Shown here piece by piece: positions 1 through 64,000 of a DNA stretch of 64,000 nt. Position numbers and translations under genes: made by a program. Position 1 is the stretch's first letter, and every line of letters starts with the position of its first letter. Origin of the DNA: Robertkochia solimangrovi (lineage in GTDB: Bacteria; Bacteroidota; Bacteroidia; Flavobacteriales; Flavobacteriaceae); NCBI RefSeq assembly GCF_007279655.1, contig NZ_QKWN01000001.1, positions 682,001-746,000 of the forward strand. The letters run 5' to 3'. The notes under the pieces are model-generated. The model did no database searches, was not told the origin of the DNA, and saw nothing but the letters and a program-made list of their open reading frames with translations.

Positions 1-1084
1 CAGCTGTATCGGTCTTTTGATACCAGTAATCGGTAACCCCTACCCGCGAAGCATATAAATGACCTTCCTGGGAAAATGCGATGTTTGATACTTTAGGCAG
101 GTCGGTGAGTAAGTATTCGGAAACTGTTTCCTTACCGTCATCACCAGTGTTGATTTCGACGCGGGCAATACCTCCTCTTTCCCAGTATTCCCCCGGGCCG
201 TAAAAAGCGACATAAAGGGATTCCTGTTCATTTTCATTTCTGAAGATCAGATCTGAAGGAGCAACCTCCGTTTCGAGATAACTTACTACCGGTATGACTT
301 CCTGTTCACCATATTTTGTGGTGTTATGTCCATAGAATCCGTCTTTGACATATCGGTTCAGCTCTTCTCCCGGATTTTGTCCTCCCTGATTATCCACGAA
401 ATAAAGTTCACCGGCTTTATTAAAGCCCATACCATGTGCGGAACGCAGGCCTGTAGCCAGACGTTCAAAGGTTTTCCCATCCGGTGAGATGCGCATCAGG
501 CTTCCTCTGACCTTCTCGGGATCTGGACTAGCCCCGGGATTCCAGGAGTCGGTGGTCAGTACAAAATAGAGCCAACCCTCCTGATCGAAACAAAGTCCGG
601 AGGTCCATTCATAGGGATGATCACTATAGGGAATCTGATCAAAGAATACAAAACTGGTGTCAGCTACGAAGTCCCGGTCGGTATCCCGGTAGACCCGGAT
701 CTGGGAAGAGAGTCCGACATAGAGATCATGATCTTTAAAGACCATACCTGCGGGAGTTCGAAATCCATCTGCTGCAACATTACAAAAAAGCAATGCCTTA
801 TCCTCGATTCCGTCACCATCTGTATCTTCAAGACTATAAATCTCGCCGGTTAGGTTAGCTCCAAAGATACGGTTATCAGGTCCGTTGGTAAGCACTCCAG
901 GGTTCCAGATTTTCACTCCTTTATCGATAGGGAGTTTCATCACGAGCAAGGAGTCATAGACTTTAACGGTAGTATCGCGAAGTAGAGCAAAACGTTCATT
1001 TTGAGAAGAAATTGAGGGTGCAGATTCATTCTTACAGGAAGCCAAAACAATGGCGAGCAAGATAAAACAGATAAATTTTTTCAT
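1..1084 (-). CDS. PQQ-dependent sugar dehydrogenase-like lipoprotein (3' truncated by window)
   Basis: The reading frame starts at an ATG at 1082-1084 and runs off the left edge without a stop, so about 361 residues are visible. The N-terminus MKKFICFILLAIVLASCKNE is a lipoprotein signal with lipobox LASC, so the protein is exported and lipid-anchored. The body has beta-propeller features of the glucose/sorbosone dehydrogenase type: WNPGVLTNGPDNRIFGANL, DTDGDGIEDKALLF, RSAHGMGFNKAGELYFVDNQ and GFYGHN. Proteins of this kind in Bacteroidetes bind PQQ or simply form NHL-like propellers, and the substrate cannot be told from sequence. No partner gene is visible because the 3' side is outside the window. 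Confidence 0.75.
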   Translation of the reverse strand, partial: MKKFICFILLAIVLASCKNESAPSISSQNERFALLRDTTVKVYDSLLVMKLPIDKGVKIWNPGVLTNGPDNRIFGANLTGEIYSLEDTDGDGIEDKALLFCNVAADGFRTPAGMVFKDHDLYVGLSSQIRVYRDTDRDFVADTSFVFFDQIPYSDHPYEWTSGLCFDQEGWLYFVLTTDSWNPGASPDPEKVRGSLMRISPDGKTFERLATGLRSAHGMGFNKAGELYFVDNQGGQNPGEELNRYVKDGFYGHNTTKYGEQEVIPVVSYLETEVAPSDLIFRNENEQESLYVAFYGPGEYWERGGIARVEINTGDDGKETVSEYLLTDLPKVSNIAFSQEGHLYASRVGVTDYWYQKTDTA

Positions 1085-1290
1085 CGCAGTCAGGTATTAG
1101 TGGTTGGAATGTAGGAGGGGGAGAATTTTAAATATACTATAAAAAGTTGATAATAAGCTTTTTGGGTATGGCTTTTATTGATTTCGATCAAAGGGAAGTT
1201 GGAAGTGGAATAATTATTTGCATAGGGTTACATCGAAATTCTTTTAGGGTATTAAAAGCATAGGTCTGGAAAGGGAAGAAAATTGATAAC

Positions 1291-1839
1291 TTAGTTACCA
1301 GACCAAAGCCCGGCTTTATTTTCTCGAGCATTTCTTTGCATTTCAATAAACAACGCTGCATATTTCACATTCGGAGGTACCGTATATGCCATCGCATATC
1401 CGTTTTCAACTAAATGTGCATTAAGAAAGGTTCCATCCTCCAGATAAGCATAGGCAAGGGTACGACCGTAGCGATCATATTTATCAACATCATATTCCAG
1501 TCTGACTTTTTTACCTTGTAAGAGTTGTTTTATGTATTCGGAAGCTTCCGTGCCAAAAGCCTCTTTTTTGATGTTAAACATATTTCGGGATTCAGGGGCA
1601 TCGATTCCGATGAGACGAATCTTTTCTCCTTTTTCGGTTCCGTTGTCGATCCAAAATGTGTCGCCATCTACAAATTTTTTAATCGGGAAATATTCATATA
1701 GATATTTAGTAGGTTTATGCTGGGTAACGGTATTATTGTTTGCCGTAGTAATAGAATAGAAATTACCGCTATAACTAAGGGCAAGTAGGGAGGAAATTAG
1801 TAGCAGGAAAGCTTTGTTCATCAATATTGAAATTTTCAA
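1291..1839 (-). CDS. Secreted thermonuclease (SNase-like) family nuclease
   Basis: A 182-aa SNase-fold nuclease that would hydrolyse DNA or RNA outside the cytoplasm. The start at 1839 gives MKISILMNKAF; the internal ATG at 1821 (MNKAFLLLISSLLALSYSG) starts directly with a signal peptide and is the likelier start. The catalytic set of staphylococcal nuclease can be followed: Asp in FVDGDTFWI, Arg, Asp and Glu in IRLIGIDAPES, and Arg in DRYGRTLAYAY. The Thr41 equivalent is Ala, which is common outside staphylococci. The C-terminal RENKAGLW is also typical. The gene stands alone, with a hairpin terminator just upstream (1957-1980) that isolates it from the next gene. Confidence 0.88.
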   Translation of the reverse strand: MKISILMNKAFLLLISSLLALSYSGNFYSITTANNNTVTQHKPTKYLYEYFPIKKFVDGDTFWIDNGTEKGEKIRLIGIDAPESRNMFNIKKEAFGTEASEYIKQLLQGKKVRLEYDVDKYDRYGRTLAYAYLEDGTFLNAHLVENGYAMAYTVPPNVKYAALFIEMQRNARENKAGLWSGN

Positions 1840-1956
1840 TTTCTACGACTATTATTAACTATAACACTTTTTTTATTGCTGTTTGAGTGGGTTTAAATAT
1901 ACAATTCTTTCGAAAGAATTATTTACGGATACCCTCATGGAATTTTTATAAAAAAG

Positions 1957-1980
1957 AAAAGCCGGGCAAACCCGGCTTTT
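1957..1980 (-). terminator. Intrinsic terminator downstream of the small lipoprotein gene
   Basis: The sequence AAAAGCCGGG-CAAA-CCCGGCTTTT is a perfect 10-bp stem with a 4-nt loop, flanked by A and T runs on both sides. It sits 25 nt after the stop of the minus-strand gene ending at 2005. Confidence 0.85.
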
Positions 1981-2004
1981 AAGTTTAACGAATACGGAAT
2001 CGAA

Positions 2005-2175
2005 TCAATTCCCATCGTCCTCATCGGGGTCTGATTCCAAAGTTCCATTCTCACCGCTATCGCCATCTGCCTGGGCGTTGTACAATGCATCCTGTTCGCT
2101 TACAGATTCTGTAGTACAGGAAGTTAAAGAGTTGAACGAAGCCATTAAAACGAATACAAAAATTAACTTTTTCAT
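2005..2175 (-). CDS. Small acidic-tailed lipoprotein (56 aa), unknown function
   Basis: A 56-residue ORF starting at ATG 2173-2175. It begins MKKLIFVFVLMASFNSLTSC, a complete lipoprotein signal with lipobox LTSC, leaving a mature peptide of about 37 residues. This peptide is rich in acidic residues and Gly/Asn and ends in ESDPDEDDGN. Short lipoproteins with this Ser-Cys-Thr start and acidic, disordered tail recur in flavobacterial genomes without an assigned role. The gene has its own terminator (1957-1980) and a leader hairpin (GCGGTG/CACCGC at 2205-2221), which supports it as a real transcription unit. It is divergent from the membrane protein at 2378/2480. I cannot assign a function. Confidence 0.72.
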   Translation of the reverse strand: MKKLIFVFVLMASFNSLTSCTTESVSEQDALYNAQADGDSGENGTLESDPDEDDGN

Positions 2176-2204
2176 TTGTTGATGTTTTAGTATGAAAATT
2201 CCTG

Positions 2205-2221
2205 GCGGTGGTTTTCACCGC
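2205..2221 (-). promoter_or_regulatory. Hairpin in the leader of the small lipoprotein gene
   Basis: GCGGTG and CACCGC form a 6-bp stem with a 5-nt loop, 30 nt upstream of the start codon at 2175. It could be a leader structure or part of a terminator for a transcript from the right. No T-run follows it, so a terminator role is weak. Confidence 0.35.
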
Positions 2222-2377
2222 ATAATGCAGGTAGAGCATGTTGAGCTCTTGCAGGAAGTGTTTTGGCTGAGTACTATCCGGAAATTACTTCCCGGTATTC
2301 CGGATATTCTCAAGCCTGCAATACATGTATCGTTTTGACTTATCGTTTAAAGTCATGGCAAATCAAGGCATGAACTC

Positions 2378-3199
2378 ATGGACATACATAGACAAACCCT
2401 GGAAAAGAATGTCTGTATCGTGGAAACTTTTGTCTATCAGGGTAGAAGTGTTACTTTTAAGGACCTAACTATTACGAATATGATCAAAGAGTTGTTCGAG
2501 GAAGTTTTTAAAAAAGCTAGAGAGGATTCCGGGAAGGATACCAAGAATGGTTTGTCTGGAATCGTTTGTGATTATTTGGAAGAGGAGTTAAATTATCCGG
2601 TAACCCAGAAAACGCTGGTTCGATATCACGATCAATACATTTTAGGAAAAGAAGCAGCTGCAAATTCACCGAAAAGTGAATTACTGAATGTGCTTTCCCA
2701 ATACCTGGGCTATGAAAATTATGAGGCTTTTGTTGGATCCAAAGAAAGTATCAATCAAATTAACCCGGTCGAGTATGAAGATATAAAGCACACTGGCAAT
2801 CGCACTTTGGAACGAATGCTTTTTTCGGTTATTAGTTTGATTTTATTGGGTGCCCTTGGGATTAGTATAGTTAAGAGTGGATCTAACGAAACTGACTGTA
2901 TGTACTGGAATGTAACACAATATGAGCTTATAGATTGTGATCTCAGTTTACATCCTGATTTGGCAAATAAAATTATCCCCTACAGGGATTTTTTATTCAA
3001 CCATATGAAAAAAATTGAAGCTGATGCTACTACGGTATTCTTTGATGAAAAGAAGAAACCAATTATTTGGTATGGTAAAGGAATAGGTGGGAACTATGAG
3101 TATTTTACGACGTATGGACTGCACCCGGAAACGCAAAAGAGTTTAAAGGCAATCACTCCCTATATTATAGAAAAGTATATCTTGAACGAACCCGAATAA
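2378..3199 (+). CDS. Single-pass membrane protein of unknown function
   Basis: The longest form has 273 residues. Met35 (ATG at 2480, MIKELFEEVFKKAREDS) is the likelier start because the first 34 residues have no recognisable character. The N-terminal part (about 35-135) is helical and charged, with a VTQKTLVRYHDQY segment and a YLGYENYEAF motif. One membrane helix follows at about 146-164 (MLFSVISLILLGALGISIV), then an outside domain of about 110 residues containing YWNVTQYELIDCD and ATTVFFDEKKKPIIWYGKG. I recognise no named domain. The gene is convergent with the response regulator, with stops 2 nt apart, and divergent from the small lipoprotein, so it may belong to the same signalling locus. 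Confidence 0.7.
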   Translation: MDIHRQTLEKNVCIVETFVYQGRSVTFKDLTITNMIKELFEEVFKKAREDSGKDTKNGLSGIVCDYLEEELNYPVTQKTLVRYHDQYILGKEAAANSPKSELLNVLSQYLGYENYEAFVGSKESINQINPVEYEDIKHTGNRTLERMLFSVISLILLGALGISIVKSGSNETDCMYWNVTQYELIDCDLSLHPDLANKIIPYRDFLFNHMKKIEADATTVFFDEKKKPIIWYGKGIGGNYEYFTTYGLHPETQKSLKAITPYIIEKYILNEPE

Positions 3200-3200
3200 A

Positions 3201-3866
3201 TTATACGATCCCCAAATCCTTTGCATTTGCAATTAGCTGGATGGTGTTTCGAACATTAAAAAAGATCTTAAGATGATTGAGTCTTTTTTCAATACTGCTG
3301 AGACTGGCAGGGCGGATTCCCTGGTTTTTGAATTTTTCAGCGATCTCTTCCTGAGAAAATCCATTGGCGAGTTCAGAGAGCAGAGCAATATCATATTCGT
3401 CTATTTCGAGTAGTTTGTTGTCCGTTGCTTCGGGATGAATGCCTGCCGGATAAACTTTATCACCTTGGTATACCTGCGCTACTGCTTCCATCAACTGCTT
3501 TACACTTCTTCTGCCTTTGATCACATACCCATCCAGGTCAAGGTCATTGAAGAAGGAACGGATCTTTACAGGGCGATCTTCAATAGAATACATGATTGAA
3601 TTTAAAGTGATGTTTTCACTCTTTAATTTTGCAAGCAGGTCGTTTCCGTTTTGCAGGTCACTCGTGCGCTGATCTTTTTTAAAGGATAGATCGGTAATGA
3701 GCAAATCGAAGGGTTGCTCTTCTAACATAGCACGCCGGATCTTTAGATAAGCCTCTTCACAATAGCGAGCCTGATGAATCTCAGCTTGCAGTTCTTTTTC
3801 CAATAGCAACGCGATCCCTTCCCCTATACTGTCAATATCTTCAGCGATTAGTATTTTTTTACTCAT
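3201..3866 (-). CDS. Response regulator, receiver plus LuxR-like HTH
   Basis: A 221-aa two-component regulator. The receiver domain (1-125) has the acidic pocket at ED (9-10), phospho-acceptor Asp59 in LLITDLSF and the conserved Lys117 in GYVIKGRR. A C-terminal HTH of the NarL/LuxR type (about 150-215) follows, with the recognition region LANGFSQEEIAEKF. The kinase gene lies 11 nt upstream on the same strand, so the two are one operon and cognate partners. The sequence does not show the target genes. The divergent small lipoprotein and membrane protein nearby are plausible candidates, by inference only. Confidence 0.9.
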   Translation of the reverse strand: MSKKILIAEDIDSIGEGIALLLEKELQAEIHQARYCEEAYLKIRRAMLEEQPFDLLITDLSFKKDQRTSDLQNGNDLLAKLKSENITLNSIMYSIEDRPVKIRSFFNDLDLDGYVIKGRRSVKQLMEAVAQVYQGDKVYPAGIHPEATDNKLLEIDEYDIALLSELANGFSQEEIAEKFKNQGIRPASLSSIEKRLNHLKIFFNVRNTIQLIANAKDLGIV

Positions 3867-3877
3867 ATTCTTAAATC

Positions 3878-5830
3878 TTATATCGGTATTTTGATCTGTG
3901 TATGAAATCCTTTGCCGGTTTTAGATTCAAAACTAATGGATCCTTTGATTGCTTTTATACGGGTTTCCGTATTTGAAATACCACTTCCTTTTGAAACAGC
4001 ACTCATGTCAGCGCCTTTGCCATTATCATGGTATTGTATAGTAATGGTTTTGCCTTCCCGTTTAAAATCGATCATAACCAGTGATGCCTTGCTGTGTTTC
4101 ATGGTGTTTACCAGCAATTCCTGCAGCACACGGTACAGGCATATCTGCTTGTCCTCCTCCACAGGGATGGTGGTTTGATGCAACCCTTTAACAAGAATAC
4201 GAATCGTGTTACCATTAAATTCCTGTAATAGTTCTTTTAAGGCAGGTAAGAAGTTTGTGCCCGTTGGTATGGAGGCATTATCCTTTGAGATTTTACGGGT
4301 ACGTTGATAGAGGTCTTCCAGATTATTTAATAATTTTTCTTTATCGCTGGTTACCTCCCAGTGGCTTGTTTCGGTAGCCACCATCACCTTGTAGAGGTCA
4401 TTAGCCAGTTCGTCGTGTATGCGTTTTGCGATCTTGTTTTCCGTAGAATTAACCTCTCGGATCTTTTCGATGAGATTACGGGTTTTCTGGAGACGGTAGC
4501 CCATAAAACTCCCGGAGAGCAGCAGAAAAATTATAATGGTCAGGCTTATTTTCTGAAGTCTGCTGCGTTGCAGTTCTGTTTTTTGCAGTTCGGTTTCTGC
4601 CAGTAACACCTGATTCTTTTCACGAGTCTGATTCACCTCGAAAATATAACGAGCATAGGCGTTACGAGCGAGTAATTGTACCTTATTGATACTATCAGAT
4701 AGTTTTTGATGACGGAGCGCATAGGTACGGGGATCATTTGCAATTTCCGTCAGGAATTTCAGTGCGTTCAATTGTTCATTGATATTTCCGGTGGCTTCGG
4801 CGTATGACAGGGCATTCTTTCCAAGATTCATTGCTCTGGAGGGATTGTTCCTATAATAATTGGCCATTCTAAGATTGATCCAGCTGAGGTTTCCTTTGCT
4901 CTTTAGAGAATCAAAAATATGTTGTGCCTGTTGATATAAAGGAAGGGCGCCACCCATTCCTGTTTCCATTCGTATGAGTCCGAGGTTGGCAAGTATTCTT
5001 GCTTTTTCTTCCAGAACTTTGGAAGCAGAAGTGTTATCAAAGTCATTACTTTTCCAATCGGTGGTTTCCACCAATTCACTGAGTTCATCGAGTGCCTTTT
5101 GTTTATTACCCAGTCTCCATTGTCCCATTGCCCAATTATTGCGGAGAATAACTTCGTCAAAAGATTTTATTTCTAAATTTTTGGCTTGTTGCAACCAATA
5201 TATTTTTTCCCGGTAATCTTCCTGCTCACTGCTTGAATTGGCCAGAATATTGTAGAAGGCTGCTTTGGTTCTATCGTTAGTGGTATAAGGCAAGGCGGTT
5301 ATAGCTACTTTTTCGGCTTCAGGATAATTCGAGAGATCATTCAAAAGATTTCCGAGATTTAATGAGAACTTCGCAATTTTTAAACTGTCTTTAATTTCTT
5401 CCGCTTTGCGGATGCCTTCAATTCCGTATTTCAGCGCTTCGTTATTATTACCGAGTTTTTGATAATAGTATGAAAGTCGGTAACACGACTCCATATATGC
5501 ATTTGTATCCATTATGGAAATTGCCAGTTCTTCCATGGTGTGTGCAGTAGCTATCGCTGAATCTCTGGGATACATTTTATTCTGTAAAGCCATGCGTTGC
5601 ATCAGAATGTCAGGTTTTGACGTATCAGGTATAGACAGGCTTAACGCCATGGTATTTTGCTCCAGAGCTTCCCGCCAGTTTTTATGTTTTTTAAGAGAGT
5701 CTGCCTGTTGAAAATAATACTGACTGAGTAAATATTCTTTTGATTGGCTATGGATAGGTTCTTCCTGCTGTCGTTGGCAGCCGAAGGCTATCCAAAGGAA
5801 AATCAGAAGCAGGCGGGCGCTGAAGTTCAT
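3878..5830 (-). CDS. TPR-containing sensor histidine kinase (HisKA_3/NarX type), lipoprotein signal
   Basis: 650 residues. The N-terminus MNFSARLLLIFLWIAFGCQ has a lipobox-like AFGC (Cys18). TPR repeats follow from about 30 to 390 (for example YQKLGNNNEALKYGIEGI), then a coiled stretch, a membrane helix near 430-450 (ISLTIIIFLLLSGSFMGY), and a HisKA_3 dimerisation segment with His472 in IHDELANDLY. The HATPase domain has an N-box ELLVNTMKHS, DNGKG and GSGISN. The TPR part should lie outside the cytoplasmic membrane, sensing or binding protein partners, while the kinase acts inside. The partner is the response regulator 11 nt downstream. What the sensor detects is not visible. Confidence 0.9.
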   Translation of the reverse strand: MNFSARLLLIFLWIAFGCQRQQEEPIHSQSKEYLLSQYYFQQADSLKKHKNWREALEQNTMALSLSIPDTSKPDILMQRMALQNKMYPRDSAIATAHTMEELAISIMDTNAYMESCYRLSYYYQKLGNNNEALKYGIEGIRKAEEIKDSLKIAKFSLNLGNLLNDLSNYPEAEKVAITALPYTTNDRTKAAFYNILANSSSEQEDYREKIYWLQQAKNLEIKSFDEVILRNNWAMGQWRLGNKQKALDELSELVETTDWKSNDFDNTSASKVLEEKARILANLGLIRMETGMGGALPLYQQAQHIFDSLKSKGNLSWINLRMANYYRNNPSRAMNLGKNALSYAEATGNINEQLNALKFLTEIANDPRTYALRHQKLSDSINKVQLLARNAYARYIFEVNQTREKNQVLLAETELQKTELQRSRLQKISLTIIIFLLLSGSFMGYRLQKTRNLIEKIREVNSTENKIAKRIHDELANDLYKVMVATETSHWEVTSDKEKLLNNLEDLYQRTRKISKDNASIPTGTNFLPALKELLQEFNGNTIRILVKGLHQTTIPVEEDKQICLYRVLQELLVNTMKHSKASLVMIDFKREGKTITIQYHDNGKGADMSAVSKGSGISNTETRIKAIKGSISFESKTGKGFHTQIKIPI

Positions 5831-5928
5831 GGATTATAAAGTTTAGGTAACTCAAAAATAGGAAATATCATCTATGATCGACTTAGAACTCGAAATTTAG
5901 AGCTTTTTAAGAGTTAGGAAAAGTGAAG

Positions 5929-5946
5929 GGCGTTTTAAAACGCCCC
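5929..5946 (-). terminator. Hairpin after the cytochrome c lipoprotein gene
   Basis: GGGCG and CGCCC arms around a TTTTAAA loop lie 12 nt after the stop of the minus-strand cytochrome gene. The U-tract on the minus side is poor, so it is a weak terminator. Confidence 0.5.
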
Positions 5947-5957
5947 TTAATTATGAT

Positions 5958-6563
5958 TTATTTTATCTCCGCTGCGGGTACAAAGTTCGGTACGATATTG
6001 TCAATCGGTTTAATGCTTTGGAGATAGGTGAACATCGCCAGAAGATCATCGTCGTTGAGGTTTCGGTAGTTTTCCCAGGGCATCGGAGGTAGCAGCGGTC
6101 GGCTGTTTTCCAGTCCTTTAAACTTGCCTTCGCGAATCGCTCTTTTGAAGTTTTCGAATTTCCAGTATTTGAGTCCGGTCTCATCGGGAGTAAGATTCGC
6201 TGCAAAGGAGATTCCCCACGGACCCACTGCAGCGGTTAGGTCGTTGTTGAACAGCAACCATTTTCCAGGAGTAATTTCGTCTTTATCAATCTTGGGAAGA
6301 CTGTCACCGGAAGGGTATCCCATCATCCAGCGATCCATATCCGGTTCCGGACCATGATCGGTCATTTTTTTGGGGGTGTGACAATCGGCGCAACCAATGC
6401 TCGTCACCAGGTATTCACCTTTTTTAATAAGTGCCTCATTACTGATCACGGAAGCCTCCAGTGCATCGGTGCTCTCCTTTCCTTTGGCTTCTTTACACTG
6501 ATAAAACAAAAGGGTAAGGGCAATCATTGGTAAACTTAACAGTAAACGTTTCATATAATTCAA
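5958..6563 (-). CDS. Monoheme cytochrome c lipoprotein
   Basis: 201 residues. An alternative start at Met4 (MKRLLLSLPM) fits the signal better. The signal ends at LFYQC (Cys23), a lipoprotein site, placing the protein in the periplasm and membrane-anchored. The single heme site is C58-A-D-C61-H62 in SIGCADCHTPK, and the Met of LLPPMPWENY is the likely sixth ligand. The tail NDDDLLAMFTYLQSIKPI is typical of class I cytochrome c C-termini. It is an electron carrier of unknown partner. Nothing in the neighbourhood forms a redox operon with it. Confidence 0.85.
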   Translation of the reverse strand: MNYMKRLLLSLPMIALTLLFYQCKEAKGKESTDALEASVISNEALIKKGEYLVTSIGCADCHTPKKMTDHGPEPDMDRWMMGYPSGDSLPKIDKDEITPGKWLLFNNDLTAAVGPWGISFAANLTPDETGLKYWKFENFKRAIREGKFKGLENSRPLLPPMPWENYRNLNDDDLLAMFTYLQSIKPIDNIVPNFVPAAEIK

Positions 6564-6763
6564 GGGTTAGGTTGTTTAAAATTAAATGCTGCAAAAACAG
6601 ATAAAGGGGTATCTGATCACTTTAATTTAATCGTTTGGAGGCAATGGGGGGAAGTGGAACTATCAGGTAATGAAGATATTACAATAATTTTAAATTTACA
6701 ATAGTTATGATCGGGTCTGGCTTCTGATTTCTATAGGGAAAATCCCTGTAAAGGATGAAAATA

Positions 6764-6794
6764 AAAACCCCCGACTCTTCCGAGCCGGGGGTTT
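6764..6794 (-). terminator. Strong intrinsic terminator of the subtilase operon
   Basis: On the minus strand AAACCCCCGGCTC-GGAA-GAGTCGGGGGTTT forms a 13-bp stem with one G-U pair and a GGAA tetraloop, followed by TTTTATTTT. It lies 22 nt after the stop at 6816. Confidence 0.92.
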
Positions 6795-6815
6795 GAAAAT
6801 TAGGGTTAGAAATAC

Positions 6816-9800
6816 TTATTTCTTGATGATCTTCTTAACCGATTTAGCATTGGCCGTGGTTAATTCCACATAGTAAACACCAGGATTCACTTCAGAAACA
6901 GGGACTTCGATCATATTGTCGGAGCCTTCTGACTGAGCTACTTTAACAAGTACTCCCAGAGAATTATAGATCTTGATGTTTATCTTTTCAAGAACTGGAT
7001 TGTACATTTTCAGGTACATGATGTCTTCAACAGGGTTCGGATGAACCTGCCAGCTGCTATCCAATTCGTCATCACTGCTTACAATACCGATTACAACCAC
7101 ATTGAAAGAAGTAGTAATTGATCCTCCTCTGGCATCGGTACCGGTGATCGTAACGGTTGATTCACCTAGCGACATCGGTTTCACCAGCATGGAGTTTTCA
7201 TTGAAAAACAGACTGGTTACACCATTCTCAGATACGGAAGCAGCGTACTTTACCTGATCTCCATCAGGATCGCTGAATACATCTTCCCAGATCAGATTAT
7301 ATGAACCGGTATAAAGGTTTAGATACTGCGTTTCGATCTCCATTACTTCCGGAGCTCTGTTCACATCGATCACCTCTACTGTTATGGTCGATACACCTTC
7401 AATTCCATATTCATCTTCAAGAGATATATCAAAGCTATGGATGCCGCTGTCTTCGTAATCCGGTGTATAGATAAAGTTGACTACCCCGTTATCAAAGCTC
7501 AGGCTGGCTTTTTCGTCCTCTGAGATCAAAGTTGCTCCGGTTACCATATCGGCTTCATGATCGCTGGTCATAATAGAAATGTTCAGCGTTTCTGCTTCAT
7601 TTACTGTATAAAGATGCTCTTTTTCCAATACCGGTGCCTGATTGATCTCCAGGGTTACCGGAATACTTACAAGAGCATTGTAAGGGTCATTCGTAGAAAT
7701 GATAATGTTTCCTTTGTTAGTAGGCATGGAAGCTCTTGCCGGATTCAAAATAACATCCAGATCCAGCGTGCCCGCCACTGCGATTTCTCCTTCATATCCA
7801 CCGTCGATGGAGATCCAGTTCTTTTCTGCAGCGGTTACTTCTGCTGCACGAACCATCCAACCGTATTCAGACATTCCAGCGTCCTTAATATCGAACCAAA
7901 GTCCGCCAGAAAGGAATTTAAATCTGTTCAGTATGTGCTCATCAACTTTAGCTACCCCCTGAGGGAACGTCGCACCCAGTGGATGCGTGATCACCACGTA
8001 AAAGCGCTCATAAGGCTGTAATTCTACGGTTTCGCTGAGCTCCAGGGTAATGAGTTCTCCTCCCTGAATCTCGCTTTGAATCGTGTAATTAAGCGTTTCG
8101 GAATACAGCACATCAGCATTTTCTACATTGTCACCAACACGAATTTCAATATTGATATCTGAGTTCAGCCAGGATCCTGAAACATACCAGGTTTGTACAT
8201 GTGAAAGGTTGAAACCACTTTCAGGGGCGATGAATTCTGTTGCAGTGATCAGTTCATCCTGACCATTGTACCCTACCGATGTATATGGGGTAACCGCATT
8301 GTCATGTGACAGTACGTTTGCAAAATCGGTGTTGAATGGTGCAACTCCCAGATTCGGAGCAACATTCAATTGCTGTTTTAAAAGAACGGATGCTCCTTTT
8401 GCACTATTTGGTACGGCTGCAGGTACTACGTCTTCACGTAGATAATTCATGCTGATCGCATATTGTAAAGGAGATTCTCCTTCGAGATTACCCAGATTTA
8501 GTGTATGAGCATAAAGGTCATTATTGAATGCCAAATGGAAGATTTCTTCCTCGTTCACAGTGAACGATGGCGGTAATTTGAAGACCGCATTGATCAGTAG
8601 TTCTTCAGTGGTTCCGAAATCAGTATCTGCAAGCACCTTATTTACATACGCTTCATTCGCTTCTGCAGGAGTGATCGTTAGTCGGAATGATTTAGATTCA
8701 AATCCTGGTTCTACGATAAAGCTGTCAGTCGAACGAATTGTTGTCCATTGCCACCCCCATCGGAAGTTATAGACTAAATGTTCGATCACTGCAGTACTTC
8801 CATCTTCCATTCTCAGATTCTGAACCGTCATTGTTTTGGTTCCACTGTTGATGAATGAAAATTCAGTAGCATAAGACGCACCGGGTTCTACTATTTTCTC
8901 GCCAAGTTCGATAACCTCAGGGTTGAAAGTTAGGGCAGGCTCACCGGTAACCTCAAGATCGATTGGCACGATCACTTCAGGAGTTAATGGAGAATTATTG
9001 AAAACCTTTAAAGATTCTTCATATACTCCTGAATTCACGCCTTCTGTGTTAAAAGTAAGGTCATAACTTCTGGATTCTCCAGGTTCCAGGGTTTCCTTTT
9101 TCGCCGGATAGATATCAATAGCGACACCGTTATTGATGTATTCCTGATAATGAGCGATCTGAAGACCTTCGGTTCCTTCTTTGTTCTCAATCCCTACGAG
9201 TCCGTAGAAGGCTCGGATCGGTTGGCTCGGATCATTTTTATACTGAAACTTGATCTTTCCGTTCTTATACAGGATGGCCTGAGCACTGTATACCCCACCA
9301 ATTCCGAAAATGTTGATATAACCTCTCCATTCAAATACTACCTTATCGTCGAACGCTTTCATATAACGTCCCCAGGTATCTTCAGGGTTGCTGGTAAGCG
9401 GTCCACCGGCAGCAAAATAAGGTGCGATGAAGTTATTGAAGGTATCCTCTTGTGGAACCATCGGTGGCACAAAGAAAGAAAGCGATTTGTCTTCGATCTC
9501 ATCAAAACTCAAAACGCCCTGTGTACCCATCCAAAGCTTGCTGTATTTTTCCTGGTAGAACTCGAATTCGAACGGAAGTTCGATCACCTCCCAGTTTATA
9601 CCGTCTGCCAAATGGAATTCAACCTTGTCTTCTTCAGTAAGTTTGATCCATTGGTGTGATGGTTTCATCGTATCATCATAGGTTGACCTGTAAACATAGG
9701 TGAAATCTTCCACGGAAGCAGTGGTAGCCGGTTCACCAATAGTCACGTGTTCAGTGGCAGCGATCGCATATTCCAGCGTTGCTTTACCTGTATTGTGTAC

Positions 9801-12800
9801 TTCAAATGGTTTAACGATCTGCTGACCGGGTTCCATAGACTCGCTATAAGATGTCTCAACTACTTCGATAGCCGGAGCATCGATGATCGTTCCGGTAAAA
9901 TTCACTTCATAGGTACCTCCTTCACCATCTGTAATCACAAGGATATCGGATATAGAACCTGTATTTTCTGTATTAAGTGTATACGGAATGAAAAGGGTTT
10001 GATTGGGCTCAAGAGTCAGACTTGTTTCTGCAGTGTGAGTAAGCTGACCATTGGTAAAGCTAACATCGCTAAGATCGATCTGTTTTGAACCATTATTCTT
10101 AAGACCTACGATTCCTTTTACAGTTGCCATTTGGAATACTTCACCCAGGTCTACTGCTTTTTCACTTAAAACCAGTTCAGAAACTCCACCTCCTACAACA
10201 TCGATATTAATCTCTATGGGCAGTGAGCTGTTGAATGGATCATTGGAAAGTACGGAAAGGTATTCCTTGTGGGTACCTTCAATTAACTTTTCACCATCCA
10301 GGCTGATCATGATATCTTTTGATTCTCCTGGCTGGATCATTCCTTTGGCATCCACTACTTCTTTGATCAGTCCAAGACCCGGACTGTGAATATGTACGAT
10401 CTGTTTAGCAGCCATTGGAAGATACACCTTATCATAGTTCGAATTTACAAGTACGCCGTCATTCTTCGCTTCATTTTCAATGGCGCTGTAAATAGAATTC
10501 AATTGATATGCATACATTCCATCGAACTTATCATAGATGAATTTGATATCTCCATTGCTATAGATCTCGATCTGGAAGGTCATACTTACACTTTGGTTGT
10601 CATTGGCATGGCGAACTCCGGTGTACTGAACGATCAGTTTACCCAATTCTCTTTTGAAATGAACACTTCCACCCAGTGAAAATGCAAATTCCTTGATCAT
10701 GGCTGCGATATAACCATCCGGCATATGACTTCCATGGTAGGTGGAAGTTGAATTAAAGCTGCCATCCTCTCCTAAGGTCAGTAATCCTCTTTTGGTAATA
10801 TTGATAGCGTTAACGGATTTCCCATAAAACGGGAAATCAAAACCAAGATCCACATTATAGAATTCGTTCAATGTAGAGGATTTGAAGAATTCGGTAATAT
10901 CAGTACCATCGGCGGTGATATCCTGGAATACATAGGTATCATAAGGCATTGATTCCATGGTATACGGGAAACGCTGCACATTGGCTGGCAAGTTTTCTAT
11001 ATGACTAACGTCATTCGTATACGCAGGGAAACCATATTGTAATGGGTATTGCCCGTTATTGGTGATAGTAACACTGGCTTCTGCATTATCTCCAACCATT
11101 ATGTTTTCAAAGTTTACCACGGTTGGGGCAACTGCGATCTCCGCAGCTTCAGTACCTACACCAAATACATTAAATTTATGAACATCTCCGTTATAGCTGG
11201 TCATGGTGATCACCGCATTTTTATTTCCGGTTCCGTCAGGGGTGAAGGTCAGGGAAATCGCAGATTCCGATTTAGCTGCCACGTTCAGGGAGTAAACGGA
11301 AGTGTTCACTGTGAATTGAGGATCTGAAGAGACGATCGTTTTGGTACGGAATCTTCCGTAACCAGTATTATAGATCGTCATTTCCTTAGTCGAGGTTAAT
11401 CCGTTGAATACGCTTCCGAAATCCAGAATACTATTAGTGGTGATCTCTGGTTTATGTCCGGAAACGGTTACCGTAGCCGGAACCCTGTATAACGGTGTAT
11501 CCGCATCATTCGAACTGATTACGATATTTGATTTATAGGTTCCGTTGATGAGTTCACTTCCGTCAACTGCGATGTCAACGTCTGTTTCACCCAATCCGTA
11601 GATACTTCCTTCTGAAGGAGAAAGTGTCATATACTCGTGCATCGGACTCACCTTACTGGCTACTTTAACATTCCATGCAAAGTTTTCATTTTCTACAGCA
11701 CCGGCAAGTGGCACCCAGGTCTTACCCAGGTCAAAGCTCATCATACAATAATCTGATCCTTCCGGACTGTTCTCATAAGACATCCCCAGTGGATATAAGT
11801 TTCCGGCAGGGGTGTGGAATACTACCCAGAAAGATTCACCTTTTTTGAAGAACAGGTGTTCCAGTAAGTTAACCGAATAGTTTCTGGTGTCATTCTCAGA
11901 ATAGGCATTGAATCTATTATCGGTATAGATCAGGTTCTCTTTGGTGATCTTTTCACCCTTGTAGATCTCAAGAACGGCAGGACCGTCTTCCTGATCCAGA
12001 TTCATAAACGCATTAACATAAGTAAGATTAAATCCTTCCGGATCATCCACTACAAATTTGGTTGCAGAGGAATTGGTCATGGTGGTATCCACCTCACCGA
12101 TGACATAGGTCGTTCCTACGTAATAATGACTTTTTTCGGAAGCTTCCCATGCATTGGGTGCTGCACCAGAAGTGGCGAATTTTTCAGCCAGTTCAATATT
12201 TTGCTTTTCAACTTTTAGCTGAGATACAGATTTGATGGTTCCAGCAGCAGGAAGTGCTATACTGGTGGCAGAAGCAGAAGCAGACACTTCTCTGGTCTCT
12301 GTTTTCCAATTAAGAATACCGGTATCCTGGTTGATGATCTTTAGTGATTCCATAGCTTCAGTGGAAGTTGCCACATCCATTGAAACAGAAATACTGTTCT
12401 TATCGGCGGTGATGTCCGGACCACTGTTAGTTGTTGCTTCCACAATATTCGACACTGCGGATTCATTTCCCCATCGGTCAACAGCAATAATCGTGAAGAA
12501 ATAGGTCGTTTCAAATTCCAGTCCCTCAATGGTGATTTCTTCGTGCTCTCCGGCAGCCATGAAACCATTCTTAAAGGACATAGATTGTGGAGCAGACAGA
12601 TCTGCATTCACTGACCATGATAATTTGTATTCATAAGGAGTATCATCCCCGCTATCCGCCGGAACACTAAAACTAAGGGTTGCAAAATCCTGTGATGCAC
12701 CCAACAGTGCCAGGTCGTTAATGGTGTTCGGAGCGGTATTATCATTGGGTTTTAATGCAAGATAGGCATCCATAAAACCAACTCCCATCTTACCTTCATA

Positions 12801-14405
12801 AGTTGGATTGTGTATATCGATATTTCTTACTCCGGAAAGGATTCTTCTTTTCAGGTCTTCATTGGTAAAAGTAGAAGAACCGTATTTGGAAACGATCAAT
12901 GCTGCTACACCAGATGCATGTGGAGTTGCCATAGAGGTACCCTGCATATATCCATAACGGTTACCCGGCATAGTACTCAATACCTGATTTTTTGATCCTT
13001 CTGCGGCATTACCTCCGGTTGTACTAAGATCAACCCAGGTACCATAATTCGAATAAACCGCTTTTTTATATGCAGCTCCCGTGGAGGCAATGGTGATAGG
13101 TGCCTCATAATATCCTGGATAATGCATACTGTCATTACCGTTGTTTCCGGCTGCGAAGAATACCACCCCACCTTTCATCGGGCTTCCGGGATAATTACCT
13201 GCTTCTGCGATAAAGTAATCGATCGCGTCAAGTACTGATTGCTCATAATAACCTGCTGATTGATATCCCCAGGAGTTTTGGGAGATCACCGCACCGTTAT
13301 CTGCACCGTATACGATAGCAGCTGCAAAATTACCTGATCCGTTATTACTGAAAACCTGGGCAGATAACAAGCGTGCTCCGTCACCGTTTCCGGTACCACC
13401 GGCAACTCCGGCAACTCCTTTTCCATTATTATTGGCGGCTGCAACAGTTCCGGCAACGTGAGTACCGTGATCATGTGCGGTGATTTCTCCTTTTTGTTCT
13501 GCGAAATTATAGCCATGGATGTCATCGATATATCCGTTGAAATCATCATCCACTCCGGGTTCACCGTTCAATTCCGCATCATTTACCCATAGTGAAGGGA
13601 TAAGATCTTCGTGTTTGGTATCGATACCACCGTCTACAATTGCCACGACAACGTTTGGTGTACCTGCAGTAATATCCCATGCCGGAAAAACGTTGATATC
13701 TGAACCTGCTACCGAGTTTGGCAGTGTTCCGTCATTTTTCAGGTGCCACTGATCGGCAAGATACGGGTCATTCGTAGTCATCGGAAGTGCACTTGCAGCA
13801 GGCAATTTAGCTTCTTCAACTCCGTCATAGTCTAATATCTTGGTTCGTATGGGTTCCGACATATCGATGTATTCGTTATTGTGATATTCACGCGCAACAG
13901 CCTGAACATCGGCTTCACTGGTTACGTCGATCTCATACCAAAGATGGAGTCCGTATTGCATATGTTTAGCTTCATTCCTTCCGGCATGTGGGAATACACG
14001 ATGCATTTCCGTAGCGGAGAATTTAGCATTCACCAGGTCTAAGCTGGTAAGGCTGGTCTTCAACTGACCTCCCTTTTTCGATTTTTTTAAGCCGTTGGCT
14101 ACTAATTCGACGGAATTCGGTTTAACCTTAACCCGAATCTTGCCGGGAACGAATTCCTGAGCCATTATATTTAAAGAACCGGCCAACCACAGAAGTAGGG
14201 TCAGGACGCCCAGTTTTTTAAATAGCTGAGTAATTTTCGTCATAAATTTATTTGTTTTTGTATTTCTGGTTTCATTATTCAATTCGGTAGTTTCTGGTGG
14301 TGTTTCATTTTGCTGAAGTGATTTTAGCATCGACTTCAGTGCCTTACGCTGAGAAGCGTTCTTCTCCAGCCAATTATCAACATTGTCCTTTCTCACCTTT
14401 CCCAT
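6816..14405 (-). CDS. Giant secreted S8 (subtilisin-like) peptidase with T9SS type A sorting domain
   Basis: 2529 residues as read from ATG 14405. Met55 (ATG at 14243) begins the signal MTKITQLFKKLGVLTLLLWL, so either the true start is there or a 54-residue N-terminal extension precedes the signal. The S8 domain (about 205-550) has catalytic Asp258 (AIVDGGID), His313 (HGTHVAGT), oxyanion Asn421 (AAGNNG) and Ser491 (GTSMATPHASG). A fibronectin III-like domain follows (about 560-665), then roughly 1500 residues of repeated Hydin/choice-of-anchor-like beta domains (for example LDFGSVFNGLTSTKEMTIYN) and two cadherin-like domains starting at NQAPVLE. The last ~85 residues (VHPNPVEDIMYLKM...VKKIIKK) are a T9SS type A sorting signal. 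The product is therefore exported by T9SS and attached to or released from the cell surface. The PorV-family gene lies 3 nt upstream. Confidence 0.93.
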   Translation of the reverse strand: MGKVRKDNVDNWLEKNASQRKALKSMLKSLQQNETPPETTELNNETRNTKTNKFMTKITQLFKKLGVLTLLLWLAGSLNIMAQEFVPGKIRVKVKPNSVELVANGLKKSKKGGQLKTSLTSLDLVNAKFSATEMHRVFPHAGRNEAKHMQYGLHLWYEIDVTSEADVQAVAREYHNNEYIDMSEPIRTKILDYDGVEEAKLPAASALPMTTNDPYLADQWHLKNDGTLPNSVAGSDINVFPAWDITAGTPNVVVAIVDGGIDTKHEDLIPSLWVNDAELNGEPGVDDDFNGYIDDIHGYNFAEQKGEITAHDHGTHVAGTVAAANNNGKGVAGVAGGTGNGDGARLLSAQVFSNNGSGNFAAAIVYGADNGAVISQNSWGYQSAGYYEQSVLDAIDYFIAEAGNYPGSPMKGGVVFFAAGNNGNDSMHYPGYYEAPITIASTGAAYKKAVYSNYGTWVDLSTTGGNAAEGSKNQVLSTMPGNRYGYMQGTSMATPHASGVAALIVSKYGSSTFTNEDLKRRILSGVRNIDIHNPTYEGKMGVGFMDAYLALKPNDNTAPNTINDLALLGASQDFATLSFSVPADSGDDTPYEYKLSWSVNADLSAPQSMSFKNGFMAAGEHEEITIEGLEFETTYFFTIIAVDRWGNESAVSNIVEATTNSGPDITADKNSISVSMDVATSTEAMESLKIINQDTGILNWKTETREVSASASATSIALPAAGTIKSVSQLKVEKQNIELAEKFATSGAAPNAWEASEKSHYYVGTTYVIGEVDTTMTNSSATKFVVDDPEGFNLTYVNAFMNLDQEDGPAVLEIYKGEKITKENLIYTDNRFNAYSENDTRNYSVNLLEHLFFKKGESFWVVFHTPAGNLYPLGMSYENSPEGSDYCMMSFDLGKTWVPLAGAVENENFAWNVKVASKVSPMHEYMTLSPSEGSIYGLGETDVDIAVDGSELINGTYKSNIVISSNDADTPLYRVPATVTVSGHKPEITTNSILDFGSVFNGLTSTKEMTIYNTGYGRFRTKTIVSSDPQFTVNTSVYSLNVAAKSESAISLTFTPDGTGNKNAVITMTSYNGDVHKFNVFGVGTEAAEIAVAPTVVNFENIMVGDNAEASVTITNNGQYPLQYGFPAYTNDVSHIENLPANVQRFPYTMESMPYDTYVFQDITADGTDITEFFKSSTLNEFYNVDLGFDFPFYGKSVNAINITKRGLLTLGEDGSFNSTSTYHGSHMPDGYIAAMIKEFAFSLGGSVHFKRELGKLIVQYTGVRHANDNQSVSMTFQIEIYSNGDIKFIYDKFDGMYAYQLNSIYSAIENEAKNDGVLVNSNYDKVYLPMAAKQIVHIHSPGLGLIKEVVDAKGMIQPGESKDIMISLDGEKLIEGTHKEYLSVLSNDPFNSSLPIEINIDVVGGGVSELVLSEKAVDLGEVFQMATVKGIVGLKNNGSKQIDLSDVSFTNGQLTHTAETSLTLEPNQTLFIPYTLNTENTGSISDILVITDGEGGTYEVNFTGTIIDAPAIEVVETSYSESMEPGQQIVKPFEVHNTGKATLEYAIAATEHVTIGEPATTASVEDFTYVYRSTYDDTMKPSHQWIKLTEEDKVEFHLADGINWEVIELPFEFEFYQEKYSKLWMGTQGVLSFDEIEDKSLSFFVPPMVPQEDTFNNFIAPYFAAGGPLTSNPEDTWGRYMKAFDDKVVFEWRGYINIFGIGGVYSAQAILYKNGKIKFQYKNDPSQPIRAFYGLVGIENKEGTEGLQIAHYQEYINNGVAIDIYPAKKETLEPGESRSYDLTFNTEGVNSGVYEESLKVFNNSPLTPEVIVPIDLEVTGEPALTFNPEVIELGEKIVEPGASYATEFSFINSGTKTMTVQNLRMEDGSTAVIEHLVYNFRWGWQWTTIRSTDSFIVEPGFESKSFRLTITPAEANEAYVNKVLADTDFGTTEELLINAVFKLPPSFTVNEEEIFHLAFNNDLYAHTLNLGNLEGESPLQYAISMNYLREDVVPAAVPNSAKGASVLLKQQLNVAPNLGVAPFNTDFANVLSHDNAVTPYTSVGYNGQDELITATEFIAPESGFNLSHVQTWYVSGSWLNSDINIEIRVGDNVENADVLYSETLNYTIQSEIQGGELITLELSETVELQPYERFYVVITHPLGATFPQGVAKVDEHILNRFKFLSGGLWFDIKDAGMSEYGWMVRAAEVTAAEKNWISIDGGYEGEIAVAGTLDLDVILNPARASMPTNKGNIIISTNDPYNALVSIPVTLEINQAPVLEKEHLYTVNEAETLNISIMTSDHEADMVTGATLISEDEKASLSFDNGVVNFIYTPDYEDSGIHSFDISLEDEYGIEGVSTITVEVIDVNRAPEVMEIETQYLNLYTGSYNLIWEDVFSDPDGDQVKYAASVSENGVTSLFFNENSMLVKPMSLGESTVTITGTDARGGSITTSFNVVVIGIVSSDDELDSSWQVHPNPVEDIMYLKMYNPVLEKINIKIYNSLGVLVKVAQSEGSDNMIEVPVSEVNPGVYYVELTTANAKSVKKIIKK

Positions 14406-14408
14406 TGT

Positions 14409-15578
14409 TTATTTTGAAGCAGTAGTGCTTTCTATGACAGGAGTGTTGGGGGTGTTTCCGAACTCGAAGGTCAGTGAAAAGCGCAGGGTGTTTTCCAGTG
14501 GACTATTCACATTCGAGGTATTGATCAGGTAAGACAGATCGAGATTTGCGTTCCTGAAAGAGATTCCTCCACCAACAGTTGCATATTGCCTGTTACCATA
14601 ATCTTCATCTTCATGAAAATAACCGGTACGCAGAGCGAAAACATTTCTGTATTTGTATTCAGCACCTACCGCATAGATAAGGCTTCCAAAATCATTGTTG
14701 GAAACGAGTATGGAACTGATCTCTGCATTAGCGGTAACAGAATTATCTGCATTGAGCAGGAATTCATATCCGGTTCCCAGTTTAAGGTTGGTAGGCATCT
14801 GTATTTTTTCAGAACCTTCTACGATCTCAACATTGGAACCGATATTGCTAAGCGATATACCGGCACGCCAGATTCCCATCATGTCACCAATTACCTGCGT
14901 ATCCGATTGATAGAATGCTCCCACATCCACTACAAAAGTGTTGATGGTTTTGATGTTTGAATTTTCCTGGCTGATCGCATAGTCGGAACGAACATATCTT
15001 CCGGAAACTGCCATAGCGAAATGTTCGCTGAGTTTAAGCGAATAGGATCCGTCTAAAGCAAGTTCATATGGGTTTTCACTTCCCATGCTGTTCCCTCCGG
15101 CATCGTAAAGATTGATCGATCCCATAGAGAAATATCGCAAACCAACTCCCCAGGTACTTCTGTGGTTGATCCTTTTAGCGAAAGATAAACTCCCCATAAA
15201 TACGTCCTTGGACAGACTTCTCATCCAGGGAGTGTAATTAAGTCCGATCGACATATCTCCTTCCATGAATGCATATTTTGCTGCATTGTAGAATTGCGAA
15301 TTCGCATCGGTAGAGGTGGCAACTCCCAGATCACCCATCCCCGCACTACGCGCATCCGGAATGATCAGAAGAAAAGGGGCAGCTGTGGTTTGCACCCCGG
15401 ATTCTTCCTGAGCATGACCGATGGAAATAGCCAACGGCAGCAGGAAGAACATTAGTAATAGTTTTTTCATTGGATTACAGTTTTTGGCCCCCAACAACGA
15501 AGACCTGTTATTAGTGTTGCCAAAAAAAGATCTTATTGTTGCTTTATCATTAAATATGAGGTCACAAAAACTATACAT
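14409..15578 (-). CDS. PorV-family T9SS outer-membrane protein (paralog-like)
   Basis: 389 residues as read; Met37 (ATG at 15470, MKKLLLMFFLLPLAISIGHA) starts a clean signal peptide and is the likely start, giving about 353 residues. The start of the mature protein, AAPFLLIIPDARSAGMGDLG, is the PorV signature, followed by an FadL-like barrel (alternating strands, ending NTLRFSLTFEFG). PorV carries T9SS substrates from the translocon and partners the sortase PorU. Here no porU is adjacent. Instead the gene is 3 nt from a giant T9SS substrate, so it may serve that substrate, which is an inference. A widely used porU-porV pair may exist elsewhere in the genome. Confidence 0.85.
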   Translation of the reverse strand: MYSFCDLIFNDKATIRSFFGNTNNRSSLLGAKNCNPMKKLLLMFFLLPLAISIGHAQEESGVQTTAAPFLLIIPDARSAGMGDLGVATSTDANSQFYNAAKYAFMEGDMSIGLNYTPWMRSLSKDVFMGSLSFAKRINHRSTWGVGLRYFSMGSINLYDAGGNSMGSENPYELALDGSYSLKLSEHFAMAVSGRYVRSDYAISQENSNIKTINTFVVDVGAFYQSDTQVIGDMMGIWRAGISLSNIGSNVEIVEGSEKIQMPTNLKLGTGYEFLLNADNSVTANAEISSILVSNNDFGSLIYAVGAEYKYRNVFALRTGYFHEDEDYGNRQYATVGGGISFRNANLDLSYLINTSNVNSPLENTLRFSLTFEFGNTPNTPVIESTTASK

Positions 15579-15644
15579 CGGCTTTTGAGGCCGTTACTAT
15601 ATCTATACAATTAAGATTAAAATGCTAAAAAACAGTTACTTGGT

Positions 15645-17234
15645 TTAAAAGCTGTTTAAGAAGGTGGTGAGGTTGATCTCGGAGTTGGTGATGTTGAGTT
15701 TCTTACGTAAACGATACCTTCCTACGTCAATAGTACGAACACTTTGACCGGTCAGTGAGGAGATCTCCTTGGAGGATAGATTCAATTTTGTAAAGGCCGC
15801 TAATTTCAGTTCATTGGGGGTAAGCTGATAGTCTGCCGCGAGCTTGGAGTAGAATTCAGAATGGACTTCCTGAAAGTACAGATCGAACTCTTCCCAGGTC
15901 TGATGATTCAGGTGATGGTTGAGATTGCTCAGGGTGTCGGCGATCAGCTTATCGCTTTGCACCTTAGTCATCGTTCTTGTTTTGCGAAGACTTTTGGTGA
16001 GGCTGGAAATGAGTTCGTTCTTTTCCAGAAGGAACATCAGATTCGACATCAGTTTCTTATTCTTATAATCGAGTTCCTTGTGCAGAAGTTTCTTCTCTTT
16101 TTGAATGTTCTCGTTAAGAAGTTGAGTTTGGCGCGTCTTACTTTTTTGAAGCAGGAACAAGGTAAATGCGATAATCAGCAATAGTGCAAGAGAAGCAAAG
16201 GCAAACTGGTAAACGGTTTCCCTGAATTTCTGATCTTCTTCCTCGATCTTCTTTTCCAGTTCATATTCATAGTTCGCTTTTAGTCGTTCCTGGTTCTTGA
16301 CACTTTCTTCGTTCAAAAGTTCATTTCGTGCAGCCATTTCTTTTTCCTGCATTTCGAAGGCTTCCCTGAATGCTTCGTTTTCCTGATAGATCCCTTTCAA
16401 TGCGATGGATGCATCCAGGGTTTGTTTGGCAGAACCCAGCTCTTCTGATAAATGCAGGGCCTTAACCAGATATTCTTCAGCTTTGGCGGTATTATTTAAC
16501 GCGAGATAGGTGGTTCCGATATGAGAAAGAGATTGACAGATCCCGGAAGCCAGATTAGCCTTTTCACGAAGTTCCAGCGCCTTCTCATGCCATATCAATG
16601 CCTGATCGTAGTCGCCCATCTTCATTCTCAGTGACCCCATATTGCTGATGGCGTTGGCCATCAGGTATTGTTCTGAGACCTTGTTAGACAGCGCAATACT
16701 TTCACGATAGAACTTTTCCGCTTCTTCATAATTTCCCAGGTTTTCATTGGCGATCCCCACGTTATTGTATATCACACAAAATGGGCGCAATGTTTGGTCG
16801 GTGGAATCGAGGATCGGATGTCCTTCCTGAATCGTTTGGTATTGATCCAGGGCTTTCTGATAATCCTTACTTTCCAGATAAATCCCTGCAATGCTGATCT
16901 CTGCATAGAGTTTATAAAGAAGATCATCTGCTTTTTCCGCTTCTTCCAGAATCTTCAGATAGGTGTCCATAGCGCGGTCGATGAGACCTTTGTTGATATA
17001 GAGGTTCCCGATTTCCAGCAGGATACGATAACGCCGTTGATTGTATTTTTTATCCGTTAGGAATTTGTTCAGTTCATTGTAGTAATAGAGCGAAGAGTCG
17101 AGATTGCTTTCCTGAAAACTCAGTGCTTTATGATATAACTCTGTATAGTATATACTATCGGCAGGGGAAGCTTTTTTAGTTTGCCCCATTCCCGAAAATC
17201 CGACCAACACTATTAATATCAGTAATTTCTTCAT
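15645..17234 (-). CDS. TPR regulator with membrane helix and C-terminal LuxR-like HTH
   Basis: 529 residues. A signal-like N-terminus (MKKLLILIVLVGFSGMG) precedes TPR repeats (about 25-330), a charged coiled segment, a membrane helix near 345-365 (FAFASLALLLIIAFTLFLL) and a cytoplasmic coiled coil. The C-terminal HTH (about 465-529) contains LTPNELKLAAFTKLNLSSKEI and SVRTIDVGRYRLRKKL. This is the flavobacterial one-component layout in which an outside TPR domain is linked directly to a DNA-binding domain, with no kinase domain. It lies 66 nt downstream-side of the PorV-like gene's 5' region on the same strand and may control it, by position only. Confidence 0.85.
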   Translation of the reverse strand: MKKLLILIVLVGFSGMGQTKKASPADSIYYTELYHKALSFQESNLDSSLYYYNELNKFLTDKKYNQRRYRILLEIGNLYINKGLIDRAMDTYLKILEEAEKADDLLYKLYAEISIAGIYLESKDYQKALDQYQTIQEGHPILDSTDQTLRPFCVIYNNVGIANENLGNYEEAEKFYRESIALSNKVSEQYLMANAISNMGSLRMKMGDYDQALIWHEKALELREKANLASGICQSLSHIGTTYLALNNTAKAEEYLVKALHLSEELGSAKQTLDASIALKGIYQENEAFREAFEMQEKEMAARNELLNEESVKNQERLKANYEYELEKKIEEEDQKFRETVYQFAFASLALLLIIAFTLFLLQKSKTRQTQLLNENIQKEKKLLHKELDYKNKKLMSNLMFLLEKNELISSLTKSLRKTRTMTKVQSDKLIADTLSNLNHHLNHQTWEEFDLYFQEVHSEFYSKLAADYQLTPNELKLAAFTKLNLSSKEISSLTGQSVRTIDVGRYRLRKKLNITNSEINLTTFLNSF

Positions 17235-17726
17235 CGCTTTGTATCAGGATGTATACGAGATCTTAAAACCATAAGAAAACCCGTATAACCGATGTATGAA
17301 AGATACAACCCTGAATTTAACTTGCTTTTTTTGAACCGGGCAAAAGTAACAAAATTGTATTTGATAGCGGTGTCATGAGTGTATTTTAATGAAAACATGA
17401 TACTTAGGGCTATCTCTATTTGTGGCGCAAGCATCAACAAAATAATGCGAAGCGAGCCCGAACCTAAATAGGTTGAGCCAGGCGATAGCGAGCAATAAGG
17501 ACACTCAAGGGAGTTTTGCACCCGCAAAACAATCCACGATACTGGAGAACTGTTCGCGATAGCGATCAGAATCGACACTAAGCACCGCCAGGTGCACGTC
17601 ACTTTCAAGTGGGCCAGCAGACGTGATCTCTGTAGAATGAATAAACTGGTTCAATACTTAAACCCCAACTCACAACTTATAACTCAACACTGAATTCTCT
17701 ATCTTTGTTCCTATTGAAAATATTCG
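17235..17726. other. Gene-free 492 bp with a dispersed-repeat remnant
   Basis: No convincing gene is seen. The right part holds short hairpins, including GCACC-GCCA-GGTGC (17582-17595), followed by a segment (17599-17623) that recurs at 30622-30646 with 4 mismatches in 25. The only longer frame here (minus strand, 17231-17608) has no coding character. Confidence 0.6.
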
Positions 17727-18521
17727 ATGAGAAGTATACCTGAATTACGAACCGTGAATGTGATGCGTTACATTTTGCCTTTGCGGGAGGGAGGTTCGCT
17801 GCCGGCTTTGGCAGAGGCTGATGATGATTTTAAATATGTGGTGAAATTCCGGGGAGCCGGTCACGGGGTGAAAGCATTGATCTCAGAATTACTGGGAGGA
17901 GAGATCGCCCGTGTACTCGGATTTAAATTGCCTGAACTGGTATTTGTGCATTTAGATGAAGCCTTTGGGAGAACAGAAGGCGATGAAGAGATACAGGACC
18001 TGTTGAAATTCAGTGAGGGACTCAACCTTGGGTTGCATTTTTTGTCTGGTGCGGTTAATTATGACCCGCTGGTCATGGAGGTGGATGCGGACCTGGCTTC
18101 GGATATTGTATGGCTGGATGCTTTGATCACCAATGTAGATCGTTCCTTTCGAAATACGAATATGCTGATGTGGCACAAGGAACTCTGGCTCATCGATCAT
18201 GGCGCTTCCTTTTATTTTCATCATAATTTCGGGAATTGGGAAAAACAGGCAACAACCCCGTTTCCCATCATCAAAGATCATGTTTTATTGCCAAAAGCAT
18301 CGAAGTTGGCAGATTCAGATCAAAAATTTAAGGAGATACTCACCGATGAGGTATTGCGCGAACTCACGGCATTGATTCCTGATGATTGGTTGCAATGGCA
18401 GGAGACTGAACTGGAACCTCAGGAGATCAGGGAAGTCTATTTTCAGTTTTTAAAGATCAGACTTGCACATACAGAATTATTCATAAACGAAGCCCAAAAT
18501 GCACGGAAAGCACTTATATGA
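17727..18521 (+). CDS. HipA-like kinase family protein (HipA_2 type)
   Basis: 264 residues, starting MRSIPELRTV. It matches the compact HipA-like kinase family: RYILPLREGGSLPALAEADD, a nucleotide Lys40 in YVVKFRGAGHG, and a catalytic block with Asp138 and Asn143/Asn145 in ALITNVDRSFRNTN. It also has a metal-binding Asp157 in LIDHGASF. HipA proper phosphorylates glutamyl-tRNA synthetase, but this family lacks the N-terminal HipA subdomain and has no known substrate. No HipB-like HTH partner is next to it. Its 3' end overlaps by 23 nt the DUF3037 gene, a pairing seen in other bacteria, so the two are likely translated together and act together. Confidence 0.85.
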   Translation: MRSIPELRTVNVMRYILPLREGGSLPALAEADDDFKYVVKFRGAGHGVKALISELLGGEIARVLGFKLPELVFVHLDEAFGRTEGDEEIQDLLKFSEGLNLGLHFLSGAVNYDPLVMEVDADLASDIVWLDALITNVDRSFRNTNMLMWHKELWLIDHGASFYFHHNFGNWEKQATTPFPIIKDHVLLPKASKLADSDQKFKEILTDEVLRELTALIPDDWLQWQETELEPQEIREVYFQFLKIRLAHTELFINEAQNARKALI

Positions 18522-18882
18522 TTATGCCGTCATTCGGCTGGTACCCAAAGTGGAAAGAGAGGAATTCATCAACCTCGGTATTCTGATGTACTGTAAACAG
18601 CAGAAATATCTGAAGGTAAAGTATTTTATTGATCCGGAAAAGATCAGGGTCTTTACCACGGAACTCGAGCTGGAGGAACTGGAAAAAAATTTACAGTCAT
18701 TTCAATCTATTGCCGAAGGGAAGAAAGAGGGAGGCCGGGTAGGAACGATGGACCTTGCCGAACGATTCCGATGGCTGACGGCAGTTCGCAGTTCCTGTAT
18801 TCAGACGTCCCGCCCTCATTCGGGGTTCAGTGATGATCTGGACGCTACTCTGGAACGACTTTTCGAAGACCTGGTATTGTAA
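18499..18882 (+). CDS. DUF3037 family protein paired with the HipA-like kinase
   Basis: 127 residues, with the start inside the last 23 nt of the kinase gene (MHGKHLYDYAVIRLVPKVER). The DUF3037 hallmarks are YDYAVIRLVP, REEFINLGILMYC and the C-terminal LERLFEDLVL. The family has no known biochemical role. The overlap implies translational coupling with the HipA_2 kinase. It could be a regulator, substrate or toxin/antitoxin partner of the kinase; the sequence does not decide this. No signal peptide or membrane helix is seen, so it is cytoplasmic. Confidence 0.85.
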   Translation: MHGKHLYDYAVIRLVPKVEREEFINLGILMYCKQQKYLKVKYFIDPEKIRVFTTELELEELEKNLQSFQSIAEGKKEGGRVGTMDLAERFRWLTAVRSSCIQTSRPHSGFSDDLDATLERLFEDLVL

Positions 18883-18900
18883 AGGGTTTTTTAAGCTTCA

Positions 18901-19518
18901 TTAGAAAGAGGAATATACCTGCTTCAGGATTTCTGTTATTTCGTTGAGAGAGGGCGGTTCAATATGGTTCTGTTTGAAATACAGATACACTGAAAGAAGC
19001 GAAGAGAGTGTGTAATAAAGAATAGTGGTCGGAATTACAAGGAAGATCGAGTACCGTAACGCAAGAGTGAACTTTATTCTGATTATTTTATGCAGGATCA
19101 AAGCCATCAGGAGGACAGTGCCTGTTATGCCCAGGATCATGAAAATTAGTGGCGGTATTAATGCAGGAGTTTCCTTTGCCTCTGGATCTATAAATAGTTT
19201 GAGGCAAAGGATGAAAGTAATGGTCACACCCAGGTTGAAAGTTAGTGTGGAAAAGAAGGTCCCTAAATAGGTCTCTGTAAATTTCAGACAGAATTTATTT
19301 TTAAGTACTAAAAAGATGATCAATGCAGGAATCAGCGAAATAATGGCGTAAGGAACCAGTGAAACAATAATAAAGATTGCGATCAACAGGAATGCGGGTC
19401 CTCCGGAACCATTCGGTTTTTCAGTGATATTCCTGCCATTTATATATTCGATCGCACTTTGGTTCGGGTCTCTGGGAAGGCCCATCATTCCACGTCTAAA
19501 ATTGCTTATTTCGTTCAT
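18901..19518 (-). CDS. Multi-pass membrane protein, unknown
   Basis: The frame is open back to 19593, but the ATG at 19518 (MNEISNFRRGMMGLPRDPNQ) gives 205 residues, avoids overlap with the next gene and is the preferred start. After a polar N-terminus of about 45 residues there are four or five hydrophobic helices (AFLLIAIFIIVSLVPYAIIS, LGTFFSTLTFNLGVTITFIL, LIPPLIFMILGITGTVLLM, LRYSIFLVIPTTILYY). No family is recognised. It follows the 65-aa membrane protein by 31 nt on the same strand, and the two probably form a unit with the lipoprotein at 19832-20149. Confidence 0.72.
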   Translation of the reverse strand: MNEISNFRRGMMGLPRDPNQSAIEYINGRNITEKPNGSGGPAFLLIAIFIIVSLVPYAIISLIPALIIFLVLKNKFCLKFTETYLGTFFSTLTFNLGVTITFILCLKLFIDPEAKETPALIPPLIFMILGITGTVLLMALILHKIIRIKFTLALRYSIFLVIPTTILYYTLSSLLSVYLYFKQNHIEPPSLNEITEILKQVYSSF

Positions 19519-19549
19519 GGTAATAAATTTTAGTCGGTTATTAGAGCGA

Positions 19550-19747
19550 TTAGGAACAGCCTGCGCAGGAGAGGAAGGTTCCAAAGACCGCAAAAGTTAA
19601 TCCGGCAAAGATCGAAGCATATTTGAGCCACATCTTGATGGGAGCGGTTGGCTCCAGATCTTTCATTTTTGTTCCGGCGGGAAAGGGTTTGTATTTAAAA
19701 CCAAATGCCATCAAAGCAATTCCCATAATTAATAGAATGAATCCCAT
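19550..19747 (-). CDS. Small membrane protein (65 aa), unknown
   Basis: MGFILLIMGIALMAFGFKYK forms a first helix with a Gly-rich face. A polar linker (PFPAGTKMKDLEPT) and a second helix (YASIFAGLTFAVFGTFLSC) follow, and the protein ends CAGCS with two cysteines at the C-terminus. It is probably an inner-membrane hairpin protein. No family is recognised. It is co-oriented with the neighbouring membrane protein, 31 nt apart. Confidence 0.65.
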   Translation of the reverse strand: MGFILLIMGIALMAFGFKYKPFPAGTKMKDLEPTAPIKMWLKYASIFAGLTFAVFGTFLSCAGCS

Positions 19748-19783
19748 AACTTTTTATTTTAATTGATTACTATTTTAAATCGC

Positions 19784-19821
19784 CAGTGTCACCCGTATCA
19801 CCAGTGTCACCAGGGTCACCT
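19784..19821. repeat. Short imperfect direct repeats of GTCACC/ATCACC
   Basis: Four hexamers (GTCACC, ATCACC, GTCACC, GTCACC) occur at about 9-nt steps just after the stop of the lipoprotein at 19832. A looser version of the same theme occurs at 35560-35625. It may be simple-sequence drift. Confidence 0.5.
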
Positions 19822-19831
19822 AAAAAGGTTT

Positions 19832-20149
19832 CTACTCTTTTATATAATCTTTACACGGAGCAAGGATTCCGGAAAAATGCAAGCCGGAACCATCGATCGA
19901 AAGGCGGGAAATATTGCCCATCATTTCAACGACCAGTACTCCGTCATCATTTACTTCACCGGAAAAGGCCACATCCTTTCCAAAATCAAGCTCATAAGTG
20001 TTTTTGCCAATATTGGTTATTTTCATAACCTCATGGGTGTCTTCAGTACATTTCCAGGTGCCTTCAAAACTGGAATCTTTTATTCCGGCAAAGCAACCGG
20101 TTAACAGTAGCAAGAGGGAAGCGATAGCGAGATTCTGAAATGTTTTCAT
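19832..20149 (-). CDS. Small lipoprotein (105 aa), unknown
   Basis: The frame opens at 20251, but the ATG at 20149 starts a clear lipoprotein signal, MKTFQNLAIASLLLLLTGCF, with lipobox LTGC, and is the true start. The mature part is a small beta-rich domain, FEGTWKCTEDTHEVMKITNI through LHFSGILAPC. The opening GTWKC and strand-turn pattern resemble lipocalin-like 'GTW' domains of Bacteroidetes, but I cannot assign a family. It has three cysteines including the lipid-bearing one. Confidence 0.75.
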   Translation of the reverse strand: MKTFQNLAIASLLLLLTGCFAGIKDSSFEGTWKCTEDTHEVMKITNIGKNTYELDFGKDVAFSGEVNDDGVLVVEMMGNISRLSIDGSGLHFSGILAPCKDYIKE

Positions 20150-20328
20150 GATCAGGTATGTTATTTGATTTATACCTAAAATTAACAAGTGTTTGGAAGG
20201 TGTGGAAGGTGAAACCAGTAACTGCTGGAGTTGATTTATTCTCTGTGTCAAGGTCTTTGAAAAGTGTGGTAAATAAATTACCTTGATCTGGTCGCAAATA
20301 CCTGCTTTTGCCTTTTAACGATTCTGAT

Positions 20329-22104
20329 ATGAAAGCGGTTTTAGCATTTATGTTTTATTGGTATTGTACGTGCAACTTTGCGCAAACGCAAAACACTGAT
20401 TCTCTGCGCCGTATTCTGAATAATGGACAGATCATCGATACCGTTCGAATCAATACATTACTGTTGTTATCGGAGGATCTTGCCTACAAAGATCTGGATA
20501 ATTCCTTAAGTCTGGCTATGGAAGCTATTGAGCGATCGGAGGCACTGAACTGGAATGAAGGTTTGGCCAGGTCTTACCGGCAGGCTGGAATCATCGAATA
20601 CTATAAGCCAAACTATGATAAAGCGCTGAATCACTTGCACCTGGCACTTACGTATAGCGAACGTTCAAAGAATGCGTTGCTGAAAGCCAGTATCTACAAT
20701 AACATAGCAAATATTTATGCAGATCTAAAGGAATTTGACAAAGCACTTGTGTATTATGATCGATTGTTGAAAGTGGCAAGGGAGGCTAATTCGGAAAAGG
20801 ATGAACTTATAGCATTATTCAATATCGCCACGATCTATACCGAGCTGGGTGATTATGATCGATCGCTACAAAACTTCTTTTCAAGCCTTGATCTTGCGGA
20901 GAAAGCCAGCATAACGCAACATCTTCCAGCTATCTATAACAATATCGCGCGAACCTATCAGTATATGCATGAGGATGAACAAGCTTTACAGTATTTGGAT
21001 CAGGGGATCGCTGTTGCGGAAGAAAGCGATAATCGTTATATTCTCAGTACACTTTTACGAAATAAAGGTGAACTTTTACGAGATGCAAATCAGTTTGAGC
21101 AGGCAGAACTTTCCCTGATCAGAAGTATTGAACTTTCACAGGAAAATGGAAGTGTTGAATGGGAATCATTGGCTTGGGAGACCTTAAGTAGTGTTTATGA
21201 ACAGCAGAACAAGGCCGAACTGGCTTTGGATGCATTTCGAAAGCACATTAGATTAAGGGATAGTATCATCAATGAGGAGAAAAAAGCGGAGCTGATCAAG
21301 AAGGATCTGATCTTTGAAAAAGAGAAGGATCAGGCATTATATAAGGCGGAAATAGAACGCCAAAAGACGATAAGGAATGCGTCCATACTCGGAGGGGGTA
21401 GTTTACTCTTTATGGCAGGCATGGCTATGTTTTTTTACAGACGCCGGCTTCATGCGATCTCTGAAAAGGAGAAGGCTGAATTTAAGGCAAAGGTTGCAGA
21501 TACTGAATTGAAGGCGCTTCGGGCTCAGATGAATCCTCATTTTATATTCAACACCTTAAATTCTATTAATTCTTTTTTTATTAAAAATAATCGGGAGGCT
21601 GCCAGTGATTACCTGAAGAAGTTTGCCGGCCTTATCCGAAAGATCCTTGAAAATTCGGAAAAGAAACTGATTCCCCTGAAGGAGGATCTGGAGCTCCTGA
21701 ACACTTATTTTGAGATCGAATCCAGGCGATTACCCGATAAATTCGACCACATTTTTATCATTGATGAATCGATCGATACGGAAAATACGCTGGTACCACC
21801 ACTTATCTTACAACCATTCATCGAGAATAGTATCTGGCACGGGATTGCTAATAAAAAGGATAAAGGAGTTATCGCCATCGAGGTTCGGAAGAGAAAAGAC
21901 ACGTTGTTATATGTAGTTGATGATAATGGAGTGGGTAGAAAGCCTGAAAAGAGAAAGGAAATGAACCGATCGATGGGGATGCAGATCGCCACTAACAGGA
22001 TAGCTATTATAAATGCTACCGAGTCTAATGGAGGGGTAAAGGTGATCGATAAAGAAGAAGGACTCCGCGTAGAGATCGAATTGCCACTAACTTTAGCGTT
22101 TTGA
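20329..22104 (+). CDS. TPR-containing LytS-type sensor histidine kinase
   Basis: The frame opens at 20308; Met8 (20329, MKAVLAFMFYWYCTCNFAQ) begins the signal and is preferred, giving 591 residues. TPR repeats span about 40-340 (for example YNNIANIYADLKEFDKALVYYDR). Then come a coiled coil, one membrane helix (ILGGGSLLFMAGMAMFFY) and a His_kinase domain with the phospho-His in AQMNPHFIFN (residue 411 of the 20308 frame). A HATPase domain with PPLILQPFIENSIWHG and DDNGVGR completes it. It phosphorylates the LytTR regulator whose gene begins 1 nt after its stop. The TPR part lies outside the inner membrane and should sense an unknown signal. Confidence 0.92.
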   Translation: MKAVLAFMFYWYCTCNFAQTQNTDSLRRILNNGQIIDTVRINTLLLLSEDLAYKDLDNSLSLAMEAIERSEALNWNEGLARSYRQAGIIEYYKPNYDKALNHLHLALTYSERSKNALLKASIYNNIANIYADLKEFDKALVYYDRLLKVAREANSEKDELIALFNIATIYTELGDYDRSLQNFFSSLDLAEKASITQHLPAIYNNIARTYQYMHEDEQALQYLDQGIAVAEESDNRYILSTLLRNKGELLRDANQFEQAELSLIRSIELSQENGSVEWESLAWETLSSVYEQQNKAELALDAFRKHIRLRDSIINEEKKAELIKKDLIFEKEKDQALYKAEIERQKTIRNASILGGGSLLFMAGMAMFFYRRRLHAISEKEKAEFKAKVADTELKALRAQMNPHFIFNTLNSINSFFIKNNREAASDYLKKFAGLIRKILENSEKKLIPLKEDLELLNTYFEIESRRLPDKFDHIFIIDESIDTENTLVPPLILQPFIENSIWHGIANKKDKGVIAIEVRKRKDTLLYVVDDNGVGRKPEKRKEMNRSMGMQIATNRIAIINATESNGGVKVIDKEEGLRVEIELPLTLAF

Positions 22105-22105
22105 A

Positions 22106-22855
22106 ATGATAAAAGCTTTGATCATTGATGATGAAATTCATTGTATAGAGGAACTTCAGTTATTATTGAAGTCTTTTGGTAATACGGTACAGGTGGCAGG
22201 GTTTGCACAAACCGTAGGGGAAGGGATTGATTTAATCGGAAAAGTTCAACCCGACCTGATCTTTCTGGATATTCAGATAGGTGACAGCACCGGATTCGAG
22301 CTGATTGAAAGGGTTTCTTTGGGATCCATGAATGTCATCTTTACGACGGCTTATGATACCTATGCATTACAGGCATTCAGGTTCAGTGCACTGGATTATC
22401 TGCTTAAGCCTATCGAAACTGAAAGTTTAAAAAGAGCACTGGATAAACACGAGAGGGAAATTTCTTCAAAATACCTCGAACAGAAGTTAGACATTCTCAT
22501 GCACAATTTAACCCGGGTTAACTCAAATAAGAGAATAACGATACCTACTTCCGAGGGGTATGAATTTGTTGAAATCAGTGGGATCATCCGTTGTCAGGCA
22601 GATGTGAACTATACGGATATCTACCTCGACTCCGGAAAGAAGATCACGGTATCGAAGACTCTTAAGAGTTTTGAAGAAATGCTGGTGGATGAACAATTCT
22701 TCAGAGTCCATTATTCACATCTTATCAATTTGAAAAAGATCAAAAAGTATGTAAAAGGAAAGGGAGGTTATGTGATCATGGAAGACAAATCTATCATAGA
22801 AGTATCCACCAGGAGGAAGGAAGAGTTTTTGGCGCAATTAAAGGAACTGTATTAG
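22106..22855 (+). CDS. LytTR-family response regulator
   Basis: 249 residues. The receiver (1-120) has the DD acidic pair at 8-9, phospho-acceptor Asp55 in LIFLDIQIGD and Lys in DYLLKPIE. The LytTR DNA-binding domain (about 145-245) has RITIPTSEGYEFVEISGIIR and FFRVHYSHLINLKKIKKY. It is the cognate partner of the upstream kinase, and a strong bidirectional terminator (22872-22907) follows. Confidence 0.93.
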   Translation: MIKALIIDDEIHCIEELQLLLKSFGNTVQVAGFAQTVGEGIDLIGKVQPDLIFLDIQIGDSTGFELIERVSLGSMNVIFTTAYDTYALQAFRFSALDYLLKPIETESLKRALDKHEREISSKYLEQKLDILMHNLTRVNSNKRITIPTSEGYEFVEISGIIRCQADVNYTDIYLDSGKKITVSKTLKSFEEMLVDEQFFRVHYSHLINLKKIKKYVKGKGGYVIMEDKSIIEVSTRRKEEFLAQLKELY

Positions 22856-22871
22856 CTGACTTTTGAACATG

Positions 22872-22907
22872 AAAAACCCCTGCTGGTATATACCAGCAGG
22901 GGTTTTT
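22872..22907. terminator. Bidirectional intrinsic terminator between convergent genes
   Basis: AAAAACCCCTGCTGGTA and its exact complement are separated by TA: a 17-bp palindrome with A/T runs on both sides, serving the LytTR gene (+) and the secreted protein gene (-). Confidence 0.95.
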
Positions 22908-22926
22908 AAATTAAATGAACAGTAAT

Positions 22927-23274
22927 TTATAGTGAAACCTTGATAGATCCGAACTTAAAGAATACCTCGGCATCTATATGGATAGGCTCATCATCTTTTT
23001 TAGCGTAATAAACATCGTCTTTATAGTAATAATCTTTAGTGTTGTGATAGAAAGCGACATTACAGGAATGGCATTTCTTTAAATGTTTAAGGTGTTCTTT
23101 GCGAAGTTCTCTGTGGAATTCGCGTTCCTCCTTAGCCAGGGCTCTGTGATGAGCAGCGGCTTTTTTGGATTGCTCCTTTTGTTGTCTCGCTTTCGGACTG
23201 TTGCCTTTTCCCTGTGCAAAAGCCTGTCCCGCTATCAGGAACATAAAGGCTGCGATGATCATTTTAATTTTCAT
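22927..23274 (-). CDS. Small secreted basic/His-rich protein, unknown
   Basis: 115 residues with signal peptide MKIKMIIAAFMFLIAGQAFA. The mature part is strongly basic and helical (PKARQQKEQSKKAAAHHRAL and EREFHRELRKEHLKHLKKCH), then has a CHSC motif and Tyr-rich turns (YYYKDDVYYAKKDD). The many Lys, Arg and His residues and CxxC-like spacing might bind metal or an acidic polymer, but this is speculation and no family is recognised. It is convergent with the LytTR regulator. Confidence 0.7.
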   Translation of the reverse strand: MKIKMIIAAFMFLIAGQAFAQGKGNSPKARQQKEQSKKAAAHHRALAKEEREFHRELRKEHLKHLKKCHSCNVAFYHNTKDYYYKDDVYYAKKDDEPIHIDAEVFFKFGSIKVSL

Positions 23275-23483
23275 AAGTGGTCTAAGTTTTAAACGATTTG
23301 TGGAATGTGAAAGTACAAAACCTGTGCCAATTTTGTAAGATTTTCTTTTCTTAACTGGAAACGAGGGAGTTGTAATTTTATTTTATGACTCCGAACAAAG
23401 TATTCAAAAATATACAGAAAATTCCTTCAAATAATCTCAATGAATTGCTATACTTGTCCTCTAAATTAATAACACTTTTATCT

Positions 23484-24290
23484 ATGAAGAACCTGCTTTC
23501 AGCCAGATGGCTACTGCTTATTATGCTTGCTCCATTCGTATTTTCCTGTACCTCAGAAAGTATAGATAACGACGAGGAAACCGGAGAAACTCCTGAAACC
23601 CCTGAAACTACGAAGGGGTCTTTTTTAAAGAATTATTCGCATCTTTTTGAAGGAGAGGAAATCTATCGTTATGAGGTGGAATATGATGATGATAACAGAG
23701 CGATATTATTAAAGGAGTTATATCTGGATGATAATTCATCTTACGAAACGAGCATCAAATATGCTGATGGAAAAATTTCGGAAATGATTGATAAGGAATA
23801 TGAAGGAACAGAATTGATGAACGAGGACAATATTCTGGTAAGCTATTCGGAAGGAATGATCGAATTGACAGGTGTAAGCCCGGTGAGTTCCTTAAAGATC
23901 TATTACGAAGGAATATATATTGATTCAATTCGCTATACGAATCAGGATGAGGAATATCCGGCAGATTGGTATCAGATTTATAAGCGCAATGAAGAAGATC
24001 AAATGATCTATTATGCCTGGGATGACGATTATATATGTACGATCACCGACCATGATACGTCAGAGAATCTGGATGCATTTGGTGGGGGTATGGAATTCGA
24101 TTACAATCATTTCTTTTCTTTATTTGGTTTAAAAGTTAGCAAGAATAATCCCATTGAAGTTAGTACAAACTATGGTAATCATTTTAGGAATATCTATGAA
24201 TATGATGAAAATGGAAATATACTTTCCTGGAATACCGATAATGATCCGGAGGGTGACACTGCGGTTTATGAATATATAACCATAGAATAA
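23484..24290 (+). CDS. Lipoprotein, unknown (268 aa)
   Basis: The frame opens at 23385, but Met34 (ATG at 23484, MKNLLSARWLLLIMLAPFVF) starts the signal, ending in lipobox VFSC. A Thr/Glu/Pro linker (EETGETPETPETTKG) follows the lipid Cys, as in many surface lipoproteins of the phylum. The rest is a beta-rich domain with YRYEVEYDDDNRAILLKELY and, at the end, IYEYDENGNILSW, resembling YD-type or DUF4595-like strand repeats. Function unknown. A good terminator follows at 24310-24340. Confidence 0.75.
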   Translation: MKNLLSARWLLLIMLAPFVFSCTSESIDNDEETGETPETPETTKGSFLKNYSHLFEGEEIYRYEVEYDDDNRAILLKELYLDDNSSYETSIKYADGKISEMIDKEYEGTELMNEDNILVSYSEGMIELTGVSPVSSLKIYYEGIYIDSIRYTNQDEEYPADWYQIYKRNEEDQMIYYAWDDDYICTITDHDTSENLDAFGGGMEFDYNHFFSLFGLKVSKNNPIEVSTNYGNHFRNIYEYDENGNILSWNTDNDPEGDTAVYEYITIE

Positions 24291-24309
24291 TCAATAGTTT
24301 AATGGAATG

Positions 24310-24340
24310 AAAAAGAGAGGTGTCTGCAACCTCTCTTTTT
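24310..24340 (+). terminator. Intrinsic terminator after the lipoprotein gene
   Basis: AAAAAGAGAGGT - GTCTGCA - ACCTCTCTTTTT is a perfect 12-bp stem ending in a T-run, 19 nt after the stop at 24290. Confidence 0.9.
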
Positions 24341-24464
24341 ATATAATGTTTTCTCTTGAGCACCTGCAAAACAGAGCGCTGGTCTATCGGAAAAAAACTT
24401 GAATCAACGACCTACAGGATTGTAGGATGGCAAGCTTCTGCATCAATACCTGGAAACGGGAACA

Positions 24465-25844
24465 TCACTCAACGCTTATCTTTTCTGCAACCAGATTTTC
24501 TTCACCCGGAACATATCGTTTAAACGGCATTCGTTTTCGATAGGTGAGGGTCCGCCACAGCCATTCACAGGGACCGAACTTGTAATATTTTAGCCAGATC
24601 GGACTCCAGATCAACTGCAGGATCCAGATCGCAAAGACGACAAAATAGAGTTGATATAACTGTAATTCATTGAAGAAGTTCAGTCCGTATCCAAAGAAAA
24701 ACAGTGTTACCATCACCGATTGCATAAGATAATTGGTAAGCGCCATTTGTCCGACCGCTTCAAACCTTCGAAAAAGCGAGGTAAAAGCACCCGCTTTATG
24801 TAGTAAAACGATCAGTGAAACGTGTCCCATGACCAGGAAAATCCGTTGGATCTGATCGCTTAAAAAGAAAAATACATAGGGATTGTTGTCGATATAATTG
24901 AGGATGGCATCGGCAGAGGACCATACGAAATAACGTTGATAGAATTCGTAGATCGCCATCGGGAATCCAATGGCATATCCAACGATCAGGGTATAGAGAT
25001 ACCATTTTTTCTTCCAGCGTCCGGTGAAGAAGCCCCATTGCAGGAGAGCCATTCCCAGCAGCATCAGTGGGATCTGATCTGCCAGGGCCAGGGGCAGGTA
25101 TTCGAATTGGCCTTCTCTGGATTTTTTATAGGTAACGGAAGCCACGCTGCTGAAATCACCTTTCATTTTCTCGGTGTCCTCTTTCAGGTTCTCCCCGGAG
25201 AAGTCCATTTCCGCATAGAGCTTATCCCAGGCAGCAACCGATTCATTCTGTTCTTCGGAGAGTTCCGCGCCTTGTTCTTTAGCACTCATGGCCTCGAGAT
25301 AAGCCAGGCGGGTGGCGCGGTCGCTTCCGTATTTGAGATTGTGAAAGACTACCCCTAAAAGAACGATGACCGGCAGGATCATCGTTTTATAGCGAGGCTT
25401 CATATTTCGTAGCAGAAATACGATCATCCCGGCAATAGCATAGAAGTACAGGATGTCATAATAGAATAAAAGGACATAAGCATTAAAGAATCCGAAAAGT
25501 AGTAACCAGAACATTCGGGAATAATAGAGTTTCCAGATCCCTTTCGGATTATCAGGACGTTTCTTTTGGATTAAGTAAAGCATGAGTCCGGCTCCGAACA
25601 GCATACAGAACAGCGCTCGCATTTTTCCCTCAAAGAAAATAGTAATGATAACGGCAGTGATGAAATTAGGACTCCCGGTATCGGCGATCAGAGCCTGGGT
25701 AAATTCCAGATCGTAATAATTCCCGCCGATATAGATGTTCATCAGCAGGATTCCGAGTAAGGCAATCCCGCGAATTGCATCAAGAACATGGATACGATCT
25801 TTGTCTTTGACCGGGGCAGGTGTTGGGTTGGTGTTAGCTTCCAT
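24465..25844 (-). CDS. DUF418 (YeiB-type) multi-pass membrane protein
   Basis: 459 residues. The N-terminal DKDRIHVLDAIRGIALLGIL is the DUF418/heparan-acetyltransferase-like opening, and the C-terminal region with GQMALTNYLMQSVMVTLFFF, LQLIWSPIWLKYYKFGPCEW and LWRTLTYRKRMPF is the DUF418 domain proper. About 9-10 membrane helices are visible, with a charged loop at about 180-240. Family members are thought to be acyltransferase-like transporters, with no demonstrated substrate here. It is monocistronic and is followed upstream by a long hairpin (26004-26037). Confidence 0.88.
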   Translation of the reverse strand: MEANTNPTPAPVKDKDRIHVLDAIRGIALLGILLMNIYIGGNYYDLEFTQALIADTGSPNFITAVIITIFFEGKMRALFCMLFGAGLMLYLIQKKRPDNPKGIWKLYYSRMFWLLLFGFFNAYVLLFYYDILYFYAIAGMIVFLLRNMKPRYKTMILPVIVLLGVVFHNLKYGSDRATRLAYLEAMSAKEQGAELSEEQNESVAAWDKLYAEMDFSGENLKEDTEKMKGDFSSVASVTYKKSREGQFEYLPLALADQIPLMLLGMALLQWGFFTGRWKKKWYLYTLIVGYAIGFPMAIYEFYQRYFVWSSADAILNYIDNNPYVFFFLSDQIQRIFLVMGHVSLIVLLHKAGAFTSLFRRFEAVGQMALTNYLMQSVMVTLFFFGYGLNFFNELQLYQLYFVVFAIWILQLIWSPIWLKYYKFGPCEWLWRTLTYRKRMPFKRYVPGEENLVAEKISVE

Positions 25845-26003
25845 ATGTTTGATATTAATGGTTGGTATTCATCACATGAATGTTAAGAAGCAGATGTGGG
25901 GAATAACCGAATAATGGAAGTAAAGATGGGCAGTGATTCCTTCCGGGGGGATTGAACCTCACTAAGATAGCGAAATAATGGTTTCGGTTGGGGGTAATAG
26001 TTG

Positions 26004-26037
26004 CCACAGGGTGATTTAGGGGGAAATCACCCTGTGG
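26004..26037. other. Perfect 14-bp intergenic hairpin
   Basis: CCACAGGGTGATTT and AAATCACCCTGTGG flank an AGGGGG loop, between the DUF418 start and the amidohydrolase stop. There is no T-run on the minus side, so it is a processing/stability hairpin or factor-dependent terminator rather than a classic intrinsic terminator. Confidence 0.6.
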
Positions 26038-26077
26038 TGGAATGAAAAGTAAGACTATGAGTTATTTTAAATAATAA

Positions 26078-27655
26078 TCACTCTCCTTTTTTAACCCCCG
26101 GCTGAATAATTTCAAATCCTTCGGCTTCTTTGGCTTTGGCAACCATTTCCCGAACATCAGCCAGTAGTTTTCCGGCATCGTATACCACACCATCTTTGAT
26201 CGTATATTTAACACCTCCAACACGTACGACTTCATTGTCTTCAGTGAGTTTGATGGCTCCGGTACCGTAAAGGACTTTTAGGTTCTGCAATGGGTTCTCT
26301 TCTACGATCACGAGGTCTGCGAGTTTTCCGATACTGACCGATCCGATCTTGTCATCCATTTTTAAAGCTTCAGCACCGCTTAAAGTTGCTGCTTTGATAA
26401 TCTCCAGTGGGTGGAAGCCGGCTTCCCGCATCAATTCCAATTCCCGGATATAGGCGAAACCGTATAGTTGAAAAATAAATCCGGAGTCGGAACCTACGGT
26501 CACTCTTCCGCCTCTGTTCTTATATTCGTTGATAAAAGTCATCCATAAGGTATAGTTCTTTTTCCAGGCTACCTCTTGCTCGGTACCCCAGTAGTGCCAG
26601 TAAGATCCGTGGGATACTTTGCTGGGTTGATAGAATTTCCAAAGGGAAGGTAGCGTATATTCCTCATGCCATTCTGCTCTTCTGGCCCTTTGCAGATCAC
26701 GACTGGCTTCATAGATGTTAAAAGTTGGATCCAGGGTAAAGTCCAGTTCCAGTAGTTCGTTCATCACCGCATTCCAATGATCGGAATAGGGCGGTGCAGC
26801 CTGTTGCCATAACTTTCCAGCTTCCTCAAAACGGTGTTGCTCATTCTGATAATTATAATCTAAAGGGTAGTTCTGTACCGTTCTATCGGTAAACAAGGCT
26901 TCGGGGAGGCCGTACCAGTGTTCCATACTGGTGAGTCCGGCACGGGCAGAATGTAAAACATTCCATCCGGCCACATTCAACTGGGCGTGATGACACGCAG
27001 ACCCGAGCCCTAACGCTTTATTTTCCTGGAGAGCAGCTTCCATAATATCGGGTTCAGCCCCGAAGAACTTCACGCCGTCCGCACCTTTTTTGGCATTATC
27101 CCGTACCCATTCCCGTGCCATTTCCGGAGTGTTGATGGGAGATTTACTGCCTTGTCCGAAAAAAGTATAGGCAAATATTCTGGGGGCAATGATACTGTTC
27201 TTTTCACTTTTCTTTTTAAGATCAAGCGTCCAGTCGAGTCCTCTACCTCCGGGTTCCCTTACCGTGGTCACCCCATGAGCCATCCAAAGTTTAAACACAT
27301 ATTCCCAGTCGGCACCCTGAGCTTCCCCACCGATATGTCCGTGCATATCGATAAATCCAGGCATTAGATACATGCCTTCACAATCGAGTTCCTTACCTCC
27401 CGCTTTGAGTTTGGGACGTCTCTCATCATCAATGGCTACGCCCGGATATCCCACATTATGAATACCGGTGATGGTATTTTTTTCGATGACGATATCTACG
27501 GGTCCCATAGGCGGAGCACCATTCCCATTGATCAGGGTTACACCGCGTATAATGAGTTGATCGAACTGGCCCTGATCATGCAGGGATTCGTTCGATTGAG
27601 CATTCGCGATAAAGGATAAAAGGCAACTGAGGAATAGTAGTAAATGACGCGCCAT
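26078..27655 (-). CDS. Secreted amidohydrolase family protein
   Basis: 525 residues with signal peptide MARHLLLFLSCLLSFIANAQ. The amidohydrolase fold opens with IIRGVTLINGNGAPPMGPVD and the metal-binding loop PGFIDMHGHIGG. Later metal ligands are likely in the CHHAQLN and SMEHWYG regions and Asp in VTVGSDSGF. The end GKLADLVIVEENPLQNLKVL is the usual closing of these proteins (imidazolonepropionase/prolidase-like secreted subfamily). The substrate is unknown; the exported location and the neighbouring M3 and M24 peptidases suggest peptide-related scavenging, by inference. Confidence 0.88.
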   Translation of the reverse strand: MARHLLLFLSCLLSFIANAQSNESLHDQGQFDQLIIRGVTLINGNGAPPMGPVDIVIEKNTITGIHNVGYPGVAIDDERRPKLKAGGKELDCEGMYLMPGFIDMHGHIGGEAQGADWEYVFKLWMAHGVTTVREPGGRGLDWTLDLKKKSEKNSIIAPRIFAYTFFGQGSKSPINTPEMAREWVRDNAKKGADGVKFFGAEPDIMEAALQENKALGLGSACHHAQLNVAGWNVLHSARAGLTSMEHWYGLPEALFTDRTVQNYPLDYNYQNEQHRFEEAGKLWQQAAPPYSDHWNAVMNELLELDFTLDPTFNIYEASRDLQRARRAEWHEEYTLPSLWKFYQPSKVSHGSYWHYWGTEQEVAWKKNYTLWMTFINEYKNRGGRVTVGSDSGFIFQLYGFAYIRELELMREAGFHPLEIIKAATLSGAEALKMDDKIGSVSIGKLADLVIVEENPLQNLKVLYGTGAIKLTEDNEVVRVGGVKYTIKDGVVYDAGKLLADVREMVAKAKEAEGFEIIQPGVKKGE

Positions 27656-28190
27656 AGAGATATTATTACTTTAGGTTTAATTATTTCTCAATATAGTATA
27701 AAAAGTTGTATTTCAACATATAGCGTACAGTAATACAGAAAACAGGGATTAGTCGATTAATGGTAGGTTATATTTCAACGATTCTCTCTTGATTAGAAAT
27801 CTACAGACGTACCCTCGGGGGTTTAGTAATGGGAGTTAAACCCGGGGAAATGGTGGAAAGTAGTACGTTTTCAAATGTAAGTGTTAGCTTATAATTTTAA
27901 AAAACACTTGATCACTTTCACCATAGGTCAGTTAAGTCGCATCGTCACTTTGAAGTGTGTCTACAGATCTCCATATTTTGCACATGGTATAAAATTTCCC
28001 TCCAATTAGCTGTGGATTAATACATTATTTAATTATCTTGGGATCGATCCGGAGAATCAGGGACGATAAATTTTTTCTTTCCTCCAATATCGCCAATCCC
28101 GGAACTTGCCTTCCAAATCATCTTAGTAATTCGTAAGAAGCGCATATATAAACCTGTACGGGATCTTCCCGTATTAAAACCACCAACATA
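27656..28190. other. Gene-free 535 bp; repeat remnant and leader hairpin
   Basis: No gene is seen. At 27942-27968 lies ATCGTCACTTTGAAGTG, related to the segments at 17599 and 30622. A hairpin TACGGG-ATCTT-CCCGTA (28157-28173) lies in the probable leader of the M3 peptidase gene. The rest is AT-rich without recognisable structure. Confidence 0.55.
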
Positions 28191-30278
28191 ATGAGAAGAA
28201 TACTAACTGCGATCTCCCTTTTTGTCTTTTTGATCCTTCTGGGATGCGCTGATCAAACAGCGGAACCCGTTTCTGAAATGTCACCAGACAATCCCTTTCA
28301 TGTAGAATTAAATGAACCCATACAATACAGTGCTTTAACACCCGCCGATATCGATGAATATGTCACTGTTACCATAGATCAGACGAACAGCAAACTCGAT
28401 GGGATTAAAGCTGAAGAACAACTGACTTTTGACAATACCTTCGGCATTATGGATGTAATTATGGATGACATGGTTATATGCTATACCAATGCCAGTATGA
28501 TGTATGATGTTTCGACCGATTCCCTGACACGAATAAAGGCTAGTAAAGGATATCAACGAATAGATTCCATGTTTACGAGTATTACTTCTGATAAAGAACT
28601 TTTTGAAAAGCTGAATGCTTTTGCGACTTCAGAAAGCGGGAAGGAATTGCAAGGGGCTGAGGAAAGGTTAATCAGTCAAATTATTAAAGAGTTGAAACGG
28701 TCAGGCGTTGATCTGAGTCCGCAGGATCAGAAAACTTATAAAAAGCTTAATAGTGAAATTACTGCTTTAAGTACAGCGTTCAGTACCAACATGAGTGCGT
28801 ATGATGATTTTATTGAACTTGATGAAGAGCAGGCTGATGGTTTGCCTGAAAATTTTAAAATACAATATAAACTTGAGGAAGGGGGCTATAAGATTCCGGT
28901 TAACAACGCTACCAGTGATCCGGTGTTAAGCAATGCGAGTTCCAGTGATATTCGAAAAGCATATGCGATGAAATTTTACAATATCGGAGCTGATGGGAAT
29001 CTGGCCCTACTCGACTCCCTTTTAAAGAAGCGCTATCAATTAGGAAGGTTAATGGGATATGAATCGTTTGCCGGATATAACCTGGAACGCAGAATGGCGA
29101 AGACCCCAAAACGGGTTTGGGAATTTCTGAATGGATTAACGGAAGCGTCGAAGGAAAAAGCACTTAAGGATGCTGCCGGATTGATAAGCATACGAAATAC
29201 TGAATTGAACTTGCCTGCCGATAACAATGGGGGCAAGGACCCGATCGATCCGTGGGATATATCGTATTACCAAACCCGCTTATTGAAAGCAAAATTTAAT
29301 GTAGACAACGAAAAGATTCGGGAGTATCTTCCTATGGAATCATGTATGCAAGGTATGTTTACCATCTATCAGCAACTTTTGGGCTTTACCTTTAAAAAAG
29401 TGGAAGAGGCTTCGGTTTGGGCGGATGATGTTGAGATGTATGAGGTCTATGATGGAGATGAGCTCCGAGGAAGATTCTATCTCGATCTGTATCCCAGAGC
29501 GAATAAAAATACCTGGTTTCATGCACAACCCCTGGTTATGGGCAGGCAAACGGAGGCAGGTTATGAAATTCCACAAGGCATGCTGTTGGGAAATTTCACC
29601 AAACCTACCGATCAATTACCGTCATTGCTTAGTTTACGAGAGTTAAATACCCTGTTTCATGAATTCGGACATATTATGAACCTAATGTCTTATGAAGGGA
29701 AGTATTTTACACTTGCAGAAACCAAAGCTGATTTTGTAGAGTCGATGTCTCAGATCTTTGAAAACTGGATAGAAGATTATGATGTTCTCAGTTCCTTTGC
29801 CCATCATTATGAAACAGGGGAGGTTTTTCCAAGAGAACTGTTCGATAATATAAAACGAGCAAAAGAGGCTGCTTCAGGACTGAGTCTTTATGGAATGCTT
29901 CGCATTGCCTTATACGATATTAATCTCTATGATAAATATGATCCGGAACATCCTTTGAATACCGATCAATTGTGGAAGGACATCGAAACGGATATGGGTA
30001 TAATGCCTTACTATATGGAAGGTACGCACCGTCAGGCCAGCATTATCCATTTCAATACCCATCCGGTATATGTCTATGGCTATCTATGGTCTAACGTTTA
30101 TGCCGAAGATATGTTTACCGAATTTGAGAAGAACGGATTGTTGGATGCTGAAACCGGAATGCGGTACAGAAAGCTCATTCTGAGCAATGGCTCTCAACGA
30201 GACGTTGATGAGGTTGTGGAGGAGTTTTTAGGGAGACCGACAAACAATGAGGCGTATATTAAAAGTCTTGGGTTATAA
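28191..30278 (+). CDS. M3-family metallopeptidase (oligopeptidase) lipoprotein
   Basis: 695 residues. The signal MRRILTAISLFVFLILLGCA ends in a lipobox (Cys19), so the enzyme is lipid-anchored in the periplasm or on the outer membrane. The zinc site is H490-E-F-G-H494 in TLFHEFGHIMNLMS, with the third ligand expected in KADFVESMSQIFENW (Glu). The C-terminal QASIIHFNTHPVYVYGYLWS is the conserved substrate-binding Tyr-rich region of M3 enzymes. It cleaves short peptides. It is a single gene with its own leader. Confidence 0.92.
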   Translation: MRRILTAISLFVFLILLGCADQTAEPVSEMSPDNPFHVELNEPIQYSALTPADIDEYVTVTIDQTNSKLDGIKAEEQLTFDNTFGIMDVIMDDMVICYTNASMMYDVSTDSLTRIKASKGYQRIDSMFTSITSDKELFEKLNAFATSESGKELQGAEERLISQIIKELKRSGVDLSPQDQKTYKKLNSEITALSTAFSTNMSAYDDFIELDEEQADGLPENFKIQYKLEEGGYKIPVNNATSDPVLSNASSSDIRKAYAMKFYNIGADGNLALLDSLLKKRYQLGRLMGYESFAGYNLERRMAKTPKRVWEFLNGLTEASKEKALKDAAGLISIRNTELNLPADNNGGKDPIDPWDISYYQTRLLKAKFNVDNEKIREYLPMESCMQGMFTIYQQLLGFTFKKVEEASVWADDVEMYEVYDGDELRGRFYLDLYPRANKNTWFHAQPLVMGRQTEAGYEIPQGMLLGNFTKPTDQLPSLLSLRELNTLFHEFGHIMNLMSYEGKYFTLAETKADFVESMSQIFENWIEDYDVLSSFAHHYETGEVFPRELFDNIKRAKEAASGLSLYGMLRIALYDINLYDKYDPEHPLNTDQLWKDIETDMGIMPYYMEGTHRQASIIHFNTHPVYVYGYLWSNVYAEDMFTEFEKNGLLDAETGMRYRKLILSNGSQRDVDEVVEEFLGRPTNNEAYIKSLGL

Positions 30279-30681
30279 GGTTGATTATTTGCACTTAAGG
30301 AAAACATATAGAAGTAACTACTCGGATTTCTCCAAACAATAGGAATATGAGCTATTCGAAAAAGCTGTGGCGATTTTGATTTTCAAATGGTCGGTTTCCT
30401 TTTATTGCCTTCTTCCGATATTAGGTGTCAAAAGCAACTTCCAGTAGTGCCGGTCCCCAATACTCCCTGGTAAAAAAATAAGTGCCTGGAATTAGAAAAG
30501 CATTAACCAAAAATAATCAAACGGTCCATTAAAGTTACTGGTATGCCCTAGTCTGTCCATGAATAAAATCCAAAAACCGTACTCCATTCGATAGAGCCAG
30601 GAACCTATCGGGAGTGGGATCGTCACTGTCCAATGCGCCAGCAGACCAGAAGATTATAAACGGACACTAATGATTGTCTGA
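30279..30681. other. Gene-free 403 bp with a repeat remnant
   Basis: Between the convergent M3 and M24 peptidase genes. I see no gene and no good terminator. The segment 30620-30646 (ATCGTCACTGTCCAATGCGC and on) is a copy of the dispersed element also seen at 17599. Confidence 0.55.
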
Positions 30682-32139
30682 CTATGGTTTTTTGAGCGGT
30701 AATGTCTCGGCCGGGCGGAATTCGGTGAGTCCTTTTTCCTTGATCGTGCTCTGTACCTGTTCGATGGAGGAAGGAACAAAAGCACTGAGGTTTTCTACGC
30801 CGGTCTCCGTGATAACGGCAACATCTTCTATGCGGATATAAAGGCGTTCTTCAGGAATCCAGATCATAGGATCGATGGTGAAGACCATTCCGGGTTCAAG
30901 AGGAACCCTTCGTACCTGCCCGACATCATGAACAGCCATACCAACCGGATGCTGAAAGTGTCCTCGAAATTTGATGCCTTCCCGTACGGCTTTCAGGTGA
31001 TTCGGATTTTTAAATTCTTTGCCTTCCAGGTATTTTTCCATATCGGCTGCTGCACTATCCAGTACTTCATCTGAGGTTACTCCGGGTTTGAGGTATCTGA
31101 AAAGGGCATCCCGGTAGGCAACGATAAAATTGTAGAGTGCGGTTTGTTCCTTATTGAATGTACCATTTACCGGCCAGATACGGGTTACATCGCTGGTATA
31201 ATTATGATAATCCGGAGCATAATCCATAATGACCAGATCACCATTTTTTAGTGCATCGGTTTTTCTGAAATAATGTCCCATAAATGCATTCGCACCGCCA
31301 CCGATGATGGCCGGATAACCGTCGCCCTGGGCACCGTGTTGATAGAAGATGAATTTCGCGGCTGCATCCAGCTGATATTCATAGATGCCGGGTTTGGTGG
31401 AACGCATAGCCTCGATGATCGCCAGACCTGCAATTTGGGTGGCCTTTCGAATGACTTCAATTTCTCTTTGGCTCTTGATCAGGCGCATGGAATCTAATAG
31501 CGGTGAGAGGTCTTTTATTTCAAATTCCGGAAAACGTTCATTCAGAAGTTGTTTGAATTGGGCCTCTCTGGTGATCTGAGAATCCCATGGATCGGCGGCG
31601 GCCCGTGCATGTCCGCCAAGAATCTCATCCCGACTATCATTTCCGGTTTCTGCAGGACTCAAAGGAGTGTATAATACAGGTGTGGAACCTTTGATGAGTC
31701 CGGTACCTACGAGATCATTTCCGAGATATTCCACGGGACGTAACCGGTCGATTCCCGTTAGTGTACTCACGAGTTCCGTATCTTCAGCTGAAAGGATCTT
31801 CCCCTGGCTGCGTTCTCGCCCTTCATCCCGATGAGGTAAGTAAAGGGTGGTGGTTCGGTTCTTCCCGTTTAGTAATAAATAGGCGTGTCCTTCTTCGATA
31901 CCACACAGATAATAAAAGGTGTTGGATTGACGGAAGACCTTAAATCCGGCTACTGTGGGAGCGCTTTGAATCAGGGCGATTGCATTATCACCGATCTCGT
32001 CAAAAATGCGGTTTCTGCGCGCTTGAAATTCCTCCGGAGGAAAATCGGTTTGATAATAATGTTTTTCCTGAGCAATAACGGCAGTGAAGCACCCTAGACA
32101 AAGAAATACAAAAGAGTAGCAGGAATTTTTTAGGTTCAT
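30682..32139 (-). CDS. Secreted M24 aminopeptidase P-like metallopeptidase
   Basis: 485 residues with signal MNLKNSCYSFVFLCLGCFTA(VIAQ). An aminopeptidase P N-terminal domain (about 35-170; FPPEEFQARRNRIFDEIGDN) precedes the pita-bread M24 domain. Metal ligands are readable: Asp in LVIMDYAPDYH, Asp in YTSDVTRIWP, His in FQHPVGMAVHD, then Asp in VFTIDPMIW where most relatives have Glu, and Glu in YIRIEDVAV. It removes N-terminal residues preceding proline. The gene sits 17 nt downstream of the 177-aa secreted protein gene on the same strand. Confidence 0.9.
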   Translation of the reverse strand: MNLKNSCYSFVFLCLGCFTAVIAQEKHYYQTDFPPEEFQARRNRIFDEIGDNAIALIQSAPTVAGFKVFRQSNTFYYLCGIEEGHAYLLLNGKNRTTTLYLPHRDEGRERSQGKILSAEDTELVSTLTGIDRLRPVEYLGNDLVGTGLIKGSTPVLYTPLSPAETGNDSRDEILGGHARAAADPWDSQITREAQFKQLLNERFPEFEIKDLSPLLDSMRLIKSQREIEVIRKATQIAGLAIIEAMRSTKPGIYEYQLDAAAKFIFYQHGAQGDGYPAIIGGGANAFMGHYFRKTDALKNGDLVIMDYAPDYHNYTSDVTRIWPVNGTFNKEQTALYNFIVAYRDALFRYLKPGVTSDEVLDSAAADMEKYLEGKEFKNPNHLKAVREGIKFRGHFQHPVGMAVHDVGQVRRVPLEPGMVFTIDPMIWIPEERLYIRIEDVAVITETGVENLSAFVPSSIEQVQSTIKEKGLTEFRPAETLPLKKP

Positions 32140-32156
32140 GGTTGGTTGGTATTAGT

Positions 32157-32690
32157 TTAAAGTATTTTAGTCAGTATCATATCGGTTGGCATCGAAAATC
32201 CTTTTACCTTTTGATTGATTTGCATACCATAATTTTGGATTTTGCATTTAGCCTTATCATTTGGGAGTATTTCCAGTGTTAATACTCCGAACTTTTTGTA
32301 ATCGGAATCATAGATTCTGAAATATGCGTGATCGTCATTTAAAACTTTCAAGGTATTATTCAGTCCGTGAATATTTTTGGATGCATCATCAAAGTCACCT
32401 GCTTCCGGTTTACTAGTGCAATAATTACCCGACAATACATCTATATAGACATCAGAGCCTTCAACAAAGGTTTTTTTAGCCTCAATTTTAATTCTGAATA
32501 TCGCATCGGCATCCTTGAATTCCCAGGTTCCGATAAATTTATTTAGGATCTTCGGAGGAAATCTGTAATAGGTTCCTTTTTCTGATTTCGATAATTTCTG
32601 TCCCGGTTTTAGAACAATCTCCTGAGCCTCTGATCGGGATACGCTTATCAATAACAGAAGTATCACAAAGATTGGATTCAGTATGTTCAT
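32157..32690 (-). CDS. Secreted protein, DUF6705-like
   Basis: 177 residues with signal MNILNPIFVILLLLISVSRS and cleavage near EAQ. The mature domain has the pattern NKFIGTWEFKDADAIFRIKI, then DVYIDVLSGNY and a closing GFSMPTDMILTKI, which resembles the DUF6705 secreted family of Flavobacteria; I hold this loosely. It has no known function. It lies 17 nt before the M24 peptidase and is probably co-transcribed with it. Confidence 0.65.
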   Translation of the reverse strand: MNILNPIFVILLLLISVSRSEAQEIVLKPGQKLSKSEKGTYYRFPPKILNKFIGTWEFKDADAIFRIKIEAKKTFVEGSDVYIDVLSGNYCTSKPEAGDFDDASKNIHGLNNTLKVLNDDHAYFRIYDSDYKKFGVLTLEILPNDKAKCKIQNYGMQINQKVKGFSMPTDMILTKIL

Positions 32691-33092
32691 TTCCAGTTCA
32701 GAATGTGTAATTTACATTTGAATGTTAAAATAGGGAAAAATATTTATTTGAATAGATTCATGAAATAGCAGTAAGTTATTGAACATAAATGATGAGGAAT
32801 AGTTGTCTTAATTTAAAAGTAGGTGCGTAATGAACGAAAGAACATTACTCAGAAATACCGGCTACCTGTTATTTGAAAAATGAGAATGGAGAATCTTTTG
32901 TAGGAGTAAACAACCATAGGGAATAAGGTTGAACCTTTCATTTTTTATCGGCCTTTAATATATTATATTTAAATGCGCATAACGGTAGAGCCAAAAGTAA
33001 AAGAGAGGTTAAAATTCCGTGTTTCGGCAATTAGATTGTGTGAATCTGATTGAAACAGTTATTTTTGTGCGATTTCATTTGAAAAAAATACT
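32691..33092. other. Gene-free 402 bp with the rseP promoter at its right end
   Basis: AT-rich and without a gene. The right end contains a Bacteroidetes-type promoter: TTG at 33036-33038, a 21-nt spacer, and TATTTTTG at 33060-33067, 26 nt before the rseP start. Confidence 0.6.
33036..33067 (+). promoter_or_regulatory. Probable rseP promoter
   Basis: A -33 TTG and a -7 TATTTTTG (fits TAnnTTTG) are spaced 21 nt apart, close to the 19-21 nt typical of the phylum, 26 nt before the start codon. Confidence 0.6.
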
Positions 33093-34415
33093 ATGAGCCC
33101 AATTTTGGTGAAGACCATACAACTCTTTATGAGTTTATCTATATTGATCATTTTACACGAACTCGGACACTTCATTCCAGCGAAGCTTTTTAAGACCCGT
33201 GTTGAGAAATTCTTTTTATTCTTCGATGTAAAATATGCCTTATTTAAGAAAAAGATCGGTGAGACCGTCTATGGTATCGGATGGCTTCCTTTAGGAGGTT
33301 ATGTGAAGATCTCCGGGATGATCGATGAAAGTATGGACAAGGAGCAAATGGCCTTACCACCACAGCCTTGGGAGTTCCGTTCCAAGCCGGCCTGGCAACG
33401 ACTGATCATTATGCTGGGTGGAGTGACAGTTAACCTTTTACTCGGTTATTTCATCTATATCATGATCCTGTTCGTTTGGGGTAAACAGGAAATCAAGGCA
33501 GATGCCTTTCCAAACGGATTCTCAGTAGCCACCGAACTACAGCAATACGGTTTCAGCGATGGTGACCAAATTTTAGAAGTTAACGGAACAGAACCGGATA
33601 ATATTCTGGACGTAAATCGCCTGATGGTGGTACGCGGACTCGAAAGTATAACGGTACGTCATAACAACGGTCAAACTGAAATGATCAGTTTACCGGATAG
33701 CCTTGGTACCTATTTATACAAATCAGGCGCTACCCAGCCATTCGTTCCAAGAGTTTATTCGGTGGTAGATAGTCTGAATCCAGGATCTCCGGCAGTCGAC
33801 GCAGGTCTTCAACCAGGAGATAAGATCCTTTCCCTGAACGGAACTTCAGCTTTATATTGGGATGAGTTTAAAAACACAGTGAAGTCAAGCGAAGGAGCTC
33901 CCATGGAAATGATCTATGAGCGTAACGGCGCTAATGATACCATCAGTATTGCTAGTAAAGATAATGCCCTGGGGATATACGTGGACTTTGATTTTGATAG
34001 AACCAAGATCATCGACAGACAGTACACTTTAGGAGAAGCGATTCCTGCCGGCATAAGTTATGGATACTGGACACTCAGAGATTATGTGTCTTCCTTGAAA
34101 TTTCTGTTTACGAAAAAAGGAGCAACTGAAATAGGCGGTTTCGGAACCATCGCCAAACTTTTCCCATCAACCTGGGATTGGCAGGGATTCTGGATGAGTA
34201 CGGCGCTTATTTCGATCATTCTGGCTTTTATGAACATCTTGCCTATTCCGGCACTGGATGGTGGTCACGTGATGTTTTTGTTATACGAGATCATCAGTGG
34301 TAGAAAGCCGAGTGAAAAGTTTTTAGAATATGCACAAATTATAGGATTCTTTATTTTAATTGCCTTACTTTTGTACGCAAATGGTAACGATATATACCGT
34401 GCCATTTTCGAATAA
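33093..34415 (+). CDS. rseP: RIP metalloprotease RseP (site-2 protease, M50)
   Basis: 440 residues. Zinc-binding H22-E-L-G-H26 lies in the first membrane helix (ILHELGHFIPAKLF) and the third ligand Asp in the C-terminal NILPIPALDGGH. A PDZ domain is visible at about 210-285 (DSLNPGSPAVDAGLQPGDKI), with a second, divergent one before it. LGGYVKISGMID is the conserved post-HExxH loop. It cuts membrane helices of anti-sigma factors or remnant signal peptides. The gene is monocistronic, followed by tRNA-Asn. Confidence 0.95.
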   Translation: MSPILVKTIQLFMSLSILIILHELGHFIPAKLFKTRVEKFFLFFDVKYALFKKKIGETVYGIGWLPLGGYVKISGMIDESMDKEQMALPPQPWEFRSKPAWQRLIIMLGGVTVNLLLGYFIYIMILFVWGKQEIKADAFPNGFSVATELQQYGFSDGDQILEVNGTEPDNILDVNRLMVVRGLESITVRHNNGQTEMISLPDSLGTYLYKSGATQPFVPRVYSVVDSLNPGSPAVDAGLQPGDKILSLNGTSALYWDEFKNTVKSSEGAPMEMIYERNGANDTISIASKDNALGIYVDFDFDRTKIIDRQYTLGEAIPAGISYGYWTLRDYVSSLKFLFTKKGATEIGGFGTIAKLFPSTWDWQGFWMSTALISIILAFMNILPIPALDGGHVMFLLYEIISGRKPSEKFLEYAQIIGFFILIALLLYANGNDIYRAIFE

Positions 34416-34436
34416 CAGAAAAAATTATTTTTTTGT

Positions 34437-34466
34437 TTGGTGTAAATAAAAAAACGTATATATTTG
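34437..34466 (+). promoter_or_regulatory. Promoter of tRNA-Asn
   Basis: TTG (34437-34439) plus a 19-nt spacer plus TATATTTG (34459-34466): a perfect match to the Bacteroidetes sigma-A consensus, 80 nt before the mature tRNA. Confidence 0.85.
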
Positions 34467-34545
34467 CAACCGCAAAAAAGGGATAACACCTGTTACAGCG
34501 GGCCTCGCAAGAGGAAAAAAGTAACGAAAGTAATGAAAATTACAC

Positions 34546-34619
34546 TCCTCCTTAGCTCAGTTGGTTAGAGCATCTGACTGTTAATCAGAGGGTCCTTGGT
34601 TCGAGCCCAAGAGGGGGAG
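34546..34619 (+). tRNA. tRNA-Asn (GTT)
   Basis: A complete cloverleaf: acceptor TCCTCCT pairs with AGGGGGA (one G-U), D arm GCTC...GAGC, anticodon stem TCTGA/TCAGA with loop CTGTTAA (anticodon GTT, 34580-34582), and T arm CTTGG-TTCGAGC-CCAAG. The discriminator is G. The 3' CCA is not encoded. Confidence 0.97.
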
Positions 34620-34626
34620 CAAAGTA

Positions 34627-34652
34627 AAAGCCAGCCGTAAGGTTGGCTTTTT
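34627..34652 (+). terminator. Terminator of tRNA-Asn
   Basis: AAAGCCAGCC-GTAA-GGTTGGCTTT has a stem with one G-U pair and ends in a T-run, immediately after the tRNA. Confidence 0.9.
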
Positions 34653-34865
34653 TATTTATGCAAAATTTCCTTCGAACTACATCAAGTTAATCCCTTCCAG
34701 TAAAGAATCGGCTTAAATTTTAACCTCCAATCCCGAACATCACAGTTCATTTCAACAATATCCATTATTAGGTAACGCATAACTGGTAATTCAAAACTCT
34801 TACCTGTCTCAAGCGTACTAACTAAAAAACGTTCCGTATTTTTGCAGCCTAAACACATCAGTACC

Positions 34866-35540
34866 ATGCTCCGGTTCTTTAGCAAATACAAGATATTCTT
34901 CATCACTCTTTTTCTCGTTTCCGCCGTTATCATCTCACTTTTCTATGATGCGCTGAAGCCTAAAGAGGTGCTGCCTGTTTATCAGCCGAATATGGTGAAT
35001 GCTACCCTCGTCGATGAGAGTATTCAGTATCAGCGAAAATATCATCACATCGCTCCATTTCAACTGATCAATCAGAATGGCGATACCATTACAGAAGCGG
35101 ATTATAAAGGAAAGATCTATGTGGCGGACTTCTTCTTTACCACCTGTCCGACCATTTGTCCGATCATGACCGATAATATGGTGCGTATTCAGCGCAGGAT
35201 CAAGAAAGATCCGGAGGTGATGTTGTTATCACACTCGGTGACACCAGAGATCGATTCGGTTCCGGTGCTGAAAAAATATGCACTGAAAAAAGGCGTGGAC
35301 GATAGTAAATGGAATCTTGTCACCGGTGATAAGAAGCAGATCTACGAACTGGCGCGTAAAAGCTATCTCGCTGTGGAAACTACCGGCGATGGCGGGCCTT
35401 TCGATATGATCCATACCGAGAATTTCGTCCTGGTAGATAAACAAGGGCAAATACGCGGGTTCTATGACGGTACCTCTGAGGAGGGGATCGAAAAAGTGCT
35501 ACACGATATCGAGGTGCTCCAACAGGAAGACCAACCTTAG
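34866..35540 (+). CDS. SCO1/SenC family protein
   Basis: The frame opens at 34842; Met9 (34866, MLRFFSKYKIFFITLFLVSA) starts the membrane anchor and is preferred, giving 224 residues. The copper-binding pair is C94 and C98 in TTCPTICP, with His183 in MIHTENFVLVD. The thioredoxin-like core FTTCPTICPIMTDNMVRIQR and GFYDGTSEEGI are standard. SCO proteins deliver copper to the CuA site of cytochrome oxidase or act as thiol reductases. No oxidase gene is next to it here; the next genes are feoAB, in the same direction. Confidence 0.92.
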   Translation: MLRFFSKYKIFFITLFLVSAVIISLFYDALKPKEVLPVYQPNMVNATLVDESIQYQRKYHHIAPFQLINQNGDTITEADYKGKIYVADFFFTTCPTICPIMTDNMVRIQRRIKKDPEVMLLSHSVTPEIDSVPVLKKYALKKGVDDSKWNLVTGDKKQIYELARKSYLAVETTGDGGPFDMIHTENFVLVDKQGQIRGFYDGTSEEGIEKVLHDIEVLQQEDQP

Positions 35541-35688
35541 GGTAAGTAGTATTATTGATACCAGAGATACTAGTGACACTAGGGGCACTAATATTTTTAT
35601 TAAACCATTGTCACCATTGTAACTTGCGCAGCAAATATCCCTTTTGATACTAAGTAGTTAATAATTTCTTTAAACCCTTTTTTTGTTC

Positions 35689-35696
35689 TATTTTTG
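35689..35696 (+). promoter_or_regulatory. -7 element of the feo operon
   Basis: TATTTTTG fits TAnnTTTG, 33 nt before the proposed feoA start. No TTTG is found at the right distance upstream, which is compatible with an activated or iron-regulated promoter, but I see no clear Fur-like palindrome. Confidence 0.5.
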
Positions 35697-35728
35697 CTTA
35701 CTTAAAATGAATCTAAATAAAGTTTACG

Positions 35729-35968
35729 TTGACGGTAGCAGAATTAAAGCGGGGCGAGCGCGGGATAATCAAGGAAGTAACTTCAAATCATATACCTATA
35801 AAATTACTGGAAATGGGATGTCTGCCGGGAAATACGGTAGAATTGATCCAGTTCGCGCCGTTTAGAGACCCACTCTATCTGAATATCAATGGGTCTTATC
35901 TCGCAATCCGCGAAGAGACCGCCCGTCATATCGAAATTGAATTACTGGAAGAAAAAGCAGTGCTATGA
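35729..35968 (+). CDS. feoA: FeoA ferrous iron transport protein A
   Basis: 79 residues read from a TTG codon at 35729 (MTVAELKRGERGIIKEV), since an in-frame TAA lies at 35714-35716 and there is no in-frame ATG. An ATG at 35707 would give MNLNKVY in a different frame and, after a one-base shift, would continue into the same protein. The SH3-like fold is supported by IPIKLLEMGCLPGNTVELI and YLNINGSYLAIREETARHIEI. FeoA helps the FeoB permease. The stop overlaps the feoB start (ATGA). Confidence 0.9.
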   Translation: MTVAELKRGERGIIKEVTSNHIPIKLLEMGCLPGNTVELIQFAPFRDPLYLNINGSYLAIREETARHIEIELLEEKAVL

Positions 35969-38064
35969 GCAGGCAGTTGAATGTAGCCCTGATCGGGAAC
36001 CCTAATACCGGAAAGACTTCAGTTTTTAACCAGCTTACCGGGCTCAATCAAAAAGTTGGAAATTATCCCGGGATCACGGTGGAAAAGAAAGAGGGAGTAT
36101 GTAAACTTCCCAGAGGTGTGAAAGCCCATATTCTCGACCTCCCCGGAACCTATAGTCTTAACGCAAACTCACTCGATGAGAACGTGGTGATCGAACTGCT
36201 TCTCAATAAAAATGATAAGGATTATCCGGATGTTGCCGTTGTGGTAACTGATGTGGAAAACCTCAAACGTAATCTCCTCCTCTTTACGCAGATCAAAGAC
36301 CTGCGTATCCCGACCATCCTGGTGATCAACATGGCTGACCGTATGAGTCGGCGTGGAATCTCCCTGGATGTTCCCCTTCTGGAAGAGCGATTGAACACGA
36401 AGATCGCTGTAGTGAGTACCCGGAAAAAAACCGGGATCGAAGAATTGAAAAAACTGATACTCGAGTGCCGACAGATCTCTACCGAGCCCTGTGTCGATAT
36501 TTCCTGTATCGATCCGGAATATTTTGCAGACCTGAGGGCTACCTTTCCAAAACAGGAGCTCTATAAACTTTGGCTGGTGATCACACAGGATGTCAACTTT
36601 GTGAATCTCGATCGGAATTTAGTTCCGGATACCGCTGGATTTACAACCCGTTCGAAATCTGACCTGAAACGATTACAACAAAAAGAGACAATATTACGAT
36701 ATCAGTTCATCAACGGGGTGTTGAAAGAAGGTTACCAGGTAGATGTGAATGCTGCCAAAGGTTTCCGTGCCACCCTTGACCGTGTTCTGACGCATAAAGT
36801 CTGGGGGTATTTGATCTTCTTTATGATCATGTTGCTCATTTTCCAGGCGATATACGACTGGAGTAGTTATCCGATGGATTTTATCGATGCGACCTTTGCC
36901 GACCTCGGTGAATGGGTTGGGCAAAATCTTCCACCGGGATCACTGACCGATCTGCTTTCCGAAGGGATTATTCCCGGATTAGGTGGGATTGTCATCTTTA
37001 TTCCGCAGATCGCATTCCTTTTCCTTTTCATCTCAATTTTAGAGGAAACAGGTTATATGAGTCGGGTAGTATTCCTGATGGATCGTGTGATGAGACGCTT
37101 CGGACTCAGTGGAAAAAGTGTGGTGCCTTTGATTTCCGGAACGGCCTGTGCCATTCCTGCCATCATGGCCACGAGAAATATTGAAAACTGGAAAGAGCGT
37201 TTGATCACCATACTGGTAACACCCTTTACCACCTGTTCTGCGCGTTTACCGGTATACCTGATCATTATTGCACTGGTGATACCGAATACCCGTTTTATGG
37301 GAATGAATGTGCAAGGACTCACCCTGATGGGCTTATATTTATTAGGATTTGGGGTGGCGGTGTTTTCAGCCTGGGTACTGAATAAAGTATTACAGATCAA
37401 AAGCAAGACCTTCTTTGTGGTGGAGATGCCGAACTATAAATTACCGCTTGTTAAGAATGTGCTGATCACAGTGGTTGAAAAGACAAAAAGCTTTGTTTTC
37501 GGAGCCGGTAAGATTATTCTTGCCATTTCGATCGTACTTTGGTTCCTGGCCTCTAACGGACCAGGGGATGATTTCGATCGTGCCTCTGAAATAGTAACGG
37601 CTGAGGCTTCAAACACACAAGAACTTCCGGAACATCTTGCTGAAAAGATAGCTTCTTATAAATTACAGCATTCCTATATCGGAATTATGGGAAGAGCTAT
37701 TGAGCCTGTTATTGCACCGCTTGGGTATGATTGGAAGATCGGAATCGCGATCATTAGTTCGTTCGCTGCAAGGGAAGTATTCGTGGGAACGTTGGCGACC
37801 ATTTATAGCGTAGGAAGTGATAAAGAAGAGACGATCAAGAATCGTATGGAGAGTGAGATCAATGCCTCTACTGGAGAAAAATTGTTCACCTTGCCTTCAG
37901 GAGTATCCTTGTTGCTATTCTATGCCTTTGCCATGCAATGTATGAGTACAATTGCTATTGTAAAGCGGGAAACGAATTCCTGGAAATGGCCGATCGGACA
38001 GTTGGTTACTATGACCATCTTTGCCTATGTGGTAGCCCTGATCGCTTATCAGGTTTTAAAATAA
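35965..38064 (+). CDS. feoB: FeoB ferrous iron transporter
   Basis: 699 residues. The N-terminal G domain has G1 GNPNTGKTS, G3 DLPGTYSL and G4 VINMADR (the usual NKxD replaced by NMAD, as in FeoB). Then come the helical domain, the first gate repeat with VPLISGTACAIPAIMATRNI (conserved Cys) and a second gate repeat near SSFAAREVFVGTLATIYSVG. About eight or more membrane helices follow. It imports Fe2+ driven by or gated by GTP. It is translationally coupled to feoA by a 4-nt overlap and followed by the FeoB-associated peptide. Confidence 0.97.
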   Translation: MSRQLNVALIGNPNTGKTSVFNQLTGLNQKVGNYPGITVEKKEGVCKLPRGVKAHILDLPGTYSLNANSLDENVVIELLLNKNDKDYPDVAVVVTDVENLKRNLLLFTQIKDLRIPTILVINMADRMSRRGISLDVPLLEERLNTKIAVVSTRKKTGIEELKKLILECRQISTEPCVDISCIDPEYFADLRATFPKQELYKLWLVITQDVNFVNLDRNLVPDTAGFTTRSKSDLKRLQQKETILRYQFINGVLKEGYQVDVNAAKGFRATLDRVLTHKVWGYLIFFMIMLLIFQAIYDWSSYPMDFIDATFADLGEWVGQNLPPGSLTDLLSEGIIPGLGGIVIFIPQIAFLFLFISILEETGYMSRVVFLMDRVMRRFGLSGKSVVPLISGTACAIPAIMATRNIENWKERLITILVTPFTTCSARLPVYLIIIALVIPNTRFMGMNVQGLTLMGLYLLGFGVAVFSAWVLNKVLQIKSKTFFVVEMPNYKLPLVKNVLITVVEKTKSFVFGAGKIILAISIVLWFLASNGPGDDFDRASEIVTAEASNTQELPEHLAEKIASYKLQHSYIGIMGRAIEPVIAPLGYDWKIGIAIISSFAAREVFVGTLATIYSVGSDKEETIKNRMESEINASTGEKLFTLPSGVSLLLFYAFAMQCMSTIAIVKRETNSWKWPIGQLVTMTIFAYVVALIAYQVLK

Positions 38065-38139
38065 CAACACGTCAATTAACCTTTTCATAGGAATTGTTCT
38101 TTGATTAATTGATTAACTTTGAAAAAGGATTGGAATATA

Positions 38140-38292
38140 ATGGTACAGGAAATAATAACATATCTGATTTTGATCGTCGCAGTGGGTTATCTCGTAAATA
38201 AATTTTTGATTCCTGCTTCCGTATTTTCTTTTGGAAAATCTAAAAAATCTGCTTCAGGAGCCTGCGGTAAATCCGGTTGCGATTGCAGGTAA
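38140..38292 (+). CDS. FeoB-associated Cys-rich membrane protein (50 aa)
   Basis: ATG at 38140, 50 codons. One membrane helix (IITYLILIVAVGYLVNKFLI) is followed by a basic linker and a Cys-rich tail, GACGKSGCDCR, the hallmark of the small proteins that follow feoB in many Bacteroidetes. It is thought to assist FeoB assembly or function, and the Cys cluster may bind iron. It is too short for most automatic calls. Its end overlaps the longest possible frame of the next gene, which supports the later start of that gene. Confidence 0.88.
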   Translation: MVQEIITYLILIVAVGYLVNKFLIPASVFSFGKSKKSASGACGKSGCDCR

Positions 38293-38302
38293 TTCCCTTT
38301 CT

Positions 38303-38815
38303 ATGTCGAAAAGAGCGCTGAAAAAATACCTGGATTCCCTTAATGAAGAACAGTTAAAAGAGCAGTTATTGCACTTATATACTTCCTTCAGGGATGTCAA
38401 GGTATATTATGATTTCGCTTTTAATCCGAATGAAGATAAACTCATCGCAGAATGCAAGGAGAAGATCGCCAATGAATACTTTCCGGTAAAACGGAAAAAG
38501 GCGAGAGCCAGACGTTCTGTGGCACAGAAATATATCAAACATTTCTTAAGTCTTGGTGTAGAGCCGATGTTGATCGCTGATGTAATGTGGTTTAATATCG
38601 AGATCACTCAAACCTATAACCGGGAAAAAAAACTGAATCAGGAAGCTTTCTACAAGAGTGTAGTGCGTTCCTTTGATGAGGCGGTCAAGTATGTATTGGT
38701 GCATGGACTCCTCGATCAGTTTAAGAAACGTATCCTCGATGTCTATGAAGAAGCAAAAGAGCAACAATGGATGTTCATGTATAGTATGGAGCGTACCCTC
38801 GATTTACTTGATTAA
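38303..38815 (+). CDS. DUF6155 family protein
   Basis: The frame is open from 38231, but this would overlap the FeoB-associated gene; Met25 (ATG at 38303, MSKRALKKYLDSLNEEQLKE) is the family's usual start and gives 170 residues. Diagnostic stretches are VKVYYDFAFNPNEDKL, PVKRKKARARRSVAQKYIKH and GVEPMLIADVMWFNIEITQ. It is cytoplasmic, mostly helical, and has no known function. It is 10 nt after the Cys-rich peptide, so it is probably part of the feo operon transcript, though the family is not restricted to iron loci. Confidence 0.87.
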   Translation: MSKRALKKYLDSLNEEQLKEQLLHLYTSFRDVKVYYDFAFNPNEDKLIAECKEKIANEYFPVKRKKARARRSVAQKYIKHFLSLGVEPMLIADVMWFNIEITQTYNREKKLNQEAFYKSVVRSFDEAVKYVLVHGLLDQFKKRILDVYEEAKEQQWMFMYSMERTLDLLD

Positions 38816-38859
38816 TCTTATATTTACTTCACTAACCAATTGATCAAATACTTTAGTTT

Positions 38860-39309
38860 ATGAAAAGTAAGCTCTTTTCCCTTGTATTGCTGTTCCTAAC
38901 TATCGGTCTTTCCGCCCAGCAAACCCTTGTGGAATCTGATAAGAATGCGGTGCTCGAAGTTCTCCAACTTCAGGAAGATGCCTGGAATAAAGGGGATATC
39001 ACCGAATTTATGGAGGGTTACTGGAAATCCGACAGCCTCGCCTTTGTAGGTTCCGGCGGACCTGTTTTCGGGTGGAAGGCGACCAAGGATCGTTATTTTA
39101 AGTCGTATCCGAATACCACCGCGATGGGCAAACTTTCCTTTACGGTCAATCGAATTCAACAAGTGAGTCCGGTAGTTATTCAACTGATCGGTGAATTCCA
39201 TTTGACACGAACAATAGGAGATCTTAGCGGTTATTTCACACTGATCTGGAGAAAGTTCGGCGACCAATGGGTGATCATTAGCGATCATACCTCTTCCGCT
39301 GATAAATAA
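38860..39309 (+). CDS. Secreted NTF2-like (DUF4440/SnoaL-like) protein
   Basis: 149 residues with signal MKSKLFSLVLLFLTIGLSAQ. The NTF2-like body has QEDAWNKGDITEFMEGYWKS (the typical 'AWNxGD' opening), FGWKATKDRYFKSYPN and FTLIWRKFGDQWVIISDHTS. Exported DUF4440 proteins are common in Bacteroidetes and have no general assigned activity. It lies 63 nt before the TsdA-like gene in the same direction; whether they cooperate cannot be told. Confidence 0.85.
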   Translation: MKSKLFSLVLLFLTIGLSAQQTLVESDKNAVLEVLQLQEDAWNKGDITEFMEGYWKSDSLAFVGSGGPVFGWKATKDRYFKSYPNTTAMGKLSFTVNRIQQVSPVVIQLIGEFHLTRTIGDLSGYFTLIWRKFGDQWVIISDHTSSADK

Positions 39310-39372
39310 GATTTTTAATTCTCTTAAATATTTGTATTTTAGATAAATAGTGCGGCACTTCAACTGGCACTA

Positions 39373-40452
39373 ATGTTTCCCTCTTGCCCCGAAAATAATA
39401 GCGCGCAGCATATGGGAAAAAAGAAATTACGAAAACAATTCAGGGATCTCAGAGGTCTTATCAAACGGTATTGCTGCTTTCTGGCAATAGCGGTGGTAAT
39501 CCTGCTGGTCATTTATTATGAGTTGTTTCCAAGGTTTGGAATGGGTATAGCCTCGGAGTATTCTGATCCGTTGAATATATACCGGGATATTGCAATGCTC
39601 GACAGTACGGCGGAAAATGAGATGATCTTATATGGGTATGACCTTTTTCAAAAGACCCCTGCCTATATCGGTAAGAGGAGTAGAGATACCCTAATGCATT
39701 TCGCCGGGAATACCTTGTCTTGTGGAAATTGTCATTTGTTTGCTGGTACCAAACCTTACGCTGCACCCATGATCGGTGTTTTGGATCGCTATCCTCAGTA
39801 TCGTGGTCGTGAAGATCAGATCGGAACGATAGAAGATCGTATCAATGGATGTATGGAACGAAGTATGAATGGCAGGCTCATGGAGAAGGGGTCAAGGGAA
39901 ATGCTGGCTTTTGTTGCCTATTTTCGCTGGCTGGATAAATATAAGATCGATGGTGAGCCTCCCGAAGGAACCGGATACCTGAATGTGCAATTGCCGGAAA
40001 GAGCCGTTGATACCGTTAAAGGAAAGGAGCTTTTTGACAGGCATTGTTCTGTATGTCATCAGCCTGATGGCAGTGGGGTCGTTAAAAAAGATAGTACCGG
40101 ATTTCTGTATCCACCCTTGTGGGGTGTGGATACGTATAATAATGGGGCCGGGATGACCCGGGTGATCACTGCTGCCGAATTCATCAAAGCGAATATGCCC
40201 TTTGGGACATCCTATAATGCTCCTTATCTGACAGATGAAGAATGCTATGATGTGGCCGGGTATATAAATGTGCAACTACGTCCCGTTAAAACGAATCTTG
40301 AAGCAGACTTTCCTGATTTGAAGAAGAAGCCTGTATCAACACCTTATCCACCGTTTGCAGATCCATTTGATGTGACCCAGCATCAATTAGGACCCTTTCA
40401 ACCCATCATGGAATATTATCAGAAGGAATATGGAATGAAAAAATCTAAATGA
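39373..40452 (+). CDS. tsdA: TsdA-like diheme cytochrome c (thiosulfate dehydrogenase/tetrathionate reductase)
   Basis: 359 residues from ATG 39373; Met14 (39412, MGKKKLRKQF) is an alternative start. One N-terminal membrane anchor (CCFLAIAVVILLVIYY) holds a periplasmic diheme domain. Heme 1: C117-G-N-C120-H121 (LSCGNCHLFAG). The segment TIEDRINGCMERSMNGR carries Cys160, matching the unusual Cys heme ligand of TsdA. Heme 2: C225-S-V-C228-H229, with Met275 in IKANMPFG as likely sixth ligand. Such enzymes interconvert thiosulfate and tetrathionate. Two exported DsrE-family genes follow, consistent with sulfur metabolism. The family and ligands are seen; the direction of the reaction in this organism is inferred. 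Confidence 0.82.
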   Translation: MFPSCPENNSAQHMGKKKLRKQFRDLRGLIKRYCCFLAIAVVILLVIYYELFPRFGMGIASEYSDPLNIYRDIAMLDSTAENEMILYGYDLFQKTPAYIGKRSRDTLMHFAGNTLSCGNCHLFAGTKPYAAPMIGVLDRYPQYRGREDQIGTIEDRINGCMERSMNGRLMEKGSREMLAFVAYFRWLDKYKIDGEPPEGTGYLNVQLPERAVDTVKGKELFDRHCSVCHQPDGSGVVKKDSTGFLYPPLWGVDTYNNGAGMTRVITAAEFIKANMPFGTSYNAPYLTDEECYDVAGYINVQLRPVKTNLEADFPDLKKKPVSTPYPPFADPFDVTQHQLGPFQPIMEYYQKEYGMKKSK

Positions 40453-40602
40453 CTATTTAAAGCACTGAAAAACAGGAAAATATAATTGATTATTTTGTTT
40501 TTTATTCTTACATTTATCTACTTTTCCCTTTGTACTACCCCCTACTTTTCGGAGTCCCCATACCTATTATCAGTTAGTAACAACCTTAACTAAATATAGA
40601 TT

Positions 40603-41292
40603 ATGATGAATTCCGATCAAAACAATTCAAGAAGAAATTTTATGAGTGCCCTGGTGATGGGAGCAGCAGCAGGAAGTTTAAGTATGTTGTCTAATCCGGT
40701 GTATGCGTCGAACTTTGCAAAGTTAGACTCAGATGTTTCTATGTCTGATGTCGATGAATGGTTCAAACAGGTTAAAGGAACGCATCGCGCAGTGTTCGAT
40801 GGTTCCATGCCGCATAAAGGTTTTCCTGTGCTTTGGACCTTTGCGTTCTATGCAACCAATAACGCAAATGGTACACCTGATGAAGATATGACGGCTGTAT
40901 GTGTGTTACGTCATAATGCGATTCCATTTGCCATGGACGACGGACTCTGGTCTCAGTATAAGCTGGGTGAGGCCTTTGAGATTAATGATATGTCTACCGG
41001 TAAGCCTGCTATGCGCAATGTGGTGTATGAGCCAACGGATAGCGATTTTCCGGTGCCTGGGGTAGATGGTATCAAAAAACTTCAGGAGCGTGGAGCTATG
41101 TTCTGTGTATGCGATCTGGCTTTAAAAGTTTATAGTGGTTTTACAGCTGCTAAACTTGGCATGGATGCCGCTAAGGTATACGATGAATGGAAAAGTGGGA
41201 TTCTTCCCGGAATCCAGATAGTACCTTCGGGAGTACTGGCATTGGGAAGAGCTCAGGAGCATAATTGCGGATATATTTTCGCAGGAGAATAA
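40603..41292 (+). CDS. Tat-exported DsrE-family protein
   Basis: 229 residues. The twin-arginine signal NSRRNFMSALVMGAAAGSLS directs folded export. The body resembles the DsrE/DsrF fold: FPVLWTFAFYATNNANG, TAVCVLRHNAIPFAM, then GAMFCVCDLALKVYSGFTA with C168 and C170, and a closing AQEHNCGYIFAGE. DsrE proteins bind or transfer sulfur via Cys, usually in the cytoplasm; periplasmic versions are less studied. It is followed after 11 nt by a second DsrE-like gene and preceded by the TsdA-like cytochrome, so all three may handle thiosulfate sulfur outside the cytoplasm. Confidence 0.75.
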   Translation: MMNSDQNNSRRNFMSALVMGAAAGSLSMLSNPVYASNFAKLDSDVSMSDVDEWFKQVKGTHRAVFDGSMPHKGFPVLWTFAFYATNNANGTPDEDMTAVCVLRHNAIPFAMDDGLWSQYKLGEAFEINDMSTGKPAMRNVVYEPTDSDFPVPGVDGIKKLQERGAMFCVCDLALKVYSGFTAAKLGMDAAKVYDEWKSGILPGIQIVPSGVLALGRAQEHNCGYIFAGE

Positions 41293-41303
41293 ATGTAGAA
41301 AAG

Positions 41304-41720
41304 ATGAAAAAGTATATCAGCCTGTTATTGGGGTTGCTGCTGAGTATCGCGGTCTTTGCACAGGAGAAACCTGTGAAGATCGTGTTTGATGTGACCAGCA
41401 ATAATCCGAAGACTCAGGAATCGGCTATTCGTCATGTAAAGATGATGTCTCAGGCCTATCCTGATTCTCAGTTCGAAGTAGTGATGTATGGGGGGTCAAT
41501 CGATATGGCTCTTGCAGATAAATCAACGGTTTCCAAAGATATTCAGGAGCTGTCAAAATCCAAGAACGTAGCTTTTAAAGTCTGTGAAGGCACGATGAAG
41601 CGTCACAATATTGATGCTACGGCATTGGTGCCTGGAATTTTGACCGTACCAGATGGCATACTGGAATTGGTACAGCGTCAAAGCGAAGGCTGGGGCTATA
41701 TCAAGGAAGGGGGGAACTAA
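41304..41720 (+). CDS. Exported DsrE-family protein
   Basis: The frame opens at 41265; the ATG at 41304 (MKKYISLLLGLLLSIAVFAQ) begins the Sec signal and leaves an 11-nt gap to the previous gene, so it is preferred (138 residues). DsrE-like features are KPVKIVFDVTSNNPKTQESA, SQFEVVMYGGSIDMAL and the Cys motif AFKVCEGTMKRHNI (Cys94), matching the active Cys position of the family, and a closing VPDGILELVQRQSEGWGYIK. It is periplasmic by its signal. The GYI ending is shared with the gene before it, so the two are distant paralogs. Confidence 0.82.
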   Translation: MKKYISLLLGLLLSIAVFAQEKPVKIVFDVTSNNPKTQESAIRHVKMMSQAYPDSQFEVVMYGGSIDMALADKSTVSKDIQELSKSKNVAFKVCEGTMKRHNIDATALVPGILTVPDGILELVQRQSEGWGYIKEGGN

Positions 41721-41855
41721 GTTCTTTTAAAATCAGAATTGCCGCAATAAGATTTCTGTTCTTATGGTTTTATATTCCCGTTTCAGGGGTATTTTTAATT
41801 AATTTGATTTAGCGATCTCTAATTAACCACATGGAAATCTGTTGGGGCAATTTTT

Positions 41856-42680
41856 TTATCCTAATGCCACATCCAATGACATCATTACAATAAATCCACC
41901 CATAAATCCCAGTGTGGCAATATCGGTATATTTATCCTGCTGTGTTTCCGGAATCACCTCTTCAACGACTACAAATATCATTGCGCCTGCTGCAAAGGCA
42001 AGAGCATAGGGTAATACCGGAGTGAAGAAGGTTACGGCAAGGGCACCGATGACTCCTGCAACGGGTTCAACGATCGCTGAAAGCTGTCCATACCAGAAAC
42101 TCTTTCTACGGCTCACTCCTTGTCTTCTTAGAGGCATAGATACGGCGATACCCTCCGGGAAGTTCTGAATTCCGATCCCTATCGCCAGAATTACAGCTCC
42201 CGCAATAGATGCTTCCGGAATGCCGGCAGCAACCCCTCCGAACAATACTCCTACGGCAAGTCCTTCAGGAATATTGTGCAGTGTAATCGCTAGTACCAGT
42301 AAGGTTGTTCGGTGAAGTTTGGTGTCCACACCTTCGCTTTCACTGGGTTTAAAGTTGATATGTAAATGCGGCAGATATTTGTCGAGTCCGAACAGGAATA
42401 AAGCGCCCAGCCCGAACCCGACCGCAGCCGGTAATACCTTGGCAAATCCTTCTCCCGAACTCATTTCAATAGCTGGTGCAAGTAAACTCCAGAAACTGGC
42501 AGCTACCATTACCCCTCCGGTAAATCCGAGCATTCCGTCCAGGACACTTCTTTTCATATTCTTAAAAAAGAAAACTACAGAAGCTCCGAGTGCGGTGAGA
42601 AACCAGGTGAAGGTAGTAGCGATTAGAGCACCCCATACCGGGTCGATACTTTCAAAAAATTGAAGTATATATTCAAACAT
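41856..42680 (-). CDS. ZIP-family metal transporter (ZupT-like)
   Basis: 274 residues and about eight membrane helices. The metal-site motifs are ALTLHNIPEGLAVGVLFGG in helix 4 and GIQNFPEGIAVSMPLRRQG in helix 5. LGFTGGVMVAASFWSLLAPA and the C-terminal EEVIPETQQDKYTDIATLGF are typical of the ZupT/GufA branch. It moves divalent cations (Zn, Mn, Fe) into the cytoplasm. The start lies 1 nt after the stop of the restored MntR-like frame, so transporter and regulator form one operon, and the substrate is probably Mn2+ or Fe2+, by inference. Confidence 0.9.
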   Translation of the reverse strand: MFEYILQFFESIDPVWGALIATTFTWFLTALGASVVFFFKNMKRSVLDGMLGFTGGVMVAASFWSLLAPAIEMSSGEGFAKVLPAAVGFGLGALFLFGLDKYLPHLHINFKPSESEGVDTKLHRTTLLVLAITLHNIPEGLAVGVLFGGVAAGIPEASIAGAVILAIGIGIQNFPEGIAVSMPLRRQGVSRRKSFWYGQLSAIVEPVAGVIGALAVTFFTPVLPYALAFAAGAMIFVVVEEVIPETQQDKYTDIATLGFMGGFIVMMSLDVALG

Positions 42681-42681
42681 A

Positions 42682-43333
42682 TCAGTTTATTTTAATGTAA
42701 ATGTTGTTGGCGGTTAATGAGGAAATATGAGTCTCAATGCCATTGACCGTAATCAGCATGGAGTTGTCAAAAGGTTCCTTATGCAATACCTTTACTTTAT
42801 CTCCTAAAGAGATATTCAGTTTATCGAGATATTGCAGAAATTCTGAAGTTGAGTTTTTTCACTCCTACTACAATACCCATACTTTCTTTGACTGCAGATG
42901 CGATCAAAACTTTATCCATCGAATGAATATTTCCATCCTTATCCGGTATAGGGTCACCATGCGGATCAAAACGGGGATGGTCAAGAAACGTATCCAGTTT
43001 TTCGATGAGCGACAGACTTTTGATATGTTCCAGTTCTTCGGCGATGTCATGAACCTGATCCCAGGAAAAATGCAGTTTTTCCACAAGGAATACCTCCCAT
43101 AGACGATGTTTACGAACGATCATGGCCGCCTGTTTTCTTCCGGTTTCAGTCAATCGTACTCCCTGATACTTCTTATAATTTACCAGATCCTTTTCCGAAA
43201 GTTTTTTTAGCATGTCGGTAACAGAGGATGCTTTGGTGTCCATTTTACCGGCTATAGCATTGGTCGAAACCTGTTTCTGATCCCGTGATAGATGATAGAT
43301 GGCTTTGAGGTAGTCTTCTTCAGATAAGGTCAT
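42682..43333 (-). pseudogene. MntR/DtxR-type metal-dependent regulator, frameshifted before its C-terminal domain
   Basis: The intact frame (43333 down to 42821, 170 aa) has the winged HTH (1-60; SEEDYLKAIYHLSRDQKQVS, SSVTDMLKKLSEKDLV) and the metal-binding/dimer domain (EVFLVEKLHFSWDQVHDIAE, HPRFDPHGDPIPDKDG). After KESMGIVVGVKK it ends in an unrelated tail. A +1 shift at an A6 run (T6 on the plus strand, 42854-42859) restores NSTSEFLQYLDKLNISLGDK and on to the stop at 42682-42684, the FeoA/SH3-like C-terminal domain. One A too many therefore splits the gene: a real mutation, a sequencing error or a recoding site. The restored stop is 1 nt before the ZIP start. Confidence 0.82.
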
Positions 43334-43346
43334 GTTCTCAGTTTTG

Positions 43347-43398
43347 ACAAAAATACATTTTTATTTGCAAAAACAAATTTTTAGCTTTGTCTAAAAAT
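43347..43398. promoter_or_regulatory. Divergent promoter with candidate metal-regulator operator
   Basis: ATTTTTAG-N6-CTAAAAAT (43377-43398) is a perfect inverted repeat resembling DtxR/MntR boxes. It overlaps TAGCTTTG (43382-43389), a -7 element for the TonB receptor. It also abuts the -33 TTTG (43374-43377 on the minus strand) of the regulator gene, whose -7 TATTTTTG is at 43348-43355 with an 18-nt spacer. The position implies that the regulator represses both itself and the receptor. Confidence 0.65.
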
Positions 43399-43406
43399 AT
43401 ATTTTA

Positions 43407-45680
43407 ATGTTTCAAAATCGAATACTTCTCTTGATGATTATATTTTTGTTGGTCCTCTGCCAGCTTCAGGCACAGCGTATCAAAGGAGAGGTGCATGCCG
43501 ATGGAAGTGTATTGCCATTTGCCAATATTGCAGTGCGAGGGACTGCTTATGGGGCAGTTGCGAATGACGAAGGGATCTTTGAGATCAGGGATCTTTTACC
43601 GGGGAAGTATCAACTAGAGATCTCCTATACCGGATTTGTCACAGTTTATCGTAAGGTAGTCTTGAGTGAAAAGGATGTTTTTATTAAGGTGGAACTGCTG
43701 CCGGATGATGAGCTTGATGAGGTAGTGGTTTCCGGAACTCTGAAACCCGTCAGTCGAATGGAAACTCCCGTACCCGTTGAAGTTTATAAACCGGCATTCT
43801 TTCAGAAGAACCCTTCTTCAAATGTCTTTGAAGCCTTGCAACAGGTGAATGGGGTGCGACCGCAGATAAATTGTAATGTCTGTAATACCGGGGATATTCA
43901 TATCAACGGGCTCGAAGGTCCGTATACCATGGTTCTGATTGACGGAATGCCGATCGTTAGCGGACTTTCCACGGTGTATGGTCTGTCTGGAATTCCGAAC
44001 TCTTTGATCGAAAGAGTTGAGATCGTGAAAGGTCCGGCATCTTCCCTGTATGGAAGTGAAGCCGTAGGGGGACTCATCAATATTATTACCAAGGATCCTG
44101 AATTGTCGGGTACCTTCACTGCCGATTCTTATCTGACAGGGTATGGAGCGTATAATCTGGATCTGGGTTTTAAGATGTCAGTAGGTGAAATTGCAACCAC
44201 GCTGCTGGGAGTAAATTACTTTAACTATGACCATCCTGTAGATAATAATCAAGATAATTTTACTGATGTTACCCTGCAACACAGGATTTCTGTATTTGAT
44301 AAATTCTCCTTTCGCCGACCGGAAAATCGTGTCTTCCGACTTGCTGGAAGATTCTTTTATGAAGATCGTTGGGGTGGAGAGATGCAATGGACTTCCGAAT
44401 ATCGGGGAGGTGATGAGGTCTATGGAGAGAGTATCTATACCAAGCGTTGGGAGGTCCTCGGGGAATACCAGCTTCCGGTGGATCCGGATTTGATGTTCAC
44501 CTTTTCCTATACCGATCACGATCAGAATTCCTGGTATGGAAATACGCCCTTTATGGCAGTGCAACGTATCGGGTTTGCCCGGTTAACCTGGGATCAGGAG
44601 TTGGGTTCTCATAGTCTGCTCTCAGGTATTTCCGGACGTTATAATTTTTATGATGATAATACGCCCGCTACCGAGAATGCTCATGGAAATTTGCCGGATG
44701 AAGTAATGATACCTGGGGTATTTGTGCAGGATGAATGGAGATTCGATGAAAAACGTAGTTTGCTTACTGGCTTTCGGTATGATTATGATAAACGCCATGG
44801 AAATATCTTTACACCAAGACTTGCTTTTAAATGGAAGCTGACCGATACTGATATTTTACGGTTGAATGCCGGTACAGGCTTCCGGGTCGTGAATCTGTTT
44901 ACGGAAGACCATGCAGCGCTTACCGGAGCCAGGGAAGTGGTAATTGAAGAATCGTTAAAACCGGAACGATCCTGGAACATAAATCTTAATTACCTTAAAA
45001 AGGTTTATTCCGGCAGTGGTAATTATCTGGAGATGGAAATGTCGGCCTGGTATACATATTTTAATAACATCATATTACCAGACTATGATACCGATCCGGA
45101 TCAGATCCTGTATCGAAATCTCGATGGATACGCCACCACCACAGGTTTTAGTGTTAATCTGGATTATCATTTGGCGAACGGATTGAAATTTTCCTTTGGT
45201 GGTACCCTGATGGATGTAAAAAAGAATGACGGAGGAGAAACGATAAGGCCGGTTTTAACCGAACGTTTCAGTAGTACCTGGGGCATTTCCTATACCATAA
45301 TACCCTGGAATCTGAAGATCGATTACACCGGAAACCTGTACGGTCCGATGCGTTTACCGCTGGCTGGAGATCTCGATCCGAGGAATCCCGATTCACCAGT
45401 TTGGAGTATACAAAACATCCAGTTTACCTATATAAGATCTAAGAAGTTTGAATTCTACGGAGGCGTCAAGAATCTGCTGGACTGGACGCCGGATAAAGGA
45501 AATCCCTTTTTGATCGCCAGGGCAGAAGATCCGTTCGATAAGAATGTCGAATATGATAACGACGGGAACGTTATGTCAACGCCTGATAATCCCTATGCAC
45601 TGACCTTCGATCCTTCCTATGTGTACGCCCCGAATCAGGGTGTCAGAGTTTTCGCAGGGCTGCGATGTTTTATCGATTAG
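43407..45680 (+). CDS. TonB-dependent outer-membrane receptor, probable metal uptake
   Basis: 757 residues with signal MFQNRILLLMIIFLLVLCQL. A carboxypeptidase-regulatory-like domain (about 23-100) precedes the TonB box region DELDEVVVSGTL, the plug (VEIVKGPASSLYGSEAVGG) and a 22-strand barrel. The plug carries an unusual CxxC: C156 and C159 in QINCNVCNTGDIHING. It is divergent from the MntR-like regulator and shares its candidate operator. A metal or metallophore substrate is therefore likely, though neither is proven by the sequence. Confidence 0.9.
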   Translation: MFQNRILLLMIIFLLVLCQLQAQRIKGEVHADGSVLPFANIAVRGTAYGAVANDEGIFEIRDLLPGKYQLEISYTGFVTVYRKVVLSEKDVFIKVELLPDDELDEVVVSGTLKPVSRMETPVPVEVYKPAFFQKNPSSNVFEALQQVNGVRPQINCNVCNTGDIHINGLEGPYTMVLIDGMPIVSGLSTVYGLSGIPNSLIERVEIVKGPASSLYGSEAVGGLINIITKDPELSGTFTADSYLTGYGAYNLDLGFKMSVGEIATTLLGVNYFNYDHPVDNNQDNFTDVTLQHRISVFDKFSFRRPENRVFRLAGRFFYEDRWGGEMQWTSEYRGGDEVYGESIYTKRWEVLGEYQLPVDPDLMFTFSYTDHDQNSWYGNTPFMAVQRIGFARLTWDQELGSHSLLSGISGRYNFYDDNTPATENAHGNLPDEVMIPGVFVQDEWRFDEKRSLLTGFRYDYDKRHGNIFTPRLAFKWKLTDTDILRLNAGTGFRVVNLFTEDHAALTGAREVVIEESLKPERSWNINLNYLKKVYSGSGNYLEMEMSAWYTYFNNIILPDYDTDPDQILYRNLDGYATTTGFSVNLDYHLANGLKFSFGGTLMDVKKNDGGETIRPVLTERFSSTWGISYTIIPWNLKIDYTGNLYGPMRLPLAGDLDPRNPDSPVWSIQNIQFTYIRSKKFEFYGGVKNLLDWTPDKGNPFLIARAEDPFDKNVEYDNDGNVMSTPDNPYALTFDPSYVYAPNQGVRVFAGLRCFID

Positions 45681-46654
45681 ACCTTACGACGCATGAGTCC
45701 GGAAGCGAGTTTTCTCAGCATATCTTTCCCCTCTTCAGGGACTTCTAGTCTGTCAAGCAGATCCATCGCTTTTTGGGTGTATTCCGAAATAGCATTCACT
45801 GTTTCGTCAACTGCACCACTTTCTTGCATCAGCTCCTTGACCATCACAATTTTGCTTTCCGGGTCTTCCGGAGAAACCGAGTATAAATGTCTCAATTGTG
45901 CAGCATCCCCGGTGTCAAGATTGTCAAGGGTTTTAAGATAAAGAAAGGTCTTTTTATTCTCGATGATATCTCCTCCGGTCTTTTTACCAAAGGTTTTCTC
46001 ATCTCCGAAGGCATCGAGATAGTCATCCATCAATTGAAAAGCGATTCCGAGATTGATCCCGATATCGTAGATCTGATGTTGTTGTTCCTCCGTAGCATTC
46101 CCGATAATTGCGCCCATCTGTAGCGCAGCTCCAAGTAGAACGGCGGTCTTGTAGGTGATCATCGTAAGGTATTCAGAAATACTGACATCGTCACGATTTT
46201 CGAAATCGACATCGTATTGCTGACCCTCACAGACCTTTACAGCGGTATGGCTGAATAAAGTGGCGAGATCACGGAAAGTTTTCGGTTCGTAATTCTCGAA
46301 TAACTGATAGGCGATGATCAGCATCACATCTCCGGATAAAATTCCGGTATTCACATCCCAGAGTTCATGTACCGTAGGTTTGCCGCGTCTGATAGGGGCA
46401 TCATCCATGATGTCATCGTGAACCAGTGAAAAATTATGGAAGATCTCCACAGCCAAAGCCGCATCTAGAGCCAGCTTGTGGTCTCCGCCAAAGAGATCCG
46501 TAGCCAGTAAAGTGAGAACCGGTCTCAGTCGTTTTCCTCCCAGGTTGAGTATATAAACCATGGGTTCATAGAGATTTTTAGGTTCCTCTGTCTTTATTTT
46601 CTCCTGTAAATGTGCGGTAAGCAGATCACGATAGGCTTCAGTGCTGAACATCAA
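45677..46654 (-). CDS. Polyprenyl (trans-isoprenyl diphosphate) synthase
   Basis: 325 residues. The two Asp-rich Mg2+ motifs are SLVHDDIMDDAPIRRGKPTV (first) and QLMDDYLDAFGD (second); GGKRLRPVLT binds the diphosphate. It condenses isopentenyl units onto an allylic diphosphate to make quinone or carotenoid precursors; chain length cannot be set reliably from the residues seen. It is convergent with the TonB receptor, the stop codons overlapping by 3-4 nt. Confidence 0.93.
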   Translation of the reverse strand: MMFSTEAYRDLLTAHLQEKIKTEEPKNLYEPMVYILNLGGKRLRPVLTLLATDLFGGDHKLALDAALAVEIFHNFSLVHDDIMDDAPIRRGKPTVHELWDVNTGILSGDVMLIIAYQLFENYEPKTFRDLATLFSHTAVKVCEGQQYDVDFENRDDVSISEYLTMITYKTAVLLGAALQMGAIIGNATEEQQHQIYDIGINLGIAFQLMDDYLDAFGDEKTFGKKTGGDIIENKKTFLYLKTLDNLDTGDAAQLRHLYSVSPEDPESKIVMVKELMQESGAVDETVNAISEYTQKAMDLLDRLEVPEEGKDMLRKLASGLMRRKV

Positions 46655-46730
46655 AAAAAATTTTTGCTAAAATACCATATTTCAAACGATCGCAAAGCTG
46701 GAAATAACGTTAATAAATTGTAAACCTGTG

Positions 46731-46770
46731 GAAACTTTTTTGGTTTTTAAAGTTTCCCGCTATAAATTTG
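46731..46770 (+). promoter_or_regulatory. Promoter and candidate TetR operator of the efflux operon
   Basis: -33 TTTG (46739-46742), a 20-nt spacer and -7 TAAATTTG (46763-46770). A perfect inverted repeat GAAACTTT-N10-AAAGTTTC (46731-46756) spans the -33, the right place for autorepression by the TetR product. The start codon is 8 nt after the -7, so the mRNA leader is very short or absent. Confidence 0.65.
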
Positions 46771-46777
46771 CGCTCTT

Positions 46778-47392
46778 ATGAAAGAAAAGATTTTAGATAA
46801 GAGTGCTGAAATGTTTCTGCATCTTGGTTTCAAGAGTGTTACACTGGATGATATAGCCAACTCCATTGGAATTTCAAAGAAGACCATTTATCAGCATTTC
46901 AGTAATAAAAATGAATTGGTGGAAGCCTGCGTATTTCACCTTTTCGATCGTATTACTTGTAGTCTTGAGTCGATAAAGGAAGAATCTGAGAATCCTATCG
47001 AAGAATTATTTCGTATTAAATGGGTGATCAGGCAACAACTTAAGAATGAAGCCAATTCTCCTTATTTCCAATTAAAGAAATATTATCCCAAAACCTTTAA
47101 ATGCTTTCGAAACCGGCAGAAAGGCTATATGCTGGAATGCGTGGTGGAGAATATCACTAAAGGTATTGAGATGGGATTATTTCGAAAAGAACTCGATGTT
47201 GACTTTACAGGAAGGATGTACTTCGCCGGTATGATCTCTACCAAAGATGAAGAGGTTTTTCCGCTGGATATCTATCCTAAGGATCACTTAGCAGATCTTT
47301 TTCTCGATTATCATTTACGGGCGATCGTAACGCCTAAAGGATTAGAGACCCTCGACCAATTTAATAATATAGATAAACAAAAAAAGCAATGA
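46778..47392 (+). CDS. TetR/AcrR family transcriptional regulator
   Basis: 204 residues. The N-terminal HTH (1-50) has EMFLHLGFKSVTLDDIANSI and ISKKTIYQHFSNKNELV. The C-terminal ligand domain is variable. It overlaps the tolC gene by 4 nt (ATGA) and heads the efflux operon, so it most likely represses this operon and is released by an effluxed compound. Confidence 0.93.
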   Translation: MKEKILDKSAEMFLHLGFKSVTLDDIANSIGISKKTIYQHFSNKNELVEACVFHLFDRITCSLESIKEESENPIEELFRIKWVIRQQLKNEANSPYFQLKKYYPKTFKCFRNRQKGYMLECVVENITKGIEMGLFRKELDVDFTGRMYFAGMISTKDEEVFPLDIYPKDHLADLFLDYHLRAIVTPKGLETLDQFNNIDKQKKQ

Positions 47393-48747
47393 AGAGACTA
47401 GTATTAGTCGTATCGCTGTTATTGGCATTATCTGCCGAGGCCCAACAAGCAAAGCAATATAGTTTTAGCCTGGATGAAGCCATACAGTTCGCACTGGACA
47501 GCAGTTATACCGCGATCAATTCGCGGCGAGAAATAGCCAAAGCGCTTAAAAAGAAATGGGAGACCACCGCGAGTGGTTTACCGCAGATCGACGGAGCCGT
47601 TGATTATCAGAATCAGTTAAAACAACCTGTTACTCCCCTTCCCGGTGAACTTGTCGGACAAGATCCCGGAACCTTTGTTCCTGTAATTTTTGGAGTGAAA
47701 CAGCAAATGTCGCTTACCGCAACCCTGCGCCAGTTGATCTTTGATGGTTCTTATCTGGTTGGATTACAAGCCGCAAAGGTCTTCGTGGAATATAACGATA
47801 ATGCCAACGAAAAGACCTTACTGGAGGTTAGAAAAGGAGTGATCAATGCCTATGGAGGTGTGCTTCTTGCTGAGGAAGGTATCGATATACTCGAGAAGAA
47901 CCGCCAGACGCTCAGTGAGAATCTGAGAGAGACTCGGGCTACCTTTGAAAGTGGTTTTGCAGAAGAAGAAGACGTGGAACAACTTCAGATTACATTACTG
48001 CAGATCGAAAATGATTTGAGAAATGCCATTCGTATGAATGAGATCTCACGTCAGATGCTGAATCTGGCTTTGGGTATTTCTGTAGATGCCGCAGTAAACC
48101 TCGAAGATAACCTCAGTACACTTACCATGAAGGAGATCGGATCAGGTATCGCCGAGGAAGCATTTATTATGGATGAGAATGTTGATTTTAAGATCGCTAA
48201 TAATCTGACCTCTCAGAGAGAGTTGGAGTTAAAGCTCGAAAAGAGTAAGGCATTACCATCGCTTAACGGTTTTGTGAATTATGGTACCACAGCATTCAAT
48301 CAGGATTTCGTGTTCTTTAAAAGTGAAACACCCTGGTATCAGAGTTCGATTCTAGGAGTGAGCATGAACATTCCAATCTTTAGTTCGCTTTTGAGAAGTG
48401 CCAGAACACAGCAGGCTAAAATCGCTCTGGATCAGTCACAAACCCAATTGCAGGAAACCATACAGCAGATCGAACTGGAATACCATCGTTCGATGAGCAA
48501 TTTTGAATATGCCGTAGCAAAATATGATGCAGCTACGCAGAACCTTCGGCTTTCCGAAAGGGTGGAAGGAAAGAATCAGGTCAAGTTTCGTGAAGGGATC
48601 GCCAGTAGTTTTGACTTAAGGCAGGCACAAACGCAGCTTTACAACGCTCAACAGGCTTATATTCAATCCATGGTAGATGTGATCAATGCGAAAGCAGCTC
48701 TCGAAACGGTATTGAATACACCGGATCTCGGATTGAATAAAGAATAA
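47389..48747 (+). CDS. TolC family outer-membrane efflux protein
   Basis: 452 residues with signal MKRLVLVVSLLLALSAEA. Two OEP halves (about 30-240 and 250-440) with long coiled helices, for example LLEVRKGVINAYGGVLLAEE and FREGIASSFDLRQAQTQLYN. It forms the trimeric exit duct for the RND pump encoded by the next two genes. Its start overlaps the tetR stop, and a 30-nt gap precedes the adaptor. Confidence 0.93.
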   Translation: MKRLVLVVSLLLALSAEAQQAKQYSFSLDEAIQFALDSSYTAINSRREIAKALKKKWETTASGLPQIDGAVDYQNQLKQPVTPLPGELVGQDPGTFVPVIFGVKQQMSLTATLRQLIFDGSYLVGLQAAKVFVEYNDNANEKTLLEVRKGVINAYGGVLLAEEGIDILEKNRQTLSENLRETRATFESGFAEEEDVEQLQITLLQIENDLRNAIRMNEISRQMLNLALGISVDAAVNLEDNLSTLTMKEIGSGIAEEAFIMDENVDFKIANNLTSQRELELKLEKSKALPSLNGFVNYGTTAFNQDFVFFKSETPWYQSSILGVSMNIPIFSSLLRSARTQQAKIALDQSQTQLQETIQQIELEYHRSMSNFEYAVAKYDAATQNLRLSERVEGKNQVKFREGIASSFDLRQAQTQLYNAQQAYIQSMVDVINAKAALETVLNTPDLGLNKE

Positions 48748-48777
48748 TAACACACACCAGCATATAAACAAGCAAAA

Positions 48778-49944
48778 ATGAAAAGGTTTTTAGGAATTTT
48801 AATTATACCCATGTTGATCGCTTCCTGTGGTGGCGAATCAAAAAAATCAGTAGATAGCGTTATCGAATCCGGTGATCTCACAACGATCAGAGCTAAGAAG
48901 GAAAGCCTTACCGAAGAATTCGACGTGATCGCTGCTGAACTGGCTAAACTCGATGAGGCGATATCCAAACTCGATACAGTAAAGAAACTCGCTTTGGTAT
49001 CTTCACTGAAGATCAGTGATACCCTGTTCCAGCATTATGTGCAGCTCCAGGGAAATGTTAGTACCAAACAAAATATCGTCATGAATTCTGAATATTCAGG
49101 AATCCTTAAAGAGGTTTTAGTGAAGGAAGGTCAACAGGTGAAAAAAGGTCAGCTTCTCGCTCGTATCGATGACGGAGGACTTTCTGCTCAGCTGGCACAG
49201 TTACAGGTTCAAACGGAACTGGCCAAGACCACTTTTGAACGTCAAAAACGTCTTTGGGAACAGAATATCGGTTCTGAAATGCAGTACCTGCAGGCTAAGA
49301 CTCAATTCGAAGCGAATCAGAACGCTGTTGCCCAACTCGAAAGTCAGCTTGGAAAAACCAGAGTTACAGCACCCTTCACCGGTTCCATCGATGAAATTAT
49401 TGCAGATCCCGGATCCAATCTCGCTCCAGGTTCCCCTGTGCTTCGTATCGTAAGCCTCGGTGATATGTATATCGAGATCGAGGTTCCTGAGATCTATATA
49501 CCCAGTATTTCCAAAGGAACCGAAGTGAAAGCCTATTTCCCGGTTCTCGGCAAAGAATATACCACTAAAGTTCGCCAGGTAAGTAACTTCATCAACCCTG
49601 CCAATCGTACTTTCCGTGTGGAATTCGCAGTACCTAATGATAACGGACTTATAAAACCTAACCTGACCGCAAGAGTGAAGATCAATGATTATACCAGTGA
49701 GAAAGCCATGCTGATCCCACAAAGTATCATTACTGAAAATGCTGACGGTGATCAGTATGTGTATACGACTGTAAAAGCCGAAGGAGGAATTGAGACTGAG
49801 GTTCAGCAAACGATCATCACGACCGGCAAAACTCAGGGAGATCTGGTTGAAGTACTTGAGGGTATCGAACCCGGAGATGAGATCATCAGTGAAGGAGCCA
49901 GAAGTTTACTTCCTGGACAAAAGGTACAAATCAAAAACAACTAG
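48778..49944 (+). CDS. RND efflux periplasmic adaptor (MFP) lipoprotein
   Basis: 388 residues. The lipoprotein signal MKRFLGILIIPMLIASCGGE has Cys17. A coiled region (about 30-75) is followed by a first barrel strand set LQGNVSTKQNIVMNSEYSGI, the lipoyl-like half motif LVKEGQQVKKGQLLARID, an alpha hairpin and a second half-motif TRVTAPFTGSIDEIIADPGS. It bridges the pump and TolC. The RND gene starts 6 nt after its stop. Confidence 0.94.
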   Translation: MKRFLGILIIPMLIASCGGESKKSVDSVIESGDLTTIRAKKESLTEEFDVIAAELAKLDEAISKLDTVKKLALVSSLKISDTLFQHYVQLQGNVSTKQNIVMNSEYSGILKEVLVKEGQQVKKGQLLARIDDGGLSAQLAQLQVQTELAKTTFERQKRLWEQNIGSEMQYLQAKTQFEANQNAVAQLESQLGKTRVTAPFTGSIDEIIADPGSNLAPGSPVLRIVSLGDMYIEIEVPEIYIPSISKGTEVKAYFPVLGKEYTTKVRQVSNFINPANRTFRVEFAVPNDNGLIKPNLTARVKINDYTSEKAMLIPQSIITENADGDQYVYTTVKAEGGIETEVQQTIITTGKTQGDLVEVLEGIEPGDEIISEGARSLLPGQKVQIKNN

Positions 49945-49950
49945 CCTTAA

Positions 49951-52900
49951 ATGAGTAAGATTCAAAAAAATACAGAAAAGGAATTCGGTCTTTCTTCCTG
50001 GGCAATCGAAAATAGCACCACGATATTCGTGCTTATCGGTCTGTTTCTGGTGATGGGTATTTCCGCCTATTATGGAATGCCAAGAGAAAGTTTTCCTGAG
50101 GTAAGTGAAACCAAAATCTATGTGAGTACTCCCTATCCCGGGAATACCTCAGAAGATATTGAACGACTTATTACAGATCCGCTTGAGGATGAACTCAAAA
50201 ACCTGAGTAATGTGGTAGAGATCACTTCTACTTCTCAGGAGGATTATTCAATTATAACGGTGGAATTCGATGAGAATATTACCGTGGAAGCAGCGAAACA
50301 ATTGGTCAAGGATGAGGTGGACTCTAAAAAAGCCAGTGAAGACTGGCCTTTGTTCAACAATGCTAAAGTGGAACCCAACGTATTTGATCTGGTACTCTCT
50401 GAAGAGATCCCGATTCTTAATGTTAATATCAGCGGAAATTATCCCGTAGATAAACTGAAGGAATATGCGGAATACCTCGAAGATCGTATCGAAGATCTGG
50501 ATGCGATCAAACAGGCAGATATCCGTGGTGCTCAGGATAAAGAAGTGGAGGTTGCTGTGGATGTCTATAAGATGATGGCAGCCAAAGTGAGCTTTGACGA
50601 TATCCTGAATGCGATCAGAAACGGAAATGTGACCATGTCTGCCGGAAATATGATCACCAGCGGACAAAGAAGAACGATCCGAATTCTCGGAGAGATCGAA
50701 CGGCCGGTGGAATTGAATAATTTCGTCGTTAAGTCTCATGACGGAGCCGTATATCTGCGTGATGTTGCCAAAGTGACTTTCAGAGATAAAGATAAAACCA
50801 CCTATGCCCGTGAATTTGGAGAAAACGTGGTGATGCTCGATGTTAAGAAACGTGGCGGTAAAAATATGATCGAGGCGGCAGATGAGATCCGTGAGATCAT
50901 AAAAGAGGCGGAAACAGACTATTTTCCAAAAGATCTGTATGTCTCCATGGCTAATGATCAGTCGACCAAAACGCTGAATCAGGTGAATGACCTGGTGAAC
51001 AATATCATTTTCGGGGTGATCCTCGTGGTGTGGATCCTGATGTTCTTCCTTGGGTTCCGTAATGCACTCTTTGTAGGGTTTGCGATCCCGATGTCGATGT
51101 TTATGTCGCTGATGATCCTGCAGGCACTGGGCTATACCTTGAATACCATGATCCTGTTCGGACTCATCATGGGGCTGGGGATGCTCGTGGATAATGGTAT
51201 CGTGGTTGTTGAGAACGTTTACCGACTCATGGATGAGGAAGGGATGAGTAGAATGGAAGCAGCCAAGAAAGGTATTGGTGAGATCGCGGTGCCGATCATC
51301 ATATCTACCGCCACTACGGTTGCCGCATTTGTGCCGCTTGGAATGTGGCCCGGGATCATGGGTGAATTTATGATCTTCTTCCCGATCACGCTTTCCGTTG
51401 TATTGGGTTCTTCCCTCTTTGTGGCAATATTTATGAATTCCATGCTGGTTTCAAGATATATGGACACGGGCGAAAAGAAATTGACCCGTAAGCAATTGAT
51501 CCGTCTAAGCCTGTTCCTTTGTACCCCGGGTGTTCTTATCCTGATCTTCGGAGGGGAAATGAGAGGTTTTGGATCATTGATGATCGTTACTGCTGCGATG
51601 TTCTGGATCTATCGATACTGGCTGAAAGGTTCAGCGGAATGGTTTCAGAATAAGGTGTTGGTTTCCCTGGAGAATGGATATAAGAAAACGGTTGGATTTG
51701 CACTTAAAGGGTTCCGTCCCTATCTTTTTTCAGGAGGGATATTTCTTCTTCTGATCATCACGTTCGTGTTATTTGCAGGTTCGTTACAAAGCCACCGAAC
51801 CAAAGTTGAGTTCTTTCCCGATAACAAACCAAATCAGATCAATGTCTACATCGAGTATCCTCAGGGAACCGATATTGAAAAGACCAATGCGATCACCAAA
51901 GATATCGAAGGCCGGGTATACAATGTCATCAATGACAGTGAATACATGGATGGCGACTATAATTTCATGACCGAATCTGCGGTTTCTCAGGTTGGGGAAG
52001 GTTCCGGTAACCCGATGACCAGTATGGGGTCTTCTGCAGAAATGCCACACCGTGCCAAAATTACGGCAACCCTCAGAGAGTTTAAATTCCGAAGAGGTAA
52101 AGACAGCGAAATATTGCGTCAGAAAGTTCAGGAGACCTTAAAAGGCGTTTATCCCGGACTCGCAATTTCTGTGGAAAAGGATGCCGTTGGTCCTCCGGTA
52201 GGATACCCGATCAATATCGAACTTACAGGGGAGAACTATGACGAACTAATTCTTACAGCAGAGAATATGCTTGATTTCATCAACCGTAAGAATATTGCCG
52301 GTATTGAAGAATTGAAGGTAGATGTGAACAAAGGTAAACCCTCGATGATCGTGGAGGTTGACCGTGAAAAGGCAGGAGAACTCGGAGTTGCCGTCGGACA
52401 GGTAGGAAATCAGTTAAGACGTTCTATTTTTGGCGAGAAGGCCGGAGTTTATAAGGAGAGCGGAGATGATTATGATATCTATGTACGCTTCAATGAAGAA
52501 CAACGTTATAATAAGAATGCCATTTTTGAACAGAATATAATCTTCAGGGATCAGGCCAGTGGTCAGATCAAGGAGATACCGGTTTCAGCGGTGGCAAGAC
52601 AAAGAAATACCTCTGCCTTTAGTGCGATCAAGCATAAAGAGACCAAAAGGGTAGTTACTGTGTATTCTGGATTACAGCCCGGATTTACCGATGCAAACGC
52701 TATTGTAGAGCAAATACAAAAGGAAATGGTAGATTTCGAAATGCCCTCGGGTGTTGAAATCGATTTCACCGGACAGTTGGAGGAGCAGCAAAAACAAATG
52801 AAGTTCCTGATGGGGGCCTTCTTTGCCGGACTCGGTCTGATCATGTTCCTGCTGGTATTCCAGTTCAGTTCGATCTCCAAACCAACGATCATTATGATCG

Positions 52901-53484
52901 CGATCTTCCTGAGTTTTATCGGCGTGTTTGGTGGATTGATGATCACCGGTTGGCCGTTCGTGATCATGATGACCATGATGGGTATTATTTCCCTGGCGGG
53001 TATCGTGGTGAATAATGGAGTGGTATTACTGGATTATACGCAGATCCTGATCGATCGTAAACTCATCAAACTCGGCCTGCCGGATGGCGCTTATCTTGAT
53101 GATAAGGATGTTAAGGATGCGATCATTGAAGGTGGACGTGCTCGTTTACGTCCGGTATTACTGACTGCGATCACGACTATTCTCGGACTGATTCCGTTAG
53201 CGATCGGATTGAATATCGATTTCTTTGGATTATTTACAAACTTTAATCCGGATGTTTATGTAGGGGGTGATAATAAAATTTTCTGGGGACCACTTGCTTG
53301 GACAGTGATCTTCGGACTCTTTATTGCGACCTTCCTGACCTTGATCATTGTGCCGACACTCTTCCTGATCACTTATAAAATGAAGCGGTTTTTCTATGGA
53401 AAAAGCGTGGAACGTGAAGAGAAGAAAGAACGCAAACGTAAAGCAAAGGAACAGAATGAACCTGAAGAAGTGTTCAGTAAATAA
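49951..53484 (+). CDS. RND multidrug efflux permease (AcrB/HAE-type)
   Basis: 1177 residues, slightly longer than usual (about 1050) because of a loop near 500-560 and a basic C-terminal tail EEKKERKRKAKEQNEPEE. Twelve helices and two large periplasmic loops are visible. The proton relay motif reads GLGMLVDNGIVVVENVYRLM, with Asn in place of AcrB's second Asp. Other landmarks are MGIISLAGIVVNNGVVLLDY and GRARLRPVLLTAITTILGLI. It pumps substrates out using the proton gradient together with the adaptor and TolC encoded just upstream. Confidence 0.94.
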   Translation: MSKIQKNTEKEFGLSSWAIENSTTIFVLIGLFLVMGISAYYGMPRESFPEVSETKIYVSTPYPGNTSEDIERLITDPLEDELKNLSNVVEITSTSQEDYSIITVEFDENITVEAAKQLVKDEVDSKKASEDWPLFNNAKVEPNVFDLVLSEEIPILNVNISGNYPVDKLKEYAEYLEDRIEDLDAIKQADIRGAQDKEVEVAVDVYKMMAAKVSFDDILNAIRNGNVTMSAGNMITSGQRRTIRILGEIERPVELNNFVVKSHDGAVYLRDVAKVTFRDKDKTTYAREFGENVVMLDVKKRGGKNMIEAADEIREIIKEAETDYFPKDLYVSMANDQSTKTLNQVNDLVNNIIFGVILVVWILMFFLGFRNALFVGFAIPMSMFMSLMILQALGYTLNTMILFGLIMGLGMLVDNGIVVVENVYRLMDEEGMSRMEAAKKGIGEIAVPIIISTATTVAAFVPLGMWPGIMGEFMIFFPITLSVVLGSSLFVAIFMNSMLVSRYMDTGEKKLTRKQLIRLSLFLCTPGVLILIFGGEMRGFGSLMIVTAAMFWIYRYWLKGSAEWFQNKVLVSLENGYKKTVGFALKGFRPYLFSGGIFLLLIITFVLFAGSLQSHRTKVEFFPDNKPNQINVYIEYPQGTDIEKTNAITKDIEGRVYNVINDSEYMDGDYNFMTESAVSQVGEGSGNPMTSMGSSAEMPHRAKITATLREFKFRRGKDSEILRQKVQETLKGVYPGLAISVEKDAVGPPVGYPINIELTGENYDELILTAENMLDFINRKNIAGIEELKVDVNKGKPSMIVEVDREKAGELGVAVGQVGNQLRRSIFGEKAGVYKESGDDYDIYVRFNEEQRYNKNAIFEQNIIFRDQASGQIKEIPVSAVARQRNTSAFSAIKHKETKRVVTVYSGLQPGFTDANAIVEQIQKEMVDFEMPSGVEIDFTGQLEEQQKQMKFLMGAFFAGLGLIMFLLVFQFSSISKPTIIMIAIFLSFIGVFGGLMITGWPFVIMMTMMGIISLAGIVVNNGVVLLDYTQILIDRKLIKLGLPDGAYLDDKDVKDAIIEGGRARLRPVLLTAITTILGLIPLAIGLNIDFFGLFTNFNPDVYVGGDNKIFWGPLAWTVIFGLFIATFLTLIIVPTLFLITYKMKRFFYGKSVEREEKKERKRKAKEQNEPEEVFSK

Positions 53485-53490
53485 AATTAA

Positions 53491-53516
53491 GGCCGGATTC
53501 AAGTCCGGCCTTTTTT
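53491..53516. terminator. Terminator of the efflux operon, also facing the radical SAM gene
   Basis: GGCCGGA-TTCAAG-TCCGGCC followed by TTTTTT on the plus strand. It overlaps the last codons of the minus-strand gene ending at 53515 by 2 nt. Confidence 0.92.
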
Positions 53517-54606
53517 ATTGGAAAAGTCGCAATTGGTCTGGATTCTTATTCAAAGTTTTGAACTCTGTGTATAATTCATGGTTGAGGGGTTTAAATTTTT
53601 GGTTCCTGAAGTATTTTCTTTTTGCCAAAGCGATGAGTTGATGCAGTTGTCTGGCCACTTCTCCTTCTCCTTTGGATCTCACGCCGAATCTACTATCGTT
53701 CAGTTGTCCGCCATGACACGCTTTAATCTGATTCAGGACTCGTTCTGCCCGATCCGGAATGGTTGTGTGTGCCCATTCGGTAAATATCCTTCCAATGGCC
53801 CCATTTAGCCTGACTACCGTAAACCCAATGGAGCTAGCCCCATGATCTGCTGCTGCTTCTGCTAGCGGCAGGATCTCCTGGCTGTTAAGTGCCGGAATTA
53901 TCGGAGCGATCATCACATTTACTGGGATTCCTGCATCCGTTAGTATTTTTACGGTTTGCAAGCGTTTTGCTATGCTTGCGGTTCGCGGCTCTAACATTCG
54001 TCTTAGGTTCTCATCCAGTGTTGTAATAGAAATATTAATTCCGATCAACCGATGGTGATTCAACTCGGTAAGGAGATCCAGGTCTCGTAAGAGAAAGGCA
54101 TTTTTGGTGATGATACCGGTGCAATGCCGGTATTTTAAAAAGACCTTCAGGCATTCCCGCGTAAGTCTGTATTTCTGTTCGGCAGGTTGATAGCAATCGG
54201 TGTTTCCCGAGAGTACAATGGTATTCCCTTTCCAGGAACGGCTTTTGAGTTTTTCTTCCAGAAGTAGGGCCGCATTCTTTTTTATTAATATGTTCTTCTC
54301 GAAATCCAATCCTGGATTGTATCCCCAGTATTCATGTGTATTCCGGGCGTAGCAGTATACACAACCGTGTTCACATCCCTGATAGGGGTTCATGGAATAC
54401 TCCATACCTACATCCGGACTATCAACCTTGTTTACGATCGATTTGGGGAAGACTTCGAGGAATTTTGTTTTTCCGGTTTCCGCTTCTTCGCCTTCCAGCC
54501 TGCAGAATTCCAGGAATTCAGGGTCAGATTCATGGGTAAACCTGTCAAATCTGTTGCTGATATGGGTCTGAGCACCTCTTCCTTTTATGATCGATCTATT
54601 GGACAT
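53515..54606 (-). CDS. PA0069-family radical SAM protein
   Basis: 363 residues. The FeS motif is C-x3-C-x2-C in YQGCEHGCVYCYARNTHEYW, with the preceding GMEYSMNPYQGC typical of this spore-photoproduct-lyase-like group. Additional landmarks are GRGAQTHISNRFDRFTH at the N-terminus, IVLSGNTDCYQPAEQKYRLT and PRTASIAKRLQTVKILTDAG. Substrate unknown; family members are widespread and uncharacterised. It is convergent with the RND operon. Confidence 0.9.
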   Translation of the reverse strand: MSNRSIIKGRGAQTHISNRFDRFTHESDPEFLEFCRLEGEEAETGKTKFLEVFPKSIVNKVDSPDVGMEYSMNPYQGCEHGCVYCYARNTHEYWGYNPGLDFEKNILIKKNAALLLEEKLKSRSWKGNTIVLSGNTDCYQPAEQKYRLTRECLKVFLKYRHCTGIITKNAFLLRDLDLLTELNHHRLIGINISITTLDENLRRMLEPRTASIAKRLQTVKILTDAGIPVNVMIAPIIPALNSQEILPLAEAAADHGASSIGFTVVRLNGAIGRIFTEWAHTTIPDRAERVLNQIKACHGGQLNDSRFGVRSKGEGEVARQLHQLIALAKRKYFRNQKFKPLNHELYTEFKTLNKNPDQLRLFQ

Positions 54607-54713
54607 AGTCCAAATTTAAGGAAATAATCCATTTAAAAGAAAGAAAATTGATCTGATTATTTTTTGTAACTTTTTCAATGATAAACCATTAAACTTTTAA
54701 TAGCAAACAAACT

Positions 54714-56129
54714 ATGAAACGCAGAAAGTTCATTAAGCGTGCCGCGATGGCCGGTAGCGCATTTTACATTGTGCCTTCCCATGTTTTGGGTGGCAAACAT
54801 GTTCCTCCGAGTGATACACTCTATATGGCCGGTTTCGGTGTCGGTGGACGTGGTGGAGGTGTGGTTGGAGAACTGCATCAAACCGGAAAAGTGAAGTTCG
54901 TCGCATTTTGTGATGTCGATGACAGAAGCGCTGCCGGGACTTATAAGAAATTCGATAAAACCGCCAAATATAAAGACTTCAGAAAGGTTTATGATGCCCA
55001 TCTGAAAGAGATCGATGCGGTGATGGTAGCAACACCCGATCATAATCATGCTACGATTGCGATACCTTTTATGCGTGCTAAAAAGCATGCTTATGTTGAA
55101 AAACCGTTAACCCATAACATCATGGAAGCGCGATTGATGTCAAAAGTTGCCGCTGAAAATGGTATCGTAACCCAAATGGGAAATCAGGGGAGTTCATCAG
55201 ACGGTATCCGTACCGCTCAGGAATGGATCGATGCCGGTGTTATTGGGAAAGTAAATCGTGTGGATTGCTGGACGAACAGGCCAGTATGGCCACAGGGTAT
55301 GAAAAGTGAGTTGCCGGGGCAACCGGTTCCCGCAGAACTCGATTGGGATCAGTGGCTCGGACCCGCAGCCATGAGACCGTACAATGATGCCTATCTGCCG
55401 TTCAAATGGCGGGGTTGGTGGGATTTTGGCACCGGGGCACTCGGAGATATGGGTTGCCATATCATGGAAACTCCTTTTAAAGCCTTAGGTCTAGGATATC
55501 CGTATGAAGCCGAAGCGAGTTGTACTACGGTTTGGTCGGGAGATTTTGTAGAGGCGAATTATGCGAGTGCTTGTCCGCCTTCATCTGTCGTGCGATTGAA
55601 ATTTAAAAATGATACACATGGCGATGTTTCTCTGAACTGGTACGATGGTGGAATTATGCCGGATATACCGGAGCAACTTCAAAAGGGGGAAACCATCGGT
55701 GATACCGGTGGAGGAAGTATTTTCTATGGGGAGAGAGGAATCCTGGTTACCGATACTTATTCTGCTAACCCTCGTATCCTGAAACATTATAAGGATAGCG
55801 TAGGAGATTTTCCGAAAGAAACCTTGCAAAGGGTTAAGAAAGGACATGCTGATAATTTCGTTAACGGATGTTTAAACGGGACAGAGACTTCTTCACCTTT
55901 CTCTTACGCCGGTAAACTTACTGAAGCTGTATTGATGGGTAATCTCGCGATAAGAGCTTATCAGATGAAAGAATTAAAGAACGGGAAATCCCCAGGTGAC
56001 TGGGAACCGTATAATTATCCGGGTAGAAAAAAACTTCTATGGGATGGTGAACGTATGGAGGTGACCAACTTTAAAGAAGCCAATGATTGGGTTAAGGGAG
56101 AATACCGTGATGGCTGGAAGCTGAGTTAA
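54714..56129 (+). CDS. Tat-exported Gfo/Idh/MocA family oxidoreductase
   Basis: 471 residues. The N-terminal MKRRKFIKRAAMAGSAFYIV is a twin-arginine-like signal, so the enzyme is exported folded with its NAD(P) cofactor. The Rossmann motif MAGFGVGGRGGGVVGE, the VATPDHNHATIAIPFMRAKK region and the catalytic Lys in YVEKPLTHN follow. The C-terminal domain includes FGTGALGDMGCHIMETP. Exported members in Bacteroidetes act on sugars or glycosides, but the substrate is not shown. The gene-free sRNA array starts 226 nt downstream. Confidence 0.9.
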   Translation: MKRRKFIKRAAMAGSAFYIVPSHVLGGKHVPPSDTLYMAGFGVGGRGGGVVGELHQTGKVKFVAFCDVDDRSAAGTYKKFDKTAKYKDFRKVYDAHLKEIDAVMVATPDHNHATIAIPFMRAKKHAYVEKPLTHNIMEARLMSKVAAENGIVTQMGNQGSSSDGIRTAQEWIDAGVIGKVNRVDCWTNRPVWPQGMKSELPGQPVPAELDWDQWLGPAAMRPYNDAYLPFKWRGWWDFGTGALGDMGCHIMETPFKALGLGYPYEAEASCTTVWSGDFVEANYASACPPSSVVRLKFKNDTHGDVSLNWYDGGIMPDIPEQLQKGETIGDTGGGSIFYGERGILVTDTYSANPRILKHYKDSVGDFPKETLQRVKKGHADNFVNGCLNGTETSSPFSYAGKLTEAVLMGNLAIRAYQMKELKNGKSPGDWEPYNYPGRKKLLWDGERMEVTNFKEANDWVKGEYRDGWKLS

Positions 56130-56355
56130 TGTTGGAAACTATCGGTCTGATGGCACATTGAATAGTGACGATTTCCTTTGCCTCGCATTCGTCAAGTGTC
56201 GATTCACTGCTTGCGCTGCGTGAAGTGTCGTCGCTATTTGTGGGCCTTTAGCCCAAAATGCTATACTGACCTGTGGTGAAAGTGTTCTTCGCTGGCTCAG
56301 TTGATTGGATGTGGAATTTAGATGCTCAGCGTCTGTTTGGGATAGTATAAAAATG
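56130..56355. other. Gene-free stretch before the sRNA-like array
   Basis: Contains GGAAATCGTCACTATTC on the minus strand (about 56163-56179), a member of the dispersed ATCGTCACT element, and no gene. Confidence 0.4.
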
Positions 56356-56430
56356 AAAAGGGTGGACTAACGTCCACCCTTTTCTTGCCCCAAATCTTAC
56401 CATGAACTTAACCTACTTATGCTATGGTGA
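56356..56430 (-). ncRNA. Tandem sRNA-like unit, copy 1
   Basis: On the minus strand: a 45-nt block identical in all five units (56385-56430), whose 5' ACCAT can pair with ATGGT 20 nt later, a short G-rich linker (TTTGGGGCA), and a terminator hairpin AAAAGGGTGGAC-GTTA-GTCCACCCTTTT (56356-56383). The -7 element TATCTTTA (56433-56440) precedes it. This copy's hairpin loop is inverted relative to the GGGCAGAC type. No protein is needed to explain it. The strand is inferred from promoter and terminator order. Confidence 0.68.
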
Positions 56431-56432
56431 TG

Positions 56433-56463
56433 TAAAGATATATTTGGGTTTGAATACTGTTAA
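56433..56463 (-). promoter_or_regulatory. Promoter of unit 1 (weak -33)
   Basis: -7 TATCTTTA at 56433-56440; the -33 is only TTAA/TTTA at about 56460-56464. Confidence 0.4.
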
Positions 56464-56608
56464 ATAAATCTGATTAACGTATGCTTTTTTAGATGAAATA
56501 CCTGAGACGGGCTATAAAAAACTGATGGGTATAAAAAACAGTAAATCAGTAAGTTAGAAGTGTGATTTAAACAGATACAAAACGTGTAGGACTTTATTTA
56601 TACAAAAT

Positions 56609-56682
56609 AAAAAAGGTGGAAATTAATCCACCTTTTTTGCCCCAAATCTTACCATGAACTTAACCTACTTATGCTATGGTGA
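56609..56682 (-). ncRNA. Tandem sRNA-like unit, copy 2
   Basis: Same identical block (56637-56682) and linker; the terminator stem is the second type, AAAAAAGGTGGA-TTAATT-TCCACCTTTTTT (56609-56638), with a 12-bp stem. The promoter is complete (56685-56715). The upstream ~145 bp are near-identical to those of copy 3, so the two arose by duplication. Confidence 0.78.
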
Positions 56683-56684
56683 AG

Positions 56685-56715
56685 TAAAAGTATACGGATG
56701 TGCTTCAATCTCAAA
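56685..56715 (-). promoter_or_regulatory. Promoter of unit 2
   Basis: Minus strand: TTTG (56712-56715), a 19-nt spacer, TACTTTTA (56685-56692). It matches TTTG-N19-TAnnTTTG except for the last base (A for G). The predicted start is at the CACC of the conserved block. Confidence 0.72.
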
Positions 56716-57132
56716 AAGAATAAGTTTAAAGTCTTTTCTTTTAGATTAATGGAATGAAATCCGATGAACTACAACGTTATTTCTGATGAACTACCTAATT
56801 CTTATATACTAATACTTATTACGTATTTCATAGGGATGATTATGGTTTTATGAATTTTTAGGTTTTTAATCTATAATCCGTTCTAAATCGGTGACCATCC
56901 TTTTCCTGATGACTCGGGCCAACTTCGGTGAAGTCGAGGTGTGATCCTGTATGCGACAGGCAGCCTTCCTCTATTTGTTTAAGATTTCATCGAGTGGCGT
57001 TGCTATCGTAGTGCTTTCAAATGAGGCTGCTATAATGACTTGTGGCAATATTTACGAAGTGATTTCACGGACACAGTTTAGAGTGGTTATTGAAGGTTCC
57101 TTTGTGGGAGGTCTGTGGTTCGGTATATAAAT
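56716..57132. repeat. Spacer between units 2 and 3, left part duplicated
   Basis: 56683-56827 and 57207-57351 are near-identical (about 145 bp), sharing AAAGAATAAGTTTAAAGTC and CTACAACGTTATTTCTGA. The right part of the spacer has no gene and no further structure that I can see. Confidence 0.6.
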
Positions 57133-57206
57133 AAAAAGGGCAGACGTTAGTCTGCCCTTTTTGCCCCAAATCTTACCATGAACTTAACCTACTTATGCTA
57201 TGGTGA
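57133..57206 (-). ncRNA. Tandem sRNA-like unit, copy 3
   Basis: Identical block at 57161-57206. Terminator stem of the third type: AAAAAGGGCAGAC-TAAC-GTCTGCCCTTTTT (57133-57162), 13 bp. The promoter is complete (57209-57239). The downstream GGTATATAAATA side matches copy 4. Confidence 0.78.
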
Positions 57207-57208
57207 AG

Positions 57209-57239
57209 TAAAAGTATACGGATGTACTTCAATCTCAAA
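57209..57239 (-). promoter_or_regulatory. Promoter of unit 3
   Basis: Minus strand: TTTG (57236-57239), a 19-nt spacer, TACTTTTA (57209-57216). Confidence 0.72.
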
Positions 57240-57700
57240 AAGAATAAGTTTAAAGTCCTTTCTTTTAGATAAATGGAATGAAATCCGACAAACTACAACG
57301 TTATTTCTGACGAAATGCTTCATTCTTATAGACTAATACTTTATACGTATTACCTAACGTCGATAAAAGTTTTGAGATTTTTGGAGAGGACTGCCTGTTG
57401 GGTGGGTTCTTTTAATAGTACCAGATCATAGTTCCGTGACGATCTTGTTTGCCGGAGGCAGGCAAGACATCGGACGGACCTTTGGTGAAGCTGTTACGTC
57501 TTCTCACAGAATTTGGAAGGCCTGTTTGCGCTTCCTGAATTGTTGTCATTATTTAGGTCCATGAGGCCTAAAGTCTAAATCGACTTGACGTGGAAGTTAT
57601 TGGGTAAGTTTAATTCTTCTTAGCGCTCTTCAGAAGGTCAGGTTTAATGGTGGTTAATGGCGTTAGCTGTACAGAAGGTTTGTTGGTTTGGTATATAAAT
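57240..57700. other. Spacer between units 3 and 4
   Basis: No gene. It contains on the minus strand TTGCCTGCCTCCGGCAAACA followed by AGATCGTCACGG (57432-57470), a REP-like hairpin plus the dispersed ATCGTCAC core. Confidence 0.45.
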
Positions 57701-57774
57701 AAAAAGGGCAGACGTTAGTCTGCCCTTTTTGCCCCAAATCTTACCATGAACTTAACCTACTTATGCTATGGTGA
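57701..57774 (-). ncRNA. Tandem sRNA-like unit, copy 4
   Basis: Identical block at 57729-57774 and the same GGGCAGAC stem as copy 3 (57701-57730). The promoter is complete (57777-57807), though its spacer sequence has diverged while keeping length 19. The homology with copies 2 and 3 extends about 70 bp upstream of the unit. Confidence 0.78.
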
Positions 57775-57776
57775 TC

Positions 57777-57807
57777 TAAAAGTATGCGGATGGATTTCTA
57801 TGTCAAA
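57777..57807 (-). promoter_or_regulatory. Promoter of unit 4
   Basis: Minus strand: TTTG (57804-57807), a 19-nt spacer differing in about half of its positions from that of unit 2, TACTTTTA (57777-57784). Both boxes and the spacing are kept, which supports selection on the promoter. Confidence 0.72.
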
Positions 57808-58111
57808 AAGAATAGGTTTAAAAGCCTTTCTTTTAGATTAAAGGAACGTTTTTCGATTAATGGCATGTTTCTTAAGTGTTGAAAATCAGTATACCAAATG
57901 GTTTTTTTATTGTTAATAAATCGATATTTGAGGTGTTGGTGTTAACAATGAGCTGCTCTGATTTTTTCTAAGGTATCGTATTATGAAAAATCCTTTTGAA
58001 AGATTTGCGTATCCAAGCCAGGAAGTTTTCACTTCTGATTTAATGAATATAAAAGGCTGAAAATGAGAAAATATTAAAAAGATGTGGGGTGAAATGAAGA
58101 TTGTGTAAAAT
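57808..58111. other. Spacer between units 4 and 5
   Basis: AT-rich, no gene. The left ~40 bp still resemble the region upstream of units 2 and 3. Confidence 0.4.
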
Positions 58112-58185
58112 AAAAAAGGTGGAAATTAATCCACCTTTTTTGCCCCAAATCTTACCATGAACTTAACCTACTTATGCTATGGTGA
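58112..58185 (-). ncRNA. Tandem sRNA-like unit, copy 5
   Basis: Identical block at 58140-58185 with the GGTGGA stem of copy 2 (58112-58141). The -7 is TATCTTTA (58188-58195); no TTTG is found 19 nt upstream, so it may depend on an activator or on read-through from purF, whose stop is 101 nt upstream on the same strand. Confidence 0.72.
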
Positions 58186-58187
58186 CA

Positions 58188-58195
58188 TAAAGATA
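58188..58195 (-). promoter_or_regulatory. -7 element of unit 5
   Basis: TATCTTTA in the same register as in the other units; the -33 is not recognisable (ACAT). Confidence 0.4.
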
Positions 58196-58286
58196 AGCGG
58201 TAAGTTTTTGTTTAATGTTAATTATCGGTTAAAATGCACAAAATACCGATGAAATGCACATTATCTTCGATAAAATCCAAATATTA

Positions 58287-60185
58287 TTAATAAGCTCTCT
58301 CCTTTATTCCTTCGTAAAAATTGATGAAAGCTCTGTTAACCACACGGTTACCACCCGGAGTTGGGTAATCTCCGGTGAAATACCAGTCACCTAGATTTTT
58401 AGGACAAGCGATATGTAGATTATCAACCGTTTGGTAAATGATACTTACTTCCGCATTGATGCCCTCCGGACTCAGAATTTCTGAGATCTTAGCAGATATC
58501 TCTTCATCTGTAAAAGGTTCATAGATGCGTTGTACCGCATTGACTACCTCCTTGTCGTCAAGATCAACCTGAGACTTACAGCTATCGTATACTTCTTCTA
58601 CTATATAATAGGTGTCGCGTTCTTCGTGAAGCGCCAATGCAGCTCGGAAAGCAACAAGGTCTTCCAGGCGCGCCATGTCGATACCATAACAATCTGGATA
58701 TCGAATTTGTGGTGCCGAGGATACCACAACGATCTTCTTAGGATTCAGGCGGTCCAGTATTCGAAGGATACTTTTCTTTAGAGTAGTTCCACGTACGATA
58801 CTGTCATCGATAATAACAAGGTTGTCAGTTTTTTTAACCGAACCATAAGTGATATCATAGACATGTGCAACAAGATCATCACGGCTGCTGTCTTCTGTGA
58901 TAAATGTTCTCAGTTTAGCATCCTTGATCGCGATCTTTTCGATCCTTGGTCTGAGCGATAGTATCTTATGTAGCTTTTCTCTGCTCAGGTCTTTGCCTGC
59001 TTCCAGGATCAGCTGCTCCTTTCTTAAATTCAGATAATTCTGTGCTTCTTTGACGAGTCCGAAGAAGGAAGTTTCCGCCGTGTTTGGAATATAGGAGAAA
59101 ACGGAATTCTGCAGATCTCCGTCAACCTCTTCTATGATCTTGGGAAGTAAAAGACTGCCGAGTTTCTTACGTTCCTTGTAGATCTCTGCATCGGATCCTC
59201 TTGAGAAATAGATACGTTCGAAGGAACATGCCTTGCGTTCAAGAGGTTCCAGTATTTTTTTCAGTTTGGTTTCTCCACTTTTCTTAATGATGATAGCTTT
59301 TCCCGGTGGCAGTTCTTCGATGTCTTCGAATTCAACATCGAATACGGTTTGTATCACCGGACGTTCAGATGCCACTACAACCACTTCATCATCCTGATAA
59401 AAGTAAGCCGGGCGAATACCTGCCGGATCACGAAGTACGAAAGCATCACCATGTCCGATAAGTCCGGCCATGGCATAACCACCATCCCAGTTTTTGGCAG
59501 CTTTTCTAAGGATCTTGGCAACATTGAGTCTGTCGGCAATGATCGGTGAAGCTTCCATTTTATTGAAACCTTCTTTTTTGACCTCTTTGTAGAGTTTGGC
59601 TACTGCATCATCCAGGAAATGACCGATCTTTTCCATTACGGTAATGGTATCTGCTTTTTCCTTTGGATGTTGCCCGAGTCTGATCAGGTTGCTGAAGAGC
59701 TCGTTTACATTGGTCATATTAAAGTTACCGGCTACGATCAGGTTACGATGCATCCAGTTGTTTTGTCTAAGGAATGGGTGAACACTCTCGATACTGTTCT
59801 TTCCGAAAGTACCATATCTAACATGTCCGAGCATCAACTCCCCAACATAAGGAACCTCTTTTTTCATCAGGTTCATGTCATTCTGATACTCAGGATTCGC
59901 GATAAGCTCTTCATTGATTCTGCTGTTGATCTGATTGAAGATATCCTGAATAGGCTGACTCTGATTGGAGCGAACTCGGCTCATATATCTTTCGCCGGGT
60001 TTCATATTCATTTTAATGCTCGCAAATCCTGCTCCATCCTGCCCTCTGTTATGCTGCTTTTCCATCATAAGGTACATCTTATTGATGCCGTAAAAAGCAG
60101 TGCCATATTTTTCTTTGTAATACTCCAAAGGTTTACGGAGCCTTACGAGGGCGATCCCACATTCGTGTTTAATAGCGTCACTCAT
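58287..60185 (-). CDS. purF: Amidophosphoribosyltransferase PurF (long flavobacterial form)
   Basis: 632 residues. The N-terminal MSDAIKHECGIALVRLRKPL puts the Ntn nucleophile at Cys9 after a short leader expected to be cleaved. The glutaminase domain has KQHNRGQDGAGFASI and HVRYGTFGKNSIESVHPF; the phosphoribosyl part has the PRPP motif NLVIIDDSIVRGTTLKKSI. It makes 5-phosphoribosylamine, the first committed step of purine synthesis. It is about 120 residues longer than the E. coli enzyme. It is 28 nt downstream of the PfkB kinase and followed by the sRNA-like array. Confidence 0.94.
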   Translation of the reverse strand: MSDAIKHECGIALVRLRKPLEYYKEKYGTAFYGINKMYLMMEKQHNRGQDGAGFASIKMNMKPGERYMSRVRSNQSQPIQDIFNQINSRINEELIANPEYQNDMNLMKKEVPYVGELMLGHVRYGTFGKNSIESVHPFLRQNNWMHRNLIVAGNFNMTNVNELFSNLIRLGQHPKEKADTITVMEKIGHFLDDAVAKLYKEVKKEGFNKMEASPIIADRLNVAKILRKAAKNWDGGYAMAGLIGHGDAFVLRDPAGIRPAYFYQDDEVVVVASERPVIQTVFDVEFEDIEELPPGKAIIIKKSGETKLKKILEPLERKACSFERIYFSRGSDAEIYKERKKLGSLLLPKIIEEVDGDLQNSVFSYIPNTAETSFFGLVKEAQNYLNLRKEQLILEAGKDLSREKLHKILSLRPRIEKIAIKDAKLRTFITEDSSRDDLVAHVYDITYGSVKKTDNLVIIDDSIVRGTTLKKSILRILDRLNPKKIVVVSSAPQIRYPDCYGIDMARLEDLVAFRAALALHEERDTYYIVEEVYDSCKSQVDLDDKEVVNAVQRIYEPFTDEEISAKISEILSPEGINAEVSIIYQTVDNLHIACPKNLGDWYFTGDYPTPGGNRVVNRAFINFYEGIKERAY

Positions 60186-60213
60186 TGTAAATATTTAAAA
60201 ACCGCAACGGTTG

Positions 60214-61140
60214 TTATGCTAAGTTGATATCAAATTGTGTCAGGTTTCTGAACTGCTCCAGGCGTTCAAAAACTTCTTTTTTATCTAAGCCCTGCATTCT
60301 TTCGGTTCCAAACTTCTCCACACAGAAAGAGGCGAGGTTGGATCCGTAGATCACGGCATTCTTCATATTTTCAAAAGAATAATCTTCGGTAAGGGCGAGG
60401 TATCCTGCAAATCCTCCGGCAAAGGTGTCGCCGGCACCCGTGGGGTCGAACACATCGCGTAACGGTAAGGCAGGTGCAAAGAATACATTTTCACCATTAA
60501 ATAGTAAAGCACCGTGTTCTCCTTTTTTGATCACTACATATTTCGGACCCATTTCATGGATCTTTTCAGCTGCAGTTACCAACGAGTATTCTCCGGAGAG
60601 CTGTCTTGCCTCTTCATCATTGATCGTAATAACATCTACTTTGGCGATCACCTCTTCTAATTCTTTTGGAGTATGATTCATCCAGAAGTTCATAGTGTCC
60701 AGTACCGTCATTTTAGGTTTTGTTTCCATCTGATCGATTACGCTCATTTGGACGGAGGGATGTAGATTTCCTAACATCAGTACTTCCGAATTTTTAAATC
60801 CTTCAGGAACGACCGGCTGAAAATCAGCGAGAACATTAAGCTGGGTGTCCAGGGTTTCTCTCACATTGAGGTCGTTCATGTATTTTCCTTTCCAGAAAAA
60901 AGTTTTTCCTCCAGGTACGATCTCAATACCGTCAGTATTGATACCATGTGTTTTTAATAATTCGAAATATTGGCTCGGAAAGTCTTCACCGACAACAGAT
61001 ACGATCGCAGCATCTATTCTGAACTGAGAAGCGGCAAGTCCGATAAAAGTACCGGCACCGCCCAGAATCTTGTCAGTTTTACCAAAAGGGGTCTCTATAG
61101 CATCAAAGGCTACCGTACCTACAATTAGTAATTTACTCAT
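60214..61140 (-). CDS. PfkB-family carbohydrate/nucleoside kinase
   Basis: The frame is open to 61227, but Met30 (ATG at 61140, MSKLLIVGTVAFDAIETPFG) is the family's start and follows a -7 element; this gives 308 residues. Motifs: KILGGAGTFIGLAASQF (first PfkB signature) and DVFDPTGAGDTFAGGFAGYL (second, with catalytic Asp in GAGD). The substrate is probably a sugar or nucleoside; the position before purF suggests ribose/adenosine-type substrates, as inference only. Confidence 0.92.
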   Translation of the reverse strand: MSKLLIVGTVAFDAIETPFGKTDKILGGAGTFIGLAASQFRIDAAIVSVVGEDFPSQYFELLKTHGINTDGIEIVPGGKTFFWKGKYMNDLNVRETLDTQLNVLADFQPVVPEGFKNSEVLMLGNLHPSVQMSVIDQMETKPKMTVLDTMNFWMNHTPKELEEVIAKVDVITINDEEARQLSGEYSLVTAAEKIHEMGPKYVVIKKGEHGALLFNGENVFFAPALPLRDVFDPTGAGDTFAGGFAGYLALTEDYSFENMKNAVIYGSNLASFCVEKFGTERMQGLDKKEVFERLEQFRNLTQFDINLA

Positions 61141-61156
61141 GCAGTTATTTTTTTTG

Positions 61157-61164
61157 CAAATATA
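61157..61164 (-). promoter_or_regulatory. -7 element of the pfkB-purF unit
   Basis: TATATTTG on the minus strand, 17 nt before the start at 61140; fits TAnnTTTG. No TTTG at 19 nt. Confidence 0.5.
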
Positions 61165-61367
61165 AGCTAACTTTTCAGTATACCTTTTCTGTTTGGCAAA
61201 AGATTGAGGATCAGTGACGATACTCATGAGAATTTGATCGCTCGTTCTTGGCTTTCAGCAGGTTGTGACACACATATAACTAATATACTAAATCTTTTCA
61301 TCTGAAAACTATTACGACTGAGTATCCGTGTCTGAAGATTGTAAGGTGCCTGGCGGCAGGATCGTCA

Positions 61368-61835
61368 CTATTCCTCAAATCCTGTGTCAATAAGTAATTT
61401 TGAATTCTTGGAAGCTTCCACTGCCAGGAAATCACAGCGTTCGTTCTGTGGGTGATTGTTGTGGCCTTTAACCCAGATAAAGTCGACTTTATGTTTGCGG
61501 TATTCTCTTAAAAATGCCATCCAGAGATCAGCATTTTTCTTACCGCTGTAGTTTTTCTTTTCCCAACCGAATACCCAGCCTTTTGTAACTGAATCGATCA
61601 CGTATTTGGAATCGGAGAATACCAGGACGGTTGTATTGGGTTTTTTTAGTTTGCGGAGTGCTTCGATCACGGCCAGTAGTTCCATCCGGTTATTGGTGGT
61701 TTTACGAAATCCTTGCGAAAACTCTTTACGGTAAGGTTTGCCTACCCACTCCATTATAATACCATAACCGCCGGGACCAGGGTTGCCACGGGAAGAACCA
61801 TCTGTATATATATGTACTTCAGCTTTATTCTGCAT
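61368..61835 (-). CDS. rnhA: Ribonuclease HI
   Basis: 155 residues. The catalytic carboxylates D12 (IYTDGSSRGN), E52 (NNRMELLAVI), D75 (VFSDSKYVI) and D135 (NERCDFLAVE), with His125 (VKGHNNHPQN), are all in place. It removes RNA from RNA-DNA hybrids. Its start overlaps the purN stop by 11 nt, implying coupled expression. Confidence 0.96.
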   Translation of the reverse strand: MQNKAEVHIYTDGSSRGNPGPGGYGIIMEWVGKPYRKEFSQGFRKTTNNRMELLAVIEALRKLKKPNTTVLVFSDSKYVIDSVTKGWVFGWEKKNYSGKKNADLWMAFLREYRKHKVDFIWVKGHNNHPQNERCDFLAVEASKNSKLLIDTGFEE

Positions 61836-62388
61836 GTAACAATTGATCTATGATTACCGGGAAATGTGCATATTCCAGTTCGTGAACCTTGGCGGCTACA
61901 TCTTCGGCGGTATCGGTTTCAGCTACGGGGGTGCTTTGCTGAAAGATCACAGCACCTTCATCATAATGCTCATTCACATAGTGTATCGTTATGCCGGATT
62001 CCTTCTCCTTATTTTCGATAACTGCTTGATGTACGAACATGCCATACATTCCTTTTCCGCCGAATTTTGGGAGTAAAGCAGGGTGAATATTGACGATTTT
62101 ACCAGGAAAAGCCTTTACCATATCCTCCGGAACCTTCCATAAAAAGCCTGCCAGAACAATAAGGTCCGGAGACAGGTTTTGAAGGAGTGAAGTGACGATT
62201 CCGGCCTCAAATGCCTTGCGGTTAAAACTCATGGCAGGCACCTTTAATCGATTGGCGCGATCGAGTACGGCGGCCTCCTTCTTGTTGGATAATAACAAGC
62301 TGACAGTTACTGAATTATGATCTTTGAAGTAGTTGATTATATTCTCTGCGTTGGAACCTGAGCCGGATGCGAAAATGACAATTCTTTT
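61825..62388 (-). CDS. purN: Phosphoribosylglycinamide formyltransferase PurN
   Basis: The frame is open to 62406; Met7 (62388, MKRIVIFASGSGSNAENIIN) is preferred, giving 187 residues. Folate/GAR landmarks: FASGSGSNAENI, VLAGFLWKVPEDM, the catalytic Asn-His of VNIHPALLPKFGGKGMYG and the Asp of VNEHYDEGAVIFQ. It formylates GAR in purine synthesis, consistent with purF nearby. Confidence 0.95.
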   Translation of the reverse strand, partial: KRIVIFASGSGSNAENIINYFKDHNSVTVSLLLSNKKEAAVLDRANRLKVPAMSFNRKAFEAGIVTSLLQNLSPDLIVLAGFLWKVPEDMVKAFPGKIVNIHPALLPKFGGKGMYGMFVHQAVIENKEKESGITIHYVNEHYDEGAVIFQQSTPVAETDTAEDVAAKVHELEYAHFPVIIDQLLHAE

Positions 62389-62533
62389 CATGAGAAAACA
62401 CGACATTTATTGATCTGACAAAAAAAAGAATAAAAATTAACAATCAGAGGGTAAAATCTAAATAGTTGGTTTAAAATTGCTAACTTTAAAAGCACATTTT
62501 ATCGTCAAAACGTTTTTTTAAAGCAAAGTTTTT

Positions 62534-62541
62534 TATTTTTG
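62534..62541 (+). promoter_or_regulatory. -7 element of acpP
   Basis: TATTTTTG, 30 nt before the start; no TTG at 19-21 nt. Confidence 0.5.
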
Positions 62542-62570
62542 CCAACAATTAAATTTTAAAACAAAAAATT

Positions 62571-62804
62571 ATGTCAGACATTGCATCAAGAGTAAAAGCG
62601 ATTATCGTAGACAAATTAGGTGTAGATGAAAACGAAGTTGTGCCGGAAGCAAGCTTCACTAACGATTTAGGCGCAGACTCATTAGACACTGTAGAATTGA
62701 TCATGGAGTTTGAAAAGGAATTTGATATCCAGATCCCTGATGATCAAGCCGAAAATATTGCTACTGTTGGTCAGGCGATCAAATACATAGAAGAAGCAAA
62801 ATAA
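62571..62804 (+). CDS. acpP: Acyl carrier protein
   Basis: 77 residues, acidic. The phosphopantetheine Ser37 sits in [19 protein letters not shown]. It carries growing acyl chains in fatty acid synthesis and is followed by fabF, the common acpP-fabF arrangement. The codon use and the -7 box suggest high expression. Confidence 0.97.
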
Positions 62805-62821
62805 GATTTTCAATAAAGTTA

Positions 62822-62872
62822 CTACCAAGGAATTTATTCATGCAATTTTGTGTGAATAAATTTTTTTGGTAG
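62822..62872 (+). terminator. Long hairpin between acpP and fabF (attenuator-like)
   Basis: AATTTATTCA and TGAATAAATT (62831-62840 and 62853-62862) form a 10-bp stem followed by a T-run, and CTACCAA/TTGGTAG extend it on the outside. It probably lets acpP be transcribed in excess of fabF. Confidence 0.7.
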
Positions 62873-62905
62873 ATTATCTTCTTTAAGAATTCAAAATTTA
62901 TTCAG

Positions 62906-64000
62906 ATGGAACTGAAGCGGGTTGTAGTTACAGGACTTGGTGCCTTAACGCCAATTGGTAATAACATAAAAGAATATTGGGAGAGTCTCAAGAACGGGGT
63001 TAGCGGTGCTGCACCGGTGACTCATTTTGATGCTTCAAAATTCAAAACTCAATTCGCTTGTGAGGTAAAGAATTTTAACCCTGCCGATTTTATCGACAGA
63101 AGAGAAGTTCGCAGAACCGATCGATTTGCTCAATATGCAATGGTTACAGCTGACGAAGCTCTTTTGGATTCCGGACTTGATCTGGAAGCGGTGAATAAAT
63201 ATCGTGTCGGAGTGATCTGGGGAGCCGGTATCGGAGGATTGGAGACCTTCCAGGAGGAAGTTACCAATTATGCTCTCGGTGACGGAACACCAAGATTCAA
63301 TCCGTTCTTTATTCCTAAAATGATCGCTGATATCGCGCCGGGATTAATTTCTATTAAATATGGATTTATGGGACCTAACTATACTACGGTCTCAGCCTGT
63401 GCCTCGTCTGCGAATTCAATCATTGATGCGCTTAATTCAATCAGACTCGGTCACACTGATGTAGTGATAACCGGTGGGTCTGAGGCAGCTGTTACAGCTG
63501 CAGGAATGGGTGGGTTCAATGCCATGCATGCCATGAGTACCAGAAACGACGATCCAAAAACTGCGTCCAGACCGTTCGATGCAAACAGGGATGGATTCGT
63601 TCTTGGAGAAGGTTCCGGAGCCCTTGTTCTGGAAGAATACGAACACGCAGTGGCCAGGGGTGCCAAAATCTACGCTGAAGTTGTAGGTGGCGGACTCTCG
63701 TCAGATGCGTATCATATGACAGCTCCTCACCCGGAAGGGATCGGAGTGGTGGCAGTTATGAAAAACTGCCTTGAAAATGCCGGAATTAAACCGGAAGATA
63801 TCGATGCGATCAATACGCACGGTACCTCGACTCCTCTTGGAGATGTTGCCGAACTGAAGGCTATCGGTAAGGTTTTCGGTGATCATGCTAAAAACATCAA
63901 TATCAACTCTACGAAATCGATGACCGGTCACTTACTCGGAGCTGCCGGGGCTGTAGAGGCTATCGCTTCCATCCTTGCGATGGAACACAGCCTGGTGCCA
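62906..64000 (+). CDS. fabF: 3-oxoacyl-ACP synthase II (3' truncated by window)
   Basis: Starts at ATG 62906 (MELKRVVVTGLGALTPIGNN) and runs off the right edge; 365 of about 415 residues are visible. Catalytic residues: Cys165 (TVSACASSANS), His305 (NTHGTSTPLGD) and His342 (SMTGHLLGAAG). It performs the condensing step of fatty acid elongation with the ACP encoded just upstream. Confidence 0.96.
   Translation, partial: MELKRVVVTGLGALTPIGNNIKEYWESLKNGVSGAAPVTHFDASKFKTQFACEVKNFNPADFIDRREVRRTDRFAQYAMVTADEALLDSGLDLEAVNKYRVGVIWGAGIGGLETFQEEVTNYALGDGTPRFNPFFIPKMIADIAPGLISIKYGFMGPNYTTVSACASSANSIIDALNSIRLGHTDVVITGGSEAAVTAAGMGGFNAMHAMSTRNDDPKTASRPFDANRDGFVLGEGSGALVLEEYEHAVARGAKIYAEVVGGGLSSDAYHMTAPHPEGIGVVAVMKNCLENAGIKPEDIDAINTHGTSTPLGDVAELKAIGKVFGDHAKNININSTKSMTGHLLGAAGAVEAIASILAMEHSLVP

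Follow-up and report, generated by a model that had tools for sequence, protein, structure and literature searches.

The question raised by this locus is what is encoded by five identical copies of a short block, lying in an interval without a gene, in Robertkochia solimangrovi. The window, i.e., the whole 64,000-nt stretch of DNA that was analysed, contains the 46-nt block TTGCCCCAAATCTTACCATGAACTTAACCTACTTATGCTATGGTGA five times with 0 mismatches and always on the minus strand (plus-strand coordinates 56385, 56637, 57161, 57729, and 58140; start-to-start distances of 252, 524, 568, and 411 nt). No five-copy perfect block was found in 100 dinucleotide shuffles, and a search of the whole genome returned exactly these five copies, all in the single array. 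Read on the minus strand, all five blocks have a TAnnTTT motif, a -7 box of the Bacteroidota kind, upstream and a G+C-rich hairpin with a T run downstream, and between 56130 and 58286 there is no ORF of 60 AA or more. These results uphold what a first-pass annotation had claimed, namely five unchanged blocks of one orientation, each with a -7 box and a terminator, in 2.1 kb free of genes; the block length was given there as 45 nt. Its further claim, that the spacers differ and that the units and not the region are conserved, held in part: units 2-4 (in order from purF) have up to 254 nt of upstream sequence in common, promoters included, with identities of 87% and 64% within the segments common to these three middle copies. 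As the common segments extend beyond the unit, longer segments must have been duplicated.

The RNAs predicted from all five units are 73-75 nt long and fold far better than shuffled sequences (z -3.7 to -5.7). Each begins with ACCAUAGCAUAAGUAGGUUAAGUUCAUGGU, which forms a hairpin with an ACCAU/AUGGU stem, followed by the open linker AAGAUUUGGGGCA and a strong terminator hairpin. An RNA of about 75 nt with this order of elements had been proposed in the first-pass annotation, and it held as a prediction. The units are as follows:

58112..58184, minus strand: sRNA unit 1, nearest purF, 73 nt (hairpin, linker, terminator); covariance model R1 98.1 bits (contig 740112-740184), perfect block, fold
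57701..57773, minus strand: sRNA unit 2, 73 nt; R1 match (contig 739701-739773), perfect block, fold
57133..57205, minus strand: sRNA unit 3, 73 nt; R1 match (contig 739133-739205), perfect block, fold
56609..56681, minus strand: sRNA unit 4, 73 nt; R1 match (contig 738609-738681), perfect block, fold
56355..56429, minus strand: sRNA unit 5, 75 nt, linker 2 bases longer; R1 91.6 bits (contig 738355-738429), perfect block, fold

The unit is not restricted to this species. Its core, at up to 3 mismatches, was present in 14 of 60 relatives and was tandem wherever a contig carried more than one copy. With covariance model R1 at E <= 0.01, the family was detected in 295 of 349 Flavobacteriaceae genomes and 206 of 237 genera, about 277 of the 349 genomes having E below 1e-8 (manual count of listed rows), with 1-8 tandem copies per carrier genome. 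The sRNA occurs, for instance, in Flavobacterium, Zobellia, Maribacter, Aquimarina, Winogradskyella, Lacinutrix, Salegentibacter, Aequorivita, Arenibacter, and Muricauda. Across the phylum, a sample of 296 genomes gave 26 strong R1 matches, all in Flavobacteriaceae, the best match outside the family in this sample reaching only E 3.5e-4. When 23 genomes of the order from outside the family and 16 Flavobacteriaceae with a weak match or none were searched with higher sensitivity, nothing stronger than 1e-4 emerged. No copy of the sRNA unit was found in the viral contigs searched, and carriage by phages was rejected on this ground.

The place of the array in the genome is conserved as well. In the window it is flanked by two genes:

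58287..60185, minus strand: purF, amidophosphoribosyltransferase, 632 AA, conserved as the gene upstream of the array; synteny, GATase domains
54714-56129: Gfo/Idh/MocA oxidoreductase gene, convergent to the array

Every true locus of the first set retrieved was flanked by purF or by the adjacent oxidoreductase gene of the genus of the window. Among 118 named loci, purF was visible in 102, and in 102 of these 102 it lies upstream of the array on the same strand, the first unit starting 67-144 nt past the purF match in 95. A convergent superoxide dismutase gene (sod) is located downstream of the array in 94 of the 118, often within about 150 nt. In the genus of the window the convergent neighbour is the oxidoreductase and not sod; the oxidoreductase gene thus fills the slot that sod holds in most Flavobacteriaceae. 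Three loci (L095, L146, and L156) have neither purF nor sod nearby. The unit can therefore live elsewhere, and it is the unit, not the place, that counts.

Two single-stranded elements of the RNA are almost invariant, the hairpin loop AGUAGGUUAAGU and the linker AGAUUUGGGGC; they stay constant while the remainder of the RNA drifts. Loop (UAGUAGGUUAAGU) and linker barely vary even in the most divergent copies, with the exception of the loop GGUUAGU in some Flavobacterium copies. The predicted fold closes part of the loop. It should be mentioned that the units of the 392-unit set were chosen by the loop/linker pattern, which makes the invariance there partly circular. The model-scored set depends less on the pattern: its sources were fetched by pattern, and extra copies were found by the covariance model. 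Divergent extra copies were seen next to standard ones (L170:1849-1923, plus; L140:3958-4032, plus; L120:6552-6627, minus); their hairpin arms are altered, but the linker and most of the loop are retained.

Covariation was examined in 128 aligned units (111 distinct rows). Standard pairs occupied 97.0% of the paired cells in the 128 units vs. 87.8% for shuffles and 38-56% for slid controls. The terminator showed two-sided changes at all 11 pairs, was 99.3% paired, and was otherwise free in sequence, and the 5′ stem kept 97% of its pairs over the 111 distinct sequences, with three positions compensated. The alignment was fitted to the covariance model and is thus biased toward the structure; the original MAFFT alignment likewise shows the terminator covariation. 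The linker occurs as AAGAUUU in one set of genera and as AGAUUU in another (GTAAGAT vs. GTAGAT in DNA). Such a one-base deletion, fixed in whole lineages, breaks any reading frame. Because the terminator covaries while changing freely and no frame is kept, the unit is very probably a non-coding RNA. That the units represent a real multicopy family of transcribed non-coding RNAs, spread across Flavobacteriaceae, we regard as equally well supported, with the reservation that transcription is inferred from sequence without any RNA data.

The sequences preceding the units were aligned on the loop (392 units, 318 after dereplicating the upstream region). Position-specific conservation over the 392 units revealed TAnnTTTG a few nt upstream of the hairpin and a T-rich -33 region. 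From the position of the -7 box, transcription is predicted to start at or just before ACCAU, i.e., at the hairpin. Farther upstream, nearly every promoter carries two copies of TTYATCnRAWW. After realignment, the distance between their starts was exactly 20 nt in 233 of the 255 dereplicated units; in 224 of the 255, vs. 1 of 255 shuffled, both boxes scored above the 1% threshold. In the window these elements are:

58188..58195, minus strand: -7 box of TAnnTTT type, unit 1; conservation and window sequence
57777-57784, 57209-57216, 56685-56692, and 56433-56440, minus strand: -7 boxes of units 2-5; conservation and window sequence
58222..58254, minus strand: double box of unit 1, TTTCATCGGTATT (58254-58242) and TTTTAACCGATAA (58234-58222), starts 20 nt apart; weight-matrix scores 12.9 and 13.0
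57810..57842, minus strand: double box of unit 2, TTTAATCTAAAAG and TTTAAACCTATTC; weight matrix
57242..57274, minus strand: double box of unit 3, ATTTATCTAAAAG and TTTAAACTTATTC; weight matrix
56718..56750, minus strand: double box of unit 4, ATTAATCTAAAAG and TTTAAACTTATTC; weight matrix
56466..56498, minus strand: double box of unit 5, TTTCATCTAAAAA and GTTAATCAGATTT; weight matrix

Since nearly every promoter has the double box, a single transcription factor probably drives the array. The double box is likely the site of a dimeric activator, the regulator and its binding being inferred from sequence alone. Spacing by two helical turns recalls sites of the LytTR or AraC type. The loop AGUAGGUUAAGU, the purF/sod locus, and the double box had all been missed in the first-pass annotation.

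A subtype of the RNA, with GGGAC replacing GGGG, occurs in the Maribacter/Zobellia/Arenibacter lineage in addition to the standard copies (L009:1274-1347, minus; L019:2668-2741, plus; L136:2096-2168, plus). It is the copy closest to sod wherever sod is visible, and its promoter, TTATTTCnCACAATACCAGTAATTTAG, is distinct, strongly conserved, and without the usual double box. The subtype with its own conserved promoter points to specialised copies. A double-box match at 20-nt spacing was also observed in acpP promoters of the Maribacter/Muricauda group (L113, L125, L139, L144, L174, L176, and L208). A regulon common to the sRNA units and acpP was rejected, as the match is confined to Maribacter/Muricauda, lies at a different (nearer) distance from the -7 box, and is absent in Flavobacterium.

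No Rfam family accounts for the units. The Rfam search proposed in the first-pass annotation gave no match to them; at the gathering threshold only the tRNA was reported, and at permissive thresholds only chance or terminator matches. The motif was absent from the text of the papers searched. The statement that no named family contains the block thus holds for Rfam; homology to one of the Flavobacterium psychrophilum Rfp1-89 transcripts remains possible; the species is not among the named carrier loci. The closest analogues are FopS (Rfam RF04319) and GibS of Bacteroides thetaiotaomicron, which pair at start codons, in the case of FopS at those of SusC-like mRNAs, which it represses (PMC11697453, PMC7366714). 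Like the units, FopS is a multicopy Bacteroidota sRNA of about 70 nt that ends in an intrinsic terminator and has a conserved seed, and its consensus UUCAUgGUAUUAGAUUU resembles UUCAUGGUA--AGAUUU of the units, a possible R1′ seed. Yet the units score only 20.7-21.1 bits with model RF04319 and do not meet its gathering score of 56; this score is owed in part to the terminator, and the FopS-like stretch lies partly within the stem. The 5′ end of FopS is unstructured, whereas a 5′ hairpin is predicted in 5/5 units and is 97% paired over 111 distinct sequences. Unlike FopS, the units have a GGGG linker, stand in tandem at one conserved locus rather than dispersed, and occur in Flavobacteriaceae only. 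Rfp18 of F. psychrophilum, conserved in its genus, has an effect on secreted metalloproteases, and an adhesin has been predicted as a target (PMC9723704); it is likewise a flavobacterial sRNA, and its functional class is that of the candidate targets of the units, but it has at least three stem-loops vs. two in the present unit. Sets of several near-identical sRNA genes that have separate promoters and terminators and obey one regulator are known as Qrr in Vibrio, LhrC in Listeria, and the Cia-dependent sRNAs in Streptococcus (summarised in part in PMC11697453). These belong to other phyla, have no sequence relation to the units, and answer to different regulators; Qrr requires sigma-54 and Hfq.

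Anatomy, conservation, covariation, locus, and promoter boxes of the family are shown here. As to function, a family of trans-acting, base-pairing multicopy sRNAs is the likely reading, which we hold with moderate confidence; transcription, regulator, mode of pairing, and targets are all inferred. Several copies with the same seed are present per genome (five identical blocks here, 1-8 in relatives), and each has, at the level of sequence, its own promoter, terminator, and common regulator site. In the proposed mechanism, each of the five units would be a gene in its own right for the same regulatory sRNA (about 74 nt), starting from its own TAnnTTTG promoter and ending at its own intrinsic terminator. 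A common transcription factor acting on the two direct-repeat boxes (TTYATCnRAWW, 20 nt apart) would switch them on. The 5′ hairpin (ACCAU/AUGGU stem) would present the loop AGUAGGUUAAGU, with the open linker AGAUUUGGGGC next to it, and by analogy with FopS and GibS both may pair in trans with translation-initiation regions of mRNAs and alter their translation. Several copies would provide a fast and strong dose. The genes that might be regulated in this way are that of a giant T9SS adhesin, together with its PorP/SprF partner gene, and those of a secreted S8 peptidase and a bactofilin.

Targets of the linker, whose prediction had also been proposed in the first-pass annotation, were sought in start regions over 843 kb of the R. 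solimangrovi genome and 1.2 Mb of one congener, and conserved targets in 430 ortholog pairs of two congeneric genomes, with 150 shuffled seeds as controls. The two best conserved start-region partners of the linker were the giant adhesin (-15.7/-17.0 kcal/mol) and the bactofilin (-14.1/-16.3 kcal/mol), and their ranks were matched by 2 and 0 of the 150 shuffled seeds, respectively. Counts of complementary words common to ortholog start regions were not above those of shuffles; the two partners thus beat shuffled seeds and the word counts do not. The adhesin, 3890 AA in length, carries a type IX sorting domain (CHU_C), and a PorP/SprF gene follows. The adhesin leader contains GCCCCAAAT and TATGCTATG, which are complementary to linker and 5′ arm and stand in the correct order, and this is the only such place in the 843 kb apart from the sRNA genes. 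Both linker and loop are predicted to pair around the start codon of an S8 peptidase, a secreted protein with a type IX sorting domain. Start regions with 8-nt complements belonged to predicted secreted proteins in 20 of 34 cases vs. 36% in shuffles, by a rough hydrophobicity rule. The best start-region candidates in the 843 kb of one genome are not SusC-like.

A number of results speak for caution. Only two genomes support the adhesin and bactofilin sites, and a distant bactofilin gene (L209) had no pairing site. A target screen with the loop only was no better than with shuffled seeds. None of the long perfect complements was conserved between genomes, and exact 13-mer complements, searched in 40 genomes, gave no match in the genus of the window. 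An apparent excess for the linker with its A tail came partly from matches to promoter TTTTGCC, and the search was rerun without the tail. Two further candidates, gltA and comF, were rejected, as their loop complements at the start occurred in one small genome and were not conserved. The loop GGUUAAG recalls the 5′ end of 23S rRNA; as no convincing complement was found at the 23S ends, 23S rRNA was rejected as a loop partner. We also observed CCCCAAATC 16-22 times per small genome (G070, G290, G205, G119, and G194) vs. 3-8 times for the reversed control, an excess that may perhaps be due to coding bias. The linker TTTGGGGCA, put forward in the first-pass annotation as a possible pairing seed, holds as one of two nearly invariant single-stranded elements, and its pairing with mRNA remains an inference. 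T9SS adhesins and other surface proteins are possible targets; the evidence, predicted from sequence, is weak, and they should be taken as leads only.

A bolder reading, which we consider improbable, is that the family, as a multicopy riboregulator, corresponds in flavobacteria to the FopS system of Bacteroides, with a seed related to FopS R1′ and a place behind purF since the family arose, and that under one dedicated transcription factor it would set the translation of T9SS-secreted adhesins, proteases, and surface proteins.

Among the other explanations, the most serious is that the RNA is transcribed and mainly binds protein, as a sponge or mimic like RsmZ/CsrB or 6S RNA, with loop and G-rich linker as protein sites multiplied by the tandem copies. 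The conservation of loop and linker far exceeds the usual need of short mRNA seeds, the copies are many, conserved mRNA partners are weakly supported, and restriction to Flavobacteriaceae could also fit a lineage-specific protein partner. However, no protein-site motif is repeated within one RNA, which has a single loop and a single linker, no sponge or 6S family of Rfam matched above threshold, and the conserved mRNA partners of the linker are still better than those of shuffled seeds; we therefore regard this reading as unlikely. Less likely still, indeed very doubtful, is action in cis, with the array insulating or terminating transcription between purF and the gene that converges on it (often sod), or being antisense to the 3′ end of the latter. 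It would fit the position behind purF in 102/102 loci with purF in view and the sod gene facing the array in 94/118 named loci, often at no more than about 150 nt. Yet every unit is preceded by a conserved promoter and double box of its own, an invariant loop and linker are unnecessary for a terminator, of which one would be enough, an oxidoreductase replaces sod in the genus of the window, and three loci lie apart from both genes.

Two more alternatives can practically be ruled out. A mobile or selfish DNA repeat (REP- or MITE-like) without an RNA product, which the first-pass annotation had named as a refutation of its own reading, would agree with the variable tandem copy number between species and with duplicated segments that exceed the unit. 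It is disfavoured by the single array that holds all copies of the window genome, the place kept across Flavobacteriaceae, the covarying stem and terminator, the preserved promoter boxes, and the lack of any viral contig with the unit. Similarly, a small-peptide gene (ATG GTA AGA TTT GGG GCA...) has in its favour an ATG inside the block and the conserved sequence, but the one-base deletion past this ATG is fixed in many genera (GTAAGAT/GTAGAT), and with a terminator free in sequence neither frame nor C-terminus is kept. The sRNA-family reading, already put forward in the first-pass annotation, is thus strongly supported by conservation across Flavobacteriaceae, the covarying terminator, the conserved double-box promoter, and the absence of a kept frame.

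Members of the large family Flavobacteriaceae are found in the sea, in soil, and in association with fish. Rfp18 is the only flavobacterial sRNA with a reported role that we found in the literature searched. The present family offers a stretch for a Northern probe (AGUAGGUUAAGUUCAUGG), a locus that can be deleted, and an upstream site for fishing the regulator, and the covariance model can be used for annotating thousands of genomes. If the sRNA reading is true, the family would be a core regulator of Flavobacteriaceae, found in most genera as several copies at a fixed locus and equipped with two near-invariant pairing elements and a promoter switch in common.
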